Below, piece by piece: positions 1 to 64,000 of a stretch of DNA of 64,000 bases. The stretch spans positions 248,001-312,000 of the forward strand of contig JAJYYH010000036.1 of the NCBI GenBank assembly GCA_021801255.1, read 5' to 3'. The stretch is from Pseudomonadota bacterium (GTDB lineage: Bacteria; Pseudomonadota; Alphaproteobacteria; Acetobacterales; Acetobacteraceae). Under the pieces are notes generated by a model. That model made no database searches. It was not told where the DNA came from and saw nothing but the letters and a program-made list of their open reading frames with translations. Within the stretch, counting starts at the first letter, position 1, and every line of letters begins with the position of its first letter. The position numbers and the translations under genes were made by a program.

Positions 1-37
1 CCAGCTTGCGATCGAATTCCATCTCATCCATGTCCAC
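1..37 (-). CDS. Start of an unidentified gene, cut by the left edge
   Basis: Only about a dozen codons are inside the window. On the minus strand a GTG at 35-37 and in-frame ATGs at 29-31 and 20-22 follow a purine-rich GGGAGCG, and the frame stays open to base 1 with residues MDMDEMEFDRKL. The gene lies 27 bases downstream of mltG in the same direction, so it is probably co-transcribed with the fatty-acid block. The peptide is too short to assign a family. Confidence 0.4.
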   Translation of the reverse strand, partial: MDMDEMEFDRKL

Positions 38-64
38 GCTCCCTCGTATTCCGCAACCGACCCC

Positions 65-1177
65 TCAGGGCCCGTCCACCGCGCGCCAGTGTGCGACGTT
101 GTGGTTGTGCTCGTCCAGGGTGCGGGCGAAGGCGTGCCCGCCGCGGCCATCGGCGACGAAATAGAGCGCATCGCTCGGCGCCGGATGCAGCACCGCCTGA
201 AGGGCCGCAAGGCCCGGGCTGTCGATCGGCCCCGGCGGCAAGCCATTGATGCGGTAAGTGTTATAGGGATCGTCCAGGGCAAGATCAGCCTTGGAGAGCT
301 TGCGATCGAGCGCGCCGGCGCCGCCGCTCGCGGCATAGACCACGGTGGCGTCGGCCTGCAGCCGCATGCCCTGGCGCAGCCGGTTGAGGAACACCGCGGC
401 GACCAGCGGCCGCTCGGCGGGCCTGGCGGTCTCGTGCTCGACGATGCTGGCGAGGATCACCGCCTGTTCCGGGTTCGCCAATGGCAGGCCCGGCGCCCGC
501 CCCGCCCAGGCCGCCGCCAGCGCCGCACGCATCGCCGCTTGGGCACGCTGCAACAGGGCGGCGCGCGGCGTGCCCCAGGAATAGTCATAGGTCTCGGGCA
601 GGATGCTGCCCTCCGCCGGCGCCGGCGCGTCACCGGCGAGCGCCGGGGCGCGGGCGAGCAGGGCGGCGATCTCGCGGGAGGTGAGGCCCTCGGGAATGGT
701 GACGTGGTGCGCCACCGGCTTGCCATGCCGCAGCGTCTCGATCACCTGACGCAGGCTGGCATGGGCGGGAAAAGCAAATTCCCCGGCGTGCAGCCTGCCG
801 CCCCGCTCGATCAGCAAGGCGAGGCGGAAAAGGCGGGCATCGCGGACCACCCCGGCTTCGGCGAGCGCGTCCGCGAGCCCGGCATCGGCCCCGCGCGGCA
901 CCACGACAGCGCGGGATTCGGCAAGCGGTCCGGGCCAGTCGAGCAGCCGGGCGGCGAGGTTGCGGCCGCCGCCGATCACCGCGTTGACCACCACCAGCAC
1001 CCAGAACAGCCGCCCGATCCAGCGCCCGACCCGCCAGCCTCCGCTCCCCCAGCGGGAGCGCCAGGGGGAACGGTTGCCGCCTTCAGGGGGCGGCGCGGAA
1101 GACGATGCTGGCGTTGGTGCCGCCAAAGCCAAAACTGTTGGAGAGGGCGACGCGGATCGGCCGCTCCTGCGCCACAT
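65..1177 (-). CDS. mltG: Endolytic murein transglycosylase MltG (YceG-like)
   Basis: MltG is an inner-membrane lytic transglycosylase that cuts nascent peptidoglycan strands and helps set glycan length. A single membrane segment lies at about residues 53-70, followed by a LysM-like part and the YceG catalytic domain. The family signatures ILASIVEHET (catalytic Glu), VFLNRL, LQADATVVY and NTYRINGLPPGPI are all present. The only ATG that keeps the membrane anchor is at 1177, which makes the gene overlap the fabF 3' end by 95 bases. No usable GTG or TTG occurs between the fabF stop and the membrane segment, so either the overlap is real or the N-terminus is misread. The fabF-mltG order is common in proteobacteria. 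Confidence 0.9.
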   Translation of the reverse strand: MWRRSGRSASPSPTVLALAAPTPASSSAPPPEGGNRSPWRSRWGSGGWRVGRWIGRLFWVLVVVNAVIGGGRNLAARLLDWPGPLAESRAVVVPRGADAGLADALAEAGVVRDARLFRLALLIERGGRLHAGEFAFPAHASLRQVIETLRHGKPVAHHVTIPEGLTSREIAALLARAPALAGDAPAPAEGSILPETYDYSWGTPRAALLQRAQAAMRAALAAAWAGRAPGLPLANPEQAVILASIVEHETARPAERPLVAAVFLNRLRQGMRLQADATVVYAASGGAGALDRKLSKADLALDDPYNTYRINGLPPGPIDSPGLAALQAVLHPAPSDALYFVADGRGGHAFARTLDEHNHNVAHWRAVDGP

Positions 1178-2354
1178 TCGCCACCCGGTCGATCACGCTC
1201 TCACGGCTCGGATGGTCGAGATTGAGCGTCGGCGGCGCCACGCCGTCACGGATGGCAAGGATCGAGAACACCGCCTCGACCGCGCCCGCCGCGCCGAGCA
1301 GATGCCCGACCGCCGATTTGGTCGAGGACATCGCCAGCCCCTTCGCCGCGACGCCGAACAGCCGCTCGACGGCTTCAAGCTCAAGGTCATCGCCGAGCGG
1401 CGTCGAGGTACCGTGGGCGTTGACGTATTGGATATCCGCGGGATCGAGCCTGCCGTTGCGGAGCGCGCTCCGCATGGCGCGATAGGCGCCCTCATGGCCT
1501 TCCGCCGGGGCGGTGATGTGATGGGCGTCGCCGGAGAGGCCATAGCCCACCACCTCGGCATAGATTTTGGCGCCCCGCTTGCGCGCGTGCTGGTATTCCT
1601 CCAGCACCAGCACGGCCGCGCCCTCGCCCATGACGAAGCCGTCGCGGTCCTTGTCCCAGGGGCGGGAGGCACGGGTCGGGTCGTCGTTGAAGCCGGTCGA
1701 GAGGGCGCGGGCGGCACAGAACCCGGCGATGCCGAGCGGGCAGACCGCAGCCTCGGCACCGCCAGCCAGCATCACATCGGCGTCGCCCCATTGGATGAGC
1801 CGCGCCGCGTCGCCGATCGCATGCACGCCGGTGGCGCAGGCGGTGACGACGGCGTGGTTCGGCCCCTTGAGCCCGTATTTGATCGAGACATGGCCGGAGG
1901 CGAGATTGATCAGGGCCGAGGGGATGAAGAACGGCGACATCCGCCGCGCCTTGCCCTCATGCACCAGCACGGAGCCCTCATAGATGGACTGCAACCCGCC
2001 GATGCCGGAGCCGATCATCACCCCGGCGGCGCAGCGCTCCTCCTCGGTCTCGGGCAGCCAGCCGCAATCCTCCATCGCCTCGCTGGCGGCGACGATGCCG
2101 AACTGCATGAAGCGGTCGAGTTTCTTGACATCCTTGGCGGGGATCCATTCGGTGACGTCGAGCCCGCCCGTGGCGCGCCCGCCGCTCGGCACCAGGCCGG
2201 CGATCTTCGAGGTCAGCTCCGTGACATCGAAGGACTGGATCGCCGAAATGCCGGAGTGGCCGGCGATCAGCCGGCGCCAGACCGGTTCGACGCCGACCCC
2301 GAGAGGACAGGCAATGCCCATCCCCGTCACCACCACGCGGCGCTCCGGAATCAT
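1083..2354 (-). CDS. fabF: 3-oxoacyl-ACP synthase II (FabF)
   Basis: FabF condenses malonyl-ACP with acyl-ACP in the elongation cycle of type II fatty-acid synthesis in the cytoplasm. The 423-residue product has the thiolase-fold catalytic triad: Cys173 in TACATG, His314 in NAHGTSTP and His351 in VGHLLGAAG, with Lys346 nearby. Length matches the family (about 410-425). The gene lies 25 bases downstream of acpP, in the order fabD-fabG-acpP-fabF-mltG typical of a single fatty-acid operon. The C-terminal GFGGTN motif is intact. Confidence 0.98.
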   Translation of the reverse strand: MIPERRVVVTGMGIACPLGVGVEPVWRRLIAGHSGISAIQSFDVTELTSKIAGLVPSGGRATGGLDVTEWIPAKDVKKLDRFMQFGIVAASEAMEDCGWLPETEEERCAAGVMIGSGIGGLQSIYEGSVLVHEGKARRMSPFFIPSALINLASGHVSIKYGLKGPNHAVVTACATGVHAIGDAARLIQWGDADVMLAGGAEAAVCPLGIAGFCAARALSTGFNDDPTRASRPWDKDRDGFVMGEGAAVLVLEEYQHARKRGAKIYAEVVGYGLSGDAHHITAPAEGHEGAYRAMRSALRNGRLDPADIQYVNAHGTSTPLGDDLELEAVERLFGVAAKGLAMSSTKSAVGHLLGAAGAVEAVFSILAIRDGVAPPTLNLDHPSRESVIDRVANVAQERPIRVALSNSFGFGGTNASIVFRAAP

Positions 2355-2379
2355 CGTCCGCCTGTCCCGCCGCTGCCGC

Positions 2380-2619
2380 TCAAGCCGCCTTCTGCTTCTC
2401 GATATAGTCGATCGCGTCCTTGACGGTGCTGATCTTCTCGGCCGCGTCCTCGGGGATCTCGACGCTGAACGCCTCCTCGAAAGCCATCACGAGTTCGACG
2501 GTATCGAGGCTGTCGGCCCCGAGATCATCGATGAACGAGGCCTCCGGCGTCACTTTCGCCTCTTCCACGCCCAGGTGTTCGACGACAATTTTTTTCACCT
2601 TTTCGGCGATATCGCTCAT
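2380..2619 (-). CDS. acpP: Acyl carrier protein
   Basis: This is a 79-residue acidic four-helix carrier of growing acyl chains. The phosphopantetheine attachment site is Ser37 in [10 protein letters not shown]. It sits directly upstream of fabF and downstream of fabG, as in most proteobacteria. The 189-base gap to fabG is longer than other gaps in the block and a purine-rich AGGAG/AAGGA stretch precedes the ATG, so acpP may have its own promoter, as is usual for this highly expressed gene. Confidence 0.98.
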
Positions 2620-2808
2620 CAGATCCTTAACTCCTGCATGCCGGTTTTCTGGATGTTATCAGGTTTGGCCTTTGGTCTCACCCGGTTTGCGCCCTGCCTG
2701 CCGGGTTCCGCAAGGGCGGAAAGCCGGCGCATCGGAAGAAATCCCCGCGCGCTTAGCATGGTTTTCCGCCATGCGCCAATCGGGGGCGAAAATTTCCCGC
2801 GTCACGGG

Positions 2809-3546
2809 CTAGAGCATCGCCATGCCGCCATTGACATGCAGGGTGGCCCCGGTGACCCAGCCCGCCTCGTCGGAGGCGAGATAGACCACGGCGGCGGCGA
2901 TATCGGCGGGCTGGCCAAGCCGGCCGAGCGGGATGCGCCCGGCGAGCGCCGCGCGCTGGCCCTCGGGCAGGGCATCCGTCATCGCGGTCTCGATGAAGCC
3001 CGGAGCCACGATATTCACCGTCACGCCGCGCCCGGCGACCTCCTGGGCCAGGGCCTTGGTCATGCCAACCAGCCCCGCCTTGGCGGCGGCGTAATTGGCT
3101 TGGCCGGGGTTGCCGGTGGCGCCGACGATGCTGGAAATCCCGATGATCCGCCCGGCGCGCCGGCGCAGCATGCCCCTGAGCGCGGCCCTTGCCAGGCGGA
3201 AGGGGGCGGTGAGATCGACCTCGATCACCGCCTGCCAATCGGCATCCTTCATGCGCAGCGCCAGGCCATCGCGGGTGAGCCCGGCGTTGTTGACCAGGAT
3301 ATCGAGCGGGCCGGATGCCGCCTCGGCCGCCGCCACCAGCGTCTCCGCCGCCTCCGGCGTCGCGAGGTCGGCGGGGCAGACCCGCGCCGCCGCGCCGATT
3401 TCACCGGCGAGCGCCTCAAGCGCCGCCACCCGCGTCCCAGAGAGCACCACCGTCGCGCCCTGAGCGGCGAGCGCGCGCGCGATCGCCGCCCCGATGCCGC
3501 CCGAGGCGCCGGTGACGAGCGCCCGCTTGCCCTCCAGCCTGAACAT
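2809..3546 (-). CDS. fabG: 3-oxoacyl-ACP reductase (FabG)
   Basis: FabG is an NADPH-dependent short-chain dehydrogenase that reduces 3-oxoacyl-ACP to 3-hydroxyacyl-ACP. The 245-residue protein has the cofactor motif TGASGGIG near residue 12, NNAG near 86 and the catalytic Ser139, Tyr152 and Lys156 (YAAAK). The ending HVNGGM is typical of FabG and separates it from general SDR enzymes. It lies between fabD and acpP. The 109-base gap before fabD holds a dispersed hairpin repeat. Confidence 0.96.
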   Translation of the reverse strand: MFRLEGKRALVTGASGGIGAAIARALAAQGATVVLSGTRVAALEALAGEIGAAARVCPADLATPEAAETLVAAAEAASGPLDILVNNAGLTRDGLALRMKDADWQAVIEVDLTAPFRLARAALRGMLRRRAGRIIGISSIVGATGNPGQANYAAAKAGLVGMTKALAQEVAGRGVTVNIVAPGFIETAMTDALPEGQRAALAGRIPLGRLGQPADIAAAVVYLASDEAGWVTGATLHVNGGMAML

Positions 3547-3558
3547 TCCGCCCCCCTT

Positions 3559-3660
3559 CAGAGCTTGAAAATCAAGCGAACTTGAAAAAGACGACCCTCT
3601 GGAAACATTGCCTTTTCAGATCGATTCCGGGGCGCGAGGGCATTCTTTGGCAAACTCAGA
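3559..3660. repeat. Dispersed hairpin repeat, copy A
   Basis: An imperfect palindrome of about 100 bases fills the fabD-fabG gap and supplies the last codons and stop of fabD. It reads CAGAGCTTGAAAATCAAGCG, then CTTGAAAAAGACGACCCTCTGG, and closes with a complementary GAGGGCATTCTTTGGCAAACTC. The same sequence in reverse orientation occurs at 57844-57946, and a half copy is at 48896-48938. It resembles a REP/MITE-like element rather than a simple terminator. Confidence 0.7.
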
Positions 3661-4612
3661 AAAGCTTGAGTAGCGCCTCGATTTCGCCCGGCGTGCCGGC
3701 GGCCGCGATCGCCGCCTCGGCCGGGGCGATCCGCCGCACCAGCCCGCTCAGCACCCGCCCGACCCCGAGTTCGATGAAACTATCGACCCCCATCGCCACC
3801 ATCGCGAGCACGCTCTCGCGCCAGCGTACCGTCCCGGTCACCTGGCGCACCAGGAGATCGCGGATTTCACTGGGATCGGTCACTTTCGTCGCCGAGACAT
3901 TGGCAATCAGCGGCACCACCGGCGGCTGGATCAGCGCATGCGCCAGCGCCTCCGCCATGGCATCGGCGGCGGGCGCCATCAGCGCGCAATGGAACGGCGC
4001 CGAAACCGGCAGCTTCATCGCCCGCTTCACGCCGCGCGCCTTGGCTACCTCGATCGCCCGCTCAACCGCTTCGCGCTGTCCCGAAATCACCACTTGGCCG
4101 CCGCCATTGTCGTTGGCCGGCTGCACCACCTCACGCCCCCGAGGCCCCTCGGCGGCGGCCTCGCAGATCGCGCTCGCTTCGGCCAGATCGATCCCGAGCA
4201 GCGCCGCCATCGCGCCTTCCCCCGCCGGCACGGCGCGTTGCATCGCCTGGCCGCGCAGCCGCAGCAGCCGCGCCGCCGCGGCGACGTCAAATGCCCCCGC
4301 CGCGGCGAGCGCGCTATATTCGCCGAGCGAATGCCCGGCCACCACCGCCACGCGATCGGCAAGCCGCAACCCGCCTTCGTGCTCGAGTACCCGCAGGACG
4401 GCCAGCGAGGCCGCCATCAGCGCCGGCTGGGCGTTTTCCGTGAGCATCAGTTCCTCGGCCGGCCCCTCGAACATCAGCCGCGACAAACGCGCGCCGAGGG
4501 CATCGTCCACTTCCTCGAAAACCGCGCGCGCCATCGGAAAGGCCGCGGCAAGCTCCCGCCCCATGCCGACCGTCTGGCTGCCCTGGCCCGGAAAAATGAA
4601 CGCGTGCACCAT
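3656..4612 (-). CDS. fabD: Malonyl-CoA:ACP transacylase (FabD)
   Basis: FabD loads malonate from malonyl-CoA onto ACP, the first committed step of chain elongation. The N-terminus carries FIFPGQGSQ, and the nucleophile elbow GHSLGEYS places the active Ser at residue 95, with the partner His in the APFHCALM segment. I chose the ATG at 4612 (318 residues), because the family starts a few residues before FIFPGQG; an in-frame GTG at 4630 would add six residues. It is the first gene of the minus-strand fatty-acid block. Confidence 0.96.
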   Translation of the reverse strand: MVHAFIFPGQGSQTVGMGRELAAAFPMARAVFEEVDDALGARLSRLMFEGPAEELMLTENAQPALMAASLAVLRVLEHEGGLRLADRVAVVAGHSLGEYSALAAAGAFDVAAAARLLRLRGQAMQRAVPAGEGAMAALLGIDLAEASAICEAAAEGPRGREVVQPANDNGGGQVVISGQREAVERAIEVAKARGVKRAMKLPVSAPFHCALMAPAADAMAEALAHALIQPPVVPLIANVSATKVTDPSEIRDLLVRQVTGTVRWRESVLAMVAMGVDSFIELGVGRVLSGLVRRIAPAEAAIAAAGTPGEIEALLKLF

Positions 4613-4946
4613 CGGACTTTTCCACCCCACCAGCCCGCCGGCCCGTAACCGCCCGCCGCGCCCCTGTCAATGCCTGGCCGGGTTGCGCGCATCGCAGCAG
4701 AGGCACAGGTCGCGGCGCGGCGCCGATACGCCTGCTCCAGGTTCGCTGCGCCGTCTACAACGGCACGCTCGGCGCCGGTTTCGGAGAGAAATTCCAACCA
4801 GCTAACGATCCTTCCCATCCCATCGCGCTGGCCGCTTGAGCCCCGATCTTGCGGCAGTCCCGTAATCTCCGGCATAGAGGGTGATCGCCGCGATAGCCCG
4901 CCGATATGTCATAATGGCGGCAGCAAGAGAACCCGAGGAGGAAGAA
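4613..4946. other. Divergent intergenic region between fabD and gcl
   Basis: These 334 bases separate the minus-strand fabD from the plus-strand gcl and must contain promoters for both. Open frames occur on both strands here but show no recognisable family and run into the neighbouring genes. I see no terminator, tRNA or clear operator. The last 12 bases hold a strong ribosome-binding site for gcl. Confidence 0.5.
4935..4946 (+). promoter_or_regulatory. Ribosome-binding site that fixes the gcl start
   Basis: GAGGAGGAAG ends three bases before the ATG at 4947. It supports the internal ATG, giving the family N-terminus [10 protein letters not shown], over the upstream in-frame ATG at 4881, which would add a 22-residue acidic extension not seen in Gcl proteins. 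Confidence 0.75.
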
Positions 4947-6776
4947 ATGGCAAAAATGCGCGCGGTCGAGGCGGCGGTGCTGGTGCTGGAGGCGGAAGGC
5001 GTGAAGGTCGCCTTCGGCGTGCCGGGAGCGGCGATCAACCCGTTCTACGCGGCGCTGCGCAAACGCGCGACGATCCGTCATATCCTCGCCCGCCATGTCG
5101 AGGGCGCCTCGCACATGGCGGATGGCTACACGCGCGCCAAGCCCGGCAATATCGGCGTCTGCATCGGCACCTCGGGGCCGGCCGGCACCGACATGATCAC
5201 CGGGCTCTACACCGCCGCCGCCGATTCGGTGCCGATCCTCTGCATCACCGGCCAGGCGCCGCGCGCCAAGCTCTATAAGGAGGATTTCCAGGCGGTCGAT
5301 ATCGAAACCATCGCCAAGCCGGTGACGAAATGGGCGGTGACGGTGCGCGAGCCGGCCCTGGTGCCCTCGGTGTTCCAGCAGGCCTTTCATCTCATGCGCT
5401 CCGGCCGGCCCGGTCCGGTGCTGATCGATCTACCGATCGATGTGCAGATGGCCGAGATCGAATTCGACGTCGAGACCTATGAGGCATTGCCGGTCTACAA
5501 GCCCGCCGCCTCGCGGCGCCAGGCGGAGCGGGCGCTGGCAATGCTGAACGAGGCCGAGCGGCCGGTGATCGTCGCCGGTGGCGGCATCATCAACGCCGAC
5601 GCCGCCGATCTGCTCGTCGAATTCGCCGAAGTCACCGGGGTGCCGGTGATCCCGACGCTGATGGGCTGGGGCACCATCCCCGATGATCACCCGCTGATGG
5701 CCGGCATGGTCGGGTTGCAGACCAGCCATCGCTACGGCAACGCCAATTTCCTGGAGTCGGATTTCGTGTTTGGCATCGGCAATCGCTGGGCCAATCGTCA
5801 TACCGGCTCGATCGAGGTCTATACCAAGGGGCGGCGCTTCATCCATGTCGATATCGAGCCGACCCAGATCGGCCGCGTCTTCGGCCCCGATCTCGGCATC
5901 GTCTCCGATGCCAGGGCCGCCCTCGCGCGCTTCGTCGAGGTGGCGCGCACCATGGCGGCTGCGGGCCAGCTCCGCGAGCGTGGCAACTGGGCCGCGAGAT
6001 GCCTGCATCGCAAACGCAACATGCTGCGCAAGAGCCATTTCGATGCGGTGCCACTGAAACCGCAGCGGGTCTATCAGGAGATGAACGAAACTTTTCCGCG
6101 CGATACCTGCTATGTCACCACCATCGGGCTTTCGCAGATCGCCGGCGCGCAGTTTCTCCACGTCTATAAGCCGCGCAACTGGATCAATTGCGGCCAGGCC
6201 GGCCCGCTCGGCTGGACGCTTCCCGCCGCCCTCGGCGTCCGCGCCGCCGATCCCGAGCGCCACATCGTGGCGCTTTCCGGCGATTACGATTTTCAGTTCC
6301 TGATCGAGGAGCTTGCCGTCGGCGCGCAGCACAAACTGCCCTATCTGCATGTCGTCGTGAACAATTCCTATCTCGGGCTGATCCGCCAGGCGCAGCGCGG
6401 CTTCGAGATGGATTTCGAGGTCAGCCTTGCTTTTGACAACATCAACGCCGCCGGCGATGGCGATGCCGTGCCGGGTTATGGCGTCGATCACGTGGCCGTC
6501 GCCGAGGGCCTTGGCTGCAAGGCGATCCGCGTGAAAAGCCCCAATGAATTCAAGGAGGCATTCGCCCGCGCCGAGGCCTTGATGCGCGAGCATCAGGTGC
6601 CGGTGGTGCTCGAATTCATCCTCGAGCGCGTCACCAACATCGCCATGGGGACGGAAGTCGATAGTGTCAATGAGTTCGAGGAGATCCTCTGCCTCGATCC
6701 CTCGCTCTCGATCCGCAAGAGCCAGGACATGAGCCCGAGCGAGGCGCCGGCAAAAGAACCGACGAGGGCACGTTAG
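4947..6776 (+). CDS. gcl: Glyoxylate carboligase (tartronate-semialdehyde synthase)
   Basis: Gcl is a ThDP- and FAD-dependent enzyme that joins two glyoxylates into tartronate semialdehyde and CO2, the entry to the glycerate pathway. The 609-residue product matches the family from [10 protein letters not shown] through [40 protein letters not shown] and the C-terminal ThDP motif GDYDFQFL. As in Gcl of E. coli, Val stands where other ThDP enzymes have the catalytic Glu (RHVEGASH). Usual partners hyi, glxR and glxK are not beside it. The C-terminal 20 residues are variable and charged. Confidence 0.97.
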
Positions 6777-6780
6777 GCTA

Positions 6781-6860
6781 AGGGCTGGTGGAGAATTTAT
6801 CGCATTGGAATAAGGCCAGGGCGCTGCCCTGGACAAGCTGGGGCCAGCTTCCCCAGACCC
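6781..6860. repeat. Intergenic palindromic repeat after gcl
   Basis: A 54-base unit at 6781-6834 matches 20841-20894 at 47 of 54 positions. It ends in the palindrome CCAGGGCGCTGCCCTGG (6816-6832), followed by a second palindrome around CTGGGGCCAGCTTCCCCAG. It lies between the convergent gcl and the PuuD-like gene, so it could also end transcription from either side. Confidence 0.65.
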
Positions 6861-6879
6861 GCATCGTGGAGACCCCGCG

Positions 6880-7608
6880 TCATGTTGACGAGAAGCTGCG
6901 GCAGGCCGCCCCAAAAGCCTCGAACAGGCGCCGGCTCGCGGGGTTTTCGCCGGCGCGCCACTCGGGATGCCACTGCACGCCGAGGGCGAAGCCGGGCGCC
7001 GCGGCGACCCGCACGCCCTCGATCGTGCCATCCGGGGCGAGCGCCTCGACGAGAAGCCCCGGCGCTGGCTGATCGATCGCCTGCTGATGCACCGAATTCA
7101 CCGCAATCTCGTCGGCGCCGATAAGTGCTGCGAGCTGGCCGCTGAGCCGCACGGAGTGGCGCGCGGCGTATTGTGCCTCGACGCTCTCCTCAAGCGCGCG
7201 ATGGTCGCGCCGGCCGGGCAAATCCTGGACTTTCTGGCTGAGCGTGCCGCCAAGCGCCACATTCAGCTCCTGAATGCCGCGACAGATGGCGAGAACCGGC
7301 AGGCCGCGCGCCAGCGCCGCCAGGATCAGCGGCAAAACCGTCGCATCGCGCGCCGGATCGTGCGCCGCGGGCGTCAGATCCTCGGCCACGCCATAGCGCC
7401 AGGGCGCGATGTTGCTCGGGCTGCCATCGAGCAGCAGCCCGTCGAGCCGATCGAGCAACGCCAGCGCCGCCGCGCCGATCGGCGGAATGAGCACCGGCAC
7501 GCAGCCCGCCACGTCAAGCAGCGCCGCGCCATAGCGCGCCGGCGTGGTGTGCTGGATCTGGCCCTTGATGGCGCGGGCGCAGGCGGGAATGCCGACAATG
7601 GCGGTCAT
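6880..7608 (-). CDS. Class I glutamine-amidotransferase hydrolase (PuuD-like, peptidase C26)
   Basis: The 242-residue protein is a stand-alone class I glutamine-amidotransferase-type hydrolase related to gamma-glutamyl-GABA hydrolase PuuD. The triad is visible as Cys109 in ICRGIQELNV, and His214 and Glu216 in VQWHPEW; the typical PSNIAPWRYG substrate loop is near residue 64. In putrescine degradation PuuD releases GABA from gamma-glutamyl-GABA, but no other puu gene lies nearby, so the substrate is inferred only from family. It converges on gcl and is divergent from the Hint-domain gene. Confidence 0.88.
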   Translation of the reverse strand: MTAIVGIPACARAIKGQIQHTTPARYGAALLDVAGCVPVLIPPIGAAALALLDRLDGLLLDGSPSNIAPWRYGVAEDLTPAAHDPARDATVLPLILAALARGLPVLAICRGIQELNVALGGTLSQKVQDLPGRRDHRALEESVEAQYAARHSVRLSGQLAALIGADEIAVNSVHQQAIDQPAPGLLVEALAPDGTIEGVRVAAAPGFALGVQWHPEWRAGENPASRRLFEAFGAACRSFSST

Positions 7609-7803
7609 GACAGGAAAAAAACCTTTCGCGGTCTCGCTGCGGGACGATTATCCACCGATCATCGATTTCTGGCTATTCCCCGGGGGCCTCAAGGATAGCG
7701 CGTTTCAATTATCGTCAGCATTCTTAGATTTGATTTTTCCGAGCGCGCGGCACACCACGCCGGCGCGACTTTCGCCCAGGGCGCGCAGATTTTCTTTGCT
7801 CAC

Positions 7804-7822
7804 ATACCGCGATGTGCGGTAT
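7804..7822. promoter_or_regulatory. Small inverted repeat upstream of the Hint-domain gene
   Basis: ATACCGC and GCGGTAT form 7-base perfect arms separated by five bases, about 66 bases before the ATG at 7888. Spacing and symmetry resemble a dimeric regulator operator. The regulator is unknown, and the 279-base region also serves the divergent PuuD-like gene. Confidence 0.35.
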
Positions 7823-7887
7823 TTTCTTCCCTGTTCAACCCTGGATATCACCCGGCCAGGCACGACACCGATTGGAATTTTGCCCCC

Positions 7888-10131
7888 ATGACCACCCAGA
7901 CCATCAGCAGCTACACGTCGATCACCTCTCCCATCGATCTCCTCAGCGCCGCCGAGACGCTTGAGATTACAGCGCAGGGGACGGTGGTCGATTCGGCGTT
8001 CGCGGCGGTCTATGGAGCGCCGTCAGCCGCAAGCGTGGGCGTGATCAATGCTGGGACGATCCTTGATACCGACGACGCCGGCGGCTCTGGGATTGCGCTG
8101 TTCGGAACCCTGGGATCGGTCAACAATTCGGGGGTGATTTCCGTCTCGGACGGCGCGACGAGCCGGGCTTCGGCATATGGAATCCGCGCCGGCTATGGCA
8201 TCTCGATCACCAATGCCGCCCATGCCACCATCTCGAGCGGCGCCAATTTCCTCTATGGCGAAGCGGCACGGCTGAATTACGAAAAACCCAGCCAGACCGA
8301 CGCGCTCACCAATGCCGGCACGATCGAGGCCCTTGGGAGGGCCGGGATTGGCGTTGACATTCCGGGCGGCGCCGGCGGCATTGTCGTCACCAACGAAGCA
8401 GGCGGCGTCATAAAGGGAGGGCCTGCGTCTTACCATATATCGGGGAAACCGAATAAATACGGCCAAGCCATTTACATCAAGTCCGGCGCGGCGACGATCA
8501 CCAATGCCGGCACGATTTCGGGCTATCAGGGCATCATCATCGCCGGCACGAACAGCGCGGCGCAGACCATCACCAATGCGGGAACGATCGGCGGGCCTTA
8601 TACATTCGAACCAGCGATTTCGTTCGGCGGCGGCAATGCCGACCTCATCCTCGATCCCGGCGCGAAATTCATCGGCTATGTGATTGGCGGCACGGCCACG
8701 CAAAACACGCTCGATCTCGCCTCGGGCGCCAGCGCCGGCACGATCAGCGGCGTGATCGGGGGCAGCGGCGCCGAATATCGCAATTTCGCGACCCTCACCG
8801 AGGCCACCGGCGCGGATTGGACACTGGGCAGCACCGTCGCCGCCAGCGAAAACCTCATCCTCGGGGCCTCGGGCACGCTCGGCCTCGCCGATGCCCCCGC
8901 TTTCGCCGGCACCATCGATCACCTCGTGGGCGGCGACACCCTCGTCCTCACCAATGACACCTACAGCGCCAGCGACCGGGTCACGCTTGCCAGCGGCAAT
9001 GTTCTCGATGTCACGAATGGCGCCACCACGCTTGCCAGCCTGCAGCTCAACCCGGCGTCGAATTTTTCCAGCGCCAATTTTTCCCTGGCCGCCCTCGGCA
9101 CTGGCACCGAAATCACCAACGCCATTCCATGTTTCGTGCGCGGCACCCGCATCCGCACGACGCGCGGCGAGGTCCGCGTCGAGGCGCTGCGGCGGGGCGA
9201 TGAGGTGATCACGCTCGATGGTTCGCGCCGGCCCATCCGCTGGATCGGCCGTCGGCGCATCGATCTCACCCGCCATCCCCGGCCCGAACTGGCGCAGCCG
9301 GTGCGCATCCTCGCCGGCGCCTTCGCCCCCGGTCTGCCGGGGCGTGATCTGCATGTTTCGCCCGGCCATTCCATTTATCTCGATGGCGCGCTGATCGCCG
9401 CCGAATATCTCGTCAATGGCGCGACCATTCTCCGCGAGCAGGTCAACGCGGTCGAGTATTTTCATGTCGAGCTTGACCAGCATGCGGTGCTGTTTTCCGA
9501 AGGCTTGCCCTCCGAGAGCTATCTCGACACCGGCAACCGCGATGGCTTCGAGAATGGCGGCGAGGTCGCGACGCTGCATCCCGATTTCTCGCCGCGCCAC
9601 TGGAGCGAGACCTGCGTGCCGCTGATCCAGAGTGGCCCGCTGGTGGTCGCGGCGCGGGAGAAGCTGCTGGCGCGCATCGGCGATCTCGGTTTCGCCCGCA
9701 TCACCGATCCCGATCTGCACATCATGGCCGGTGGCCAGTGCATCGAGCCGATCGCGATCGAGCGGGCGGGAAGCATCGTCAGCTATAGCTTTGTTCTGCC
9801 CAAGGCGCCGCTCCTTGCGCTCTGCTCGCGAAGCAGCGTGCCGGCGGAAATTTTTGCCGATTCCGGCGATCCGCGCTGCCTTGGCGTCGCCGTCCATCGC
9901 CTCCGCCAGCGCCATCGCGAGGGCATCGCCGAGATCGCGCTCGACGACGCGGCGCTGCGTGCCGGTTGGCACCCGATCGAGCAGGCGGGCACGGCAACCT
10001 GGCGCTGGACCACGGGCGAGGCAACGCTCGCCCTGGCCGGTCCCGGCCTGCTCGAAGTGAGCCTTTGGAGCGGCGATTTCTTCTACTACGCCGCCGCCCC
10101 ACCCCTTGCCGCGGCCGAGGCGCTGGCATAG
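7888..10131 (+). CDS. Secreted beta-helix protein with C-terminal Hint (hedgehog/intein-type) domain
   Basis: The N-terminal 400 residues are Gly/Ala/Thr/Asn-rich and carry repeats such as ITNAGTISG, typical of right-handed beta-helices in surface-exposed adhesins. A Hint domain of the Hint_2 family starts at about residue 414 ([15 protein letters not shown]), with the nucleophile-position Cys415 and the block [10 protein letters not shown] near residue 490. Such domains can self-cleave and modify the preceding segment. About 180 residues follow and contain no autotransporter barrel. There is no classical signal peptide, so export may use a type I route. Proteins of this layout are common in Acetobacteraceae, but their function is unknown. 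Confidence 0.8.
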
Positions 10132-10143
10132 GCAAGGCCAAGG

Positions 10144-10330
10144 CGAGGGGCTCCGCCCCTCGACCCCGCCAGGGACAGAAGCCCCTGGACCCTGTCCCGA
10201 AGGGAGGTGGGTCGCAGGGGGGCGTGACTCGCGGGCGGCAAACGCATTTTCGCGCCCCCCTGCGACCCACCTTCTCCAGGATGGGGGTCTGGGGCCTCAG
10301 GCCCCAGCGGGTCCAGGGCAGTGCCCTGGC
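10144..10330. repeat. Array of palindromic repeats between the Hint gene and flgH
   Basis: Five hairpins lie head to tail: CGAGGGGCTCCGCCCCTCG (10144-10162), an imperfect CCAGGGACAGAAGCCCCTGG, a 20-base perfect inverted repeat with arms 10205-10224 and 10253-10272 and a 28-base loop, TGGGGCCTCAGGCCCCA (about 10289-10305) and CCAGGGCAGTGCCCTGG (about 10313-10329). The flanking genes converge, so the array can terminate both. Units in the same order recur upstream of urtA (47733-47865) and between ureC and ureE (38058-38100). Confidence 0.75.
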
Positions 10331-10388
10331 CTTGTCTGGTCTTCCCGGCTTCTCCGACGGCGCCGTTTTGGCGCCGGGCCGTTTTGGC

Positions 10389-11123
10389 TCAGAAGGGCAG
10401 CAGGACGTCGAGCATTTGCTGTCCCCAGCGCGGCTCGTTGACCTCGGTGAGCTGCCCGCGGCCGGAATAGGTGATCCGTGCTTCCGCGATGCGGTCATGG
10501 GGCACGGTATTGTCGCTGGCGATATCCTCGGGGCGGATCACGCCGGTGACCTTCACCTGGCGGAGTTCGGCGTTCACCAGCATTTCCTGGCGTGCCGTGA
10601 CGACGAGGTTGCCGTTCGGCAGCACCTGCGTGACCTCGGCGGCGAGGCGCACGGTGACGACCTCGTTGCGCTGGATCTGGCCGATGGTGTTGAGGTTGGT
10701 GCCGCTGTTCATGTTGACGAGATTGGCGGGATTGGAGGATTTCAGGAAGCTCGGCAGGACCGCGCCGAGGCCGAAAAATCCAGGCAGGCCCATGGTCTCG
10801 TTATCGGTGCGCATTTCCATGGTGTTATCGTTCATGGTCGCGCCGTCGTTCATGCTGACGACGATGGTGACGAGGTCGCCGACCTTGGCGGCGCGCTCGT
10901 CCTTGAAGAAGGCGCGCGAGCCGGGGCGCCAGAGGCTGTTCGCGACCGGCGGTGGCGGCTGCGGCGCGGGCGTCGGCATGGTCATCGGCCGCCAGTTCGG
11001 ATCAAGGGTGGGGTCGGTGGAGGCCGAGACCGGCGGTGGTTTGCCGACCTCGGCCAGGTTGGCGAGCACGCCGCAGCCGGGCAGCAGCGCCGCCAGCGCC
11101 AAGGGCAGGAGCCGGCTTTTCAT
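10389..11123 (-). CDS. flgH: Flagellar L-ring protein FlgH
   Basis: FlgH is the outer-membrane lipoprotein that forms the L-ring around the flagellar rod. The 244-residue protein begins with a lipoprotein signal ending in LLPGC, so Cys17 is the lipidation site. Family motifs SLWRPGSRAFFKD, GDLVTIVV and the C-terminal region GVIRPEDIASDNTV are present. It overlaps flgA by four bases (ATGA) and is the last gene of flgF-flgG-flgA-flgH, facing the palindromic array downstream. Confidence 0.96.
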   Translation of the reverse strand: MKSRLLPLALAALLPGCGVLANLAEVGKPPPVSASTDPTLDPNWRPMTMPTPAPQPPPPVANSLWRPGSRAFFKDERAAKVGDLVTIVVSMNDGATMNDNTMEMRTDNETMGLPGFFGLGAVLPSFLKSSNPANLVNMNSGTNLNTIGQIQRNEVVTVRLAAEVTQVLPNGNLVVTARQEMLVNAELRQVKVTGVIRPEDIASDNTVPHDRIAEARITYSGRGQLTEVNEPRWGQQMLDVLLPF

Positions 11124-12106
11124 GGCGCGGCTCCGGCAGCCATCATGCCAGGCGGCTGCGGGCCGGTCTCGGGCAGGCTGCCCGGCGTCACGCGGACGGT
11201 TTGCGGCCCCGTCACCTCGGCGTCGAGCACGGCGCTTGAACTCGGGTTCAGCACCCGCACCACCGCGCCCATGCCGCCGTCCTGCAGGGCCTGGCCCTGG
11301 AGCGTGAGCGAGATCCCCGGCTGATCAAGCGTCATGCGCACCGGCGCCCCGCGCGCCACCAGCGGCGGGCGGATCAGGTCGGAGCGGAGCAGGGGCTGGC
11401 CGCCGAGCACGGTGTGGTGGAGCATCATCCCATCGGCTTCGGCGGGATCACGCACGACATCGCCGTGGAGCTGATCGGCGCGCATGCGCTGGATGCGGAG
11501 ATCGCTCGCGTGGATCGGGGCGCCGGGGGTGATGCGCGCGGCCGCGACCGGGACATCGACCATTGGCCAGGCATGGCCCGAGACGCGCACGTGCTGCGGC
11601 GCCTGGCCCGCTGTGGCGAGGCCGATGGTCGCGGTGAAATGGCTGGTCGCGGCGTCGAAATCGATCTGCTCGACCATCGGGTGGATGTTGGTGTCGGTGG
11701 CGACCGCGGGGGTGACGAAATTGTTGAGCGCCACCGCGCAATCCGCGCCGGCCCCGGCCTCAATGAGAGCGCCGCGCAGGGCATCGATGATTTCGGTGCG
11801 GGCCAGCGAGCGCGCCGGGCGTTCGAGCACCACCTCGTCGTCGGCGGAGAGGGGCTGCCACGCCACGCCATATTGGCGGGCGATGGCCGCGAGCTGCCGG
11901 GCGGGCACGGTAATCCGCCCCCCCGGTGGGGGCGCCGGGCCGAGCACACGCTCGGCATTTGGCCCGGCGTCGTCGAACAGGTCCGCAAGTCGCACCACGC
12001 CGTCGCTGAGCGAGACCATGCCGCGCAGCGTCGCGGCCGCGGCGAGGGATGGGAGCAAGCTTGTCGCGAGCAGCAGGGAGGCGAGACGGGGCGCGCGCAT
12101 CATCAA
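11120..12106 (-). CDS. flgA: Flagellar P-ring assembly chaperone FlgA
   Basis: FlgA is a periplasmic chaperone required to assemble the P-ring. The 328-residue protein has an N-terminal signal ending near SLAAAA. Its C-terminal SAF/ChapFlgA domain includes PVAAARITPGAPIHASDL and the end motif VVRVLNPSSSAVLDAEV. Length is above the 220-residue enteric form but normal for alphaproteobacteria. It lies two bases after flgG and overlaps flgH, which indicates translational coupling. Confidence 0.93.
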   Translation of the reverse strand: MMMRAPRLASLLLATSLLPSLAAAATLRGMVSLSDGVVRLADLFDDAGPNAERVLGPAPPPGGRITVPARQLAAIARQYGVAWQPLSADDEVVLERPARSLARTEIIDALRGALIEAGAGADCAVALNNFVTPAVATDTNIHPMVEQIDFDAATSHFTATIGLATAGQAPQHVRVSGHAWPMVDVPVAAARITPGAPIHASDLRIQRMRADQLHGDVVRDPAEADGMMLHHTVLGGQPLLRSDLIRPPLVARGAPVRMTLDQPGISLTLQGQALQDGGMGAVVRVLNPSSSAVLDAEVTGPQTVRVTPGSLPETGPQPPGMMAAGAAP

Positions 12107-12108
12107 CC

Positions 12109-12897
12109 TCAGCGCAAATTGGTGAGGGTGGAGAGCATCTGGTCGGACGTGGTGATCACCCGGCTATTCATTTCGTAGGCGCGCTGGGCGGTGATCAGAT
12201 CGGTGATTTCGGAGACGACGTTGACGTTGGAGACCTCGAGAAACCCCTGCTGGACGGTGGCGTAGCCGGGCGAGCCCGGCACGCCGGGGATGGGATTGCC
12301 CGAGGCCGCGGTCTGGACAAAGAGATTCCCCCCCTGCGCGTCGAGACCCTCGGGGTTGGGAAACAGCACGATCTGCAACTGGCCCACGGTCTGCGGCTGG
12401 GTCTGGCCGGGCAGCATCACCTGCACCTGTCCGACATTGTTGACGGTGACGTTGGTCGCGTTGTTGGGAATGGTGATGCCGGGCATCACCACATAGCCAT
12501 CGGCCGAGACGATTTCCCCCGTCGGCGAGAGGCTGAACGTGCCGTCCCGGGTATAGGAGATCTGGCCCGAGGGGAGCTGGATCTGGAAATAGCCATTGCC
12601 TTGCAGGGCGAGATCAAAAGTGTTGTTGGTCTGTTGCAGATTGCCCTGTTCGTTGTTGCGCCCGATCGCCGAGGTCTGCACGCCGAGCCCGACCTGGATG
12701 CCGGCGGGCAGGATGGTGCCGGTATCGGAGGTGTAGGAGCCGACGCGGCGCAGATCCTGATAGATCAGATCCTGGAACTGGGCGCGCTGGCGCTTGTAGC
12801 CGGTGGTCGTCATGTTGGCGATGTTGTTGGAAATGACTTCGACATTGGTCTGTTGCGCCTGCATGCCGGTGGCGGCGATGTCGAGCGAACGCATCAT
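12109..12897 (-). CDS. flgG: Flagellar distal rod protein FlgG
   Basis: FlgG forms the distal rod that crosses the periplasm. The 262-residue product has the rod N-terminal motif at residues 1-35 (ATGMQAQQTNVEVISNNIAN) and the hook/rod C-terminus EMNSRVITTSDQML. Central segments match FlgG rather than FlgF, and the length equals the family norm of 260-262. It follows flgF after 48 bases in the same operon. Confidence 0.97.
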   Translation of the reverse strand: MMRSLDIAATGMQAQQTNVEVISNNIANMTTTGYKRQRAQFQDLIYQDLRRVGSYTSDTGTILPAGIQVGLGVQTSAIGRNNEQGNLQQTNNTFDLALQGNGYFQIQLPSGQISYTRDGTFSLSPTGEIVSADGYVVMPGITIPNNATNVTVNNVGQVQVMLPGQTQPQTVGQLQIVLFPNPEGLDAQGGNLFVQTAASGNPIPGVPGSPGYATVQQGFLEVSNVNVVSEITDLITAQRAYEMNSRVITTSDQMLSTLTNLR

Positions 12898-12945
12898 GGA
12901 AGGGGCGCTCCTTTATATCCGGTCAGCTATATTCGGTCGGGCGGA

Positions 12946-13683
12946 TCAGGCTGGGGTCATGATCTTGTCGATCGAATTCATCTGCCGGTTGTCTTCCTCC
13001 TGGATGAACTGCGTGGCGAATTCGAACTCGCGCGACTGGTCCATCATGGCGGTGAGTTCAAGAACGGGTTGAACATTGCTCTGCTCGATCATGCCCTGGA
13101 TGACCGCGGGTGCAGCGACCGGGCTGGTGGCGCCGGTTGAGCGGAAGAGCTGATTGCCCTCGGCGAGCAGGGCCGTTGGATCATTGGGCGTAACGATACC
13201 GATCTGGCCGATCTGGCCATTCTCGCTGCTCATCGTGCCGTCGCCGGCGACCGTGATGGTGGCGTCGGTCGGCGAAAGCTGGAGCGGCTGGCCGCCATTG
13301 TCGAGCAGCGGATTGCCCTCGGCATCGACGATGTTGCCGGTGGCATTCAGACTGAAATGCCCGCCACGGGTGAGGCGGGGGCCGTTCGCGGTGTTCACCG
13401 TGAAATAGCCGTCGCCCTTGATCGCGAGATCGAGCGGGTTGTTGGTGCGCGAGAGCGCGCCCTCGCGATTGTCGCGATAGACCGCCTTGTCCTCGGTATA
13501 GGTGATGCTCTGCCCGCCGCTGGGCGCGGTGGTGTGGGTCTGGCGGCTCAGCCAGTCGCCGAACATCATGCGCTCGGCCTTGTAGCCGGCGGTGCCGCTA
13601 TTGGCGATGTTGTTGGCGGTGATATCGATCAGCCGCTGCTGCGCGACCACACGGGATAGCGCGATGGTGGTGGGATTCTGCAT
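12946..13683 (-). CDS. flgF: Flagellar proximal rod protein FlgF
   Basis: FlgF is a proximal rod subunit. I place the start at the ATG at 13683, giving MQNPTTIALSRVVAQQ and 245 residues, the usual FlgF length. The frame is open a further 61 codons upstream, but that stretch is not FlgF-like and would run across the divergent promoter region. The rod motif ITANNIANSGTAGYKAE is near residue 24. This is the first gene of the minus-strand unit, with a sigma-54-type promoter about 90 bases upstream. Confidence 0.94.
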   Translation of the reverse strand: MQNPTTIALSRVVAQQRLIDITANNIANSGTAGYKAERMMFGDWLSRQTHTTAPSGGQSITYTEDKAVYRDNREGALSRTNNPLDLAIKGDGYFTVNTANGPRLTRGGHFSLNATGNIVDAEGNPLLDNGGQPLQLSPTDATITVAGDGTMSSENGQIGQIGIVTPNDPTALLAEGNQLFRSTGATSPVAAPAVIQGMIEQSNVQPVLELTAMMDQSREFEFATQFIQEEDNRQMNSIDKIMTPA

Positions 13684-13996
13684 GCTCTCTCGTCCGCCTC
13701 GTGTCTGGCCCATTGTCATGGCCGGATGGTCCGGGCTCCCGATCTCCCCGGGCAACCCCGATGCCAAGTTCAGCAAACCCCGTGCCAGTCCCCCCGCCTC
13801 GCGCCGGGGGCGGAAATCCGCCGTTTTGAGCCGCACCTGGGGGCCCGCCGCGGGCACCGCCGGCACGCCCTGCCGCTACGACATCGGTCCTCGGCAGAAG
13901 CTGCCGGGTCGATTTTGGCAAGGCTTCGTTAATCGCTTCGCGGCACAATCCCCCGCGGGGCGCGGGAAACGCGCCGCGCGGGAGATTGAGGGGTCG
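13684..13996. other. Divergent flagellar intergenic region
   Basis: The 313 bases between flgF (minus) and fliL (plus) hold a sigma-54-type promoter for flgF. For fliL I see only a TTTTGGCAAGG stretch near 13912, which is not a full sigma-54 match. A GC-rich hairpin-prone segment, CCCGCGGGGCGCGGG, lies just before the fliL ribosome-binding site. Confidence 0.55.
13770..13788 (-). promoter_or_regulatory. Sigma-54-type promoter for flgF-flgG-flgA-flgH
   Basis: Read on the minus strand the sequence is CTGGCACG-GGGT-TTGCT, matching the YTGGCACG-N4-TTGCW consensus at every conserved position and with the GG and GC doublets in correct spacing. Transcription would start near 13760, leaving a leader of about 77 bases before the flgF ATG. 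Rod genes under RpoN control are known in alphaproteobacteria such as Caulobacter. Confidence 0.7.
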
Positions 13997-14506
13997 ATGA
14001 GCAAGGCGGTCGCCACCACTGCGGAAGACATGCCCGCCGCGCCAGAAGCGGGCGGTGGGCGCAAGAAGCTGATCCTGCTCGCGGTGCCGCTACTGCTGGC
14101 CGGCGCCGGCGCGGGGCTGTGGCTCACCGGCATCCTGCCGCGTCTGCTGGGCCTGCATCACGAGGCACCGGGGGGTGTGGCCGCGGCGCCGGTCATCGCC
14201 CCGCCGATCTATGCCGATATCCCGGAAATCATCACCAACCTCGATACCGGCGGGCGGCGGCAGAGCTTTGTCAAGCTCAAGATGCGGCTGGAACTCGCCA
14301 AGGCCTCCGATCAGCCGATCGTCACGGCGGCGATGCCGCGCCTGCTTGATCTTTTCCAAACCTATCTGCGCGAGATGCACCCCGAGGAGCTGCGCGGCGC
14401 GACCGGCACCTATCGCCTGCGCGAGGAGCTGATCGCGCGCGCCAACATCGCCGCCCAGCCGGCGCGGGTGGTCGATATCCTGTTCGTGGAGATGCTGGTG
14501 CAATGA
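13997..14506 (+). CDS. fliL: Flagellar basal-body protein FliL
   Basis: FliL is a single-span inner-membrane protein that associates with the stator and stabilises motor torque. The 169-residue protein has a cytoplasmic N-terminus, one membrane segment at about residues 24-43 and a periplasmic domain with YADIPEIITNLDTGG and the C-terminal VDILFVEMLVQ typical of FliL. The ATG at 13997 is chosen for the GGAG-like site ahead of it and the family length; the frame opens further upstream into non-FliL sequence. The stop overlaps the fliM start (ATGA). Confidence 0.93.
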   Translation: MSKAVATTAEDMPAAPEAGGGRKKLILLAVPLLLAGAGAGLWLTGILPRLLGLHHEAPGGVAAAPVIAPPIYADIPEIITNLDTGGRRQSFVKLKMRLELAKASDQPIVTAAMPRLLDLFQTYLREMHPEELRGATGTYRLREELIARANIAAQPARVVDILFVEMLVQ

Positions 14507-15549
14507 GCGGCGCCGACCCGAGCGAGGACGAACTCGCCGCCGCCTGGGGTGCCGCCACCGAAAGCGGGGTGGAGGGCACCCGCGTTCTCAACCAGGCGGA
14601 GATCGACAGCCTGCTCGGCTTCGACGACGGTAGCGGCACTGGCGATGAGGCGCGCTCGGGCATCCAGCGCATCATCAGTTCGGGGCTGGTCTCCTACGAG
14701 CGCCTGCCGATGCTCGAGATCGTTTTCGATCGCCTCGTGCGCATCATGTCAACCTCGCTCCGCAATTTCACCAGCGACAATGTCGAGGTCAGCATCGACA
14801 ACATCCTTTCGCTGCGCTTCGGTGACTATCTCAACTCGATCCCGCTGCCGGCGATGCTCGCCGTGTTCAAGGCGGATGAATGGGATAATTACGGGCTGAT
14901 GGTGATCGATTCGGCGATGATCTATTCGATCGTCGATGTTTTGCTCGGCGGCCGGCGCGGCACCGCGGCGATGCGCATCGAGGGACGGCCCTACACCACC
15001 ATCGAGCGCACCCTGGTCGAGCGGCTAATCCATGTCGTGCTCGCCGATCTTTCGGCGAGCTTCGATCCGCTCTGCCCGGTGACCTTCCGCTTCGAGCGGC
15101 TCGAGGTCAATCCGCGCTTCGCCACCATCAGCCGACTGTCGAACGCGACCGTGCTGGCGCGGCTGCGCGTTGATATGGAGGATCGCGGCGGCCGCATGGA
15201 GCTATTGTTGCCCTATGCCACGCTGGAACCTGTGCGGGAATTGCTGCTGCAGCAATTCATGGGCGAGAAGTTCGGCCGCGACTCGATTTGGGAGACCCAC
15301 CTCGCCGAGGAGTTGTGGAACACCGAGGTCGAACTCGAGGCGGTGCTCGACGAGCAGGTCATGCAGCTCTCCGACGTCTTGGCCCTGCAGCCGGGCAGCA
15401 AGATGACGCTCAATGTCCTGCCCGGCGCGCCGGTGCAGTTGCGCTGCGGCGGCCGGGCGTTGTTCGAGGGCCGGGTCGGGCGACGCAAGAACCGCGTCGC
15501 AGTGCGGATCGAGAACGATCTGCCGCACGGCCCGCCGGGGGCACGATGA
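14503..15549 (+). CDS. fliM: Flagellar motor switch protein FliM
   Basis: FliM forms the middle of the C-ring and binds phospho-CheY to reverse rotation. The N-terminal CheY-binding motif LNQAEIDSLLGF is at residues 26-37. The CheC-like middle domain follows, and the SpoA/FliN-like C-terminal domain spans roughly residues 260-340. It is 348 residues long, slightly longer than the 334-residue enteric form because of extra residues ahead of the motif. It overlaps both fliL and the next gene by four bases. Confidence 0.96.
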   Translation: MSGADPSEDELAAAWGAATESGVEGTRVLNQAEIDSLLGFDDGSGTGDEARSGIQRIISSGLVSYERLPMLEIVFDRLVRIMSTSLRNFTSDNVEVSIDNILSLRFGDYLNSIPLPAMLAVFKADEWDNYGLMVIDSAMIYSIVDVLLGGRRGTAAMRIEGRPYTTIERTLVERLIHVVLADLSASFDPLCPVTFRFERLEVNPRFATISRLSNATVLARLRVDMEDRGGRMELLLPYATLEPVRELLLQQFMGEKFGRDSIWETHLAEELWNTEVELEAVLDEQVMQLSDVLALQPGSKMTLNVLPGAPVQLRCGGRALFEGRVGRRKNRVAVRIENDLPHGPPGAR

Positions 15550-15995
15550 ACGGCATGGAATGGCTGCTTGAAATCGCCCTCGTCGTCCTGCTGGCCGCGA
15601 CGCTGTTCCACGCGCTCCGCCTCGAGCGGGCGCTCGGCGTTCTGAAGCGCGACCGCGCCGCGTTGGAAGCATTGATTAGCGGCTTCAACGATAGCACGCG
15701 GCTTGCCGAGGCCGGGATCGAGCGGCTGCGCGAGATGTCAGATGGCGCTGGCCGTCAGATCGCGCGTCATCTCGAGAGTGGGCAGGAATTGCGCGAGGAT
15801 CTCCGCTATCTGATCGAGCGCGGCGAAAAACTCGCCGACCGGCTTGACCGTGGCACGCGAAGCGGGCGCATGGCCGGCGCCGAAACCGCGTCGGGCCCGA
15901 TGGTGTTCGCCCCTCAGCCGGAGGCCGGCGAGGCCCCACGGGCGCGCAGCCAGGCGGAACGCGATCTGATGAAAGCGCTGCGGATGGTGCGATGA
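15546..15995 (+). CDS. DUF6468-type flagellar operon protein
   Basis: This 149-residue protein has one N-terminal membrane segment (residues 5-22) and a helical, probably coiled-coil body (residues 25-105). It matches the alphaproteobacterial family DUF6468 found next to fliM. No biochemical role is established; the position and the ATGA overlaps on both sides suggest a motor-associated membrane protein. The ATG at 15546 follows the fliM stop region, while the upstream open frame is out of register with any known domain. Confidence 0.75.
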   Translation: MNGMEWLLEIALVVLLAATLFHALRLERALGVLKRDRAALEALISGFNDSTRLAEAGIERLREMSDGAGRQIARHLESGQELREDLRYLIERGEKLADRLDRGTRSGRMAGAETASGPMVFAPQPEAGEAPRARSQAERDLMKALRMVR

Positions 15996-16696
15996 TGAAA
16001 CGCCCGGATTTGCGCATTCCCGCACCACGGCTGCTGCCGCTGACGATCGCGGCGATGCTGCTGTTGTTGTTGGTCAAGACCACCGGCCTGGTCCGCGCGG
16101 CGCTGCTGCCGAGCGCCGAGCAACGGGCGCTGAGTGCGGTCGAGCAGAGCGTCGTCACCGCCGCCCACGCCGCCACACCGCCCGGTCCGGCCGGCGCGCC
16201 CAGCGCCACCACGCCCGGCGCGCCGCAGGCCGTGGAAAGTGAGGGTGCGACCAAGGTGACGGTCCCCGCCGAACCGCCGGTGAGTGCCGCCGAGCGCGCG
16301 CTGTTGCTCGATCTTCGCCAGCGCAAGAAAATCCTCGACCAGCGCGAGGCGGCGCTGGCGGCGCGCGAAGCCGCACTCGATGCGGCGGAGCGGCGCATCG
16401 CCGGGCGTGTCGATGAGCTGAAGACGCTGGAACAACGGTTGATCGCGCTCGACGCCGAACGCAAGCAGCACCAGGAATCGAGCTGGGCCGGCCTCGTCAA
16501 GCTCTACGAGACCATGCGCCCGCGTGACGCCGCGACGATCTTTAATGATCTCGACATGAATGTTGTGCTCCCGGTGGTGGACCGCATGAAGGAGGCCAAG
16601 GCCGCGGCCATTCTGGCTGCCATGCAGCCGGAAAAGGCACGCCAGATCACCACCCAGCTCGCGGCGATGCGCACCCATGAAACCGGCGGCGGCTGA
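15992..16696 (+). CDS. motE: MotE-family flagellar protein
   Basis: The 234-residue protein has an N-terminal membrane segment (about residues 14-36), a Pro/Ala-rich periplasmic linker (about 60-95), a coiled coil (about 100-160, heptads rich in Ala, Arg and Glu) and a C-terminal MgtE-N-like domain with LYETMRPRDAATIFNDLD. This is the MotE layout; MotE is a periplasmic chaperone for MotC in rhizobia. A MotC gene is not visible here. The start overlaps the preceding stop (ATGA). Confidence 0.8.
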   Translation: MMKRPDLRIPAPRLLPLTIAAMLLLLLVKTTGLVRAALLPSAEQRALSAVEQSVVTAAHAATPPGPAGAPSATTPGAPQAVESEGATKVTVPAEPPVSAAERALLLDLRQRKKILDQREAALAAREAALDAAERRIAGRVDELKTLEQRLIALDAERKQHQESSWAGLVKLYETMRPRDAATIFNDLDMNVVLPVVDRMKEAKAAAILAAMQPEKARQITTQLAAMRTHETGGG

Positions 16697-16741
16697 CCTC
16701 GTGATCTTCGCAGGACGGGTTTTTCGTGAAAGGGACCAGGG

Positions 16742-17128
16742 ATGGCGATCGACAGGGCGATGAATGTGTTGATCGTGGATGACTACAAAACGATGCTGCG
16801 TATCATCCGCAATCTGCTGAAACAGATCGATTTCAACAATGTCGATGAGGCGACGGATGGCGCCGAGGCCCTGGCCAAACTGCGCACCGGCAATTTTGGT
16901 CTGGTGATCAGCGACTGGAACATGGAACCGATGACCGGTTTGCAGCTTTTGCAGGAGGTGCGGGCCGATGCCCGGCTCAAGGCGACGCCCTTCATCATGA
17001 TCACTGCCGAGAGCAAGGCGGAAAACGTCGTGGCGGCGCGCCAGGCCGGGGTGTCGAACTACATTGTCAAGCCGTTCAACGCGGAAACCCTCAAGGAAAA
17101 AATCGAGAAGGTGCTTGGGCATGCCTAA
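16742..17128 (+). CDS. cheY: CheY-type response regulator
   Basis: This is a single-domain receiver of 128 residues. The acidic pair in LIVDDYKTM, the phospho-acceptor Asp of SDWNMEPMTG, the Thr/Ser of TAES and the Lys of VKPF are all present, so it should be phosphorylated by CheA and bind the FliM N-terminus. DWNM is followed by Glu where enteric CheY has Pro, a variant common in alphaproteobacterial flagellar operons. It overlaps cheZ by eight bases. Confidence 0.92.
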   Translation: MAIDRAMNVLIVDDYKTMLRIIRNLLKQIDFNNVDEATDGAEALAKLRTGNFGLVISDWNMEPMTGLQLLQEVRADARLKATPFIMITAESKAENVVAARQAGVSNYIVKPFNAETLKEKIEKVLGHA

Positions 17129-17771
17129 GCTCGCCCGCGACAGCGCCAGTCTTAGCGCGAAACTCGCGGCCATCCGCGCCCACTATCGCACCAGCCCGCC
17201 CGGCATGGTGGCGGATATCGCGCAGGCGGTGCTCGGCGCCGTGCCGAACGATCTTCTGATGCGCGAGGTCTCGCTGCTGCGCGAGATCGAGGCGCTGGCC
17301 GGGGTGATCGCCGCGGCCAAGACGGAGATCGAGGCGCTGCGGGTCGATGACATCAACGCCAGCCACATCCCGTCGGCGACCGACGAACTCGACGCCATTG
17401 TCGCTCATACCGCGCTCGCGACCGAGGTCATCCTCGAGACCTGCGAGGCGCTCGATCAGGTCGCGGCGGGCGTCGGCGAGCCCTGTGCCGGCCAGATCCA
17501 GGAGGCGACCACGCGCATCTACGAGGCCTGCGGCTTCCAGGACATCACCGGGCAGCGGATCACCAAGGTGGTGCAGACGCTGAAGCGGATCGAGGCCAAG
17601 GTGGCGCAGATCATCTCGACATTTGCCCCGGGCCCGCGGGCCCGGCGCCGTCCGCCTGCCGCCATGGCACCCGCTGCCGCCGGCGGGGCCGATTTGCTGA
17701 ACGGCCCGCAATTGCCGGGTCTCGCCATGGCGCAATCCGAGATCGACCGCCTTCTCGCGGAGTTGGAATGA
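17121..17771 (+). CDS. cheZ: CheY phosphatase CheZ
   Basis: CheZ dephosphorylates CheY-P. The 216-residue helical protein carries the signature ACGFQDITGQRITKV, whose Gln corresponds to the catalytic Gln of enteric CheZ. The ATG at 17121 lies inside the cheY 3' end. The C-terminal region (from about residue 170) is Pro/Ala-rich and ends with SEIDRLLAELE, which resembles the CheY-tethering tail of CheZ. Pairing with cheY in one operon supports the call. Confidence 0.88.
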   Translation: MPKLARDSASLSAKLAAIRAHYRTSPPGMVADIAQAVLGAVPNDLLMREVSLLREIEALAGVIAAAKTEIEALRVDDINASHIPSATDELDAIVAHTALATEVILETCEALDQVAAGVGEPCAGQIQEATTRIYEACGFQDITGQRITKVVQTLKRIEAKVAQIISTFAPGPRARRRPPAAMAPAAAGGADLLNGPQLPGLAMAQSEIDRLLAELE

Positions 17772-20700
17772 TGCGTCTTTCCCTCGCCGCCGGTCTCGCC
17801 TTTCTCGCCTGGCATGGCACCGCGGCGGCAGAGAGCGCGGTTGATGTGCCGGTGCGGGTCGGCGAGCATGCCGGCTTCGGCCGTCTCGTGCTCGATTTCC
17901 CGGAAACCCCGGTCTGGCACCTGGAACGCCAGGGCGATCAGTTGATCCTGCATCTGCCCCCGACCGATCGCGTGAATTTTTCTGGCACGCCGCCGCGCAA
18001 TGTGCGCGCCATCGAGGGCGGGCTGGGCGAGGCGCGGATCGCGTTGGCACCGGGGGCGGCGATCCGGGTGACACGGCTTGGCACGCGGCTCGCCGTCGAT
18101 GTCACCGACCCGCCGGACGCCAAACACCCCGCGACGATCGCCATTCCCGCCGCCGCGACCACCGCCGCTGTGCCCGCGCCCCAGGCCCAGCGGCGGGCCG
18201 CGGCACATTCACGGTCGGCGCATCGAGGCCGGGCGATAAAATTCAAATCCGAGCCAGCGCAGGTGCCGCAAGCCCCACTTCTGGCCGCGACGGCGCCGCC
18301 GTCACCGCTCAGCGTGACGCCCGCGCCGCCGCCGCAACTGACCCGCGCCGATGCCTCGCCCGCCGATCTCCTCGGCGATCTCGCCAAGCCCCGCGACACC
18401 CCAGCGAGCGAATCTCCCGTCGGGCCAGCGGCGGACGCCCGCGAGGCGGCCCGGGAGCCGCAATCCTTCGCGGCACTGCCCGCGGCTCAGGCCATGGCGC
18501 CGCCCAGCGGCGAGGCGCCGCTCAATCTGGCCGCCAAGCGGATCACGCCTCCGGCCGAATGGGGTGGCGCCGGCATTCTCCTGCCGTTTGGCCCCGTCAC
18601 CGGGGCGGCGGCGTTCCGTCGGGGCAACGAGGCGCTGGTGGTCTTCGATGAGGTCCGGCCTATCGATCTTGCCGCCTTGCAGGGTGATGCGTTTTTCGGT
18701 CATGCGGTGGTCAGGGAATTGCCGACCGGCACCTTGCTGCGCCTGCCGCTCGCGCCCGAGGCGGCGCTCGCCTTGCAGCGCACGGGCGCGGGCTGGATGG
18801 TGGTGGAGACCGTGCGGCCGCCAGCGCTCGCCCCGATCAACCCGGCGACCCGCAACGCGGCGACAGGGGACGGTGTCACCGTCGTTCTGCCGGCGCAGGC
18901 GGCAGCGAAAATCGTGCCGCTGACCGATCCCGAGACCGGCAGCACGCTTCTGGTCGGCACGCAGCACGTATTTGGCCAGGGCGTGGCGGTCGCCCGGCAT
19001 GCGCCGGAATTCACCTTGCTGCCAAGCTGGATGGGCGTTGCGGTCGAGGCGCTGTCCGATCGGCCGGTGCTGGAAGTGGACATGAAAGGCTTCGTCCTCG
19101 GCGTCGATGGCGGGCGGCCCGGCCTTGCGGTTTCACCGATCCTGCCGGAGGCGACCGCGTTGGCGAATGCCGATGCCCTGACCCGACGCTTCGATTTCCC
19201 CGACCTGCCACGCGCCGCGCTGTTTCAGCGCCTGCAGGCGGCAACCGATGCCGCGGCCTCGGTACCAGAGCGGCAGCGCGCCGCGCCGCGGCGTGATGTC
19301 GCGGCAACAATGATCGCACTCGGCCTCGGGGTCGAGGCCCAGGCGGTCATGAACCTCACCATCGCCGAGGATCCCCGCGCGGCGGAGGAACCGACGACGA
19401 TCGGGCTTGCCTCCATCGCCGCCCTGGTCGCCGATCGCCCCGCCGAGGCGGCGGGGATCGATGATCCGCGGCTTGCGGGCAGCGACGAGGTGACACTGTG
19501 GCGCGCCGTGCGCCGCGCGATGCTCGGCGAGGGCGACCCGACCGCGGCCGCGAGCCTCGCCACCGTCGCGCCGCTGATCCTTTCCTACCCCACGGCACTG
19601 CGGCGGAAATTGCTGCCGCTGGCGGCCGAAACCATGGTACTCGGTGGCCAGACGACAGCGGCGGCGGCGCTGCTCGCGCACGCCGGGGACGACGACGGGG
19701 TTGCGCTCGCCCGCGGCATGCTCGCGGAAAAACAGGGTGACGCCAAGGCGGCGCTGGCCATCTACGACCAGTTGAGCGGGGCGCGCGATCGCCGGGTGCA
19801 TGCCCGCGCGGCCGTGCTGGCGGTTGAATTGCGGCGCGCGACCGGTGTGTTGAGCGCGGCCCAGGCCGCCGCTGCCGAGGACAAGCTGCTCTATGCCTGG
19901 CGCGGCGATGAGCACGAGGTGGCGGCGCGCCTGCACCTCGCCGATCTCCGCCAGCAGGCCGGGGAGTGGCGTCAGGCGCTCGCCCTCCTGCGCGAAAGCG
20001 AGACTATTTTTCCTGCCGACAAACCCCGCATTCATGCCCATCTCGCTGGTATTTTCGCCGCCCTGTTGCGCGATGATGCCGGCGCAACGCTCTCGCCCCT
20101 CGATCTGGTGACGCTGGTCGAGGAAAATACTGACCTGCTGCCCGAGGGCCCGGCCGGCGAAGCGCTGATCGCCCATTTTGCCGATCAGTTGAGCGCGCTC
20201 GATCTGCCTGGCCAGGCGGAACCGGTCTTCGACAAGCTGATGCTGAACGCCCCCACCCCAACAGCGCGGGCGGAGTTTGGCGCCCGTCTTGCCGCGCTCC
20301 GGCTCGACGAGCACGACTTCACCGGGGTTGAGGCGGCGCTCGACGCCTCCGCTGGCGAGGGTCTCTCTTCCGCTTTGATCGCCGCGCGCGCCCAGCTGGC
20401 GGCGCGAGCGGCGGCCGGCACGGGGGATCTCGCGCGGGCCATGGCGCTGCTCGCCGATCAGCACGGCGCCGCGGCCGACGAAACCCGCGCCGCCCTGCTG
20501 GAGGCCGCGCATGACTGGCCCGCGGCGGAGAAGGCGCTCGCCGCCTATGTCGATGAAACCTTGCCGAGCGATGGCCCGCTTACCGAAGGCCAGAGCCGCC
20601 TCGTGCTGCGCCTCGCCAGCGCCGCCGCGGAAGCCGGCGACGAGGCGACGCTTGGCGATCTCGCCCGCGGCTTTATGCCGCGCTTTCCTGCCGGGCCGCT

Positions 20701-20842
20701 GGCCGAGATGTTTCGTGTGCTGACCGAAAAACCGGTGCGCGGGGTCGCCGATCTGCCGCAAATCTCGAAGGAAATCGCGGCCGCACACGCCCTGCCCGTG
20801 GCTCTGCAGGCCATCGGCGGCGGCGCCTCGCGCGCGAATTAG
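17768..20842 (+). CDS. Large periplasmic TPR-like protein of the flagellar operon
   Basis: This 1024-residue protein has a signal peptide (about residues 1-21, ending AAAES). An AMIN-like beta segment follows (about 25-115, RLVLDFPETPVWHL and LAVDVTDP), then a long Ala/Pro-rich linker, a second beta-rich region (about 255-440) and a helical C-terminal half with tetratricopeptide-like repeats. The start overlaps cheZ by four bases, so it is translated with the chemotaxis genes. Comparable large TPR proteins end flagellar operons in other Rhodospirillales, but no function is established; a role in motor or stator assembly is inference from position. Confidence 0.65.
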   Translation: MMRLSLAAGLAFLAWHGTAAAESAVDVPVRVGEHAGFGRLVLDFPETPVWHLERQGDQLILHLPPTDRVNFSGTPPRNVRAIEGGLGEARIALAPGAAIRVTRLGTRLAVDVTDPPDAKHPATIAIPAAATTAAVPAPQAQRRAAAHSRSAHRGRAIKFKSEPAQVPQAPLLAATAPPSPLSVTPAPPPQLTRADASPADLLGDLAKPRDTPASESPVGPAADAREAAREPQSFAALPAAQAMAPPSGEAPLNLAAKRITPPAEWGGAGILLPFGPVTGAAAFRRGNEALVVFDEVRPIDLAALQGDAFFGHAVVRELPTGTLLRLPLAPEAALALQRTGAGWMVVETVRPPALAPINPATRNAATGDGVTVVLPAQAAAKIVPLTDPETGSTLLVGTQHVFGQGVAVARHAPEFTLLPSWMGVAVEALSDRPVLEVDMKGFVLGVDGGRPGLAVSPILPEATALANADALTRRFDFPDLPRAALFQRLQAATDAAASVPERQRAAPRRDVAATMIALGLGVEAQAVMNLTIAEDPRAAEEPTTIGLASIAALVADRPAEAAGIDDPRLAGSDEVTLWRAVRRAMLGEGDPTAAASLATVAPLILSYPTALRRKLLPLAAETMVLGGQTTAAAALLAHAGDDDGVALARGMLAEKQGDAKAALAIYDQLSGARDRRVHARAAVLAVELRRATGVLSAAQAAAAEDKLLYAWRGDEHEVAARLHLADLRQQAGEWRQALALLRESETIFPADKPRIHAHLAGIFAALLRDDAGATLSPLDLVTLVEENTDLLPEGPAGEALIAHFADQLSALDLPGQAEPVFDKLMLNAPTPTARAEFGARLAALRLDEHDFTGVEAALDASAGEGLSSALIAARAQLAARAAAGTGDLARAMALLADQHGAAADETRAALLEAAHDWPAAEKALAAYVDETLPSDGPLTEGQSRLVLRLASAAAEAGDEATLGDLARGFMPRFPAGPLAEMFRVLTEKPVRGVADLPQISKEIAAAHALPVALQAIGGGASRAN

Positions 20843-20894
20843 GGCTTGTGGAGAAATTATCGCGCCGAAATAAGACCAGGGCGCTGCCCTGGAC
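20841..20894. repeat. 54-base repeat, second copy
   Basis: AGGGCTTGTGGAGAAATTAT, continuing to CCAGGGCGCTGCCCTGG, matches 6781-6834 at 47 of 54 aligned positions with no gaps. Both copies directly follow the stop codon of a plus-strand gene, and the terminal palindrome could act as a terminator stem. Confidence 0.65.
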
Positions 20895-21473
20895 CCGCCA
20901 GTTCGCCGCCCGTGCCAGGATGGCGCACGGCCATCTGTCCCTCGTCCTCTCCGGCCAGCGCTAGCCCTCGCCGAAATTGCTGGCCCGGCTCCGGCAGGCG
21001 ATGATGCGGGGCGATGACCCAGCGCCTCATAAACCGGATCGACCAGACCCGCAGACGCACGAACGCAGGCAGCCAACCCGTCGCCCCCACCTTCACTCAT
21101 CACGCGGCCGTGAGTGGTTTCAAAATGGGAGCTGATTTGGCGATAGCTATATCCCGGCGAGGGGCGAAGCCCCTGGCCTGGTAATTACCATGCAGTAATT
21201 ATTTATCGACAGATCCTTAGCTCGATTTTCCGCATTTTTAGGAAAACATCAATAGAATCAGAATGTTAGCCAAATGGCTTTCGCGGTCTAACTTATTGAT
21301 AGATCGGTGTTTTCTCCGAAAATGCGGAAAGTCGAGCTTAGGTCTCTCATACGAGCGGCCATACAGAATGACCGTTGGTATCATTCTTCATTTGGCGCGC
21401 CGCCGCCCACCAACCCAGCGCGCTTTCTGTGGCGCGGGACCACGCGGCGTCGCCCCTTCCCCTTGGCCCCGGG
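20843..21473. other. Long intergenic region with several inverted repeats
   Basis: These 631 bases separate the TPR gene from the convergent comM. They hold the 54-base repeat shared with the gcl downstream region (20841-20894), a palindrome TAATTAC-N6-GTAATTA (21182-21201), a palindrome-like CGAGGGGCGAAGCCCCTGG near 21163, and a large inverted repeat (21214-21343). Open frames across it are not recognisable. Base composition falls sharply around 21180-21340. Confidence 0.6.
21214..21343. repeat. MITE-like element with long terminal inverted repeats
   Basis: The left arm (21214-21250, beginning TCCTTAGCTCGATTTTCCGC) and right arm (21306-21343, ending GAAAGTCGAGCTTAGG) are near-perfect reverse complements over about 35 bases, separated by a 55-base AT-rich core with no open frame. 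The size and layout fit a non-autonomous transposable element or a very long stem-loop. No transposase is in the window. Confidence 0.6.
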
Positions 21474-22964
21474 TCAGCTGCGGCCGGGGATGCGGTGGCG
21501 GAAGGCAAGAGCCTCGGCGATATGGCCGCGTTGGACGGTTTCGGCGGCCGCGAGATCGGCGATGCTACGTCCGACGCGGAGGATACGGGTGAAGCCGCGG
21601 GCCGAGAGTTTGAGCCGTTCAGCGGCCTGTTCGGCAAAGCTCTGTGCCTCGGCGGTCAGAGCGATCGCTCCAGGTTCGGCTTCGGCGTTCAGGGTGCCGG
21701 CGCGGGCGCGCTGACGGGCGCGGGCGGCAGCGATGCGCGCGGCGACGAGGACGGAAGATTCGCCCGCTGCCGCGCGCGAAAGTTCGGCCGGGGAGACCGG
21801 CTGCACCGCGACCGTGAGGTCGATGCGGTCGAGCAACGGGCCGCTGATGCGGTTCTGGTATTCCTCGCCGCAGCGCGGAGCGCGGGGGCATTCCCGCACG
21901 GTATCGCCGAGATGACCGCAGCGGCAGGGATTCATCGCGGCGACGAACTGAAACCGCGCGGGATAGGTGATGTGCGCGCTGGCGCGCGAGACCGTGGTGC
22001 GCCCGGCCTCCATCGGCTGGCGCAGCGCCTCCAGCGCCGGGCGGGGAAATTCCGGCAACTCGTCGAGAAACAGCACACCACGATGGGCGAGCGAGACCTC
22101 GCCGGGCTTGGCGCGCTGGCCGCCGCCGGTGAGCGCCGCCATCGAGGCCGAATGGTGCGGCTCGCGATAAGGCGGACGCATCAGCAGACGACCTTCGGCC
22201 AGCATGCCGGCGACCGAGTGGATCATGCTGACCTCGAGCGCCTCTTCCGGGGTGAGATCGGGCAGGAGGCCGGGCAGGCGGGCGGCGAGCATCGATTTGC
22301 CGGCGCCCGGCGGGCCGATGAGCAGGAGATTGTGGCTGCCCGCCGCGGCGATCTCGAGCGCCCGCTTGGCGCTCTCCATGCCCTTGACCTCGGCGAGATC
22401 GACCCCGCTCGCGGCCATCGCCGGCATTGCCGGCTCGGGCGGGCTCAGCATCTGGCTGCCGCGGAAATGGTTGATCAGCGAGAGCAGGTCGGGGGCGGCG
22501 AGAATCTCGACGCGCCCCGCCCAGGCTGCCTCGCCGCCCTGCTCGGCCGGGCAGATCAGGCCGAGATCGCGCGCCGCCGCCCCGATCGCCGCTGGCAGCA
22601 CGCCGGCCACCGGGGTCAGCCGGCCATCGAGCGAGAGTTCGCCGAGTGCCGCGAACTGCGCCATCTCCTCGGCCGGCAGCACCTCCATCGCGGCGAGCAC
22701 GCCGAGCGCGATCGGCAGATCGAAATGGCTGCCCTCCTTCAGGACATCGGCGGGGGCGAGATTGACCAGCACGCGCTTGGGCGGCAGTGCCAAACCCATA
22801 GCAGTGAGTGCGGCGCGCACGCGCTCGCGCGCTTCGCCCACCGCCTTGTCGGGCAGGCCGACCACCAGGAAGGCGGGCAAGCCGGGGGCAATCTGCACCT
22901 GCACCTCGACCGGCTGCGCCTCGATCCCGGAGAAGGCAAAGGCAGGAATCCGCGCGATGCTCAT
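21474..22964 (-). CDS. comM: Mg-chelatase-like AAA+ ATPase ComM (YifB)
   Basis: ComM is a hexameric helicase that promotes branch migration during natural transformation; YifB homologues are widespread. The 496-residue protein starts MSIARIPAFAFSGIEAQPV with a Lon-like N-domain to about residue 175. Walker A GPPGAGKS is near residue 220, the acidic segment LFLDELPEF near 300 and a zinc-type cysteine cluster (CRCGH and CPRAPRC) near 350. The ATG at 22964 is chosen by family N-terminus; the frame continues 27 codons further upstream without homology. Confidence 0.93.
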   Translation of the reverse strand: MSIARIPAFAFSGIEAQPVEVQVQIAPGLPAFLVVGLPDKAVGEARERVRAALTAMGLALPPKRVLVNLAPADVLKEGSHFDLPIALGVLAAMEVLPAEEMAQFAALGELSLDGRLTPVAGVLPAAIGAAARDLGLICPAEQGGEAAWAGRVEILAAPDLLSLINHFRGSQMLSPPEPAMPAMAASGVDLAEVKGMESAKRALEIAAAGSHNLLLIGPPGAGKSMLAARLPGLLPDLTPEEALEVSMIHSVAGMLAEGRLLMRPPYREPHHSASMAALTGGGQRAKPGEVSLAHRGVLFLDELPEFPRPALEALRQPMEAGRTTVSRASAHITYPARFQFVAAMNPCRCGHLGDTVRECPRAPRCGEEYQNRISGPLLDRIDLTVAVQPVSPAELSRAAAGESSVLVAARIAAARARQRARAGTLNAEAEPGAIALTAEAQSFAEQAAERLKLSARGFTRILRVGRSIADLAAAETVQRGHIAEALAFRHRIPGRS

Positions 22965-23076
22965 CCGCCGGGTGGCCGGAAGGAAAGGGGCGGGCGCCGC
23001 GGGGCAAGGGTCTGACGGGTCACATCGCTTTCCTGCACGATCCACGCCGATGCGCGCAAGCGGCTAAGTGAGGCGA

Positions 23077-23178
23077 ATGGTATTCCTGGTATGGTTGCTG
23101 CTCGGTCTGCTACTGCCCGCGCTATTGCCCGCTGGGCCGGCGGTGCTGTCACCGGCGCTCCCCTTCCCACCGCCGTAA
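23077..23178 (+). CDS. Possible 33-residue hydrophobic peptide
   Basis: The ATG follows GTGAGG at a suitable distance. It encodes a peptide starting MVFLVWLLLGLLLPALLPAG, almost entirely Leu, Ala, Val and Pro, which could span the membrane once. It stands alone upstream of the oxidation island. No homology can be judged at this length, and a chance frame is quite possible. Confidence 0.25.
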   Translation: MVFLVWLLLGLLLPALLPAGPAVLSPALPFPPP

Positions 23179-23406
23179 TACCCAATAAAACATAACAAGA
23201 CAAAGCAACGAGTCTGTCCTGTTTTGCGCCGCACCAGAAAATCCCGGGAGGCTGGCGGGAAGACGCGGATTTTATTTCGGGCTCTGAAATAAATTCATCG
23301 AATGGTGCTGGACAGCTATCGGATGATCGGCTAGCCTTCTGCCATATCAGGTCAGCCGGGCGAGAACAGCGGCGAAACAGGCAAGCAATGCCTGGATAAA
23401 GATCGG

Positions 23407-23583
23407 ATGTGGTGGGGAAAAAAGACGTCGGTGAACATGCGTTCGTGGCTGCCGGATCCCGCTGAGCGGGGCGATATCCGTGGCGCGGTCGCGGTATTTG
23501 CAAAATCCGCGGGTGGTGGTTGGCTTTTTGCCGTGCGCGGCAAGAAAGTCTTCCCTGCTTGCGGCCGCAGATCGGGGAGTTAA
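23407..23583 (+). CDS. Possible 58-residue basic peptide
   Basis: This ATG frame ends with TAA three bases before the GTG of the Rieske gene, which would suit translational coupling. The peptide starts MWWGKKTSVNMRSW, is rich in Gly, Lys and Arg, and has no recognisable domain. Its only support is position and spacing. Confidence 0.22.
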   Translation: MWWGKKTSVNMRSWLPDPAERGDIRGAVAVFAKSAGGGWLFAVRGKKVFPACGRRSGS

Positions 23584-23586
23584 GGC

Positions 23587-24180
23587 GTGACGGAACGTGA
23601 CGGGTGTCGGGTGTGGAACATGAAATGGCGGCGGCGGCGCATGGTCGGAGGAGGCTTGGCGCTCGCCGCGGGTCTCGCCACCGGTCTCGCCCCGGGCGCG
23701 CGCGCCGAGGATCCGAGCGAGATGCCGCCGCAGCCGGGCGATCGGCTGGTGTTTCTCACCGGGCCCAAGAAGGGCACGGCGATCAAGCCCGATGACCTGC
23801 CGCTCGGCGGCCCACAGGCCCAGGCCTATCCGGCGAGCCCGGAGGGCGTGCTGCGTGAGGGCTCGCGGCTCAATTTGCTGATCGTCGCGCGTTTCGACCC
23901 GGCACAGCTCGCCCCCGAGACGCTGGCGCGGGCGACGGATGGCGTTGTCGCCTATTCCGGCGTTTGCACCCATCAGGCCTGCCCGGTGAATGCGTGGTCG
24001 GACGAGCAGAAGATGGCGGTCTGTTCGTGTCATGGTTCGACCTACGATTTGCGCGATGGCGCGAAACTGGTGTTCGGGCCAGCGCCGCACGCGCTCGCGG
24101 CATTGCCGCTCAAGCGCGCTGATGACGTCCTGGTGGTCGCCGACAAATTCACCCGCCATGTCGGCGGGGAGATGATGTGA
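23587..24180 (+). CDS. Exported Rieske [2Fe-2S] protein
   Basis: This is a small Rieske electron-transfer protein. Counting from the GTG at 23587, cluster ligands are Cys127 and His129 (CTH) and Cys146 and His149 (CSCH), with Cys132 and Cys148 placed for the disulfide typical of high-potential bc1-type Rieske proteins. A Tat-like signal RRRRMVGGG precedes an Ala/Gly/Leu segment and AGARA cleavage site near residue 40. An ATG at 23620 would give 186 residues and keep the signal. No cytochrome b or c1 gene is adjacent; the next gene is a PQQ dehydrogenase, for which it may be an electron acceptor (inference). Confidence 0.85.
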   Translation: MTERDGCRVWNMKWRRRRMVGGGLALAAGLATGLAPGARAEDPSEMPPQPGDRLVFLTGPKKGTAIKPDDLPLGGPQAQAYPASPEGVLREGSRLNLLIVARFDPAQLAPETLARATDGVVAYSGVCTHQACPVNAWSDEQKMAVCSCHGSTYDLRDGAKLVFGPAPHALAALPLKRADDVLVVADKFTRHVGGEMM

Positions 24181-24195
24181 GGCGGCGGCATTTCG

Positions 24196-24224
24196 TTGCG
24201 TACGCTCGTTCGATGTGATATAGT
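24196..24224 (+). promoter_or_regulatory. Sigma-70-type promoter for the PQQ dehydrogenase gene
   Basis: TTGCGT (24196-24201) and TATAGT (24219-24224) are separated by exactly 17 bases, predicting a start near 24231 and a leader of about 23 bases with GGGAGAGA before the ATG. It would allow the dehydrogenase to be expressed separately from the Rieske gene. Confidence 0.45.
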
Positions 24225-24253
24225 AACAATATAACCAACATGGGAGAGAAATC

Positions 24254-25972
24254 ATGCGTGGATTGCTGAGTGGCACATGCCTGGCCGCCTTGCTGGCGGC
24301 CGGTCTGGTGGGCGCCGCCCACAGCGCGGACTACGCACCGGTGACCGATTCCCGCCTCGATAATCCGGAGCCGGAAAACTGGCTGATGACGCGCGGCACC
24401 TATAAGGGCTGGAGCTACAGCCCGCTGGACCAGATCAACACCAGCAATGTCAGGAATCTGGTGCCGGTCTGGAGTGTCGCGACCGGCGTTGATTCCGGGC
24501 ACGAGGCCCCGCCGATCGTCAATAACGGGGTGATGTTCGTCAGCACGCCCTATGCCCAGGTGATGGCGCTGGACGCGGCGAGCGGCGACCTCCTGTGGCG
24601 CTACAAGCGCAAGCTGCCCGAGGGTTTCAGCGCGCTGCACAACACCAATCGCGGCGTCGCCCTCTATGGCGACAAGGTCTATCTCGCCGGTCTCGATGCC
24701 GTGCTCGTGGCGCTCGATGCGCGCACCGGCAAGGTGGTCTGGGAGACCAAGGTCGGGGACTGGAAGGACGGCTATTACATGACCATGGCGCCCCTCGTGG
24801 TGAAGGGCAAGATCCTGGTCGGTGTCGCCGGCGGCGAGTTCGGCGTGCGCGGCTTCGTCGAGGCGTTCGACGCCGAAACCGGCAAATCGGCCTGGAAGAC
24901 CTACTCGATCCCGGCGCCCGGCGAGCCCGGCAGCGATACCTGGCAGAAGCCCGACACCTGGAAGACCGGTGGGGCGAGCACCTGGATGACCGGCAATTAT
25001 GATGTCGCGTCGAACACCGTCTATTGGGGCACCGGCAACGGCTCGCCCTGGTTCGGCGACCAGCGGCCGGGCGATAATCTCTATACCTCCTCGACGCTGG
25101 CGCTCGATGGCGACAGCGGCAAGCTCATCGGCCATTTCCAGTATCAGCAGAACGAGGACTGGGACTGGGATGCGATGAACGCGCCGATGCTGGTCGATTT
25201 CCAGCATAATGGCACGACCATCCCCGGTCTGCTCACGCCGCAGCGCAATGGCTATCTCTATTGGCTTGAGCGCGAGCCCAATGGCGGCATCAAATATCTC
25301 AACGCCGTCGCCTATGTGCCGCAGAATGTCTTCAAGAGCATCGACGCCACGACCGGCCGCCCGGTCATCGACATGGACCACAAGCCGGGGACCGGCAAGA
25401 TGGCGCAGTTCTGCCCCGGCCTCTGGGGCGGCAAGGACTGGCCCTATGAATCCTACAGCCCGAAGACCGGCATGGTCTATATCCCGGCCAACGAGAACCA
25501 CTGCAACAAGTTCGAGGGCAAGGTCGAGGAGCGCGTTCCCGGCCAGTGGTGGACGGGTGTCGCGGTGCCGGATTTCCACTTCAGCGTCGATACCAAGGCC
25601 GGGTTCTATGGCGAGATCAAGACCTATGACGTGAACACCGGCGCGCCCGGCTGGCGGCAGCTCTATTCCCGCTCGATGATGTGGGGTTCGCTGCTGACCA
25701 CGGGGGGCAATCTGGTGTTCGGCGGCGGCACCAACGACCGCGAATTCCGCGCCTATAATGCCTCGACCGGCGAGGAACTTTGGCACTTCAAGACCAATTC
25801 GGGGATCATCGCCCCGCCCTCGTCCTTCGCGGTCAATGGCGTGCAATATATCGCGGTGCAGTCGGGCTATGGCGTCGATGCCGCGTTCCAGGAGCAGCTT
25901 TTGAGCGAGCTGGTCGGCTGGCAGGCGGACGTGCCCCAGGGCGGCGTGGTTTGGGTCTTCGCCGTTCGCTGA
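24254..25972 (+). CDS. PQQ-dependent alcohol dehydrogenase, probable lanthanide type
   Basis: This is a periplasmic quinoprotein of 572 residues with signal peptide cleaved near HSA-DYA. Eight-bladed propeller W-motifs are visible, such as LDAASGDLLWRY, LDARTGKVVWET and FDAETGKSAWKT. The catalytic Asp304 lies in EDWDWDAMN, and Asp306 two residues later is the extra aspartate that marks lanthanide-binding XoxF-type enzymes. Metal-site residues Glu195 (GGEFG) and Asn262 (GTGNG) are present. The vicinal cysteine pair normally just before the NRGVA motif is absent; HNTNRGVA is found instead. The product is shorter than XoxF (about 600) and has no cytochrome domain, so an external acceptor is needed. 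Substrate is unknown. Confidence 0.9.
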   Translation: MRGLLSGTCLAALLAAGLVGAAHSADYAPVTDSRLDNPEPENWLMTRGTYKGWSYSPLDQINTSNVRNLVPVWSVATGVDSGHEAPPIVNNGVMFVSTPYAQVMALDAASGDLLWRYKRKLPEGFSALHNTNRGVALYGDKVYLAGLDAVLVALDARTGKVVWETKVGDWKDGYYMTMAPLVVKGKILVGVAGGEFGVRGFVEAFDAETGKSAWKTYSIPAPGEPGSDTWQKPDTWKTGGASTWMTGNYDVASNTVYWGTGNGSPWFGDQRPGDNLYTSSTLALDGDSGKLIGHFQYQQNEDWDWDAMNAPMLVDFQHNGTTIPGLLTPQRNGYLYWLEREPNGGIKYLNAVAYVPQNVFKSIDATTGRPVIDMDHKPGTGKMAQFCPGLWGGKDWPYESYSPKTGMVYIPANENHCNKFEGKVEERVPGQWWTGVAVPDFHFSVDTKAGFYGEIKTYDVNTGAPGWRQLYSRSMMWGSLLTTGGNLVFGGGTNDREFRAYNASTGEELWHFKTNSGIIAPPSSFAVNGVQYIAVQSGYGVDAAFQEQLLSELVGWQADVPQGGVVWVFAVR

Positions 25973-26077
25973 GCAACCGAGCCGCGCTTCGGCGCGGGAA
26001 ATTTCCGGGGCCAACCGCCAGTGCTGGCGGTTGGCCGCCCTTATCACGCCGTTCCCCGACAATTTCAGGACGAGACA

Positions 26078-26554
26078 ATGCCGCGACGCGTGCGACCGAC
26101 CCAATTCCTGCCCTGGCTTGGCGCTATCCTGCTCGTCTCCGCCGCGCTGGCGACGCTCGGTGGCCCCGGTGGCGCGCCGGCTCTGGCGGAGACCGGAACC
26201 GCTCAACCGGCGGGCGCCTATAGTATCGAGGTCAGCGATGTCACCGCCAAGGTCGGAGCCCATACGGTGCTCCGCGCGACGCTCAGGCCGCGCGAGGGCT
26301 ACCGCATTCTCAAAGCCTATAACAACCACGTTGGCCAGCTTTCTTCCCTCGACGACGGGGTTGCCTTCGACCACAAGATGTTCAGCGCGACCCTGGTCGA
26401 TGGCGCGCTGGTCTTCGAGGTCGGGCTGGCGGCGACCAAGCCGGGCAAGCACCCGATCAATGGCGTGTTTCGCGTGGGCTATATCCAGGACAGCGCGGAC
26501 GACATGGCGATGGTCTCGCTGCCGCTGATCGCCAATGTCACGGGCACGCCGTAA
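26078..26554 (+). CDS. Secreted protein of unknown function beside the PQQ dehydrogenase
   Basis: This is a 158-residue protein with a basic N-terminus (MPRRVRPTQ), a hydrophobic signal or anchor segment (about residues 12-38) and a beta-rich domain of about 100 residues containing AKVGAHTVLRATLRPREGY and a final VSLPLIANVTGT. I do not recognise the family; the pattern suggests an immunoglobulin-like fold. It is 105 bases after the dehydrogenase on the same strand, so it probably serves the same periplasmic pathway. The ATG at 26078 is preferred over an upstream in-frame ATG at 26021 because it restores a proper signal sequence. Confidence 0.6.
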   Translation: MPRRVRPTQFLPWLGAILLVSAALATLGGPGGAPALAETGTAQPAGAYSIEVSDVTAKVGAHTVLRATLRPREGYRILKAYNNHVGQLSSLDDGVAFDHKMFSATLVDGALVFEVGLAATKPGKHPINGVFRVGYIQDSADDMAMVSLPLIANVTGTP

Positions 26555-27074
26555 CGCTGCCCGCCTGGGCGCCGCTTGCCTGGGCGCCGTTGAGCCGGAG
26601 GCTGGTGCCGGTGGATCGGGGGTTGCCGAACATTGCCGGCAAGTTACGTTCATGACGCGCCCGGCTTTCCAAGACCAGCCCGTGGCGAAAAAGCGATCGC
26701 CGGCGAAACGGGATCGTTTTTCACCTGTTCCGGAGAGGATGAGCCGTAATATACATAAATATATAACCGGAAATTCTGCGGTCTGGCGCGGGGCGCTGCT
26801 GCGCGCGACTGTCTTCTTGATAAAACCCCGATTGACAGCGCGCCGGCGTTGTCGTCAAGTATTTGTGGGGAGGAGATGAAGACCGCCGAACGCGAGACAT
26901 GACCGCGGAAATCTAGCAAGCTCCCGTTTTCCGCGGCACACGCCCAAGATATCGCGCCGATGGGTCTCGCGTCTCCCTACCGCGGATGGACGCATCATAA
27001 ACGAAAACTTGATCCGGGAGGATCGATGGCCGGCAACGGCCGAAAATTTTTTCACAGTGTCGAGGAGAAGTTCC
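26555..27074. other. Intergenic region upstream of the molybdenum hydroxylase genes
   Basis: The 520 bases have an AT-rich patch (26745-26780, TAATATACATAAATATATAAC) and a -35-like TTGACA at 26832-26837 with a weak AAGTAT-type -10. After it, GGGGAGGAG precedes an ATG at 26876 that opens only an 8-codon frame. No conserved gene is visible. The promoter for the following two genes should lie here. Confidence 0.45.
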
Positions 27075-27527
27075 ATGATCACGCTCAGCGTGAACGGACA
27101 GCAGCACAGCTATGACGGTGATCCGTCGCTGCCGCTGCTGTGGTTTCTGCGCGACGAGGCCGGTCTGCCCGGCACCAAATATGGCTGTGGCGAGGCGCTT
27201 TGCGGCGCCTGCACGGTGCATCTCAACGGTGAGGCGGTGCGGTCCTGCGCGGTGCAGGTCGCTGACGCCGCGGGCAAGAACGTGGTGACCATCGAGGGGC
27301 TTGACCCGCACGGCAACCACCCGGTGCAGCGCGCTTGGCGCGCCGTGAACGTGCCGCAATGCGGCTTCTGCCAGGCCGGCCAGATCATGCAGGCGGCGGC
27401 CTTGCTTGCCACGACGCCGAACCCGACCGATGCCCAGATCCATACGGCGATGGCCGGTAATATCTGCCGTTGCGGTTGCTATCAGCGCATCGAATCGGCG
27501 ATCCGCACCGCAGCCACGGGAGTGTGA
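27075..27527 (+). CDS. iorA: Molybdenum hydroxylase [2Fe-2S] subunit (isoquinoline 1-oxidoreductase alpha type)
   Basis: This 150-residue small subunit carries two [2Fe-2S] clusters. The plant-ferredoxin-type cluster is at [14 protein letters not shown], and the second is formed by CGFCQAGQ and [11 protein letters not shown]. It passes electrons from the molybdopterin subunit to an external acceptor. The ATG at 27075 follows GAGGAG and gives the family start [10 protein letters not shown]. It is two bases upstream of its large subunit. The gene symbol follows the closest named family; the actual substrate may be another N-heterocycle or an aldehyde. Confidence 0.9.
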
Positions 27528-27528
27528 T

Positions 27529-29829
27529 ATGACACATATCGAGAAGAATTCCCTGCCGCTCGTGGAGAATGTCAGCCGTCGCGGCCTGCTCAAGGGCGTG
27601 GTCGCTTCCGGCAGCCTGATTGTCGCCACGACCTATCTGCCCAAACGCGCCATGGCCGCCTGGGCGACCGGGGCCGGGTTGATGCCGCATGGCACGGTGA
27701 GCGACCCGCACGTCTTCGTCGCCATCGCCAAGGACGGCACCGTGACCATCGTTGCGCATCGCTCCGAGATGGGTACCGGCTCGAAAACCAGTCTGCCGAT
27801 GGTGGTGGCCGACGAAATGGGCGCCGATTGGAGCCGCTGCCGCGTCGTGCAGGCCCCCGGCGATGAGGTGAAATACGGCAACCAGGACACCGACGGCTCG
27901 CGCAGCCTGCGCCATTTCGTCCAGCCGATGCGCCAATGCGGTGCCGCCGCGCGCCTGATGCTGGAAATGGCCGCGGCCGAGCGCTGGGGCGTCGATGTCA
28001 GCTCCGTCGAGGCCGTCGATCATGCCGTCGTGCATCGCGATTCCGGCCGGCGTCTCGGCTTTGGCGACCTCGCCGAGGCGGCCGCCGCGCTGCCAACCCC
28101 GGCACCCGACAAGATCCGCCTCAAGGACACCAACTCCTTCCGCTATATCGGCACCGGCTCGGTGCCAATCGTCGATCTCTTCGGCATCACCACCGGCACC
28201 GCGACCTATGGCGCCGATATCCGCTTGCCGGGGATGAAATACGCGGTGATCGCGCGCCCGCCGGTGCTCGGCGCCAAGGTCAAATCCTTCGACGGCTCGG
28301 CGGCGCTGAAGGTGCCGGGCGTCGAGAAGGTCGTCGAGGTCCAGGGCTGGGACTGGCCGGCGAAATTCCAGCCAGTGGGCGGTGTCGCGGTGATCGCGCG
28401 CAACACGGGCGTCGCCATTAAGGGCCGCGATGCGCTCAAGATCACCTGGACCGACAGCCCACACGCCGTCTATAATTCCGACAGCTATCGCGAGATGCTG
28501 CTCGAGAACGCGCGCAAGCCGGGCAAGACGGTGCGCAATGACGGCGATATCGACGGCGCGATGAAAGCCGCCGCCAAGACCATCACCGCCGAATACTACA
28601 TCCCGCAATCCGCCCATGCCCCGATGGAGCCGCCCGCTGCCACCGCTTGGGTGCATGACGGCATGTGCGAGGTCTGGGCGCCGGTGCAGAGCCCCGGCGG
28701 CACGCATGACGATCTGATGAAAACCCTTGGCCTTCCCTACGACAAAGTGAAGGTGAACGTGACGCTCTTGGGTGGCGCGTTCGGGCGCAAGTCGAAATGC
28801 GATTTCGTGCTCGAGGCCGCCCTGCTCTCGAAAACCCTGAACGCGCCGGTGCGCGTGCAGTGGACGCGAGAAGACGACATCCAGCACGATTTCTACCATG
28901 CCGTCGCGGTGGAACGGATCGAGGCGGCGCTGGACGCCAACAACAAGGTGATCGGCTGGCGCCATCGCAACGCCGCGCCCTCGCTGTTCTCCACCTTCAT
29001 GCCCGATCCGAAAATGCAGCAGCCGCTGGAATACAGCATGGGCCAGGTCGATCTGCCCTTCGCGATCGAGAATATCCGCTGCGAGGTCTGCGAGGCGCCG
29101 GCGCATTCGCGCATCGGCTGGTTCCGCTCGGTGCGCAACGTGCCCAACACCTTCGCCACGCAGTCTTTCGTGGCCGAACTCGCGCACGCGACGGGGCGCG
29201 ATCCGAAGGATATGCTGCTCGAATTGATCGGCGCCCCGCGCATCGTCGATCCGCGCAAGACCACCGTCGATCTGTGGAACTATGGCGATCCCTTCGAGAC
29301 CTATCCGATCGATACCGGGCGCCTGCGCGGCGTCGTCGAACTGGTCGCCGAGAAAGCCGGCTGGGGCCGCGATCTCCCTGCCGGGCATGGCATGGGTATC
29401 GCGGTGCAGCGCAGCTTCCTGAGCTACATCGCGACCGTCGTCGAGGTTGCCGTCGATGGCAAGGGCAATATCTCGGTCCCGCGCGTCGATACCGCCGTCG
29501 ATTGCGGCTTCCATGTCAACCCCGAACGCATCACCTCGCAGATCGAAGGGGCTGCGATCATGGGCCTCGGTATCGCCAAACATTGCGAGATCACCTACAA
29601 GAACGGCGTCGTGCAGCAATCGAACTTCAACGACTATCAGGTCGTGCGCATCGACGAGGCGCCACGGGTGACGAATGTCTATATCGTGCCGGCTGGCTGG
29701 GACACGCCCTCCAGCGGGGTCGGCGAGCCGGGCACACCGCCCTTCGCGCCGGCGCTCTGCAATGCGATCTTCGCCGCGACCGGCAAGCGCATCCGCAACC
29801 TGCCGATCGGCGATCAGCTCGCGATCTGA
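27529..29829 (+). CDS. iorB: Molybdopterin-binding large subunit (isoquinoline 1-oxidoreductase beta / aldehyde dehydrogenase type)
   Basis: This 766-residue catalytic subunit of the xanthine-dehydrogenase superfamily starts with a Tat signal (SRRGLLKG, then a hydrophobic stretch and AMA), so the heterodimer is exported folded. Molybdopterin-binding signatures include GGAFGRK near residue 417 and the C-terminal [14 protein letters not shown] with the catalytic Glu. There is no FAD subunit, as in IorAB-type enzymes that donate to periplasmic cytochromes. The start ATG at 27529 overlaps the region just after the iorA stop. A strong terminator follows at 29853. Confidence 0.9.
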
Positions 29830-29848
29830 ACGTCCTGGCGTCGTTTCA

Positions 29849-31132
29849 TCAGGCCCGGGGGAGACCTTCCCCCGGGCTTTCTTTTGCCGCGCGCGCCAGT
29901 GCCAGGCCAAGCCCGAGCTGAACAAAGAAAAACCCGGCAAGCGGCATCGAGGTAAAAGCGCTGGTCGAGGCGATCGGCCAGAGATAGATCAGCGCCGCGA
30001 CGAAAAGCCCGACGCGGAGCGGCGCGGGATCGCGCCGGAGGCCGCGCCCGAGGGTGATGAGCCAGGCACCGGCAAGTGCCGCAAACAGCAAAAGCCCGGG
30101 CAGTCCGCCGTTCGTCGCGGCTTCGAGATAAAAATTATGCGGGTGCAACTGGCAGCCGCCGATGCCGCCGCCATCGTCGGTGGGATCGGCGGGCCAGCGC
30201 CAACCGTGGAAATAGCGTGGTTCCCCGCAATAATGCCGAAACCCATCAAAGCCCAGCCCGGTGAGCGGATTTGCCACCGTCATGGTGCGCGCGCGGGCAT
30301 AGATGACGCCGTACGGGCTTTCCGGGAAATGCGCCATTTGGTCGGAGAATTTCGTCACCAGCCGGTAGAAGGTGGGAGGTGCCATGATCGCGGAGGCGCC
30401 GATCAGCGCGGCGGCGGCGAGCAGCGCGGCGAGCACGAACATGCGCAACCGGGGCAGCCAGAGGCCGGCGACGAGGAGGCCGAACAGCGTGAGCAGGAGC
30501 GGCATGCGCTGGCCGATCAGCACCATCACCGCTATCCCCGCCAATCCCAGCGCGACCGCTCCGCCGCGCATGAAAGAGGCACCCCGCAGGCCACGCGCCA
30601 GGAACGGCAACATCGCGGGATAAAGCAGCAGGGAAAACTGCGCCCCGGCGCGCGGCTTGCGATAGGGGCCGGTCAACTCGCCATCGCCGCCGCGCGGCGC
30701 ACCAAACAGGTTTTTGCCCGTGGCGAACTGCACCAGGGCCTGGAGCGCGATATAGAGCGCGGCGAGTGCGAGCACGCGTTGCAGCCAGCGCCGCGCCAGC
30801 GCCTCGCGCAGCAGCCAATGTTCGAGGGCGGCAACAAAAATCAGGAAGCGGAGCGCGGCGAAAGCCTGCACGCTCGCCGCCAGGCCGCCAGCGCCGGGCC
30901 GCGGCAGCGAGCAGAGAAAAATCCAGCCCCACCAGAGAAGCCCGATCACCAGCCAGGGTGTGGCCAACCAGGACCAGGTGCGCAGCCAGGCCGCCCGCAG
31001 CAAGAAACCCAAAGCCAGCAGCACCATCAACGCCTCGCCGAGCACGCGGCCATGGACGAGAAAGATCGGCACCGCGAGGACGGCGCAAAACCCCGCGCGG
31101 TCGAGGCCGGCGATCAGACGGTGCTGGGTCAT
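29849..31132 (-). CDS. waaL: O-antigen ligase (WaaL / Wzy-C family)
   Basis: This 427-residue polytopic inner-membrane protein has about ten hydrophobic segments. The Wzy_C signature in the large periplasmic loop reads LHPHNFYLEAATNGGLPGLL, containing the conserved His-rich motif. WaaL joins O-antigen to lipid A-core at the periplasmic face. It ends inside the iorB terminator hairpin. It is four bases after the GT4 gene and forms a unit with the two glycosyltransferases upstream, supporting a role in lipopolysaccharide. Confidence 0.85.
   Translation of the reverse strand: MTQHRLIAGLDRAGFCAVLAVPIFLVHGRVLGEALMVLLALGFLLRAAWLRTWSWLATPWLVIGLLWWGWIFLCSLPRPGAGGLAASVQAFAALRFLIFVAALEHWLLREALARRWLQRVLALAALYIALQALVQFATGKNLFGAPRGGDGELTGPYRKPRAGAQFSLLLYPAMLPFLARGLRGASFMRGGAVALGLAGIAVMVLIGQRMPLLLTLFGLLVAGLWLPRLRMFVLAALLAAAALIGASAIMAPPTFYRLVTKFSDQMAHFPESPYGVIYARARTMTVANPLTGLGFDGFRHYCGEPRYFHGWRWPADPTDDGGGIGGCQLHPHNFYLEAATNGGLPGLLLFAALAGAWLITLGRGLRRDPAPLRVGLFVAALIYLWPIASTSAFTSMPLAGFFFVQLGLGLALARAAKESPGEGLPRA
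29853..29885 (+). terminator. Rho-independent terminator after iorB
   Basis: A 10-base perfect GC-rich stem GCCCGGGGGA/TCCCCCGGGC with a five-base loop is followed by TTTCTTTT. It lies inside the last codons of the convergent O-antigen ligase gene, so the hairpin is also protein-coding on the minus strand. Confidence 0.85.
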
Positions 31133-31135
31133 GCG

Positions 31136-32167
31136 CTATCGTTCCACCGTTTCGAGAAAATCGCGCCATTGCCGGAGCACGGCGGCGGCGCTGAAGCGCT
31201 CAAGAAAATGCCGCCGGCCAGATGCCGCCATGGCGCGGGCGCGGGCCGGATCGGCGAGCACAGTGGCAATCGCCCGCGCCAGCGCCGCCGGGTTCTCCGG
31301 AGCGGCGAGCAGGCCGTTTTCTCCCTCCCGGATCAACTCGCGCGGCCCCTCGACGGCGCTCGCGACCACCGGGCAGGCTGCCGACCAGGCTTCCAGGATG
31401 ACATTGCCGAGCGGCTCGCAGCGCGAGGGGCAGACCAGCAGATCGGCGGCCGCGAGCAGCGCCCCGACATCCTGGCGCCAGCCCGCGAAGGTGACGCGAT
31501 CGGCGATGCCGAGGGCGTGGGCGAGCCGCATCAGCGCCGCGCGCTCCGGCCCATCGCCGGCCAGCAAAAGCCGCGCCCCGGGCAGATCGGGCAGGGCGCG
31601 GAGCAGGATGTCGAAGCCTTTTTCGGTGTGCAGCCGGCCCAGGCCGAGCAGCAGCGGGCGAGCCCCGGCACCATCCGCCGCCGCACCCATGCCGGCATAG
31701 TCGCTGACGAAATTCGGCAGGTAGTGCGTCCGCGACGCCGGCCAGCCTTGCGCCCGCATCCAGGCCACCAGCCCCGCGGTATTGCCCACCAGATGATCAC
31801 AGTGGCGAAAATGGGCGAGATTATAGAAACCGCCGAGCCGCCCGAGCAAAACATAATCGCCGCGCGGGGTGAAACTCGTCGCCCGGCTCATCCAGCTCAC
31901 CACCACGCGGGGCGCGAAGCGGGCGAGCGCCCGCGCGATGCGCGGGCGGGTGAGGGGCGCGAAATGGCCGAAGCCGAGTTCGACCGGGGCGAGGCCGGTG
32001 GCGCGCAGACGCGCCGCGCGCGCGCCGTCACGCTTGATGATCGGCAGCACCGGATCGCCCGCCGCGGCCTGGGCGATGCAGAGCCGCTCGAAAAACAGCT
32101 CCGCCCCCCCCATCGCGGCACCGGCCATGACATGGGCCACGCGGCGTCGGCTGTTCTCGCCACTCAC
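31136..32167 (-). CDS. Glycosyltransferase, GT4 family
   Basis: This 343-residue protein has a GT-B fold. The N-terminal donor-region motif is MGGAELFFERL, and the C-terminal Rossmann half has GLGRLHTEKGFDILLRAL, LAGDGPERA, FAGWRQDVGALL and CPSRCEPLGNVILEAWSAACPVVAS. The EX7E-type motif (E-PLGNVIL-E) is intact. Its target is probably LPS core or O-antigen, given its position between waaL and a GT9 gene. It overlaps the GT9 gene by four bases. Confidence 0.88.
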   Translation of the reverse strand: MSGENSRRRVAHVMAGAAMGGAELFFERLCIAQAAAGDPVLPIIKRDGARAARLRATGLAPVELGFGHFAPLTRPRIARALARFAPRVVVSWMSRATSFTPRGDYVLLGRLGGFYNLAHFRHCDHLVGNTAGLVAWMRAQGWPASRTHYLPNFVSDYAGMGAAADGAGARPLLLGLGRLHTEKGFDILLRALPDLPGARLLLAGDGPERAALMRLAHALGIADRVTFAGWRQDVGALLAAADLLVCPSRCEPLGNVILEAWSAACPVVASAVEGPRELIREGENGLLAAPENPAALARAIATVLADPARARAMAASGRRHFLERFSAAAVLRQWRDFLETVER

Positions 32168-33057
32168 GCCGCTTGCGCCTGGGCGAGCAGTGCGGTTGCC
32201 GCGCGCAAGGCGGCCGCCACGCTCAAATCCGCCATATCCGGCCCGGACGCCACGACGGCGCGCGCGACGCGGCCGGCGGGGGCATATTCCGCCGCTTGCG
32301 TCGGGCCAAAGAGGCCGAGGGTCGGCGTCCCGGCCGCGGCGGCGAGGTGCATCAGCCCCGAATCATTGCCGATATAGAGGGCGGCGCGGCCGAGACAGGC
32401 CGCCGCCTCATGGAGCGTGAGCCGCCCGCAAAGATCGATCGCGCCGGGAAGCCGGGCGAGCAGGGGCGCGGCCATCGCCCGCTCGGCCGCGCCGGGGCCG
32501 GCGAACACGGCGGCGCGCGCCCCCGGCAAGAGGCTCTCGGAAAGAGCGCTGAAGAGTTCGGCGAAACGCTCGGCGGGCCAGATTTTTCCCGACCAGTTGG
32601 CGGTCGGGCCGAGTGCGATGATCGGCGGCCCGGAGGGGAGAAGCCGGGCGGCCATGGCGCGATCCTCGGGCGCCGTCCAGACCACCGGCAAGGGCGGCGG
32701 GTCGAGCCCGAGAATGGCGCCGATCTCGGCGATTTTCGGCCCCCGACGCCGGCGCAGCCGGGCTTGGCGGCGGTGGAGGAGGAAAAAGCCGAGCATCGAG
32801 CCGCGATTATCGACGACGAGATCCCAGAACCGGCCGGCGCAGCGCCCCCAGAGCCCGAGCCAGTGCAGCCCGAAGCGGCGTTTTTCAAAGGCGATCACCC
32901 GCTCGGCGCGCGGCATGCGCGCGAACAGCTCGGCCGCGACCGGGCCGCAGGCGATGGTGAAGCGCGCGGCCGGAAACCGCTGCAGCAAATGGTCGAGCAG
33001 CCCGGTCGAGAGCACCGCGTCGCCCACCCGGTTCGAGGTGATGAAGAGGATCCGCAT
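32164..33057 (-). CDS. Glycosyltransferase family 9 (heptosyltransferase-like)
   Basis: This 297-residue product starts MRILFITSNRVGDAVLSTGLL, the typical GT9 N-terminus. The acceptor half is followed by a donor half with LGPTANWSGKIWPAERFAEL, the GNDSGLMHLAAAAGTPTLGLFGPT signature and a short C-terminus. Enzymes of this family add heptose or related sugars to the LPS inner core. The ATG at 33057 is preferred over one 14 codons upstream because the family begins at MRILF. It is divergent from asnB. Confidence 0.88.
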   Translation of the reverse strand: MRILFITSNRVGDAVLSTGLLDHLLQRFPAARFTIACGPVAAELFARMPRAERVIAFEKRRFGLHWLGLWGRCAGRFWDLVVDNRGSMLGFFLLHRRQARLRRRRGPKIAEIGAILGLDPPPLPVVWTAPEDRAMAARLLPSGPPIIALGPTANWSGKIWPAERFAELFSALSESLLPGARAAVFAGPGAAERAMAAPLLARLPGAIDLCGRLTLHEAAACLGRAALYIGNDSGLMHLAAAAGTPTLGLFGPTQAAEYAPAGRVARAVVASGPDMADLSVAAALRAATALLAQAQAA

Positions 33058-33149
33058 GACGGGGCCGGGAAATAGCACGTCCTGGCCAATCCCGCGCAAG
33101 CCGGTCTAAAACCGCGCGGTTGTGTCGTCTCGGGAGAGCAAAGAGCACT

Positions 33150-34886
33150 ATGTGCGGTGTGGCGGGGATCATGATGCGGACGGGTGGGCCACCGGAGCGA
33201 GACGCGCTGGAGCGGCTCGGCGCGGCGCTCCGCCATCGCGGCCCCGATGCCAGCGGCTACCATCTCGCCGAGGATGTCGGGCTGGTGCATCGCCGGCTCT
33301 CGATCATCGATCTCACCACCGGCGATCAGCCGCTTTTCGGCCCCGCCGGGGCGGCGCTGATCGTCAATGGCGAGATCTATAACGACCTCGAACTGCGCGC
33401 CGCCATGCCGGAAGCGCCGTTTCGCACGCATTCCGATTGTGAGCCGATCCTTTTTCTCCACGCCGCCCATGGGCTCGATTTCGCCGCTCATCTGCGCGGC
33501 ATGTATGCGCTGGCGCTCCACGACCGCGCGGCCGGACGGCTGATCCTGGCGCGCGATCCCTTCGGCATCAAGCCGCTCTACTACGTCGAGGGGGCGCGGT
33601 TCTTCGCCTTCGCCTCCGAGCCGCAAGCCCTCCTCAAGGCCGGGCTTGCCGAGGCCACGATCGACCCGGCCAGGCGGGCGGAGTTGTTGCAGCTCAAATT
33701 CACCACCGGAGCGGCGACGATTTTTCCCGCCATTCGCCGTGTCCTGCCCGGCGAGACGCTGGTGGTCGAGGCTGGGCGGATCACGGCGCGGCGCCAGCTT
33801 GCAGCGCTGCCGGCACCCGGCGGGCCGGTCGCTAAGGCCGCCGATCTCGATCAAGTGCTCACCGAAAGCGTCGCGGCGCATCTCCGCTCGGACGTGCCCT
33901 ACGGGCTTTTTCTTTCCGGCGGGATCGATTCCTCGGCACTGTTGTGGCTGATGCACCGGATCAGCGGCGAGCGGGTGCGCGCCATCACCATCGGCTATGA
34001 CGGGGCGGATGCCGCCGATGAAAGCGCCGAGGCCCTCCGCATTGCCGCAGCGGTCGGCGCGAGCTGCGAGCGGATCAGCATGACCGAGGCCGATTTCTGG
34101 GCATTCGCCCCGCGCATCGCCGCCTGCCTCGACGATCCGACGACCGATGCCGCCGCCCTGCCCACCTGGCTGCTCGGCCGCGCCGCCGGCGGGCAGCTCA
34201 AGGTGACACTCTGCGGCGAGGGGGGGGATGAGATGTTCGCGGGCTACGGCCGCTATCGCCGCGCCCTCGCCCCCTGGCGCTTCATCCAGCGCCCGGCGCG
34301 CCAGAGGGGCGTGTTCGATGGTATCGCGGGGATCGATCTCGCGGGCTGGCGGGCGGGGCTGAGTGCCGCCGAGCGGGAGGCGGGAGTAGGGCGCAGCCGG
34401 TTGCAGGCGCTGCAAGCCGTGGATTGCGCCGAATGGCTGCCCAATGATCTGCTGGTCAAACTCGATCGCTGCCTGATGGCCCACGGCGTCGAGGGGCGGA
34501 CGCCGTTCGTCGATCCCAAGGTCGCGGCTTTCGCCTTTGCCCTGCCCGATGGCGCCAAGGCGGACTGGCGGCAGGGCAAGCTCGCCTTGCGACGCTGGCT
34601 CGCCGAACGCTTGCCCGAGGCGCGGCCCTTTGCCCGCAAGCGCGGCTTCAAGCCACCCGTCGGGCGCTGGATCGCCACCGCCGGCGCCCGCCTCGCCGAT
34701 CAGGTGGCGGCGAGCCCCGGCATCGCGGCGTTTGCGACGCCGCAGGCGGTGCGCGGCGTGTTCGCTACCGGCGACGGCCAGGCGGCGTGGAGTCTGTTAT
34801 TTTACGCGCTATGGCACGCCCACCATATTCTCGGCATCGACGCCGAGGGTGATGTCGCCTCGGTGCTGGCCGCAGCAACGCGTTAG
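33150..34886 (+). CDS. asnB: Glutamine-hydrolysing asparagine synthase
   Basis: This 578-residue two-domain enzyme has Cys2 (MCGVAGI) as the glutaminase nucleophile once Met is removed, with the N-terminal Ntn domain to about residue 200. The synthetase domain has the PP-loop LSGGIDSS near 260 and GEGGDEMFAGYGRY near 360. It forms Asn from Asp, ATP and Gln. The ATG at 33150 is required to expose Cys2, and GGGAGAGC precedes it. Being divergent from LPS glycosyltransferases, it could alternatively amidate a sugar or polysaccharide precursor, as some AsnB paralogues do. Confidence 0.9.
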   Translation: MCGVAGIMMRTGGPPERDALERLGAALRHRGPDASGYHLAEDVGLVHRRLSIIDLTTGDQPLFGPAGAALIVNGEIYNDLELRAAMPEAPFRTHSDCEPILFLHAAHGLDFAAHLRGMYALALHDRAAGRLILARDPFGIKPLYYVEGARFFAFASEPQALLKAGLAEATIDPARRAELLQLKFTTGAATIFPAIRRVLPGETLVVEAGRITARRQLAALPAPGGPVAKAADLDQVLTESVAAHLRSDVPYGLFLSGGIDSSALLWLMHRISGERVRAITIGYDGADAADESAEALRIAAAVGASCERISMTEADFWAFAPRIAACLDDPTTDAAALPTWLLGRAAGGQLKVTLCGEGGDEMFAGYGRYRRALAPWRFIQRPARQRGVFDGIAGIDLAGWRAGLSAAEREAGVGRSRLQALQAVDCAEWLPNDLLVKLDRCLMAHGVEGRTPFVDPKVAAFAFALPDGAKADWRQGKLALRRWLAERLPEARPFARKRGFKPPVGRWIATAGARLADQVAASPGIAAFATPQAVRGVFATGDGQAAWSLLFYALWHAHHILGIDAEGDVASVLAAATR

Positions 34887-36202
34887 GCCGGGGCGCAGCC
34901 GCGATCGTATCCGGGGCGTTCTTGCATCATTCCCGGGATGCGCGGGCCGGGCAAGGAGTCGCCCCCCGCCACCACCCCGAGGCCGCGCAGCCGTTCGATC
35001 TCTGCTTCCGAAACCCCCATCTCACGCAAAATGCTGTTGGTGTCGGCGCCGAGTTCCGGGGCGCGGCGGGGGGGGATTTTGTGCTCGCCGGCGATCTGGA
35101 AAGGGCTGCTCACCGTGAGGAACGCGCCCTCCGCCAGCGGCACCAGGGCGCCGATGGCGCGGGCTTGGCGGTCCCGCGGCGGGTCGTCCATTGTTGCCAC
35201 GATGCCAAAGGTCAGGCCGTGGCGATCGAGGGTTTCGCGCCAATGAGCGAGCGGCTGGGCAGCGAAAACGCCGTCGAGAAGGGCGATCAATGGAGCGGCG
35301 TTGGCGTGCCGCGCCGCCGTGGTGGCGAAACGCGGATCCTCGCTCAGGTGCTCCTGGCCGATGGCGCGGGCGAGGTCGGGGAATTGCCGCTCCTCGCTTA
35401 GCATCGAGAGGATGAACCAGCGCCCATCGCTGCTCTGGTAGTGATGGGTGCAGGCATTGGGCGCCTGCTCGCGCGGCGGGCGGGGATAGAATGTCGCGCC
35501 ACAGAGCGCCGCCTGGACGAAGCAGGCATTTGACCACAGCCCATTGGCGAGCAGCGAAGTCTCGACATGGCCACCCTGCCCAGTGCGTTCACGCCGCAAA
35601 AGCGCGGTGACGATCGCGGCGTAGAGCGCCATCGCCGTCGGGTGATCGCCCATGCCGGGGACCGAACGGGCGGGCGGGGTATCAGCGCTCGGGCGCACTT
35701 GGTCCATCAGCCCCGAGCGCGCCCAATAGGCAGTCGAATCGAAGCCGGTCCGCCCGGCTTCCTCGCCGATCTCGCCATAGGCGGTGAGCGAGGCATAGAT
35801 CAGCCGTGGGTTGCGCGCCGCGAGATCGGCATGCGCGATGCCAAGCCGCCCGCGCACCGGCAGCGGCATGTTGGTGATGAAGACATCGGCGCTTGCCACC
35901 AGACGATGGAGAATGGCGCGGCCCTCGGGGGATTTGAGATCAAGCGCGAGGCTCCGCTTGTGCCGGGCATCGAGCAGCCAGTTGTAATTGTGCGGGCTTG
36001 CCGGTTGGCCGGGCATGGCGGCGAGGCCGCGATAGGGGTCGCCGCCGATGGGCGGCTCGATCTTGATCACCTCGGCGCCGAAATCGGCGAGGATGGTGGC
36101 GGCCGCGGGTCCGGCGATGAAGCTCGCGCAGTCGATCACCCGGAGCCCAGCGAAAATCGGCGCCGCGGGCGCGGGGGAAACTGGGTCGCGGGGGCGCTGC
36201 AT
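34883..36202 (-). CDS. Class III CoA-transferase (CaiB/BaiF family)
   Basis: The 439-residue protein has the family start LRVIDCASFIAGPAAATILADFGAEVIKIE and the segment RTGFDSTAYWARSGL, where Asp is placed for the covalent acyl-aspartate intermediate. Formyl-CoA, succinyl-CoA and carnitine transferases share this fold, and the substrate cannot be read from sequence. Gcl elsewhere in the window would suit a role in oxalate/formyl-CoA metabolism, but this is only speculation. It converges on asnB with a 4-base overlap and lies downstream of ureG. Confidence 0.85.
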   Translation of the reverse strand: MQRPRDPVSPAPAAPIFAGLRVIDCASFIAGPAAATILADFGAEVIKIEPPIGGDPYRGLAAMPGQPASPHNYNWLLDARHKRSLALDLKSPEGRAILHRLVASADVFITNMPLPVRGRLGIAHADLAARNPRLIYASLTAYGEIGEEAGRTGFDSTAYWARSGLMDQVRPSADTPPARSVPGMGDHPTAMALYAAIVTALLRRERTGQGGHVETSLLANGLWSNACFVQAALCGATFYPRPPREQAPNACTHHYQSSDGRWFILSMLSEERQFPDLARAIGQEHLSEDPRFATTAARHANAAPLIALLDGVFAAQPLAHWRETLDRHGLTFGIVATMDDPPRDRQARAIGALVPLAEGAFLTVSSPFQIAGEHKIPPRRAPELGADTNSILREMGVSEAEIERLRGLGVVAGGDSLPGPRIPGMMQERPGYDRGCAPA

Positions 36203-36286
36203 GCGAATGATCCCTCGGGCGCGGTTTGCAATCGCTGGAGAGTGGCACGATGCGCCAGCCGACGGAAGCCGCGACGGGCTGGCGCG

Positions 36287-36910
36287 TCAGGCGCCGCCGA
36301 GCCCGCCTAGGCGTTCGACGAAGGCGGCGATCTCGGCAACCCCGCGCCCGGCGCGGATATTGGCGAAGACGAAGGGGCGCTCGCCACGCATCCGCGCCGC
36401 GTCGCGCGCCATCACCGCGAGGCTGGCGCCGACGAAGGGCGCGAGATCGGTTTTGTTGATCACCAGCAAATCGCTCCGGGTGATGCCCGGCCCGCCCTTG
36501 CGGGGAATTTTGTCACCGGCCGAGACATCGATGACATAGAGGGTGAGATCGGCGAGTTCGGGGCTGAAGGTCGCGGCGAGATTATCCCCGCCCGACTCGA
36601 TCAGGATGAGGTCGAGCGCGGGAAAGCGCGCACGCAACTCGGCCACGCCGGCGAGATTGATCGAGGCGTCCTCGCGGATCGCGGTATGCGGGCAGCCGCC
36701 GGTCTCGATCCCCATGATGCGTTCGATCGGCAGCGCGCCGGCACGGGTGAGGAACTCCGCGTCCTCCTTGGTATAAATATCGTTGGTGATCGCGGCGATT
36801 TCGAAACGGTCGCGGAAATGGCGGCAGAGCGCGTCCATCAACGCGGTCTTGCCGGTGCCGACAGGGCCGCCGATGCCAACGCGGAGCGGGCCGGTCGAGC
36901 GGGTTTTCAT
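36287..36910 (-). CDS. ureG: Urease accessory GTPase UreG
   Basis: UreG is a SIMIBI GTPase that powers nickel delivery to urease. The 207-residue protein has P-loop GPVGTGKT near residue 14, the CPH nickel-site motif in [28 protein letters not shown] and the NKTD specificity motif. It is the last gene of the urease set and overlaps ureF by four bases (ATGA). Confidence 0.97.
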
Positions 36911-37554
36911 GAGCGGAACAGCCTCGTGTACTGGGTTTCATGGCGCATCGCGGCGATATCGGCACGGAGGCAAGACGAACCGAGATCATCAAGCCCGGCG
37001 CTCTCGGTCGCGCCAGCTGTGGCGAGGATGGCGGGGCCGAGCGCGGCGAGCACCGCTTGCCCGGTGGACTGACCAAGCGGTACCAGACGCACCGCCGCCG
37101 AGATCAGATTGGCGATGAAGGCCTGGAGATAGGCGAGTGTTGCCGCATCCTCGGGGATGCCATGGCGGGTGGCGAGCACGCCCAAGCTGACGGGCAGCGC
37201 CACCGGCGCGCTGCCGCCCCAGGGGGCTGCGGCGGCGGCGAAGGCGGCCCCTTGCGCCAGCGTCTCGCCCCGCCGCTCGGAAGCGGGTGCCAAGGCGGCG
37301 GCGAGTTCGGCGAGTTCCGCCAAGCGTGCCGGATTTTTTCCCTCGCGATGGGCGGCGCGGAGCAGAATGGCGTCGCCGCGCGCGCTGCCCTGATCGAGCA
37401 CTGCCGTGAGCCAGGCCTCCAGGCTCGCGCCGTCGCGCACGTCACCCGCTTCCACCGCCCATTCGAGCCCGTGCGAATAGGCATAGGCACCGGTCGGGAA
37501 AGCCGGCGAAAGCCAGGCGAGCAAGTTCAGCAGCGCTGGCGGCTCAATGATCAT
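36907..37554 (-). CDS. ureF: Urease accessory protein UreF
   Basis: UreF acts with UreD and UreG in the urease activation complex. From the ATG at 37554 it has 215 residues and the family start [21 protein letters not shown]. Its C-terminus [12 protein letters not shown] is typical. Two additional in-frame ATGs (37572 and 37590) lie in an 18-base tandem repeat just upstream, within the ureE coding end, so the true start may be any of three (MIIEPP, MIPADS or MIPVDS). Confidence 0.94.
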
Positions 37555-38035
37555 GGAATCCGCCGGGATCATGGAATCCACCGGGATCATGGGAATGCGG
37601 CGCCGCGCCGACATAAGCCCCGGATTCGGGATCGAACGGGGCGCGCAATTCATGAATATGCCCGCCGAGCCCGATGATCATCGCCGCGATCACATGATCG
37701 GCACGGATCCGCAAGGCGGGGCCGGCAAACTGCACCGCGAGATGCCGGTTGCCGAGATGCCAGGCGATGCGCAGCAGGATCGCGGGCGCGGCATGGATTT
37801 CGAGCAGATCCTCATCGGCGGCGATGACGCGCACCAGGCCGCCATCCGCGAGAACCAGCGCATCGCCATCGGCAAGCCGCGCGGTCTCGGCAAGATCGAG
37901 CAGAAGATCGCGCCCCGCTTCGGTCTTGAGCAGAATGCGCCGGCGATGGCGATGGTCGAAATCGAGCCGCACGGCATCGATCTCCCGAGCGCCTTCTGGC
38001 CACATCCCAGCGCGCTGCACCGCGATCGCGCGCAT
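37544..38035 (-). CDS. ureE: Urease nickel metallochaperone UreE with His-rich tail
   Basis: UreE binds nickel and hands it to UreG/UreD. The 163-residue product has the N-terminal domain, the central GNRHLAVQF motif and the dimer-interface His in LGGHIHELRAPFDPE. It ends in [18 protein letters not shown], a His-rich nickel-binding tail built from a six-residue tandem repeat HDPGGF. The ATG at 38035 is chosen from the family length; the open frame upstream crosses palindromic repeats. The 3' end overlaps ureF starts. Confidence 0.92.
   Translation of the reverse strand: MRAIAVQRAGMWPEGAREIDAVRLDFDHRHRRRILLKTEAGRDLLLDLAETARLADGDALVLADGGLVRVIAADEDLLEIHAAPAILLRIAWHLGNRHLAVQFAGPALRIRADHVIAAMIIGLGGHIHELRAPFDPESGAYVGAAPHSHDPGGFHDPGGFHDH
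37551..37598. repeat. 18-base tandem repeat at the ureE/ureF junction
   Basis: Two full units, TCATGGAATCCGCCGGGA (37551-37568) and TCATGGAATCCACCGGGA (37569-37586), are followed by a partial third. In the ureE frame they encode HDPGGF repeats; in the ureF frame each unit begins with ATG and encodes MIPxDS. Confidence 0.9.
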
Positions 38036-38057
38036 CAGCAAAATAGGCAACAAGGGA

Positions 38058-38100
38058 GGCCAGGGCTCTGCCCTGGACCCGCTGGGGCCGGAGGCCCCAG
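38058..38100. repeat. Palindromic repeats between ureC and ureE
   Basis: Two hairpins, CCAGGGCTCTGCCCTGG (38060-38076) and CTGGGGCCGGAGGCCCCAG (38082-38100), fill the 131-base gap in the urease operon. They match the right-hand end of the 10144-10330 array in inverse orientation. They may stabilise or attenuate the transcript between ureC and the accessory genes. Confidence 0.65.
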
Positions 38101-38166
38101 ACCCCATTTCGTTAACGGGACGGGTTCCAAGGGTGCCGAGCTTGGTGGAGGCATTTTTCACGGACC

Positions 38167-39873
<1,707 letters not shown>

Positions 39874-39876
39874 TTT

Positions 39877-40182
39877 CTATATCTTTCCCATGACCTCGCC
39901 CCGGAATCCCTGCACGATGCCGGCGCCGCGATAGGGGATCAGCGTTACCTCGCGCGCCTGGCCGGGCTCGAAGCGCACGGCGGTGCCGGCCGGAATGTCG
40001 AGCCGGTGGCCGCGCGCTTTCGCGCGATCGAAGCCGAGCGCGGGATTGGTTTCGGCGAAATGATAATGGCTTCCGACCTGGATCGGTCGATCGCCGGTAT
40101 TTTCCACGCGCAATGAGAGGCGCGGCACGCCGGCATTGAGTTCGATCTCGCCGGGGGCGGGGATGATCTCTCCTGGAATCAT
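39877..40182 (-). CDS. ureB: Urease beta subunit UreB
   Basis: UreB is a 101-residue structural subunit starting [16 protein letters not shown], with [20 protein letters not shown] and the end [16 protein letters not shown] typical of the family. The strong site AAGGAGGGG seven bases ahead fixes the ATG at 40182 rather than an ATG 27 codons upstream. It lies ten bases after ureA. Confidence 0.97.
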
Positions 40183-40192
40183 CGGCCCCTCC

Positions 40193-40495
40193 TTAGCGGA
40201 TCGGCTCATGCACGGTAACGAGCTTGGTGCCGTCGGGGAAAGTGGCTTCCACCTGCACATCATGGATCATTTCCGCGATCCCCTCCATGACCTGATCGCG
40301 GGTCAGCACATGCGCGCCCGCTGCCATCAATTCCGCGACCGTGCGCCCGTCGCGCGCGCCCTCGACGACGAAATCGCTGATCAACGCGACCGCTTCGGGA
40401 TGGTTGAGTTTCACCCCACGCTCAAGGCGTCGACGCGCCACCATTGCCGCCATGGCGATCAGGAGCTTGTCTTTTTCGCGAGGCAGGAGGTTCAT
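40193..40495 (-). CDS. ureA: Urease gamma subunit UreA
   Basis: UreA is a 100-residue structural subunit with the family start [36 protein letters not shown] and the end [14 protein letters not shown]. Its ATG overlaps the stop of the AT-rich gene upstream (ATGA at 40492-40495), so its translation is likely coupled to that gene instead of ureD. Confidence 0.97.
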
Positions 40496-41295
40496 GTCGC
40501 AACCTCGGAGAATTTTGGGTCCGCTGGGGGATGCGTAAAAAAATAAAGTTCAAAATCATCGATGGCTGGGCTGTCAATTGATATTTCTTCCAGTTTCATT
40601 TCCGCCCAATTCGGAATTAACGACAGTATATGGTGTATTATCTCATAACACCACTGGCAGTAAACTACAGATAAATTATCTATATTATTGACAAAAGTAA
40701 ACAGACTTTCTTCGATGGTACTTTTTCCCATAATTTCTTGGAGTTTGTCCGTCGACAAAAACTGAGATAAAGTAATAAATGTATTTTCTATTGACTGATC
40801 CTGGGAAAATTTTGGCTGATAAATCAAATCATTATTAATACGATTTTCTATGAATTTTTTAATTTCTTCATCCCCAGTATTTTTATAATGATTATAGTGG
40901 AATGTTAGTTTGTCTCTAATATCTTTGCATTGCGCTGAATCGTGTTTTTTAAGAAATTCAATTTTTCTGTTTTCTATATTCTTGGGAAGACTCTCCTTCC
41001 CATATACCTTTTTGACATCAAGATTTATGATTTTATTCTTCCCCTCATGAATTTTTCCAATCAAAATTGTGCCAAGAAAAATTACGAGAGACCCTAGCGC
41101 GGGAAGATTCAATGTCGGTTCTGGGTCGGCGGACTTTCTGAAAGCAAAGGTTGATTGAATCAATAGTCGGCGCAGCCAAATCGCCTCATTAAAAAACAAC
41201 CCCAGCAACAGGAGAGCGGACAGCCGTTTGGGCGGCATGTCTTGAAGAACTTTCTTCGGTAATGTGTGTATGTTGATTATCAGTGGCTTCTTCAC
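40492..41295 (-). CDS. AT-rich gene of unknown function inside the urease operon
   Basis: This 267-residue protein is not part of any urease system I know. A GTG at 41295 starts 17 bases after the ureD stop, and its stop overlaps the ureA ATG. GC content is far below the neighbours: I count 23% in 40801-40860 and 27% in 40861-40920, against 72% in 41401-41460 of ureD. Two membrane segments (about residues 24-46 and 62-82) precede a cytoplasmic, Lys/Asn/Ile-rich helical domain. IRDKLTFHY at residues 126-134 fits the R-X5-H pattern of HEPN-type RNase/toxin folds (Arg127, His133), which is only suggestive. An in-frame ATG at 41346 lies inside ureD. It looks like a recent horizontal insertion. 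Confidence 0.75.
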
Positions 41296-41311
41296 GTCTG
41301 CGGATCCCTGA

Positions 41312-42193
41312 TCAGCACTGCCAAACCCGCGGCAGCATCCGACCATCGCGGAGTGCGCGCAAGCCCGCCGTGACGACCCCGCGCAGTGCCTCCGCCGTGG
41401 GCGCGAGGACGCGCGCGAGCAAAAGGTCGGGCAGAACGAGGCTTGCACCGGCTTCGGCGCCATCGAGCGCGACGCGCAGCCCCGCGAGCCGGGAGCGCGC
41501 GTCGGGGGCGGCGTAGATCATCAGCGCGGTCGCACCCGCGCCCGCCGCCGTGGCGGGGCGGGTGAGCAGCGCGTCGATCGCGCCTTCCAGCCGGGTTGCC
41601 TCGTGCAGTTGCAAGCGACCGTCGCGCGAGAGGCGGATGGTGTCACGAATGGAGCCCCGCGCCAGCCGCTCGCCCATCGCGGCGCGGCCGAACACCAGCG
41701 TCTCGACGCCGAGGAAGCGGGCATCGCCCGCGAGCGCGATCTCGCTGCGTCGGATAAAAGCGCAGCCATCGAACAGGATGCTTTCTTGCGGCAGCCATTC
41801 CAGCCGCGCGCCGGGGGCGAGGTCGATGGCAAGCGTAAGCCGCGCCGGGCCGCCGAGCGAAAGCGCGCGATAGAAGCGCTCGGCCGCCGGTGAGGCGATG
41901 ATGGCCCGCGCGCCGGCGGCGAGCGTGATGCGGCTTGCCAGGTCATCGCCGCCCGCGACCCCGCCCGAGACATTGAGCAGCACCGCCTCCAGCCAGGCGG
42001 GATCGACGGGTTTCGGAAAACGTGCCTTGAGGCAGCCTTGCTGATAGAGCGTTCCGAGCACGCTCGCCCCGCCTCGCGCGCGCAGCCCGAGCCGGAGGAC
42101 GCCCTCGGCGCGCTCGCGGCGGAGAAGCGGCGTCGCGGCTGGCTCATACCGAAAGGCGGCGGCGGACATCCGCGTGATCAAGCTCCCCGGCAC
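41312..42193 (-). CDS. ureD: Urease accessory protein UreD
   Basis: UreD (UreH) is the scaffold that docks UreF and UreG on apo-urease. The 293-residue form starts at a GTG (42193); an ATG at 42169 would give 285 residues starting MSAAAFRYEP. Family motifs LLNVSGGVAGGDDL, SPAAERFYRA and EWLPQESILFDG are present. It overlaps the urtE 3' end, which joins the transporter and enzyme genes into one unit. Downstream it is separated from ureA by the AT-rich gene. Confidence 0.94.
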   Translation of the reverse strand: MPGSLITRMSAAAFRYEPAATPLLRRERAEGVLRLGLRARGGASVLGTLYQQGCLKARFPKPVDPAWLEAVLLNVSGGVAGGDDLASRITLAAGARAIIASPAAERFYRALSLGGPARLTLAIDLAPGARLEWLPQESILFDGCAFIRRSEIALAGDARFLGVETLVFGRAAMGERLARGSIRDTIRLSRDGRLQLHEATRLEGAIDALLTRPATAAGAGATALMIYAAPDARSRLAGLRVALDGAEAGASLVLPDLLLARVLAPTAEALRGVVTAGLRALRDGRMLPRVWQC

Positions 42194-42839
42194 GGCCCGC
42201 GAGCACGATCGCGCCTCGCTCCATCACGGCGATGCTTTGCGCGAGTTCGCGGGCGAAATCGAAATACTGCTCGACCAGCAGAATGGCCATGTCGCCGCGT
42301 TCGCGCAACAGGGTGATCACCCGCCCGATATCCTTGATGATGCTGGGCTGGATGCCCTCCGTCGGCTCGTCGAGAACCAGCAGGCGCGGGCGCGTCACCA
42401 GGGCGCGGGCGATCGCCAACTGCTGCTGCTGGCCACCCGAGAGATCGCCGCCGCGCCGCCCGAGCATGGTTTTCAGCACCGGAAAGAGCGAAAAAATCTC
42501 CTCGGGAATGTGGCGTTGGCCGCGCGGCAGGACGGCAAAGCCGGTCTCCAGATTTTCCCGCACGCTGAGGAGCGGAAAAATATCGCGGCCTTGCGGCACA
42601 TAGGCGATGCCGCGCCGCGCCCGATCATAGGTGGGAAGTTTCGTGATCTCTGCCCCATCCCAGGTGATCGTCCCGCGTGTGATGGGGTGCGTTCCCATCA
42701 CCGCCCGCAAAAGGCTGGTCTTGCCGACGCCGTTCCGCCCCAAAAGACACGTCACCTCACCCATCGCCACCTGGAGCGAGACCTGCCGCAAGGCGATCGC
42801 CGCGCCGTAATAAAGGTCGATATCACGGATTTTCAGCAT
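42144..42839 (-). CDS. urtE: Urea ABC transporter ATPase UrtE
   Basis: UrtE is the second ATPase of the high-affinity urea importer. From the ATG at 42839 it has 231 residues with the start MLKIRDIDLYYGA, Walker A GRNGVGKTS, signature LSGGQQQQLA, Walker B LLVLDEPTEG and H-loop region VEQY. An ATG four codons upstream at 42851 has the better purine-rich AGAAGAA ahead of it and is an alternative. The stop overlaps ureD. Confidence 0.94.
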   Translation of the reverse strand: MLKIRDIDLYYGAAIALRQVSLQVAMGEVTCLLGRNGVGKTSLLRAVMGTHPITRGTITWDGAEITKLPTYDRARRGIAYVPQGRDIFPLLSVRENLETGFAVLPRGQRHIPEEIFSLFPVLKTMLGRRGGDLSGGQQQQLAIARALVTRPRLLVLDEPTEGIQPSIIKDIGRVITLLRERGDMAILLVEQYFDFARELAQSIAVMERGAIVLAGRAGELDHADVRRRLSV

Positions 42840-42856
42840 TTTTTCTCGCATTTCTT

Positions 42857-43618
42857 CTAGCGCCCGAGATAGACCTCGATGACCCTCGGATCGGCGCTGA
42901 CATGTTCGATACTGCCCTCGGAGAGCACCGATCCTTCGTGCAGCACCGTCACCTTGACATCGAGCGCCCGCACGAAATCCATATCGTGCTCGACCACGAC
43001 GACGCTTTTGGTGCGATTGATCTCGCGCAAAAGCCGCGCCGTCTCGGCGGTCTCGGCATCGGTCATGCCGGCGACGGGTTCGTCGATGAGCAGGAGATCG
43101 GGCTCCTGGGCGAGCAGCATGCCAATTTCCAGCCATTGCTTCTGGCCGTGCGAGAGATCGCCGGCGCGCCTGTAGCGATGTTCGGCAAGGCGGATGATCG
43201 CCAAAAGTTCGTCGATGCGCGCGCGCTCGGCGCGGGTTTCGCGGGCAAACAGGGCGTGATGCGGCGCACGGTTGCCGGCGAGCGCGAGCAGCAGATTGTC
43301 ATGGACGGTGTGGGGTTCAAATACCGTCGGCTTCTGGAATTTCCGCCCAATGCCGAGCGCCGCGATCGCCGGCTCATCGAGGCGGGTGAGGTCGGTATCG
43401 GCACGAAAGATCACATCCCCCGCATCCGGGCGGGTCTTGCCGGTGATGACATCCATCATCGTCGTCTTGCCAGCCCCGTTCGGGCCGATCACCGCGCGCA
43501 TCTCGCCGGGCGCCAACACCAGGGAAAGATTGTTGAGCGCGCGGAAGCCATCGAAACTCACGCTGACACCGCTGAGATAGAGGAGCGTGTCCGAGATGCC
43601 ACCGATCGCGCCACTCAT
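42857..43618 (-). CDS. urtD: Urea ABC transporter ATPase UrtD
   Basis: This 253-residue ATPase of the branched-chain-amino-acid/urea class has Walker A GPNGAGKTT, the LSHGQKQWLEIGMLL signature and Walker B LLLIDEPVAGMTD. It pairs with UrtE to energise urea import. It overlaps urtC by four bases. The family resembles LivG; the assignment to urea rests on the operon with urtA and urease. Confidence 0.95.
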   Translation of the reverse strand: MSGAIGGISDTLLYLSGVSVSFDGFRALNNLSLVLAPGEMRAVIGPNGAGKTTMMDVITGKTRPDAGDVIFRADTDLTRLDEPAIAALGIGRKFQKPTVFEPHTVHDNLLLALAGNRAPHHALFARETRAERARIDELLAIIRLAEHRYRRAGDLSHGQKQWLEIGMLLAQEPDLLLIDEPVAGMTDAETAETARLLREINRTKSVVVVEHDMDFVRALDVKVTVLHEGSVLSEGSIEHVSADPRVIEVYLGR

Positions 43619-44724
43619 GCCGGATGCTCCTTCGCCGGGCTCGGTTCAGGCAAGGCGGAAGGGCGGGCGCGGGAAAACACGCGGACGAGGCCGTGGGGTA
43701 AAAAAAGTGTCGTCAGGATGAACAGGAAGCCGAGCGCATACAGCCAGACATCGGGGAGCGCGCTGGTAAAATAGGTTTTGCCAAAATTGACCAGGATGGC
43801 CCCGAGTATGGCGCCCACCAGCGTGCCGCGCCCACCAACCGCGACCCAGATCACCGCCTCGATCGAATTTGCCGGAGAAAATTCGCCGGGATTGATGATG
43901 CCGACCTGCGGCACGTAAAGCGCGCCGCCAATGCCGGCAATGATCGCCGAGAGAACGAAGACAAAAAGCTTGTAGGATTCTGGACGATAGCCGAGGAAAC
44001 GCGTGCGGCTTTCGGTATCGCGCACGGCAATCAGGATTTTGCCGAGACGCGAGGCGACGACATAGCGCGCCAGGAGAAAAGCCCCGGCAAGCGCGATGGC
44101 GGTTGCCAGCAGAAGCGCATTCCGTGTTGCGTCGGCATGCAGATCGAAGCCGATGATGTCCTTGAAATCGGTGAGGCCGTTATTGCCACCGAAACCCATA
44201 TTGTTGCGGAAGAAGGCGAGCAGCAGCGCAAAGGTGAGGGCCTGGGTGATGATCGAGAGATAGACGCCCGAAACCCGCGAGCGGAAGGCGAGGTAGCCAA
44301 AGACGAGGGCGAGCAGCGCTGGCACCACGAGCGCCATCAGGGCGGCGAAGGCGAAATGGTTGAAGCCGTACCAGTACCAGGGAAGTTCGGTCCAGTTGAG
44401 AAACACCATGAAATCGGGAAGCGTCGCGTTGCCATAGACGCCGCGCGTGCCGATCTCGCGCATCAGATACATGCCCATGGCATAGCCGCCGAGCGCGAAG
44501 AACGCCGCATGGCCGAGGCTCAGGATGCCGGCATAGCCCCAGACGAGATCGAGCGCGAGCGCCAGCATGGCATAGCAAAGATATTTGCCGACCAGTGAGA
44601 TCACGAAGACCGATACATGCAGTGCCGCCGTAGGGGGTAGCGCGGCATTGCCAAGCGCCAGGAGTGCCGCGCCGCCGATGATGAGAACAGGGACGAGGAA
44701 CGAGGCGACGGTTGCGCGCGTCAT
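43615..44724 (-). CDS. urtC: Urea ABC transporter permease UrtC
   Basis: This 369-residue inner-membrane permease of the LivM type has about nine or ten hydrophobic helices. Family segments LSLGHAAFFALGGYAMGMYLM and GGRGTLVGAILGAILVNFGKTYF are present. A longer periplasmic insertion around residues 90-130, typical of UrtC compared with LivM, is seen. It overlaps urtB by four bases (ATGA). Confidence 0.95.
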   Translation of the reverse strand: MTRATVASFLVPVLIIGGAALLALGNAALPPTAALHVSVFVISLVGKYLCYAMLALALDLVWGYAGILSLGHAAFFALGGYAMGMYLMREIGTRGVYGNATLPDFMVFLNWTELPWYWYGFNHFAFAALMALVVPALLALVFGYLAFRSRVSGVYLSIITQALTFALLLAFFRNNMGFGGNNGLTDFKDIIGFDLHADATRNALLLATAIALAGAFLLARYVVASRLGKILIAVRDTESRTRFLGYRPESYKLFVFVLSAIIAGIGGALYVPQVGIINPGEFSPANSIEAVIWVAVGGRGTLVGAILGAILVNFGKTYFTSALPDVWLYALGFLFILTTLFLPHGLVRVFSRARPSALPEPSPAKEHPA

Positions 44725-46301
44725 GCTTCCGCTGCCCGCCCCTTGAGCGGGAACAACCCGCGTGGGCGCCGCTGGATGAACAGGATCACCAGCACAAGAA
44801 CGGCGATTTTACCGAGCACGGCGCCCGCGAACGGTTCAAGGAATTTATTGACGATACCGAGAAGAATGGCACCGAGCGCGGTGCCCCAGAGATTGCCGAC
44901 GCCGCCGAACACCACCACCATGAAACTGTCGATGATATAGCCCTGACCAAGATTGGGGCTGACATTGTCGATCTGACTGAGCGCCACCCCGGCCATGCCG
45001 GCGACACCCGAGCCGAGGCCGAAGGTGAGCGCGTCGATCCACGGTGTGCGAATGCCCATCGCCGCCGCCATGGCGCGATTCTGCGTCACCGCCCGCATCT
45101 TGAGGCCGAGCGAGGTATAGCGCAGCAGCGCCATCAGCGCGGCAAAAACCAGAAACGCAAAGACGATGATGGTGAGCCGGTTGAGGGTAATCGTAAGGCC
45201 GCCGAGAGGCACTGCCCCACTCATCCAGGCGGGTGTGCCGACCTCGCGATTGGTCGGGCCAAAAATCGATCGTACGGCTTGTTGCAGAACCAGGCTTAGC
45301 CCCCAGGTGGCGAGCAGGGTTTCGAGCGGACGGCCGTAGAGAAAGCGGATCAGGCTGCGCTCGACGACAATGCCGACGAGGCCGGCACAGAGGAAAGCGA
45401 GCGGCACCGCGATGACGAGGCTTACGCCGAACAACCCCGGGGCATTCTGCCGAACGGTTTCCTGGACGACGAAGGTGACATAGGCGCCGATCATCACCAT
45501 TTCGCCATGCGCCATGTTGATCACGCCCATCACGCCGAAGGTGATGGCAAGCCCGATCGCGGCGAGCAGCAGCACCGAGCCAAGGCTGAGACCATAGAAC
45601 ACACCCTCCAGCATATCCCATAGTTGCAACACACGCTGGATCGCCATCACTCCGTCATGCGCGGCGGTCGCGACCGCGGGCGAGGCGTTGGGGAGCGAGG
45701 CGAGCAGCGCGCTCGCATCGAGATCGCCGCGGGCGCGGATGACCGCGACGGCGGCGAGTTTTTCCGCATCCGGCGCCGTGGCGCTGGTCAGGATCGCCGC
45801 GGCGCGGGCCTGCTCCATGGCCAGTCGCACGGCTGGATCGCGCTCTTTGGCGAGCGCGCGGTCGAGCACGGGAAGCAGGGCCGCGTCGCGCGATTTGAAT
45901 ACCGCTTCCGCGGCGCCGCGACGGGTTGCGGGGTCGGTCGCGAAAAGCTGCAAGCCGCCGAGCGCTGCTGCCACCGCGCGGCGGACGCCATTGTTCACCC
46001 GCAGACGTTTGAGCGCATCTTCATCAGGCATTGCGGGCGCCCCGCTATCGGCGGCAACGAAGTTTCCCTCGGCCTTGCGAATGTAGAGCCCGCCCGCCGC
46101 GTCGGCATAGAGATGGCCGGCCTGGAGGGCGGTGATGATCGCGCCGGCGCGGGGGTCGCCGGAGGTCGCGAGTTCACCGATGCCGGCCGCCATCGCATCG
46201 TAATCCTGCGATGCGATGGCGGCGAAGGCCGGTTCGACCTGCTGCGCCCGCGCGAGTGCGGGCGGGAGCAGCAGCAGAACGAGAAGCAGAAACGCGCGCA
46301 T
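44721..46301 (-). CDS. urtB: Urea ABC transporter permease UrtB
   Basis: This 526-residue protein has a signal sequence (ARAQQ), a long periplasmic domain of about 220 residues with HEAT-like helical pairs, and a C-terminal LivH-type permease of about 290 residues (INMAHGEMVMIGAYVTF and GGVGNLWGTALGAILLG). The N-terminal domain is the normal feature separating UrtB from LivH. The ATG at 46301 gives a proper signal peptide; an upstream in-frame ATG at 46328 would overlap the urtA stop. Confidence 0.95.
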   Translation of the reverse strand: MRAFLLLVLLLLPPALARAQQVEPAFAAIASQDYDAMAAGIGELATSGDPRAGAIITALQAGHLYADAAGGLYIRKAEGNFVAADSGAPAMPDEDALKRLRVNNGVRRAVAAALGGLQLFATDPATRRGAAEAVFKSRDAALLPVLDRALAKERDPAVRLAMEQARAAAILTSATAPDAEKLAAVAVIRARGDLDASALLASLPNASPAVATAAHDGVMAIQRVLQLWDMLEGVFYGLSLGSVLLLAAIGLAITFGVMGVINMAHGEMVMIGAYVTFVVQETVRQNAPGLFGVSLVIAVPLAFLCAGLVGIVVERSLIRFLYGRPLETLLATWGLSLVLQQAVRSIFGPTNREVGTPAWMSGAVPLGGLTITLNRLTIIVFAFLVFAALMALLRYTSLGLKMRAVTQNRAMAAAMGIRTPWIDALTFGLGSGVAGMAGVALSQIDNVSPNLGQGYIIDSFMVVVFGGVGNLWGTALGAILLGIVNKFLEPFAGAVLGKIAVLVLVILFIQRRPRGLFPLKGRAAEA

Positions 46302-46308
46302 GCGGCGG

Positions 46309-47640
46309 CTATTTGCTCGCGCCGCCACACTTGCCGGTCTTGACGTTGAAATTGCCGCACGAAAGCGGCGCGCGCCAATCGCCGATCAGATCCTTGGTTT
46401 CGGCGACATAAGGCGACCATTCCTGCGCGACGACCAGGCCCGGCGTTTGCGAGACGATGTTGAACTGCCCATCATCCTGGATTTCGCCGATCAGCACCGG
46501 CTTGGTGATGTGATGATTGCCCATCAGCGTCGAATAGCCGCCGGAAAGATTGGGCACCGAAACGCCGATGAGCGCGTCGATCACCGCGTTGGTGTCGGTG
46601 GTGCCCGCCTTCTTCACTGCGTTCACCCACATATTGAAGCCGATATAATGCGCCTCCATCGGGTCGTTGGTAGTACGCTTCGGATTCTTGATGAACTCGT
46701 GCCATTGCTTGATGAACGTCTTGTTCTCCGGCGTATCGACGCTCATGAAATAATTCCACGCCGCGAGGTGTCCCACGAGCGGCTTGGTATCCATGCCCGC
46801 GAGTTCTTCCTCGCCGACGCTAAAGGCGACGACTGGAATGTCGGTCGCCTTGATGCCCTGGTTGCCCAGCTCCTTGTAGAACGGCACGTTGGCATCGCCG
46901 TTGATCGTCGAGACCACGGCGGTCTTTTTGCCCGCCGAGCCGAACTGCTTGATCTGGGCTACGATATTCTGCCAGTCGGAATGGCCGAAAGGCGTGTAGT
47001 TGATCATGATGTCGCCCTGCGCGACACCCTTCAGCTTGAGATAGGCTTCGAGAATCTGGTTGGTGGTACGAGGATAAACATAATCGGTGCCGGCGAGCAC
47101 CCAGCGCTCGACCTTGTCCTCCTTCATCAGGTAATCGACCGCCGGGATCGCCTGCTGATTGGGCGCCGCCCCCGTATAGACAACGTTGCGGCTGCACTCC
47201 TGGCCTTCGTACTGCACCGGATAGAACAGCAAGCCGTTCAGCTCCTCGAAGACGGGCAGAACGGATTTGCGCGATACGCTGGTCCAGCAGCCGAATACGG
47301 CGGCGCATTTGTCGGTGCTGAGAAGGCCGCGCGCCTTCTCGGCGAAAAGCGGCCAGTTCGAGGCAGGATCGACCACGACGGGAACAAGCTTCCGCCCGAG
47401 CACCCCGCCCTTTTTGTTTTGCGCCTCGATCAGCATCAGCATGACATCCTTGAGCGTCGTCTCGCTGATCGCCATGGTGCCGGAAAGTGAATGCAGAATG
47501 CCGATCTTGATCGGCCCGCTCTCTGCTGCGTGCGCGGAGGAGATGCCAAATTTCGCCACGCCCATTGTCGCCGCGGCGAGCGCGGCAGCGCCCAGGCCGC
47601 CGAACTGGCGGCGGGTGAGGGAGGTTCCGTCAGAGTCCAT
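46309..47640 (-). CDS. urtA: Urea ABC transporter substrate-binding protein UrtA
   Basis: This 443-residue periplasmic binding protein has a Tat-type signal (LTRRQFGGL, then a hydrophobic segment and AHAAE). The mature part begins IKIGILHSLSGTMAISE, and YPVQYEGQECSRNVVYTGAAPNQQ and FNMWVNAVKKAGTTD are typical of UrtA. It heads urtABCDE-ureD...G; the sigma-54-type promoter about 65 bases upstream suggests nitrogen control. Confidence 0.97.
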   Translation of the reverse strand: MDSDGTSLTRRQFGGLGAAALAAATMGVAKFGISSAHAAESGPIKIGILHSLSGTMAISETTLKDVMLMLIEAQNKKGGVLGRKLVPVVVDPASNWPLFAEKARGLLSTDKCAAVFGCWTSVSRKSVLPVFEELNGLLFYPVQYEGQECSRNVVYTGAAPNQQAIPAVDYLMKEDKVERWVLAGTDYVYPRTTNQILEAYLKLKGVAQGDIMINYTPFGHSDWQNIVAQIKQFGSAGKKTAVVSTINGDANVPFYKELGNQGIKATDIPVVAFSVGEEELAGMDTKPLVGHLAAWNYFMSVDTPENKTFIKQWHEFIKNPKRTTNDPMEAHYIGFNMWVNAVKKAGTTDTNAVIDALIGVSVPNLSGGYSTLMGNHHITKPVLIGEIQDDGQFNIVSQTPGLVVAQEWSPYVAETKDLIGDWRAPLSCGNFNVKTGKCGGASK

Positions 47641-47704
47641 CGCTCTTGTCCTTTTTCGCTCTCTTTGTTCCCGGCCGTTCCTGAAAGCTCCGGTCGCGCC
47701 TTAA

Positions 47705-47723
47705 TGTGCAACGGGCGTGCCAG
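47705..47723 (-). promoter_or_regulatory. Sigma-54-type promoter for the urt-ure operon
   Basis: On the minus strand CTGGCACG-CCCG-TTGCA matches the YTGGCACG-N4-TTGCW consensus fully, with the -24 GG and -12 GC doublets in register. Transcription would start near 47696, about 56 bases before the urtA ATG. No palindromic GCAC-N-GTGC NtrC site is obvious upstream; the space is occupied by palindromic repeats. Confidence 0.75.
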
Positions 47724-47732
47724 GAACGAAGG

Positions 47733-47865
47733 CGAGGGGTCTGCCTCTCGAACCCCACCAGGGATCGACGTCCCTGGACCCTCTCCAGGATCGGGGCCTC
47801 GGGCCTCAGGCCCGAGCGAGGTCAAGGGGCGGAGCCCGTTGCCTTCTTTTTAGGCAACGGGCTCC
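47733..47865. repeat. Palindromic repeat array upstream of urtA
   Basis: Four hairpins lie in a row: CGAGGGGTCTGCCTCTCG, CCAGGGATCGACGTCCCTGG, TCGGGCCTCAGGCCCGA and a 13-base perfect stem GGAGCCCGTTGCC/GGCAACGGGCTCC (47831-47843 and 47853-47865) with a T-rich loop. Order and sequence mirror the 10144-10330 array. The last hairpin lies just after the mch stop and probably ends mch transcription. Confidence 0.7.
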
Positions 47866-47880
47866 GGAAAAGCGCGTGGA

Positions 47881-48834
47881 TCAATCGAAGGCGATGTCGA
47901 GATTGGCGGGGTCGAGCTGCCCGGCATGAAAGGAGCGGCCGGTGTCGAGAGCGGTGACGATGGCGGCGGCGGGGCTGAAGAGCGCGCCGTCGATCGCGTA
48001 GAAATCGCCCTTCACGGCGCGGAAAATCTCGGCGAAGGGCCGGCCATAATCGCGCGAGGTGGCGGAGGGCAGGCGTTCGGCGAGCGCTTTCGCCTCGTCC
48101 TCCGGCCCGGTGACAAAGAGATGGACGCGCCCGCCGAAGATGATGGCGTCATTCGTGCGGCCCATGGCGGTGATGAAATCGGGATGCGGGGGTGCGAGCG
48201 GGGCGGCGGCGGCGCCGTCCCGGATGCGATCGAGCGGGAAATGCAGTTCGTGCGCCTTGTGCAGCGCCACTTCCAGCACGCGGGCCACCACCTGGACGGC
48301 GCCGGCGAGGCTTTGCGTCGGCGCGTAGATGATGCCGAGACGGTCCGGGGCGAGGCCGCAATCGGTGGCCACTTTCTCGACGATGGCGGCGGGCGGCGGC
48401 TTGGCGCTTTCCAGCACCAGGACCGCGTGATCGGCGCGATCGGCATAGCCGAGTTCCTCGAACAGCTTCTCCTTCCGCGCGAGCGCCCGGGCGGGGCCAG
48501 AGCCGAGGGCGAAAAATTTTTCATGCGCGAGGCTCCAGCCGGCGTATTGGCTGGCGAGGCAGGCGAACACCGGCCGCGAGGAGGCAACCGCGAGGGTCAG
48601 CGGCCAGCGCGCGAGCGCCGCGTCATGGGCGAGCGTGACGCGCCCCAATCCGCCCATGCAGATCTCGGCGATGCGCCGCCCGGCCTCGATGCCGCCGGGA
48701 TGCGCGGCACCGGCGTCAACGAGATGCTCGCCGAGACTGCCGCGGCTGACCCCGAGACGAAGGCTTTCGGCCGCGCCGCAGAGCTTTTCAAAAAGATCCC
48801 AGGCGTCGCGGTTGAGGCTGATCGGTTCGCTCAT
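47881..48834 (-). CDS. mch: Methenyltetrahydromethanopterin cyclohydrolase
   Basis: Mch interconverts methenyl- and 5-formyl-tetrahydromethanopterin in the bacterial formaldehyde-oxidation pathway. The 317-residue protein matches the family through its length, the N-terminal [23 protein letters not shown], the [16 protein letters not shown] segment and [11 protein letters not shown]. Other H4MPT genes (fae, mtdB, fhcABCD) are not next to it. It is a single minus-strand gene upstream of the urt promoter region. Confidence 0.9.
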
Positions 48835-49125
48835 AGACGGGTTCCTCGCGGAAAATTTGCCCTGCGAGAGCCTATAGGGCAGATCTCAGAGCATGAAAAT
48901 CTGGCGAGCCTGAAAAGCGGGATCTTCCCCGAAAAGATTGTAAAGGCTCCCCCTTTGCTAGGATCCCAAGGGGAAGCAAAGCCCATGGCCTTTACGTGCT
49001 CCTGGATCCTAGAAACATTCAAAACACCCTTCACCCGATTGCCCTGTCGGCGCACCCGCCAAACGTGGCGTGATCACTGGAAACCTGCTTAGGCTCCGGG
49101 TGACGGCAGGAAAGGCAGGATCGCC
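48835..49125. other. Divergent intergenic region with half repeat and large hairpin
   Basis: It contains a half copy of the dispersed hairpin repeat (48896-48938, CAGAGCATGAAAATCTGGCG) followed by a nested stem-loop. Outer arms are GTAAAGGC (48940-48947) and GCCTTTAC (48988-48995), and inner arms CTTTGCT and AGCAAAG. A competing pair TAGGATCC (48959-48966) and GGATCCTA (49004-49011) overlaps it. Both flanking genes read outward, so this is not a terminator. Confidence 0.5.
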
Positions 49126-49899
49126 ATGGAAGTTGCCTGCGAACTCGGGAATTCGGTCCGCCCGCGCGGCGCGCTCGCTTGCCTGCGCGACCGGGCGAGC
49201 TTTCACCTCTTGCTCGCGATCTTCTGTCTCGCCAGCCTGGTCTGGAGCCAGCTCGCTGGCGTGCTGTTCCATCTGCTGCCACGCCGGGAAGGGGCGGCGC
49301 TCGGGCGGTTCGTCATCATGGCCGGGTGCCGCGCCGGGCTGGCGCTGATGCGGCTGGCGGGGCTCGCGCGCTGCGACCTCGCGGCCCTCGACGCGCTGCC
49401 TGCCCGCGGCCCGGCGGTGATCGCCTGCAACCATCCCTCGCTCCTGGATGCGGTACTGGTGCTTTCCCGCCTGCCCGACGCGGTGTGCATCGCCAAGGCG
49501 GAGTTGTGGGACAATCCATTCCTCGGCGGCAGCGTCCGTCTGGCCGGCTATATCCGCAACGACGCGGCGCTGGCGCTGATCCGCGCCGCCTCTCGCGCGC
49601 TGCGGGAGGGACGGCAATTGGTGATTTTCCCGGAGGGCACGCGCTCCGCCGGCCAGGGCCTCGGACCTTTCAAGCCGGGTTTCGCCGCCATGGCCAAGAT
49701 GGCCCGCGTGCCGGTGCAGAGCGTTTTCCTCTCCAGCAACACACCCTATCTGCGGCGCGGCTGGCCGCTCTGGCGCAGGCCCGATTTCCCGCTCGCCTAT
49801 CGCGCGAAATGCGGCCGGCGCATCATGGTGCGCGGCGATATCGGCGCCGCGGCGGCCGCGATTGAACGCTACTTCGCCGAAGAAATCTCCCGCGCATGA
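49126..49899 (+). CDS. 1-acyl-glycerol-3-phosphate acyltransferase (PlsC family)
   Basis: This 257-residue membrane-associated acyltransferase has a hydrophobic segment at about residues 27-48, the catalytic HX4D motif in NHPSLLD and the phosphate-binding FPEGTRS. PlsC proteins add the second acyl chain to lysophosphatidate. Because it starts a cluster with a GT2 glycosyltransferase, an LpxL-like acyltransferase and a halogenase-like flavoenzyme, it may instead build a specialised lipid. It overlaps the GT2 gene by four bases. Confidence 0.85.
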   Translation: MEVACELGNSVRPRGALACLRDRASFHLLLAIFCLASLVWSQLAGVLFHLLPRREGAALGRFVIMAGCRAGLALMRLAGLARCDLAALDALPARGPAVIACNHPSLLDAVLVLSRLPDAVCIAKAELWDNPFLGGSVRLAGYIRNDAALALIRAASRALREGRQLVIFPEGTRSAGQGLGPFKPGFAAMAKMARVPVQSVFLSSNTPYLRRGWPLWRRPDFPLAYRAKCGRRIMVRGDIGAAAAAIERYFAEEISRA

Positions 49900-50660
49900 C
49901 GCCCTCGGCAACCCATCTGGTGGTGATCCCGAGCTACAACACCGGCCCCGCCGTCCTGGCGACGGTGCGCGCCGCGCGCGCCGTCTGGGCGCCGGTCTGG
50001 GTGGTGGTGGACGGCAGCACCGATGGCACCGCGCAGCTTCTTGAGAGCGAGGTGGCGCGCGATCGGCATCTGCGGGTGCTGGTGCTGCCACGAAACCAGG
50101 GCAAGGGAAGTGCGGTGCGGCACGGGCTGCGGGCGGCGCGGGCGGCGGGCTTCACCCATGCGCTGACCCTCGATGCCGACGGCCAGCATCCGGCCGCGCA
50201 TATTCCCCGCTTCATGGCCGCCTCGCTTGCCGAGCCGCGGGCGATGGTGCTCGGCGTGCCAGTGTTCGACGAAGCCGCGCCAGCCTTGCGCGTCCATGGG
50301 CGGCGCATTTCCAACTGGTGGACGCGGCTTGAGACCGGCGGCGCTGTGCGCGATTCGCTGTTCGGCTTCCGCGTCTATCCGATCGCGCCCTTGCTCGCGG
50401 CGATGCAGACGACGCGGTGGATGCGCCGTTTCGATTTCGACCCCGAAGCGGCGGTGCGACTCTGCTGGCAGGGGGTGCGCGCGATCAATCTGCCCGCCCC
50501 CGTCGTCTATCCCACGGCGGCGGAGGGCGGCGTGTCGCATTTCCGCTACGGACGCGACAATCTGCTGCTGAGCGGGATGCACCTGCGGCTGATGCTGATC
50601 TGGCTGGCGCGGCGCCTCGCCCGCTTGTCCCCGGCCTTCCTTGCCCAGCACAGGCTTTGA
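49896..50660 (+). CDS. Family 2 glycosyltransferase
   Basis: This 254-residue GT-A enzyme has VVIPSYNTG at the N-terminus, VDGSTDGT, NQGKGSAVRHGL and the metal-binding TLDADGQHPA. The final part, LLLSGMHLRLMLIWLARR, is amphipathic and may attach it to the membrane. It resembles dolichol-phosphate-mannose-synthase-like enzymes. Coupling with acyltransferases on both sides suggests glycosylation of a lipid, as in aryl-polyene-type clusters. Confidence 0.85.
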   Translation: MTPSATHLVVIPSYNTGPAVLATVRAARAVWAPVWVVVDGSTDGTAQLLESEVARDRHLRVLVLPRNQGKGSAVRHGLRAARAAGFTHALTLDADGQHPAAHIPRFMAASLAEPRAMVLGVPVFDEAAPALRVHGRRISNWWTRLETGGAVRDSLFGFRVYPIAPLLAAMQTTRWMRRFDFDPEAAVRLCWQGVRAINLPAPVVYPTAAEGGVSHFRYGRDNLLLSGMHLRLMLIWLARRLARLSPAFLAQHRL

Positions 50661-50664
50661 CGCG

Positions 50665-51576
50665 ATGGCCGCGGCTGGCGGTCGCATGAACTGGGCGAGG
50701 CAGCGCGAGCGCGGCGGGGCCCGTCTGCTCGGCGGCATGCTATGGCTCACCCGTCACCTGGGCTGGCACGTTGGCCAGATGCTGCTCTATCCGATCACGC
50801 TCTGGTTCTACGCCAGCTCGGCCGCCGCGCGCGCCGCCTCGCGCGAGTATCTCGCCCGCGTGCTCAACCACCCGGCGCGCGAGCGCGATGTGCTGCGGCA
50901 TTTTTTTACCTTCGCCTGCGTCATCCTCGACCGGGTTTTCTTCCTCTCGGGCCGCATCAAGGGGTTCGAGCTGCACGTGCGGGGGCTGGAGGCGATCACC
51001 GAAGTGGTGAACGCCGGCCGTGGCTGCATCCTGCTCGGCGCCCATCTCGGCAGTTTCGATGTGCTGCGCGCGTTCGGGCGGAACGCGCCGGTGCGGGTGC
51101 GCCCGGTGATGTTCCGCCGCAACAGCGGCCATCTGACCCGGCTGCTCGAAACGCTCGACCCCGAGCTGGCGCGCGACGTGATCGAGATCGGCGCGCCGGA
51201 GGGGATGCTGCGGGTCCACGAATGCCTCGCGCGGGGCGAGATCGTAGGCTTCCTGGCCGATCGCGCGCCGGCGCGGGAGCGCATGGTGAGCACCCAATTC
51301 CTCGGGGCCGAGGCGGAATTTCCCACGGGCCCCCTGGTGCTGGCCGCGGTCGCCGGCGCGCCGGTTGTGCTGTTTTATGGCATCCGCGCCGCGCCCCGGC
51401 GCTATATCATCCGCTTCGAGCGGTTCGCCGAGCGCATCGTCCTGCCGCGTGGGCGGCGCGAGGCGGAGCTTGGGGTGTGGATCGACGCCTATAGTAAAAG
51501 CCTCGCCGCCGCCTGCCGCGCCCACCCGTTCAACTGGTTCAATTTCTATCCGTTCTGGAGAGCCCGGGCGCGTTGA
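50665..51576 (+). CDS. LpxL/HtrB-like lipid acyltransferase
   Basis: The 303-residue protein of the lysophospholipid/lipid A acyltransferase family has a hydrophobic N-terminal segment (about residues 25-45), the catalytic HX4D motif in LGAHLGSFD, a second family motif EIVGFLADRAPARERM and the end FNWFNFYPFW. The ATG at 50665 is four bases after the GT2 stop; an ATG at 50686 is also possible. Its place in this cluster favours acylation of a glycosylated lipid over canonical lipid A synthesis. Confidence 0.82.
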   Translation: MAAAGGRMNWARQRERGGARLLGGMLWLTRHLGWHVGQMLLYPITLWFYASSAAARAASREYLARVLNHPARERDVLRHFFTFACVILDRVFFLSGRIKGFELHVRGLEAITEVVNAGRGCILLGAHLGSFDVLRAFGRNAPVRVRPVMFRRNSGHLTRLLETLDPELARDVIEIGAPEGMLRVHECLARGEIVGFLADRAPARERMVSTQFLGAEAEFPTGPLVLAAVAGAPVVLFYGIRAAPRRYIIRFERFAERIVLPRGRREAELGVWIDAYSKSLAAACRAHPFNWFNFYPFWRARAR

Positions 51577-51768
51577 CGGGGCAGGACCCGAGGCCATGGA
51601 ACGATTTCACCCCTGGACCCAAGCAGGCGGCGCTTTTGCAATCTTTCCCGAAAGGCTGGCTTTCCCGGAATGCCGGCTTTCCCCAAACACCAGTGTGGGG
51701 CGGCGCTGGTGTCCTTGCCGAGGGCTGGCTATATCCACAACATATGACGGTCTGCCGGCGAGCGGGGG
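51577..51768. other. 192-base spacer before the flavoenzyme gene
   Basis: It contains ACACCAG and CTGGTGT arms around TGTGGGGCGGCG and a repeated GGCTGGCTTTCCCGGA/GCCGGCTTTCCCCA. No gene is visible. It may contain a separate promoter for the flavoenzyme. Confidence 0.35.
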
Positions 51769-53040
51769 ATGCCTTGGATGCCTCTAGCGGGAGAAATTTG
51801 CGACGTTCTGATAATCGGCGGTGGCCCCGCCGGGGCCACCGCCGCCGCCCTGCTCGCGGAACGCGGGAGCGATGTCGTGCTGCTGGAAAAAGCCGCGCAT
51901 CCGCGTTTTCACATCGGCGAATCACTGCTGCCGCGGAATCTGCCGCTTTTCGAGCGCCTCGGGGTCGCGGAAAAAATCGCCGCGATCGGCGTCCACAAGC
52001 CGGGGGCGGAGTTTATTTGCGACGAGATGGGTGGGCGGGTCGCGTTTCCCTTCGCGCTCTCGCGCGTCAAGGGCTTCAGCCACGCCTACCAGGTGCGTCG
52101 CGCCGAGTTCGACCAGATTCTTTTTGAGAATGCCCGCGCCAAGGGGGCACGCCTGCGCGAGCGCGTGCGCGTTGTCGCGGTCGCCGAAGGGGCGGGCGAG
52201 CGGCTCTCGGTGCGCGCCGAGAGCGCCGAGGACGGGGCACTGGCATTTGCCCCGCGCTTCGTGCTCGACGCCTCCGGGCGCGAGACGTTCATGGCCAGCC
52301 GCCTCGGCCTCAAGGAAACCGACAAGCACAACAACACGGCCGCGGTTTTTGCCCATTTCCGGGGCGTCTCCCCGCGGCACGACGACATGGCGGGGGCGAT
52401 CAGCATCCATTTCGTGCGCGATGGCTGGCTCTGGGTGATCCCGCTGCCCGAGGGGCTGACCAGTATCGGCTTCGTCGGCACGGCCGCGGCGTTCAAGGGG
52501 CGGAACGAGGCGATCGCTGATTTCTTCCTCGCGCGATTGCGCGAAAGCCCGAGCCTCTGGGCGCGGATGGGCGAGGCCGCCTGCGTGAGCCCGGTCACCA
52601 GTACTGGCAACTATTCCTATCGGGCGCGCCGCGCCTGGGGCGACCGCTGGCTCATGATCGGCGATGCCTTCGCGTTTCTCGATCCGGTGTTTTCGAGCGG
52701 CGTCTTGATGGCAATGACGATGGCCGAGCAGGGCGCCGAGACGGCGTTGGCCTGGCTCGCCGATCCCGCCCGGGGCGCGCAACTGGCGCGGCGCCAGGAG
52801 CGGCAGATCCGCGCGGCGCTCGATCGCATCGGCTGGATGATCCATCGCATCAACACCCCGGTGCTTCGCGAGCTGTTTCTCGCGCCGCGCAACACGCTCG
52901 GCATGCGCGACGCCATTATTTCGCTGCTCGCCGGGCATTTGCGCCCGGAGCGGGGCATGGCGGTGCCGGTTCTGGCGTTCAAATCGATCTATTACGCGCT
53001 GGCCGCGTTTCGCCGGCTTTCGCCGCAGCCGGCGCGTTGA
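51769..53040 (+). CDS. Flavin-dependent halogenase-like oxidoreductase
   Basis: This 423-residue FAD enzyme of the tryptophan-halogenase/geranylgeranyl-reductase superfamily has the FAD-binding GGGPAGATAA at about 17-26, the substrate-loop HIGESLLP, Lys77 in HKPGAEF and the halogenase signature WxWxIP (W220-L-W222-V-I224-P225). The GDAFAFLDPVFSSG motif contacts FAD. With both Lys and WxWxIP present it could be a functional halogenase, yet many such proteins in lipid or aryl-polyene clusters lack proven halogenation. An alternative ATG lies at 51778. A flavin reductase is not visible nearby. Confidence 0.8.
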   Translation: MPWMPLAGEICDVLIIGGGPAGATAAALLAERGSDVVLLEKAAHPRFHIGESLLPRNLPLFERLGVAEKIAAIGVHKPGAEFICDEMGGRVAFPFALSRVKGFSHAYQVRRAEFDQILFENARAKGARLRERVRVVAVAEGAGERLSVRAESAEDGALAFAPRFVLDASGRETFMASRLGLKETDKHNNTAAVFAHFRGVSPRHDDMAGAISIHFVRDGWLWVIPLPEGLTSIGFVGTAAAFKGRNEAIADFFLARLRESPSLWARMGEAACVSPVTSTGNYSYRARRAWGDRWLMIGDAFAFLDPVFSSGVLMAMTMAEQGAETALAWLADPARGAQLARRQERQIRAALDRIGWMIHRINTPVLRELFLAPRNTLGMRDAIISLLAGHLRPERGMAVPVLAFKSIYYALAAFRRLSPQPAR

Positions 53041-53062
53041 CGCCGCCCGCGTCTCGGCGCTC

Positions 53063-54175
53063 TCAAATCACCCCGATCTCGGGCTCGTCGAGATCGACGC
53101 CCCACATTTTTTCCAGATTGTAGAGCGCGCGGGCGTCGGGCTTGAAAAGATGGACAATGATGTCCCCGGCATCGATCAGCACCCAGCTCGCGCCGCCCTG
53201 GCCCTCCACGGACACGCGCCGCAGCCCGGCCTCCCGCAATTTTTCGCGCAGATGCGTGGCCATCGCCTCGATCTGGCGGTCGGCGAGGCCGGTTGCGATG
53301 ATCATGCGTTCGGCGAAGGCGGCCCGGCCGGCGAGGTCGATGGTGGTGATGTTTTCCGCCTTGTCGTCTTCGAGGCTGGCGGCGATCACCGCGCTCAGGC
53401 GTTCGATCTCGGCTTGCGGCGTGGGTTTGCGCCGCGGCGCGCGCTTGCGGGCGGGCGCGCCGCTCGCGCTTCGCGGCGGTTTGACCGGCGCTGCCGTCGC
53501 GGTCGTGATCTGCTTGGGGTGGATCTGCTTGGGGTGGGCGATGGCTCTTTCTCCCTCGGTCAAGTCAATCTCGGCGCCGCGTAGCGCGCTCGCCGAGGCC
53601 GGATTCTGTGCGGCATTCAGGAACACCCAGGCCGGCGGCGGCAAATCGGCCAGCGCCGGGGCAAGATGCTGCGCCCGGAGCGCCCGGCGCAGCGTCATCG
53701 CCGCCGGGCTGGTCCGCGCCCGCGCATTGTACGAGGGTCGCGGATGGACGGCAAAGGGAACCTTCCGCACGATCTCCCGCCAGCTCCGCCAGCGCGGCAA
53801 TTGTTCGAGAATATCCGCCCCCATCAGCCATACGAACCGCGCCCGCGGAAAACGCAGCCGCAGCAGGCGGAGCGTGTCACGGGTGAAGCGCGTGCCGAGC
53901 CGCGCCTCAAGGTCGGTCGCGCGGAGCCGCCTGCCATCGGCGATCGCCCGTGCGCTCGCCAGCCGCGCCGCCAGCGGCGCCATCCCGGCTTCCGGCTTCA
54001 GCGGATTGCCCGGCGAAACCAGCAGCCACACCTGATCGAGCCGCAAGCGGCGGCGGAACTGCTCGGCGATATGGCGATGCCCGGCATGGGCGGGATTGAA
54101 CGAGCCGCCGAGCAGCCCGATCCGCGCCCGCCGCCGGTCGCCGAAACGCGGCAACGGATCCGGGGGCGCCATCAA
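53063..54175 (-). CDS. Fused nicotinate-nucleotide adenylyltransferase and ribosomal silencing factor (NadD-RsfS)
   Basis: One 370-residue frame encodes two normally separate proteins. Residues 15-205 are NadD: LLGGSFNPAHAGHRHIAE with the HxGH nucleotide motif, MGADILEQLPRW and AWVFLNAAQ; the usual ISSTxIR motif near 197 is altered to ASALRGAEI. A basic linker (about 210-255, with HPKQIHPKQI) leads to RsfS at 257-361 (DDKAENITTIDLAGR, GLADRQIEAMATHL, GDIIVHLF and LYNLEKMWG). NadD makes NaAD for NAD synthesis; RsfS binds uL14 to block subunit joining. The two are neighbours in many genomes. No ATG exists between residues 160 and 291 for a separate RsfS. Confidence 0.88.
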   Translation of the reverse strand: MMAPPDPLPRFGDRRRARIGLLGGSFNPAHAGHRHIAEQFRRRLRLDQVWLLVSPGNPLKPEAGMAPLAARLASARAIADGRRLRATDLEARLGTRFTRDTLRLLRLRFPRARFVWLMGADILEQLPRWRSWREIVRKVPFAVHPRPSYNARARTSPAAMTLRRALRAQHLAPALADLPPPAWVFLNAAQNPASASALRGAEIDLTEGERAIAHPKQIHPKQITTATAAPVKPPRSASGAPARKRAPRRKPTPQAEIERLSAVIAASLEDDKAENITTIDLAGRAAFAERMIIATGLADRQIEAMATHLREKLREAGLRRVSVEGQGGASWVLIDAGDIIVHLFKPDARALYNLEKMWGVDLDEPEIGVI

Positions 54176-54432
54176 ATCAGATGCTTCAGCATACTATAAC
54201 TCGTTCCCGCCCCGCTTCGTTCCTGCCCCGTCTCGTTGGCCCGCCCCGCCTCGTTGGAGCGTAACATTTCGGCGCAGCGCTTGGCGAGCGCCTCCCTTCG
54301 CCGAGATCTCGGCTGGATTTCGTTCGGGGAGCGCCAGGGGGCAAACCGCGGCCAGCAATTCCGGGGATGTCGCAGATGGGATACGGCGGCCGATGAAATT
54401 CTTTTTGCCCCAGAGGGTGCTTTTTCAAACGC
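54176..54432. other. Spacer with GC-rich tandem repeats
   Basis: Between the regulator's stop and nadD, bases 54186-54250 contain three imperfect units of about 17-18 bases with the core CGTTCC..GCCCCGNCT and a closing CGTTGG. No gene is visible in either direction. Confidence 0.45.
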
Positions 54433-55179
54433 TCAGCCGCTCTGACGATGGATCGAGGGCAGGTCGTCGCGGCGGTCGAATTCGATGACCCGCGGGCTGA
54501 TGAAACGCAGCACCCCTTCGTGTTCGAGCGCATGCAGGGTGCGGCTCACGGCTTCCGGCGAGAGCGCGAGATAATCCGCGATATCGGTGCGCGGCATCGG
54601 CAACGCGACGATGCGGCGCGAGCCGGTGATCTCGGATGCGTGGTCGGCAATGAGATCGAGAAACAGCAGCACCCGCGTGCGCGCGTCGTGATGAGCGAGC
54701 AAAATCGTGTGCCGCTGCGCCGCGCGCAGGTCGTGGCAGGCCTTGCTGAGGAAATGCGCATTGAGCGCGGGATCGCGCTGTAAAACCTGCTCGAGCGCCT
54801 CGATCGGGAGGCGGTGGGCGACAACCGCGGTCACGGCCTCGGCCGAGTTGACGTAGCGGCCATTCTCATAGAGCCCGACGAGATCGCCGGGGAAAAGAAA
54901 AGCGAGAATATAGGCCGCGCCGTCCTCCGAGAGACGGTAGGTCTTAACCACGCCCTCGATGATATTGTAAATTTGCACAGCGCGCTCGCCTTCCGCCTCA
55001 AGCCGGGCGCCGCGCGGGAATCGCGCGAGCGTTGCGATGCCGGCAAGGGTCTCGCGCTCGGCTTCGTCGAGCAAGGGCACGGCCTGCCCATTGCTGCTCA
55101 GACGCAACGGCACTGCCCGCAACGACGGCAGGGCCGGCGCGCTCGCGGGATGGTTTTTCATACGAATGATTTTTGCCAT
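54433..55179 (-). CDS. Crp/Fnr-family transcriptional regulator
   Basis: This 248-residue regulator has an N-terminal cyclic-nucleotide-like sensor domain (about residues 35-150, with RLEAEGERAVQIYNIIEGVVKTYRL and FLFPGDLVGL) and a C-terminal winged helix with the recognition region TDIADYLALSPEAVSRTLHALE. It lacks the four Fnr cysteines for an iron-sulfur cluster and the Crp cAMP-binding RSA motif, so it resembles FixK/Nnr-like members whose signal is unknown. It is divergent from the thiolase gene over 195 bases. Confidence 0.9.
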   Translation of the reverse strand: MAKIIRMKNHPASAPALPSLRAVPLRLSSNGQAVPLLDEAERETLAGIATLARFPRGARLEAEGERAVQIYNIIEGVVKTYRLSEDGAAYILAFLFPGDLVGLYENGRYVNSAEAVTAVVAHRLPIEALEQVLQRDPALNAHFLSKACHDLRAAQRHTILLAHHDARTRVLLFLDLIADHASEITGSRRIVALPMPRTDIADYLALSPEAVSRTLHALEHEGVLRFISPRVIEFDRRDDLPSIHRQSG

Positions 55180-55374
55180 GATCGGACGCTATCGGGAAAG
55201 GATTATTTGCCGCCATGACCAGGATCAAAAATTTCGCGAGTGGCCGCCCGAGGCGCCGGGGCGAAGTTTCAAACCGCGACGCGACCGCACTTTTGGCTGC
55301 CCGGAAACCCTGCTAGAAGGATGCCGACCGCGAAGCCATACCGAAGCCACACAAGCGAATAGGGGGACCACGCC

Positions 55375-56547
55375 ATGAGTGAGGCCTGCATCGTTGGCTG
55401 GGCGCATTCGCCCTTCGGCAAGCTCGACGAGCCAGATATCGAGGGGCTGTTCGGCCGGGTCGCCGGCGCCGCCATCGCCGATGCCGGGGTCGCGCCTGGC
55501 GAGATCGACGCGGTGTTCGTTGGCCTCTTCAATAACGGCTTCTCGACCCAGGATTTTCCGTCTTCGCTGGTGTTCCAGGCGGTGCCTGAGCTCCGTTTCA
55601 AGCCGGCGACGCGCTTTGAGAATGCCTGCGCCACCGGCTCGGCCGCGGTGCATGGGGCGCGCGACTTCCTGGCCGCCGGACGTGGCCGTTTCGCGCTCGT
55701 GGTCGGCGCCGAGAAAATGACCGCGACGCCGGGCCCCGAAGTCGGCGATATCCTGCTCAAGGCGAGCTATCGCAAGGAGGAAGGCGATATTCCGGCGGGC
55801 TTCGCGGGGGTTTTCGGGCGCATCGCCGAGCGCTATTTCCAGCGTTTCGGCGACCAATCGGATGCCCTGGCCGCGATCGCCGCGAAAAACCACAAAAACG
55901 GCGTCGATAACCCCTTCGCCCAGATGCGCAAGGATCTCGGTTTTGCATTCTGCCGCGCGGTAAGCGAGAAAAATCCCTATGTCGCGCCGCCGCTGAAGCG
56001 CACCGATTGCTCACTGGTCTCGGACGGTGCGGCGGCGCTGGTGCTGACCGATGAGGAAACAGCGCGCGCCATGGCCAAGGCGGTGCGGTTTCGCGCCACC
56101 GCCCAGGTCAATGATTTCCTGCCCCTCTCGAAGCGCGACATCGTGCTGTTCGAGGGCGCGGCGCTGGCCTGGCGGCAGGCCCTGGCGCGGGCCGGGATCG
56201 ATGTGTGGGATCTCTCCTTCGTCGAAACCCATGACTGTTTCACCATCGCGGAATTGATCGAATACGAGGCGATGGGCCTCGCCGCCCCCGGCCAGGGGGC
56301 GCGCGTCGCCCTCGAAGGGGTCACCGCGGCCGATGGCCGGCTGCCGGTGAACCGTTCGGGCGGGCTCAAATCGAAGGGCCATCCGATCGGCGCCACCGGG
56401 GTTTCCATGCACGCGCTCGCCGCCATGCAGCTCACCGGCGGGGCGGGGGCGATGCAATTGCCCAAGGCCGATCTCGGCGCCGTGTTCAACATGGGGGGTG
56501 CCGCGGTCGCCAATTACGTCTCGATCCTGGAGCCGCTCCGCGCCTGA
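55375..56547 (+). CDS. Thiolase family protein (acetyl-CoA acetyltransferase type)
   Basis: This 390-residue thiolase has the acyl-enzyme Cys in ENACATGSAA near residue 85, the His of NRSGGLKSKGHPIGATG near 345 and the ETHDCFTIAE segment. It resembles SCP-x-type thiolases rather than PhaA. It may act in degradative or biosynthetic Claisen chemistry; there is no adjacent beta-oxidation gene. It starts the plus-strand set with lpxI and gloA. Confidence 0.88.
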   Translation: MSEACIVGWAHSPFGKLDEPDIEGLFGRVAGAAIADAGVAPGEIDAVFVGLFNNGFSTQDFPSSLVFQAVPELRFKPATRFENACATGSAAVHGARDFLAAGRGRFALVVGAEKMTATPGPEVGDILLKASYRKEEGDIPAGFAGVFGRIAERYFQRFGDQSDALAAIAAKNHKNGVDNPFAQMRKDLGFAFCRAVSEKNPYVAPPLKRTDCSLVSDGAAALVLTDEETARAMAKAVRFRATAQVNDFLPLSKRDIVLFEGAALAWRQALARAGIDVWDLSFVETHDCFTIAELIEYEAMGLAAPGQGARVALEGVTAADGRLPVNRSGGLKSKGHPIGATGVSMHALAAMQLTGGAGAMQLPKADLGAVFNMGGAAVANYVSILEPLRA

Positions 56548-56578
56548 CCCGCGCGCCACCGCCCCGATCGAGCCGCGC

Positions 56579-57454
56579 ATGACGAGCGGTGCCAGTCCGC
56601 GCCTTGGCATCCTCGCCGGGGGCGGCAAACTCCCGGGCCAGGTCGCCGCGGCGGCGCTTGCGGCGGGGCGCGAGGTGTTCATCATCGGCTTCGAGGGTTT
56701 TGCCGAGCCCGCCGTGCTGGCGCCCTATCGCCATGCCTTCGCCCGCCTCGGCGCGGCCGGACAGATCCTGAAACGGCTGCGCGCCGAGGGCTGCGGCGAT
56801 CTCGTGCTGGTCGGCCCGGTGCGCCGGCCCTCCCTGCTCGCGCTCCGCCCGGACGCCGAGGGCGCACGCATCCTGGCGCGCATCGGCCGCGCCGCTTTCG
56901 CCGGCGATGACGGATTGCTCGCCGCCTTGGTGCGGGTGCTGGGCGAGGAGGGGTTCCGCGTCATCGGCGCCCATGAAATTCTCGCCGAACTGGTCGAGGC
57001 GCCGGGCCAGCTCGGCGCCATCGCGCCCGACGCCGCGGCGCTGCGCGATGTTGCGCGCGGGGTTGCCGTGGTGCGGGCGCTGGGCGCGGTCGATGTCGGG
57101 CAGGCGGCGGTGGTGCAGCAGGGCATCGTGCTCGCGGTCGAGGCGATCGAGGGGACGGACGCGATGCTCGCGCGCGCTCAGGCCTTGGCGCGGCCCGGGC
57201 CGGGCGGCGTGCTGGTCAAACTGGTCAAACCGGGCCAGGATCGCCGCGCCGATCTGCCCACCCTCGGCCCGCGCACGGTGGCGGGCGCCGCTGCGGCTGG
57301 CTTGCGCGGCATTGCTTTCGAGGCTTTCGGCACTCTCCTCTCCGAGCGCTGGGCGATGGTGGAGGCGGCCGATGCGGCGGGGCTCTTTCTGCTCAGCCTC
57401 GATCCCGAGGCGGCACTCGGCAGGGTTCATTCAGAGGACAAGGAAACCACATGA
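56579..57454 (+). CDS. lpxI: UDP-2,3-diacylglucosamine pyrophosphatase LpxI
   Basis: LpxI cleaves UDP-2,3-diacylglucosamine to lipid X in lipid A synthesis and replaces LpxH in alphaproteobacteria. The 291-residue protein starts [15 protein letters not shown] and has the C-terminal segment [24 protein letters not shown] with the catalytic-region Asp, as in the Caulobacter enzyme. The ATG at 56579 lies 32 bases after the thiolase stop; an earlier in-frame ATG overlaps that gene. It overlaps gloA by four bases. lpxA and lpxB are not adjacent. Confidence 0.92.
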
Positions 57455-57846
57455 CATCGTTCCAATATCTCCACACCATGCTGCGGGTGAAGAACCTCGA
57501 TGCCAGCATCGATTTCTACACCCGTCTGCTGGGCATGACGGAATTGCGCCGGCGCGAGGTGCCGGCGGGAAAATACACCCTGGCTTTCGTCGGCTACGGT
57601 GATGAGGCGAGCCATACCGTGCTCGAACTCACCTATAACTGGGGCCAGGACGACGGCTACGACCTCGGCACCGGCTTCGGCCATCTGGCGCTCGGCGTGC
57701 CCGATGTCGCGGCGACCGTCGGCGCGCTCCGCAAAGAGGGCGTGAAAGTGACGCGTGAGCCCGGTCCGGTGCAATTCGGCACTACCGTCATCGCCTTCAT
57801 CGAAGACCCCGACGGCTACAAGATCGAGCTGATCGAGCGCGGCTGA
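57451..57846 (+). CDS. gloA: Lactoylglutathione lyase (glyoxalase I)
   Basis: This 131-residue glyoxalase converts the methylglyoxal-glutathione hemithioacetal to S-lactoylglutathione. Metal ligands can be seen as His in YLHTMLRV, Glu in [11 protein letters not shown], His in GFGHLALGV and Glu in GYKIELIE. Length and sequence match Ni-type proteobacterial GloA. A long hairpin repeat directly follows the stop. Confidence 0.95.
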
Positions 57847-57946
57847 GAGTTTGAAAAAGAATGCCCTCTTGCCCGGAAATCGACAGAAAAAACCCAGTGT
57901 TTCCAGAGGGCGTTCTTGTTCAAGTTCGATTGATTTTCAGGCTCTG
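57844..57946. repeat. Dispersed hairpin repeat, copy B
   Basis: This is the reverse-orientation copy of the 3559-3660 element. The stem GAAAAAGAATGCCCTCT pairs with AGAGGGCGTTCTTGTTC around a 35-base loop, followed by CAAGTTCGATTGATTTTCAG. It lies between the convergent gloA and a secreted-protein gene and may terminate both. Confidence 0.75.
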
Positions 57947-57959
57947 AGCGCTGGCGCGC

Positions 57960-58487
57960 CTATTGCGTCGGGCAGCGCACCAGCGGATCGGGGAAATCCG
58001 CGCAGCCGGGGAAAGTGATCTCGTTCTCGCCGTGGCGCTCGACATGCAGCGCATCGAGGCTCTCGCAGCCGAAGCCCACGGCATTGATCCCGCCGCCACC
58101 ACCGCTGGGCAGGCCGAGCAAGCTATTGCTGGGATCGGTCTGTACCGGAGCGGCCGGCTCGAAGCGGAATTCAAAACCGCTCGATGTCGCGCGCACGGTG
58201 GCGATCTGGCGCTGCGCATAGGTCGGCTCGGTAAGCGTGCTGCGCAGCACGAGATCGCGGGTGAAGATCACCGTCGGCTGGGCGAGGCAGGATTGCGCGG
58301 TGAGCTGGGTGGGCGCGGGGAAAATGCCGCCGGTCCAGGCGCCGAACAGCCAGGCATGCGGCGGCTCCGAATTTTGCGCCCAAGCCGCCGCGACCATGCC
58401 CAATCCGCTGCGCCCGGCGGGCAAGGGTGGCGCGAGGCCGGCGAGAAGAACCACGAAGGAGAGGGCCCCCTGGGTTATGCGACGCAT
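57960..58487 (-). CDS. Secreted hypothetical protein
   Basis: This 175-residue protein starts MRRITQGALSFVVLLAGLA, a signal peptide probably cleaved near AWA. The mature part contains four cysteines, a Gly-rich loop SGGGGG and beta-strand-like segments such as WLFGAWTGGIFP and PTVIFTRDLVLRSTL. I do not recognise a family. The ATG at 58487 is preferred to one 12 codons upstream for the signal peptide. The CRCPTQ-like C-terminal tail suggests disulfide bonding in the periplasm. Confidence 0.6.
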   Translation of the reverse strand: MRRITQGALSFVVLLAGLAPPLPAGRSGLGMVAAAWAQNSEPPHAWLFGAWTGGIFPAPTQLTAQSCLAQPTVIFTRDLVLRSTLTEPTYAQRQIATVRATSSGFEFRFEPAAPVQTDPSNSLLGLPSGGGGGINAVGFGCESLDALHVERHGENEITFPGCADFPDPLVRCPTQ

Positions 58488-58627
58488 TTGATCCCCCGCA
58501 AATAATTCCTGAGCGCGCAGCATAACGGTGCCAACAGATTCTTGCCAACCAGCGGATTCGCCCCAACCGGGCTCATTGACTCTGACGCGCGCACGCGCTT
58601 TGAAGTCGGGCTTCGGAGGAAGGCGGC

Positions 58628-59032
58628 ATGATGCCCTATGTTCTGGTGGCGTTGGGGGGCGCGATCGGCAGCCTGGCGCGCTACGCCATGACCCTGCTGT
58701 CGGTGCGGCTCTGGGGCATCACCTTCCCCTGGGGCACAGTGCTGATCAATGTTCTCGGCAGTTTCGTGATCGGTTTCTTCGCCGCCCTTACCAGTATCGA
58801 GGGCCCGCTGCCGGCCGGCCCCGGCTTGCGGGTTTTCGTCATGGTCGGGATTTGCGGTGGATTTACCACTTTTTCCTCGTTCAGCCTGCAAACCCTCGAT
58901 CTGTTGCGCGGGGCGGATTGGCTTGGCGCGGTGCTGAATATCGTGCTCTCGGTGGCGTTCTGCCTGCTCGCGGTCACGCTCGGGCAGGTGATGGCGAGCC
59001 GGCTCGGCATTGGCGCGGCCCTTGGACGCTGA
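58628..59032 (+). CDS. fluC: Fluoride channel FluC (CrcB)
   Basis: This 134-residue four-helix protein exports fluoride as a dual-topology dimer. The family motifs GGAIGSLARY, GTVLINVLGSFVIGF and GGFTTFSSFS (Phe box and Na+ site) are intact. GGAGGAAGG precedes the ATG. I see no fluoride (crcB-motif) riboswitch in the 140 bases upstream. Confidence 0.96.
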   Translation: MMPYVLVALGGAIGSLARYAMTLLSVRLWGITFPWGTVLINVLGSFVIGFFAALTSIEGPLPAGPGLRVFVMVGICGGFTTFSSFSLQTLDLLRGADWLGAVLNIVLSVAFCLLAVTLGQVMASRLGIGAALGR

Positions 59033-59092
59033 AACCGGGGGGCGTGTGCTAGAATGATGGCGGCTGGTACATTCCAGAAGGTCGCCGCAGCG

Positions 59093-59941
59093 ATGACAAC
59101 CCCGATCCTCGCCTTTCTCAACCAGTGCGCCAGCGCCGCCGCCGTGCTCGGCGCCGCCGGCCGGCTCGCCGCCGCCCTACCGGCCGCGGAAATCATCGCA
59201 TTTCACATCCGTCCCGGCCCGCGCGGCGATCTCATGCCGAGCGAGGAGATCATGACCGAGGCGGATTTCGCCGCCCGCGTCGCCGAGATCGAAACCCGCG
59301 CCGCCGCGCTCAAGGAGATTTTCCATACCTGGCAGGCAAGCCATGCCCCGATCCGCGCCCGCTTCGTCTCGCCCGAGGGTGAAACCGCCGAGCGCCTCCT
59401 GGAGGCGGCGCAGGAAGCGGCGTTCATCGTCCTCGCCCGGCCGCCCGCGTACCACTACGCCGATAGCCGCGTGGCGTTGCATACAGCGCTGTTTCGTGCC
59501 CGGCGCCCAGTGCTGCTGGTGCCACCCGACCCTCTCGCCGAAAGTCTCGGCCGTCACCCCGCGATTGCCATCAAGCCCGGTGCGTTCGACCCCGAGGGGC
59601 CGACGGCGCGCGCCATCGCCGCCGCCCTGCCGCTGCTCAATCGCGCGGCAGAGGTCGATATCCTGGTGGCCGAAGCCGACACAAACCCTGCCGAACCCGC
59701 CCCGGCGATCGCCGCCCTGCTGGCGCGGCTGCGCGGCGATGGCGTGCCGGCGCGTCTCGATCGGTTCGCTCGGGGCGCGGAAGAAACCGGCCGCGCCCTG
59801 CTGGCGCGCGCCCACGCCCGCGGCGCCGATCTGCTGATCATGGGGGCTTATGGGCGGGGCGAGGTGGTCGAGTTCATCCTGGGCGGCGTGACGCGAAGCC
59901 TGCTCGCGGCGGCCGACCTGCCGGTGCTGCTGCGCCATTGA
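59093..59941 (+). CDS. Universal stress protein, tandem domains
   Basis: This 282-residue protein has two UspA-like halves. The first is degenerate; the second ends in MGAYGRGEVVEFILGGVTRSLL, which keeps the G-X2-G-X9-G-(S/T) nucleotide-binding pattern, so ATP binding by the C-terminal domain is likely. The ATG at 59093 gives the start MTTPILAFL; an upstream ATG at 59054 has a poorer context. It is a single gene between fluC and gcrA. Confidence 0.82.
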   Translation: MTTPILAFLNQCASAAAVLGAAGRLAAALPAAEIIAFHIRPGPRGDLMPSEEIMTEADFAARVAEIETRAAALKEIFHTWQASHAPIRARFVSPEGETAERLLEAAQEAAFIVLARPPAYHYADSRVALHTALFRARRPVLLVPPDPLAESLGRHPAIAIKPGAFDPEGPTARAIAAALPLLNRAAEVDILVAEADTNPAEPAPAIAALLARLRGDGVPARLDRFARGAEETGRALLARAHARGADLLIMGAYGRGEVVEFILGGVTRSLLAAADLPVLLRH

Positions 59942-59986
59942 CCACGTGCCCCTCCGCCGGGGCGGGCGTGGCACAACTTTTACGGG

Positions 59987-59995
59987 TTTTCCACA
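59987..59995 (+). promoter_or_regulatory. DnaA-box-like site upstream of gcrA
   Basis: TTTTCCACA differs by one base from the DnaA box TTATCCACA and lies 20 bases before the predicted -35 of gcrA. In Caulobacter DnaA activates gcrA, so the site may be functional. Confidence 0.35.
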
Positions 59996-60015
59996 GATTT
60001 TATTCGGTCGAGAGA

Positions 60016-60045
60016 TTGAGTTTCTCCCCCTTCCTACTGTATATT
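60016..60045 (+). promoter_or_regulatory. Sigma-70-type promoter of gcrA
   Basis: TTGAGT (60016-60021) and TATATT (60040-60045) with an 18-base spacer predict a start near 60052 and a 22-base leader carrying GGAGGA before the ATG at 60074. Confidence 0.5.
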
Positions 60046-60073
60046 GTGGGCAGATAGAGCGGAGGACCACGAA

Positions 60074-60517
60074 ATGGAGTGGACCGAGGAAGCCATCGAC
60101 CGGCTGCGCGCTTTCTGGGACGAGGGTCTGCCCACCGCCGAGATCGGTCGGCGGCTGGGAATTTCCAAGAACGCGGTGGTCGGCAAGGCGCACCGTCTTG
60201 ATCTGTCGGCACGTCCTTCACCGATCCCGACGGTGGAGGGCCGCCAATCCGGCCAGCCGAGCCGGGCTGAGCGGCGGCGGCCAGCCCGAGCCTCGGCAAC
60301 CTCGCCCGCCCGTGCCGCAGCCTCTCCCGGTTCTTTGTTGCTGCCCGCCGCGCCGCCCCCGCAGCGGGTCATCACCTGTTCCTGGCCGCTCGGCGATCCG
60401 GGGAAGCCGGATTTTCATTTCTGCGACGCCACCGCCTTGCCCAGCAAACCCTATTGTGCCGCCCATGCCGAGCGCGCCTATGTCCGGGTCCGCGATAAGC
60501 GCGAGGAAGCCGCCTGA
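60074..60517 (+). CDS. gcrA: Cell-cycle transcriptional regulator GcrA
   Basis: GcrA is an alphaproteobacterial coactivator that binds sigma-70 RNA polymerase and CcrM-methylated GANTC promoters during S phase. The 147-residue protein starts MEWTEEAIDRLRAFWDEGL, followed by the helix-turn-helix IGRRLGISKNAVVGKAHRL. A Pro/Ala/Arg linker precedes the C-terminal sigma-interaction domain with CSWPLGDPGKPDFHFC and PYCAAHAERAY. The ATG at 60074 is fixed by GGAGGA and by the family start. Confidence 0.96.
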   Translation: MEWTEEAIDRLRAFWDEGLPTAEIGRRLGISKNAVVGKAHRLDLSARPSPIPTVEGRQSGQPSRAERRRPARASATSPARAAASPGSLLLPAAPPPQRVITCSWPLGDPGKPDFHFCDATALPSKPYCAAHAERAYVRVRDKREEAA

Positions 60518-60863
60518 GAACGCGCCAAAGCTGCCGACTTACCCGGGAACCGACAGGAGACCCGATGTCTCCTGAGGACGCGGGTTTTCCCAGGATGGAT
60601 TGAGTTTAACGCTTTGCGCCGAGCCCTGGCGTCAGCCGCCACCAGCACGGCGGATTTGGTGAAAATGCCGCGCGGTTGGCGTTGCGGCGCCTCGTGCGCT
60701 GTCGTATCGTCTGCCCAGGTGGGGCCGGCAGGACGCAAAGAACGTCCGGGTTGCCGCCGGGGGGAAGACATGCTGCCGGGCAGCGTGTCGGTTCAGGCAA
60801 GGGGCCTTGCGGGCAAAAACGCGCCGCGCGAAACCGGCCCCGCAGACAGAAAGGCATGTGACG
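60518..60863. other. Region between gcrA and the cold-shock gene
   Basis: The 346 bases begin with a hairpin AGGAGAC-CCGAT-GTCTCCT (60555-60573), which probably terminates gcrA and shares the ACCCGGGAACCGACAG context with repeat copy B. The rest is GC-rich leader sequence ahead of the cold-shock gene, without a recognisable gene. A long structured leader would be consistent with cold-shock mRNAs. Confidence 0.5.
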
Positions 60864-61073
60864 ATGCCGCAGGGCACCGTGAAGTGGTTCAATCCAACCA
60901 AGGGCTACGGCTTCATTGCCCCCGATAGCGGGGGAAAGGACGTCTTCGTCCATATCAGCGCCGTCCAGAAAGCCGGCTTGAGAAGCCTCAATGAGGGGCA
61001 AAAGCTCGGCTTCGAGATCGAGCAGCAGCAGAACGGGCGCGCCGCGGCGGTCAATCTGGCGAAACTCGATTGA
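60864..61073 (+). CDS. Cold-shock domain protein (CspA family)
   Basis: This 69-residue OB-fold protein begins [20 protein letters not shown], which contains RNP1 (KGYGFI), and has RNP2 as DVFVHISAV. It should bind single-stranded nucleic acid and act as an RNA chaperone. The ATG at 60864 is given by family length; an upstream frame adds a basic 19-residue extension with weak support. Confidence 0.94.
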
Positions 61074-61444
61074 GCCGGGGACGCGGCTGAAGCCAGGCCG
61101 GACGCGACCTTGATCCGCGCTCTGGCCGACGGTCCGTGGGGGTGATAGAGGTAAATGGCCCGCGCGCCGCTGGTCGCGTGGAAGGGGGGTGCTCGATGTC
61201 TGCTCGTGTTCTTTTTTTCCGGCGTCGCGCCATGCGGGCCGCGCCGCAACGAAGGTCAAGCGCGCTGCGGGTCTGCCATGCGGGGCGAGGATACAGATTG
61301 CGCCTTGCGTCCCGCGCCGTGCTCCGCTTCAACTAATCTCGCTATATTCCTGGCTGGGTTCTCTCTGCCTGGTTGTCTTTCGTTCGTCCCCTTCGCCGCC
61401 TTGCCATCCTGGCCCGCCCGCCCGCGAAAGGATTGTCGCTTTTC
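61074..61444. other. Intergenic region before the methyltransferase
   Basis: The 371 bases carry no recognised gene. Short overlapping frames on both strands are Arg-rich shadows. A TATATT at about 61339 may be a -10, but no matching -35 is clear. No hairpin typical of termination is seen after the cold-shock gene. Confidence 0.4.
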
Positions 61445-62125
61445 ATGTCCCATGCCTTTCCCACCCCGCGTGCCGCGCCGAAAGCTGCCCTCGACGCGGA
61501 AGCGGTACGCGCCGCCTATCGTCGCTGGGCCGGCGTCTATGACACGGTATTCGGCGGGGTTTCCGCCATTGCTCGCCGTCGCGCGGTCGCCGAGGTCAAT
61601 CGCCTGCCGGGCAACGCCATTCTCGAGGTGGGCGTTGGCACCGGCCTCGCTTTGCCGGCCTATGCGCTGGGCAAGCGCATCACGGGCATCGATCTTTCCG
61701 CCGAGATGCTGTCGCGGGCGCGCCGCCGCGCGGCCGAGACCGGGCTGTTGCAGGTCGAGGCGCTGATCGAGATGGACGCCGAGGCGATGGCTTTCGAGGA
61801 CGGGTGTTTCGATGCGGCGGTGGCGATGTTCGTCGCCTCGGTGGTGCCGCATCCGCGCCGGTTGATGGCGGAAATGCGGCGCGTCGTGCGCCCTGGCGGG
61901 CATTTGCTGTTCGTCAACCATTTCGCCGCCGAGCGGGGTCCGCGCTGGTGGGTGGAACGCGCCCTGGCGCCGGCCTCGCGCGCGCTCGGCTGGCATCCCG
62001 ATTTCGCCTTCGATGCGCTGCTCACCGCCGAGGAGCGCGCCCACGCCCAGCTGTCCTCGGTGCCGCCCTTCGGCCTCTTCACCTTGATCCGCCTGCCCAA
62101 CCTCGCCGCCGGAGAAACCGCCTAA
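61445..62125 (+). CDS. SAM-dependent methyltransferase, PmtA-like (phosphatidylethanolamine N-methyltransferase)
   Basis: This 226-residue class I methyltransferase has the SAM-binding motif LEVGVGTGLALP, ITGIDLSAEML (motif post-I) and VVRPGGHLLFVNHF. The N-terminal YRRWAGVYDTVFGGVS region and the overall size resemble alphaproteobacterial PmtA, which makes phosphatidylcholine by three methylations. Ubiquinone/menaquinone-type methyltransferases share these motifs, so the substrate is tentative. The ATG at 61445 is selected by family length. Confidence 0.78.
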   Translation: MSHAFPTPRAAPKAALDAEAVRAAYRRWAGVYDTVFGGVSAIARRRAVAEVNRLPGNAILEVGVGTGLALPAYALGKRITGIDLSAEMLSRARRRAAETGLLQVEALIEMDAEAMAFEDGCFDAAVAMFVASVVPHPRRLMAEMRRVVRPGGHLLFVNHFAAERGPRWWVERALAPASRALGWHPDFAFDALLTAEERAHAQLSSVPPFGLFTLIRLPNLAAGETA

Positions 62126-62185
62126 CGCCAGAAACCGCCTAACGCCCCAGTCAGGGTTTCCAAAGGCGTTGCCATTGGTGGGGGT

Positions 62186-62238
62186 GCAGGGGCAAAGCCC
62201 CTGCGTTCCTCAGGCCACCACGTTCCTTCAGGCCACCA
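62186..62238. repeat. Palindrome and direct repeats before cobT stop
   Basis: GCAGGGGCAAAGCCCCTGC (62186-62204) is followed by CGTTCCTCAGGCCACCA and CGTTCCTTCAGGCCACCA in tandem; the second copy supplies the last codons of cobT. The site lies between convergent genes and may act as a terminator. Confidence 0.5.
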
Positions 62239-64000
62239 GCGGCGCCCGCTCCATGCTGGCGCGCGCCCAGGCCAGGGCGGCGTCCTCGTCGAATAATTCG
62301 GCAAGATTTTTCATCATCGTTCCGCCCAGCTCCTCGGCGTCCACGATGGTCACGGCGCGGCGGTAATAGCGCGTGACATCGTGGCCGATGCCAATGGCGG
62401 TGAGTTCGACCGCCTCGACCCGCTCGATTTCGCGGATCACCTCACGCAGATGGCGTTCGAGGTAGTTGCCGGCATTGACGGAGAGTGTGCTGTCATCGAC
62501 CGGGGCGCCGTCGCTGATCACCATCAGGATGCGCCGCCGCTCGGGCCGGCCGAGCAGGCGGCGATAGGCCCAGAGCAGCGCCTCGCCGTCGATATTCTCC
62601 TTGAGCAGCCCCTCGCGCAGCATCAGGCCGAGATTCTTGCGCGCCCGCCGCCACGGCGCATCGGCGCTCTTGTAGATGATGTGGCGGAGATCGTTGAGCC
62701 GGCCGGGATCGCGCGGCTTGCCCTCGGCGACCCAGCGTTCGCGGCACTGTCCGCCTTTCCAGGCGCGGGTGGTAAAACCGAGGATTTCCACCTTGACCGC
62801 GCAGCGCTCAAGCGTCCGCGCCAGGATATCGCCGCACATCGCCGCCACCGTGATCGGCCGGCCACGCATCGAGCCGGAGTTGTCGATCAGCAAACTCACC
62901 ACGGTGTCGCGAAACTCGGTCTCGCGTTCGCGCTTGTAGGAGAGCGATTGCAAGGGGTTGACGATGACGCGGGCGAGCCGGCCAGCATCGAGCAGCCCCT
63001 CTTCGAGGTCGAATTCCCAGGCGCGGGTCTGCTGGGCGAGCAGGCGGCGTTGCAGGCGGTTGGCGAGCTTGCTGACGACACCTTGCAGATGCTGGAGCTG
63101 CTGGTCGAGCTGCTGGCGCAGCCGCACGAGTTCGTCGGCATCGCACAGATCCTCGGCCGCCACTTCCTGATCGAAGGCGCGGGTGAAGGCGCGATAGGCC
63201 GGCTCGTGCGGCCGCGCTTGGCTCTCGGGGCGCGGGCGCGGGCCGCCGGGGTGCTCGTCGCCCTCGGCGTCGCCCTCCTGGTCGTCGGCGTCGCCCTGCT
63301 CGTCCTCGCTCGCCTCGCCCTCGCCCTCCTCGGGGGCGGCGCCGAACAGGGAATCGGCCTCGCTTTCGGCGCTGCCCTCGCCGTCCTGGGATTGGTCCTC
63401 GGCGTCCGTCTGATCGCTGCCTTCCTCGCCGGCGTCCTCGCTCTCCTCACTTTCGGCCTCCGCCGCGGCGAGATGGAGGGCGGCGAGCAGTTTGCGGGCG
63501 GCGCGGGCGAAGACGGCTTGGTCTTCCTGGGCACGGGCGAGATCGCCGAGCGCCGCTTCGGCCTCGGGCAGCAGCGTCGCGCGCCATCGCTCGAGCGCCT
63601 CGGTGGGCAGCCCCGGCGTCGCGCGGCCCGACATAAGCTCGCGCGCGAGCAGCGCCAGCGCGGTGGCGGCGGGCAGCGACTGGTCGCGGCCGAGCCGGTC
63701 AAGCCCGGCGCTCTCGATGCCCTCGATCAGCCTGGCATCGAGATTGGCAGCGACGCCGGCCATATGCCGCGCTCCGATGACCTCGACGCGGGCCTGCTCG
63801 AGGGCATCAAACACGTCGCGCGCCTCGCGTTCCGCCGGGCTGCGCGCCGCATGCACCGCTTCGTCGTGATAGCGCAGGCGGAGTGCGAGGCTGTCGGCGG
63901 CGCCGCGCAGCCGGGCGATTTCGGCCGCCGGCAAGGCGCGCGTCGGCAGCGGCAGCCGCGCGCGTTTGCCGGAAACACCCGAGGGGCCGGGTTGATAGGC
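62228..64000 (-). CDS. cobT: Cobaltochelatase subunit CobT (5' end beyond the window)
   Basis: CobT is the AAA+-partner subunit with a VWA domain in aerobic CobNST cobalt insertion. The C-terminal VWA domain has the MIDAS motif in [13 protein letters not shown], and the end contains [17 protein letters not shown]. The middle carries a highly acidic Glu/Asp/Ser stretch of about 100 residues (about 155-255 of the visible product), normal for CobT. The frame is open to base 64000 without a stop, and a family-like N-terminal segment ([14 protein letters not shown]) precedes the TTG once taken as a start at 63934, so the gene starts outside the window. Partner cobS/cobN are not visible. Confidence 0.93.

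Follow-up and report, generated by a model that had tools for sequence, protein, structure and literature searches.

The gene at positions 24254-25972 of the window (the whole stretch of 64,000 nucleotides that was analysed) encodes a member of a named, uncharacterized type of PQQ-dependent alcohol dehydrogenase (PQQ-ADH) with a lanthanide-type metal site. The loss of the vicinal disulfide is a trait of the entire clade to which this enzyme belongs, and the surprising and most distinctive feature is a dedicated Rieske partner, which is undescribed as far as the literature searched shows. It is reasonably probable that the protein is an alcohol dehydrogenase of the lanthanide type, the electrons of which go to a dedicated high-potential Rieske protein and the aldehyde product of which goes to a periplasmic Mo-aldehyde dehydrogenase; in this reading, the features of the sequence, the clade, the Asp/Ala split and the linkage of the genes are observed, and we infer the identity of the metal, the electron route, the class of the substrate and the role of H129. 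The genes involved are the following:

23587-24180, plus strand: Rieske [2Fe-2S] protein, probable ATG start at 23620, Tat-like motif RRRRMVGG, boxes CTHQAC...CSCHGSTY; PF00355 above the cut-off.
24254-25972, plus strand: PQQ alcohol dehydrogenase, 572 amino acids, ATG start, Sec-type signal; ligands E195, N262, D304 and D306; H129-N-T where the disulfide motif is expected.
26021-26554, plus strand: small exported protein with a predicted beta-sandwich fold, probable start at 26078; no Pfam or NCBIfam match.
27009-27527, plus strand: [2Fe-2S] subunit of a Mo-hydroxylase-type aldehyde dehydrogenase, probable start at 27075; PF01799, PF00111; adjoins the dehydrogenase in many loci of the clade.
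27406-29829, plus strand: Mo-cofactor subunit of the aldehyde dehydrogenase, probable start at 27529, Tat motif SRRGLLKG; PF20256, PF02738; likewise adjoins the dehydrogenase in many loci of the clade.

The dehydrogenase belongs to the methanol/ethanol family of PQQ dehydrogenases and, in an NCBIfam profile search, passes the cut-off of TIGR03075 (554.8 versus 480.05 bits). The best fold match of its AlphaFold model (pLDDT 87.8 and pTM 0.90, with an average of about 72 for residues 301-310, and with neither PQQ nor metal in the model) is PedH (TM 0.88), and structural alignment shows that PedH and XoxF share the fold at 34-35% identity. The sequence criterion for a lanthanide-type site comprises the Glu and Asn ligands and the second Asp of D-x-D, all of which are present; the D304-W-D306 signature singled out in the sequence-only reading of this DNA is numbered correctly, with EDWDWDAMN spanning residues 301-309. 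The vicinal Cys-Cys expected of XoxF/MxaF is absent, as that reading had noticed, but its wording that the pair is replaced by HN is slightly off: in an ungapped comparison with the quinohemoprotein ADH 1kv9 (CCDAVNRG), the two cysteines fall on A127-L128 and H129 is aligned with the Asp that follows the pair, and in the HMMER alignment to PedH, the dehydrogenase comes out one residue shorter. The change is better described as the loss of the Cys pair with a conserved His at position -3 from NRG. The enzyme is also shorter than XoxF (572 versus about 600 amino acids), which had been correctly pointed out but is not informative, as short sequences are also found in PedH and the sorbose-type enzymes.

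The motif pattern is not due to chance because H129, T131, R133, E195, N262, D304 and R331 are invariant among 38 aligned members of the clade, which lack the Cys pair and conserve H129-x-T-x-R-G. A scan of public genomes retained 80 loci, from Pseudomonadota, Acidobacteriota, Rokuibacteriota and Binatota, and plasmid records contributed further loci, including an outlier from Deinococcus. A tree of 123 proteins unites the relatives without the disulfide in a single branch of 87 rows (SH-aLRT 99), separate from XoxF/MxaF, PedH, the quinohemoprotein ADHs and the membrane glucose dehydrogenases (mGDH), and the same clade was recovered at 100/99 in a 60-row tree with the metal site masked. The phylogeny that had been called for, with XoxF, MxaF and PedH/ExaF, thus places the dehydrogenase outside all these branches. 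Of the distinct lanthanide quinoprotein clade that had been conjectured, the separate branch is well supported in two trees; the clade is not purely lanthanide-type because a derived subclade carries Ala, and it is already named, as PQQ-ADH type 6a. The dehydrogenase groups with the type 6a members Adh6 and Adh4 of Methylobacterium aquaticum 22A, one of which, with Ala (L119/L142), is inside the clade tree, whereas the other, with Asp (L143), is 55% identical and has the HPT and WDWD motifs. The clade, then, is not new; the literature so far says little about its loss of the disulfide and its split by metal type. Tandem or repeated PQQ-ADH genes, or Rieske and PQQ-ADH pairs, occur at three loci in Methyloligella and Bradyrhizobium (L082, L100 and L118).

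Plasmid 1p of Methylobacterium aquaticum 22A encodes two clade members, one with WDWA at 144 kb and one with WDWD at 449 kb, each with a Rieske gene upstream; gene order and residue 301 indicate that the 144-kb Ala member is probably 1p30675 and the 449-kb Asp member 1p32165. In RNA-seq, 1p30675, with Ala301, was repressed by La3+, and on methanol, La3+ had no clear effect on 1p32165, which is of the Asp type (Masuda et al. 2018; PMC5784242). Both have been classified as PQQ-ADH type 6a, 1p32165 as Adh4 and 1p30675 as Adh6, and described as having ‘not been characterized' (Yanpirat et al. 2020; PMC7356819). No biochemistry was found for any member of the clade in the literature searched. The loss of the Cys pair is mentioned in passing by Alessa et al. 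2021, who report that the pair is absent from certain minor representatives of types 6a, 2a and 2b (PMC8561711), a wording that implies that other type 6a members keep it, so that the clade and type 6a might not coincide exactly.

The only metal ligand that varies in the clade is D306, which is exchanged exclusively for Ala. All rows with Ala, of which the large tree has 24, cluster in a single nested clade (100/100, with the site masked), which requires one Asp-to-Ala change, so that the simplest reading is that Asp (lanthanide-type) is ancestral and Ala (calcium-type) is derived. Lanthanide-type is the best reading of the dehydrogenase encoded in the window because none of the four metal ligands is missing and Asp and Ala replace one another on the same scaffold. 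There is counter-evidence in that D-x-D, in the form of WDMD, is also found in membrane glucose dehydrogenase (L033/L034), so that D-x-D alone is no proof of lanthanide use. All eight PQQ-ADHs found in the 3.2-Mb genome from which the window derives (L124-L130 and the dehydrogenase itself) have the second Asp of D-x-D, with no calcium-type (Ala) enzyme among them, and pqqE is present twice in this genome.

The Rieske gene is located immediately upstream of the dehydrogenase gene, outside the coordinates of the sequence-only reading, which had missed it. The best solved relative of its product, over the whole domain, is the Rieske protein of T. thermophilus (1nyk/3fou), and the product contains the CxHxxC and CxCHxS boxes together with an extra Cys pair, both members of which are present in nearly all loci of the clade. 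The second box is followed by Ser and Tyr (CSCHGSTY), which, along with the extra disulfide cysteines, are features of high-potential Rieske proteins. A same-strand Rieske gene is found within 1.6 kb of the dehydrogenase in 89 of the 92 clade loci (three of the 92 are second copies from the same genomes, so that the count of distinct loci is 86 of 89), and in 83 of the 89 linked loci, it lies upstream, with a median gap of 115 bp. The three exceptions are a locus where the Rieske gene precedes a tandem second copy (L082) and two loci close to contig ends (L094 and L115). None of 25 loci of other PQQ-ADHs has a Rieske neighbour, with the proviso that 15 of these were searched with a flank of only about 1.5 kb; the 25 include all seven other PQQ-ADHs of the genome from which the window derives, for which wider flanks were searched, and this genome has only four Rieske matches in total. 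The adjacency across several phyla suggests an unusual electron route, and no paper linking a Rieske protein to a PQQ-ADH was found in the literature searched, the coverage of which was partial.

The outlier on a plasmid of Deinococcus aetherius (L132) is a PQQ-ADH with 45% identity that carries the Cys pair and WDYD; a Rieske gene directly precedes it. The Rieske linkage seems to be older than the disulfide loss, and the two were not one event because this locus has the Rieske gene yet retains the Cys pair. Two paralogs in the genome under study (L127 and L129) have no Cys-Cys (the motifs are THSPYNRG and GNDLTKRN), possess D-x-D and have no Rieske neighbour. A causal tie between the loss of the pair and the Rieske partner was considered and rejected, given that L132 has both the Rieske neighbour and the Cys pair, whereas L127 and L129 have neither of these.

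Downstream of the dehydrogenase, homologs of the small beta-sandwich protein are encoded in about 27 clade loci and share a few invariant Gly/His residues; its model has a pLDDT of 86, and the structure search yields only weak Ig/DsbD-alpha-like matches, which point to no function. A Mo-aldehyde dehydrogenase or aldA adjoins the dehydrogenase in most loci of the clade. The possibility that the aldehyde partner is tied to the metal type, with Ala members often next to aldA and Asp members often next to the Mo enzyme, was discarded because the pattern is confounded by ancestry and has exceptions, namely, Hyphomicrobium (Ala with Mo) and Azoarcus KH32C and Neptuniibacter (Asp with aldA). On the Alteromonas plasmid pTE101a (L120), the cluster additionally includes an FG-GAP protein, an alpha-hydroxy acid oxidase and a TonB receptor, a possible hint at the substrate.

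Under the scenario considered here, the type 6a dehydrogenase would use E195, N262, D304 and D306 to bind PQQ and a lanthanide and would oxidize a primary alcohol in the periplasm to an aldehyde, with D304 as the likely catalytic base. H129 would occupy the place next to the absent disulfide, as a His does in membrane glucose dehydrogenase. The reduced PQQ would be re-oxidized in one-electron steps by the Tat-exported Rieske protein rather than by cytochrome c, and the Mo/[2Fe-2S] aldehyde dehydrogenase encoded downstream, likewise Tat-exported, would convert the aldehyde to the acid. For the broader claim, that the whole clade, in several phyla and in both lanthanide and calcium versions, donates electrons to a dedicated Rieske protein instead of cytochrome c and does so without the vicinal disulfide, the chances appear to be even.

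Cytochrome c is the electron acceptor of the familiar soluble PQQ-ADHs, and it is possible, albeit unlikely, that an ordinary cytochrome c accepts the electrons of this dehydrogenase as well, with the Rieske protein serving, for example, the re-oxidation of the Mo-aldehyde dehydrogenase or a connection to a bc1-type complex. Such an acceptor could be a soluble cytochrome c encoded elsewhere, and no cytochrome subunit was found beside the Mo-aldehyde dehydrogenase of the window. However, the Rieske gene persists next to the dehydrogenase where the aldehyde gene is a cytosolic-type aldA, where no aldehyde gene was found and in Deinococcus; its upstream position and short gap recur across the linked loci, and in the annotated clusters, no cytochrome b or c gene lies directly next to the pair. 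Less probable still is that the dehydrogenase uses calcium or magnesium and that D306 is immaterial, as in membrane glucose dehydrogenase, the paralogs of which share the His column and WDMD and lack the Cys pair: the dehydrogenase retains the ADH ligands E195 and N262, which mGDH does not, and the clade displays the Asp/Ala exchange known to divide lanthanide from calcium enzymes, with an Ala member that is repressed by La3+.

The common fold and the 34-35% identity with PedH and XoxF would fit an enzyme of the usual ExaF/PedH or XoxF kind in which nothing but the disulfide has drifted, but the separate, well-supported branch, the invariant replacement His and the different partner gene make this very improbable. 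Hardly credible, finally, is a non-catalytic or PQQ-free quinoprotein, such as those of the ‘acido-empty-quinoprotein' family: TIGR04528 is the second-best NCBIfam match, but it scores 364.6 bits against a cut-off of 650, whereas TIGR03075 exceeds its own cut-off, and the clade shows no variation in the catalytic D304, in R331 or in the E195/N262 ligands. A Rieske acceptor, if borne out, would mean that soluble quinoprotein alcohol dehydrogenases have a different route for their electrons in a clade that occurs in common soil and plant-associated genera, such as Bradyrhizobium, Methylobacterium and Hyphomicrobium. The clade also provides a clean second case, beside XoxF/MxaF, of the passage from a lanthanide to a calcium site by a single Asp-to-Ala change on an otherwise constant scaffold, and it allows one to ask about the role of the vicinal disulfide because the other active-site residues are retained.

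Among the known systems, PedH/ExaF (type 2b) have in common with the dehydrogenase the D-x-D motif, the Glu and Asn ligands and the fold, but possess the Cys pair and belong to a separate branch, and a PedH-like locus in Azospirillum includes the cytochrome c550 PedF and accessory genes, not a Rieske gene. XoxF, of which the genome under study encodes an XoxF5 elsewhere (L128), similarly shares D-x-D and the metal ligands but has the Cys pair, is longer and forms its own branch. Membrane glucose dehydrogenase (TIGR03074) has a His in the column of H129 (FQHLTCRG), D-x-D and no Cys pair; it differs in its membrane domain and other metal ligands and is remote in the tree. The dehydrogenase falls short of the TIGR03074 cut-off (182 versus 832.65 bits), and its signal peptide is followed by the propeller, which leaves no room for an N-terminal membrane domain. 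Quinoproteins of marine heterotrophic Thaumarchaeota have been reported to lack the Cys pair, with some keeping DYD or DXD (PMC7300363); these are archaeal and divergent, and the likeness is by description only. The missing disulfide combined with D-x-D is therefore not unique, being found in these proteins as well as in L127 and L129. The solved soluble PQQ dehydrogenases 4cvb, 7wmd, 4mh1 and 9m2c are relatives of high fold similarity on a neighbouring branch that has weaker support in the large tree; 4cvb and 9m2c resemble the dehydrogenase in lacking the Cys pair but have another replacement motif and D-x-E rather than D-x-D. Adh4 and Adh6 of M. aquaticum 22A belong to the same clade, are 55-58% identical to the dehydrogenase and, like it, lack the Cys pair, contain H-x-T and have the Rieske gene upstream; Adh6 has Ala (calcium-type) where the dehydrogenase has Asp.
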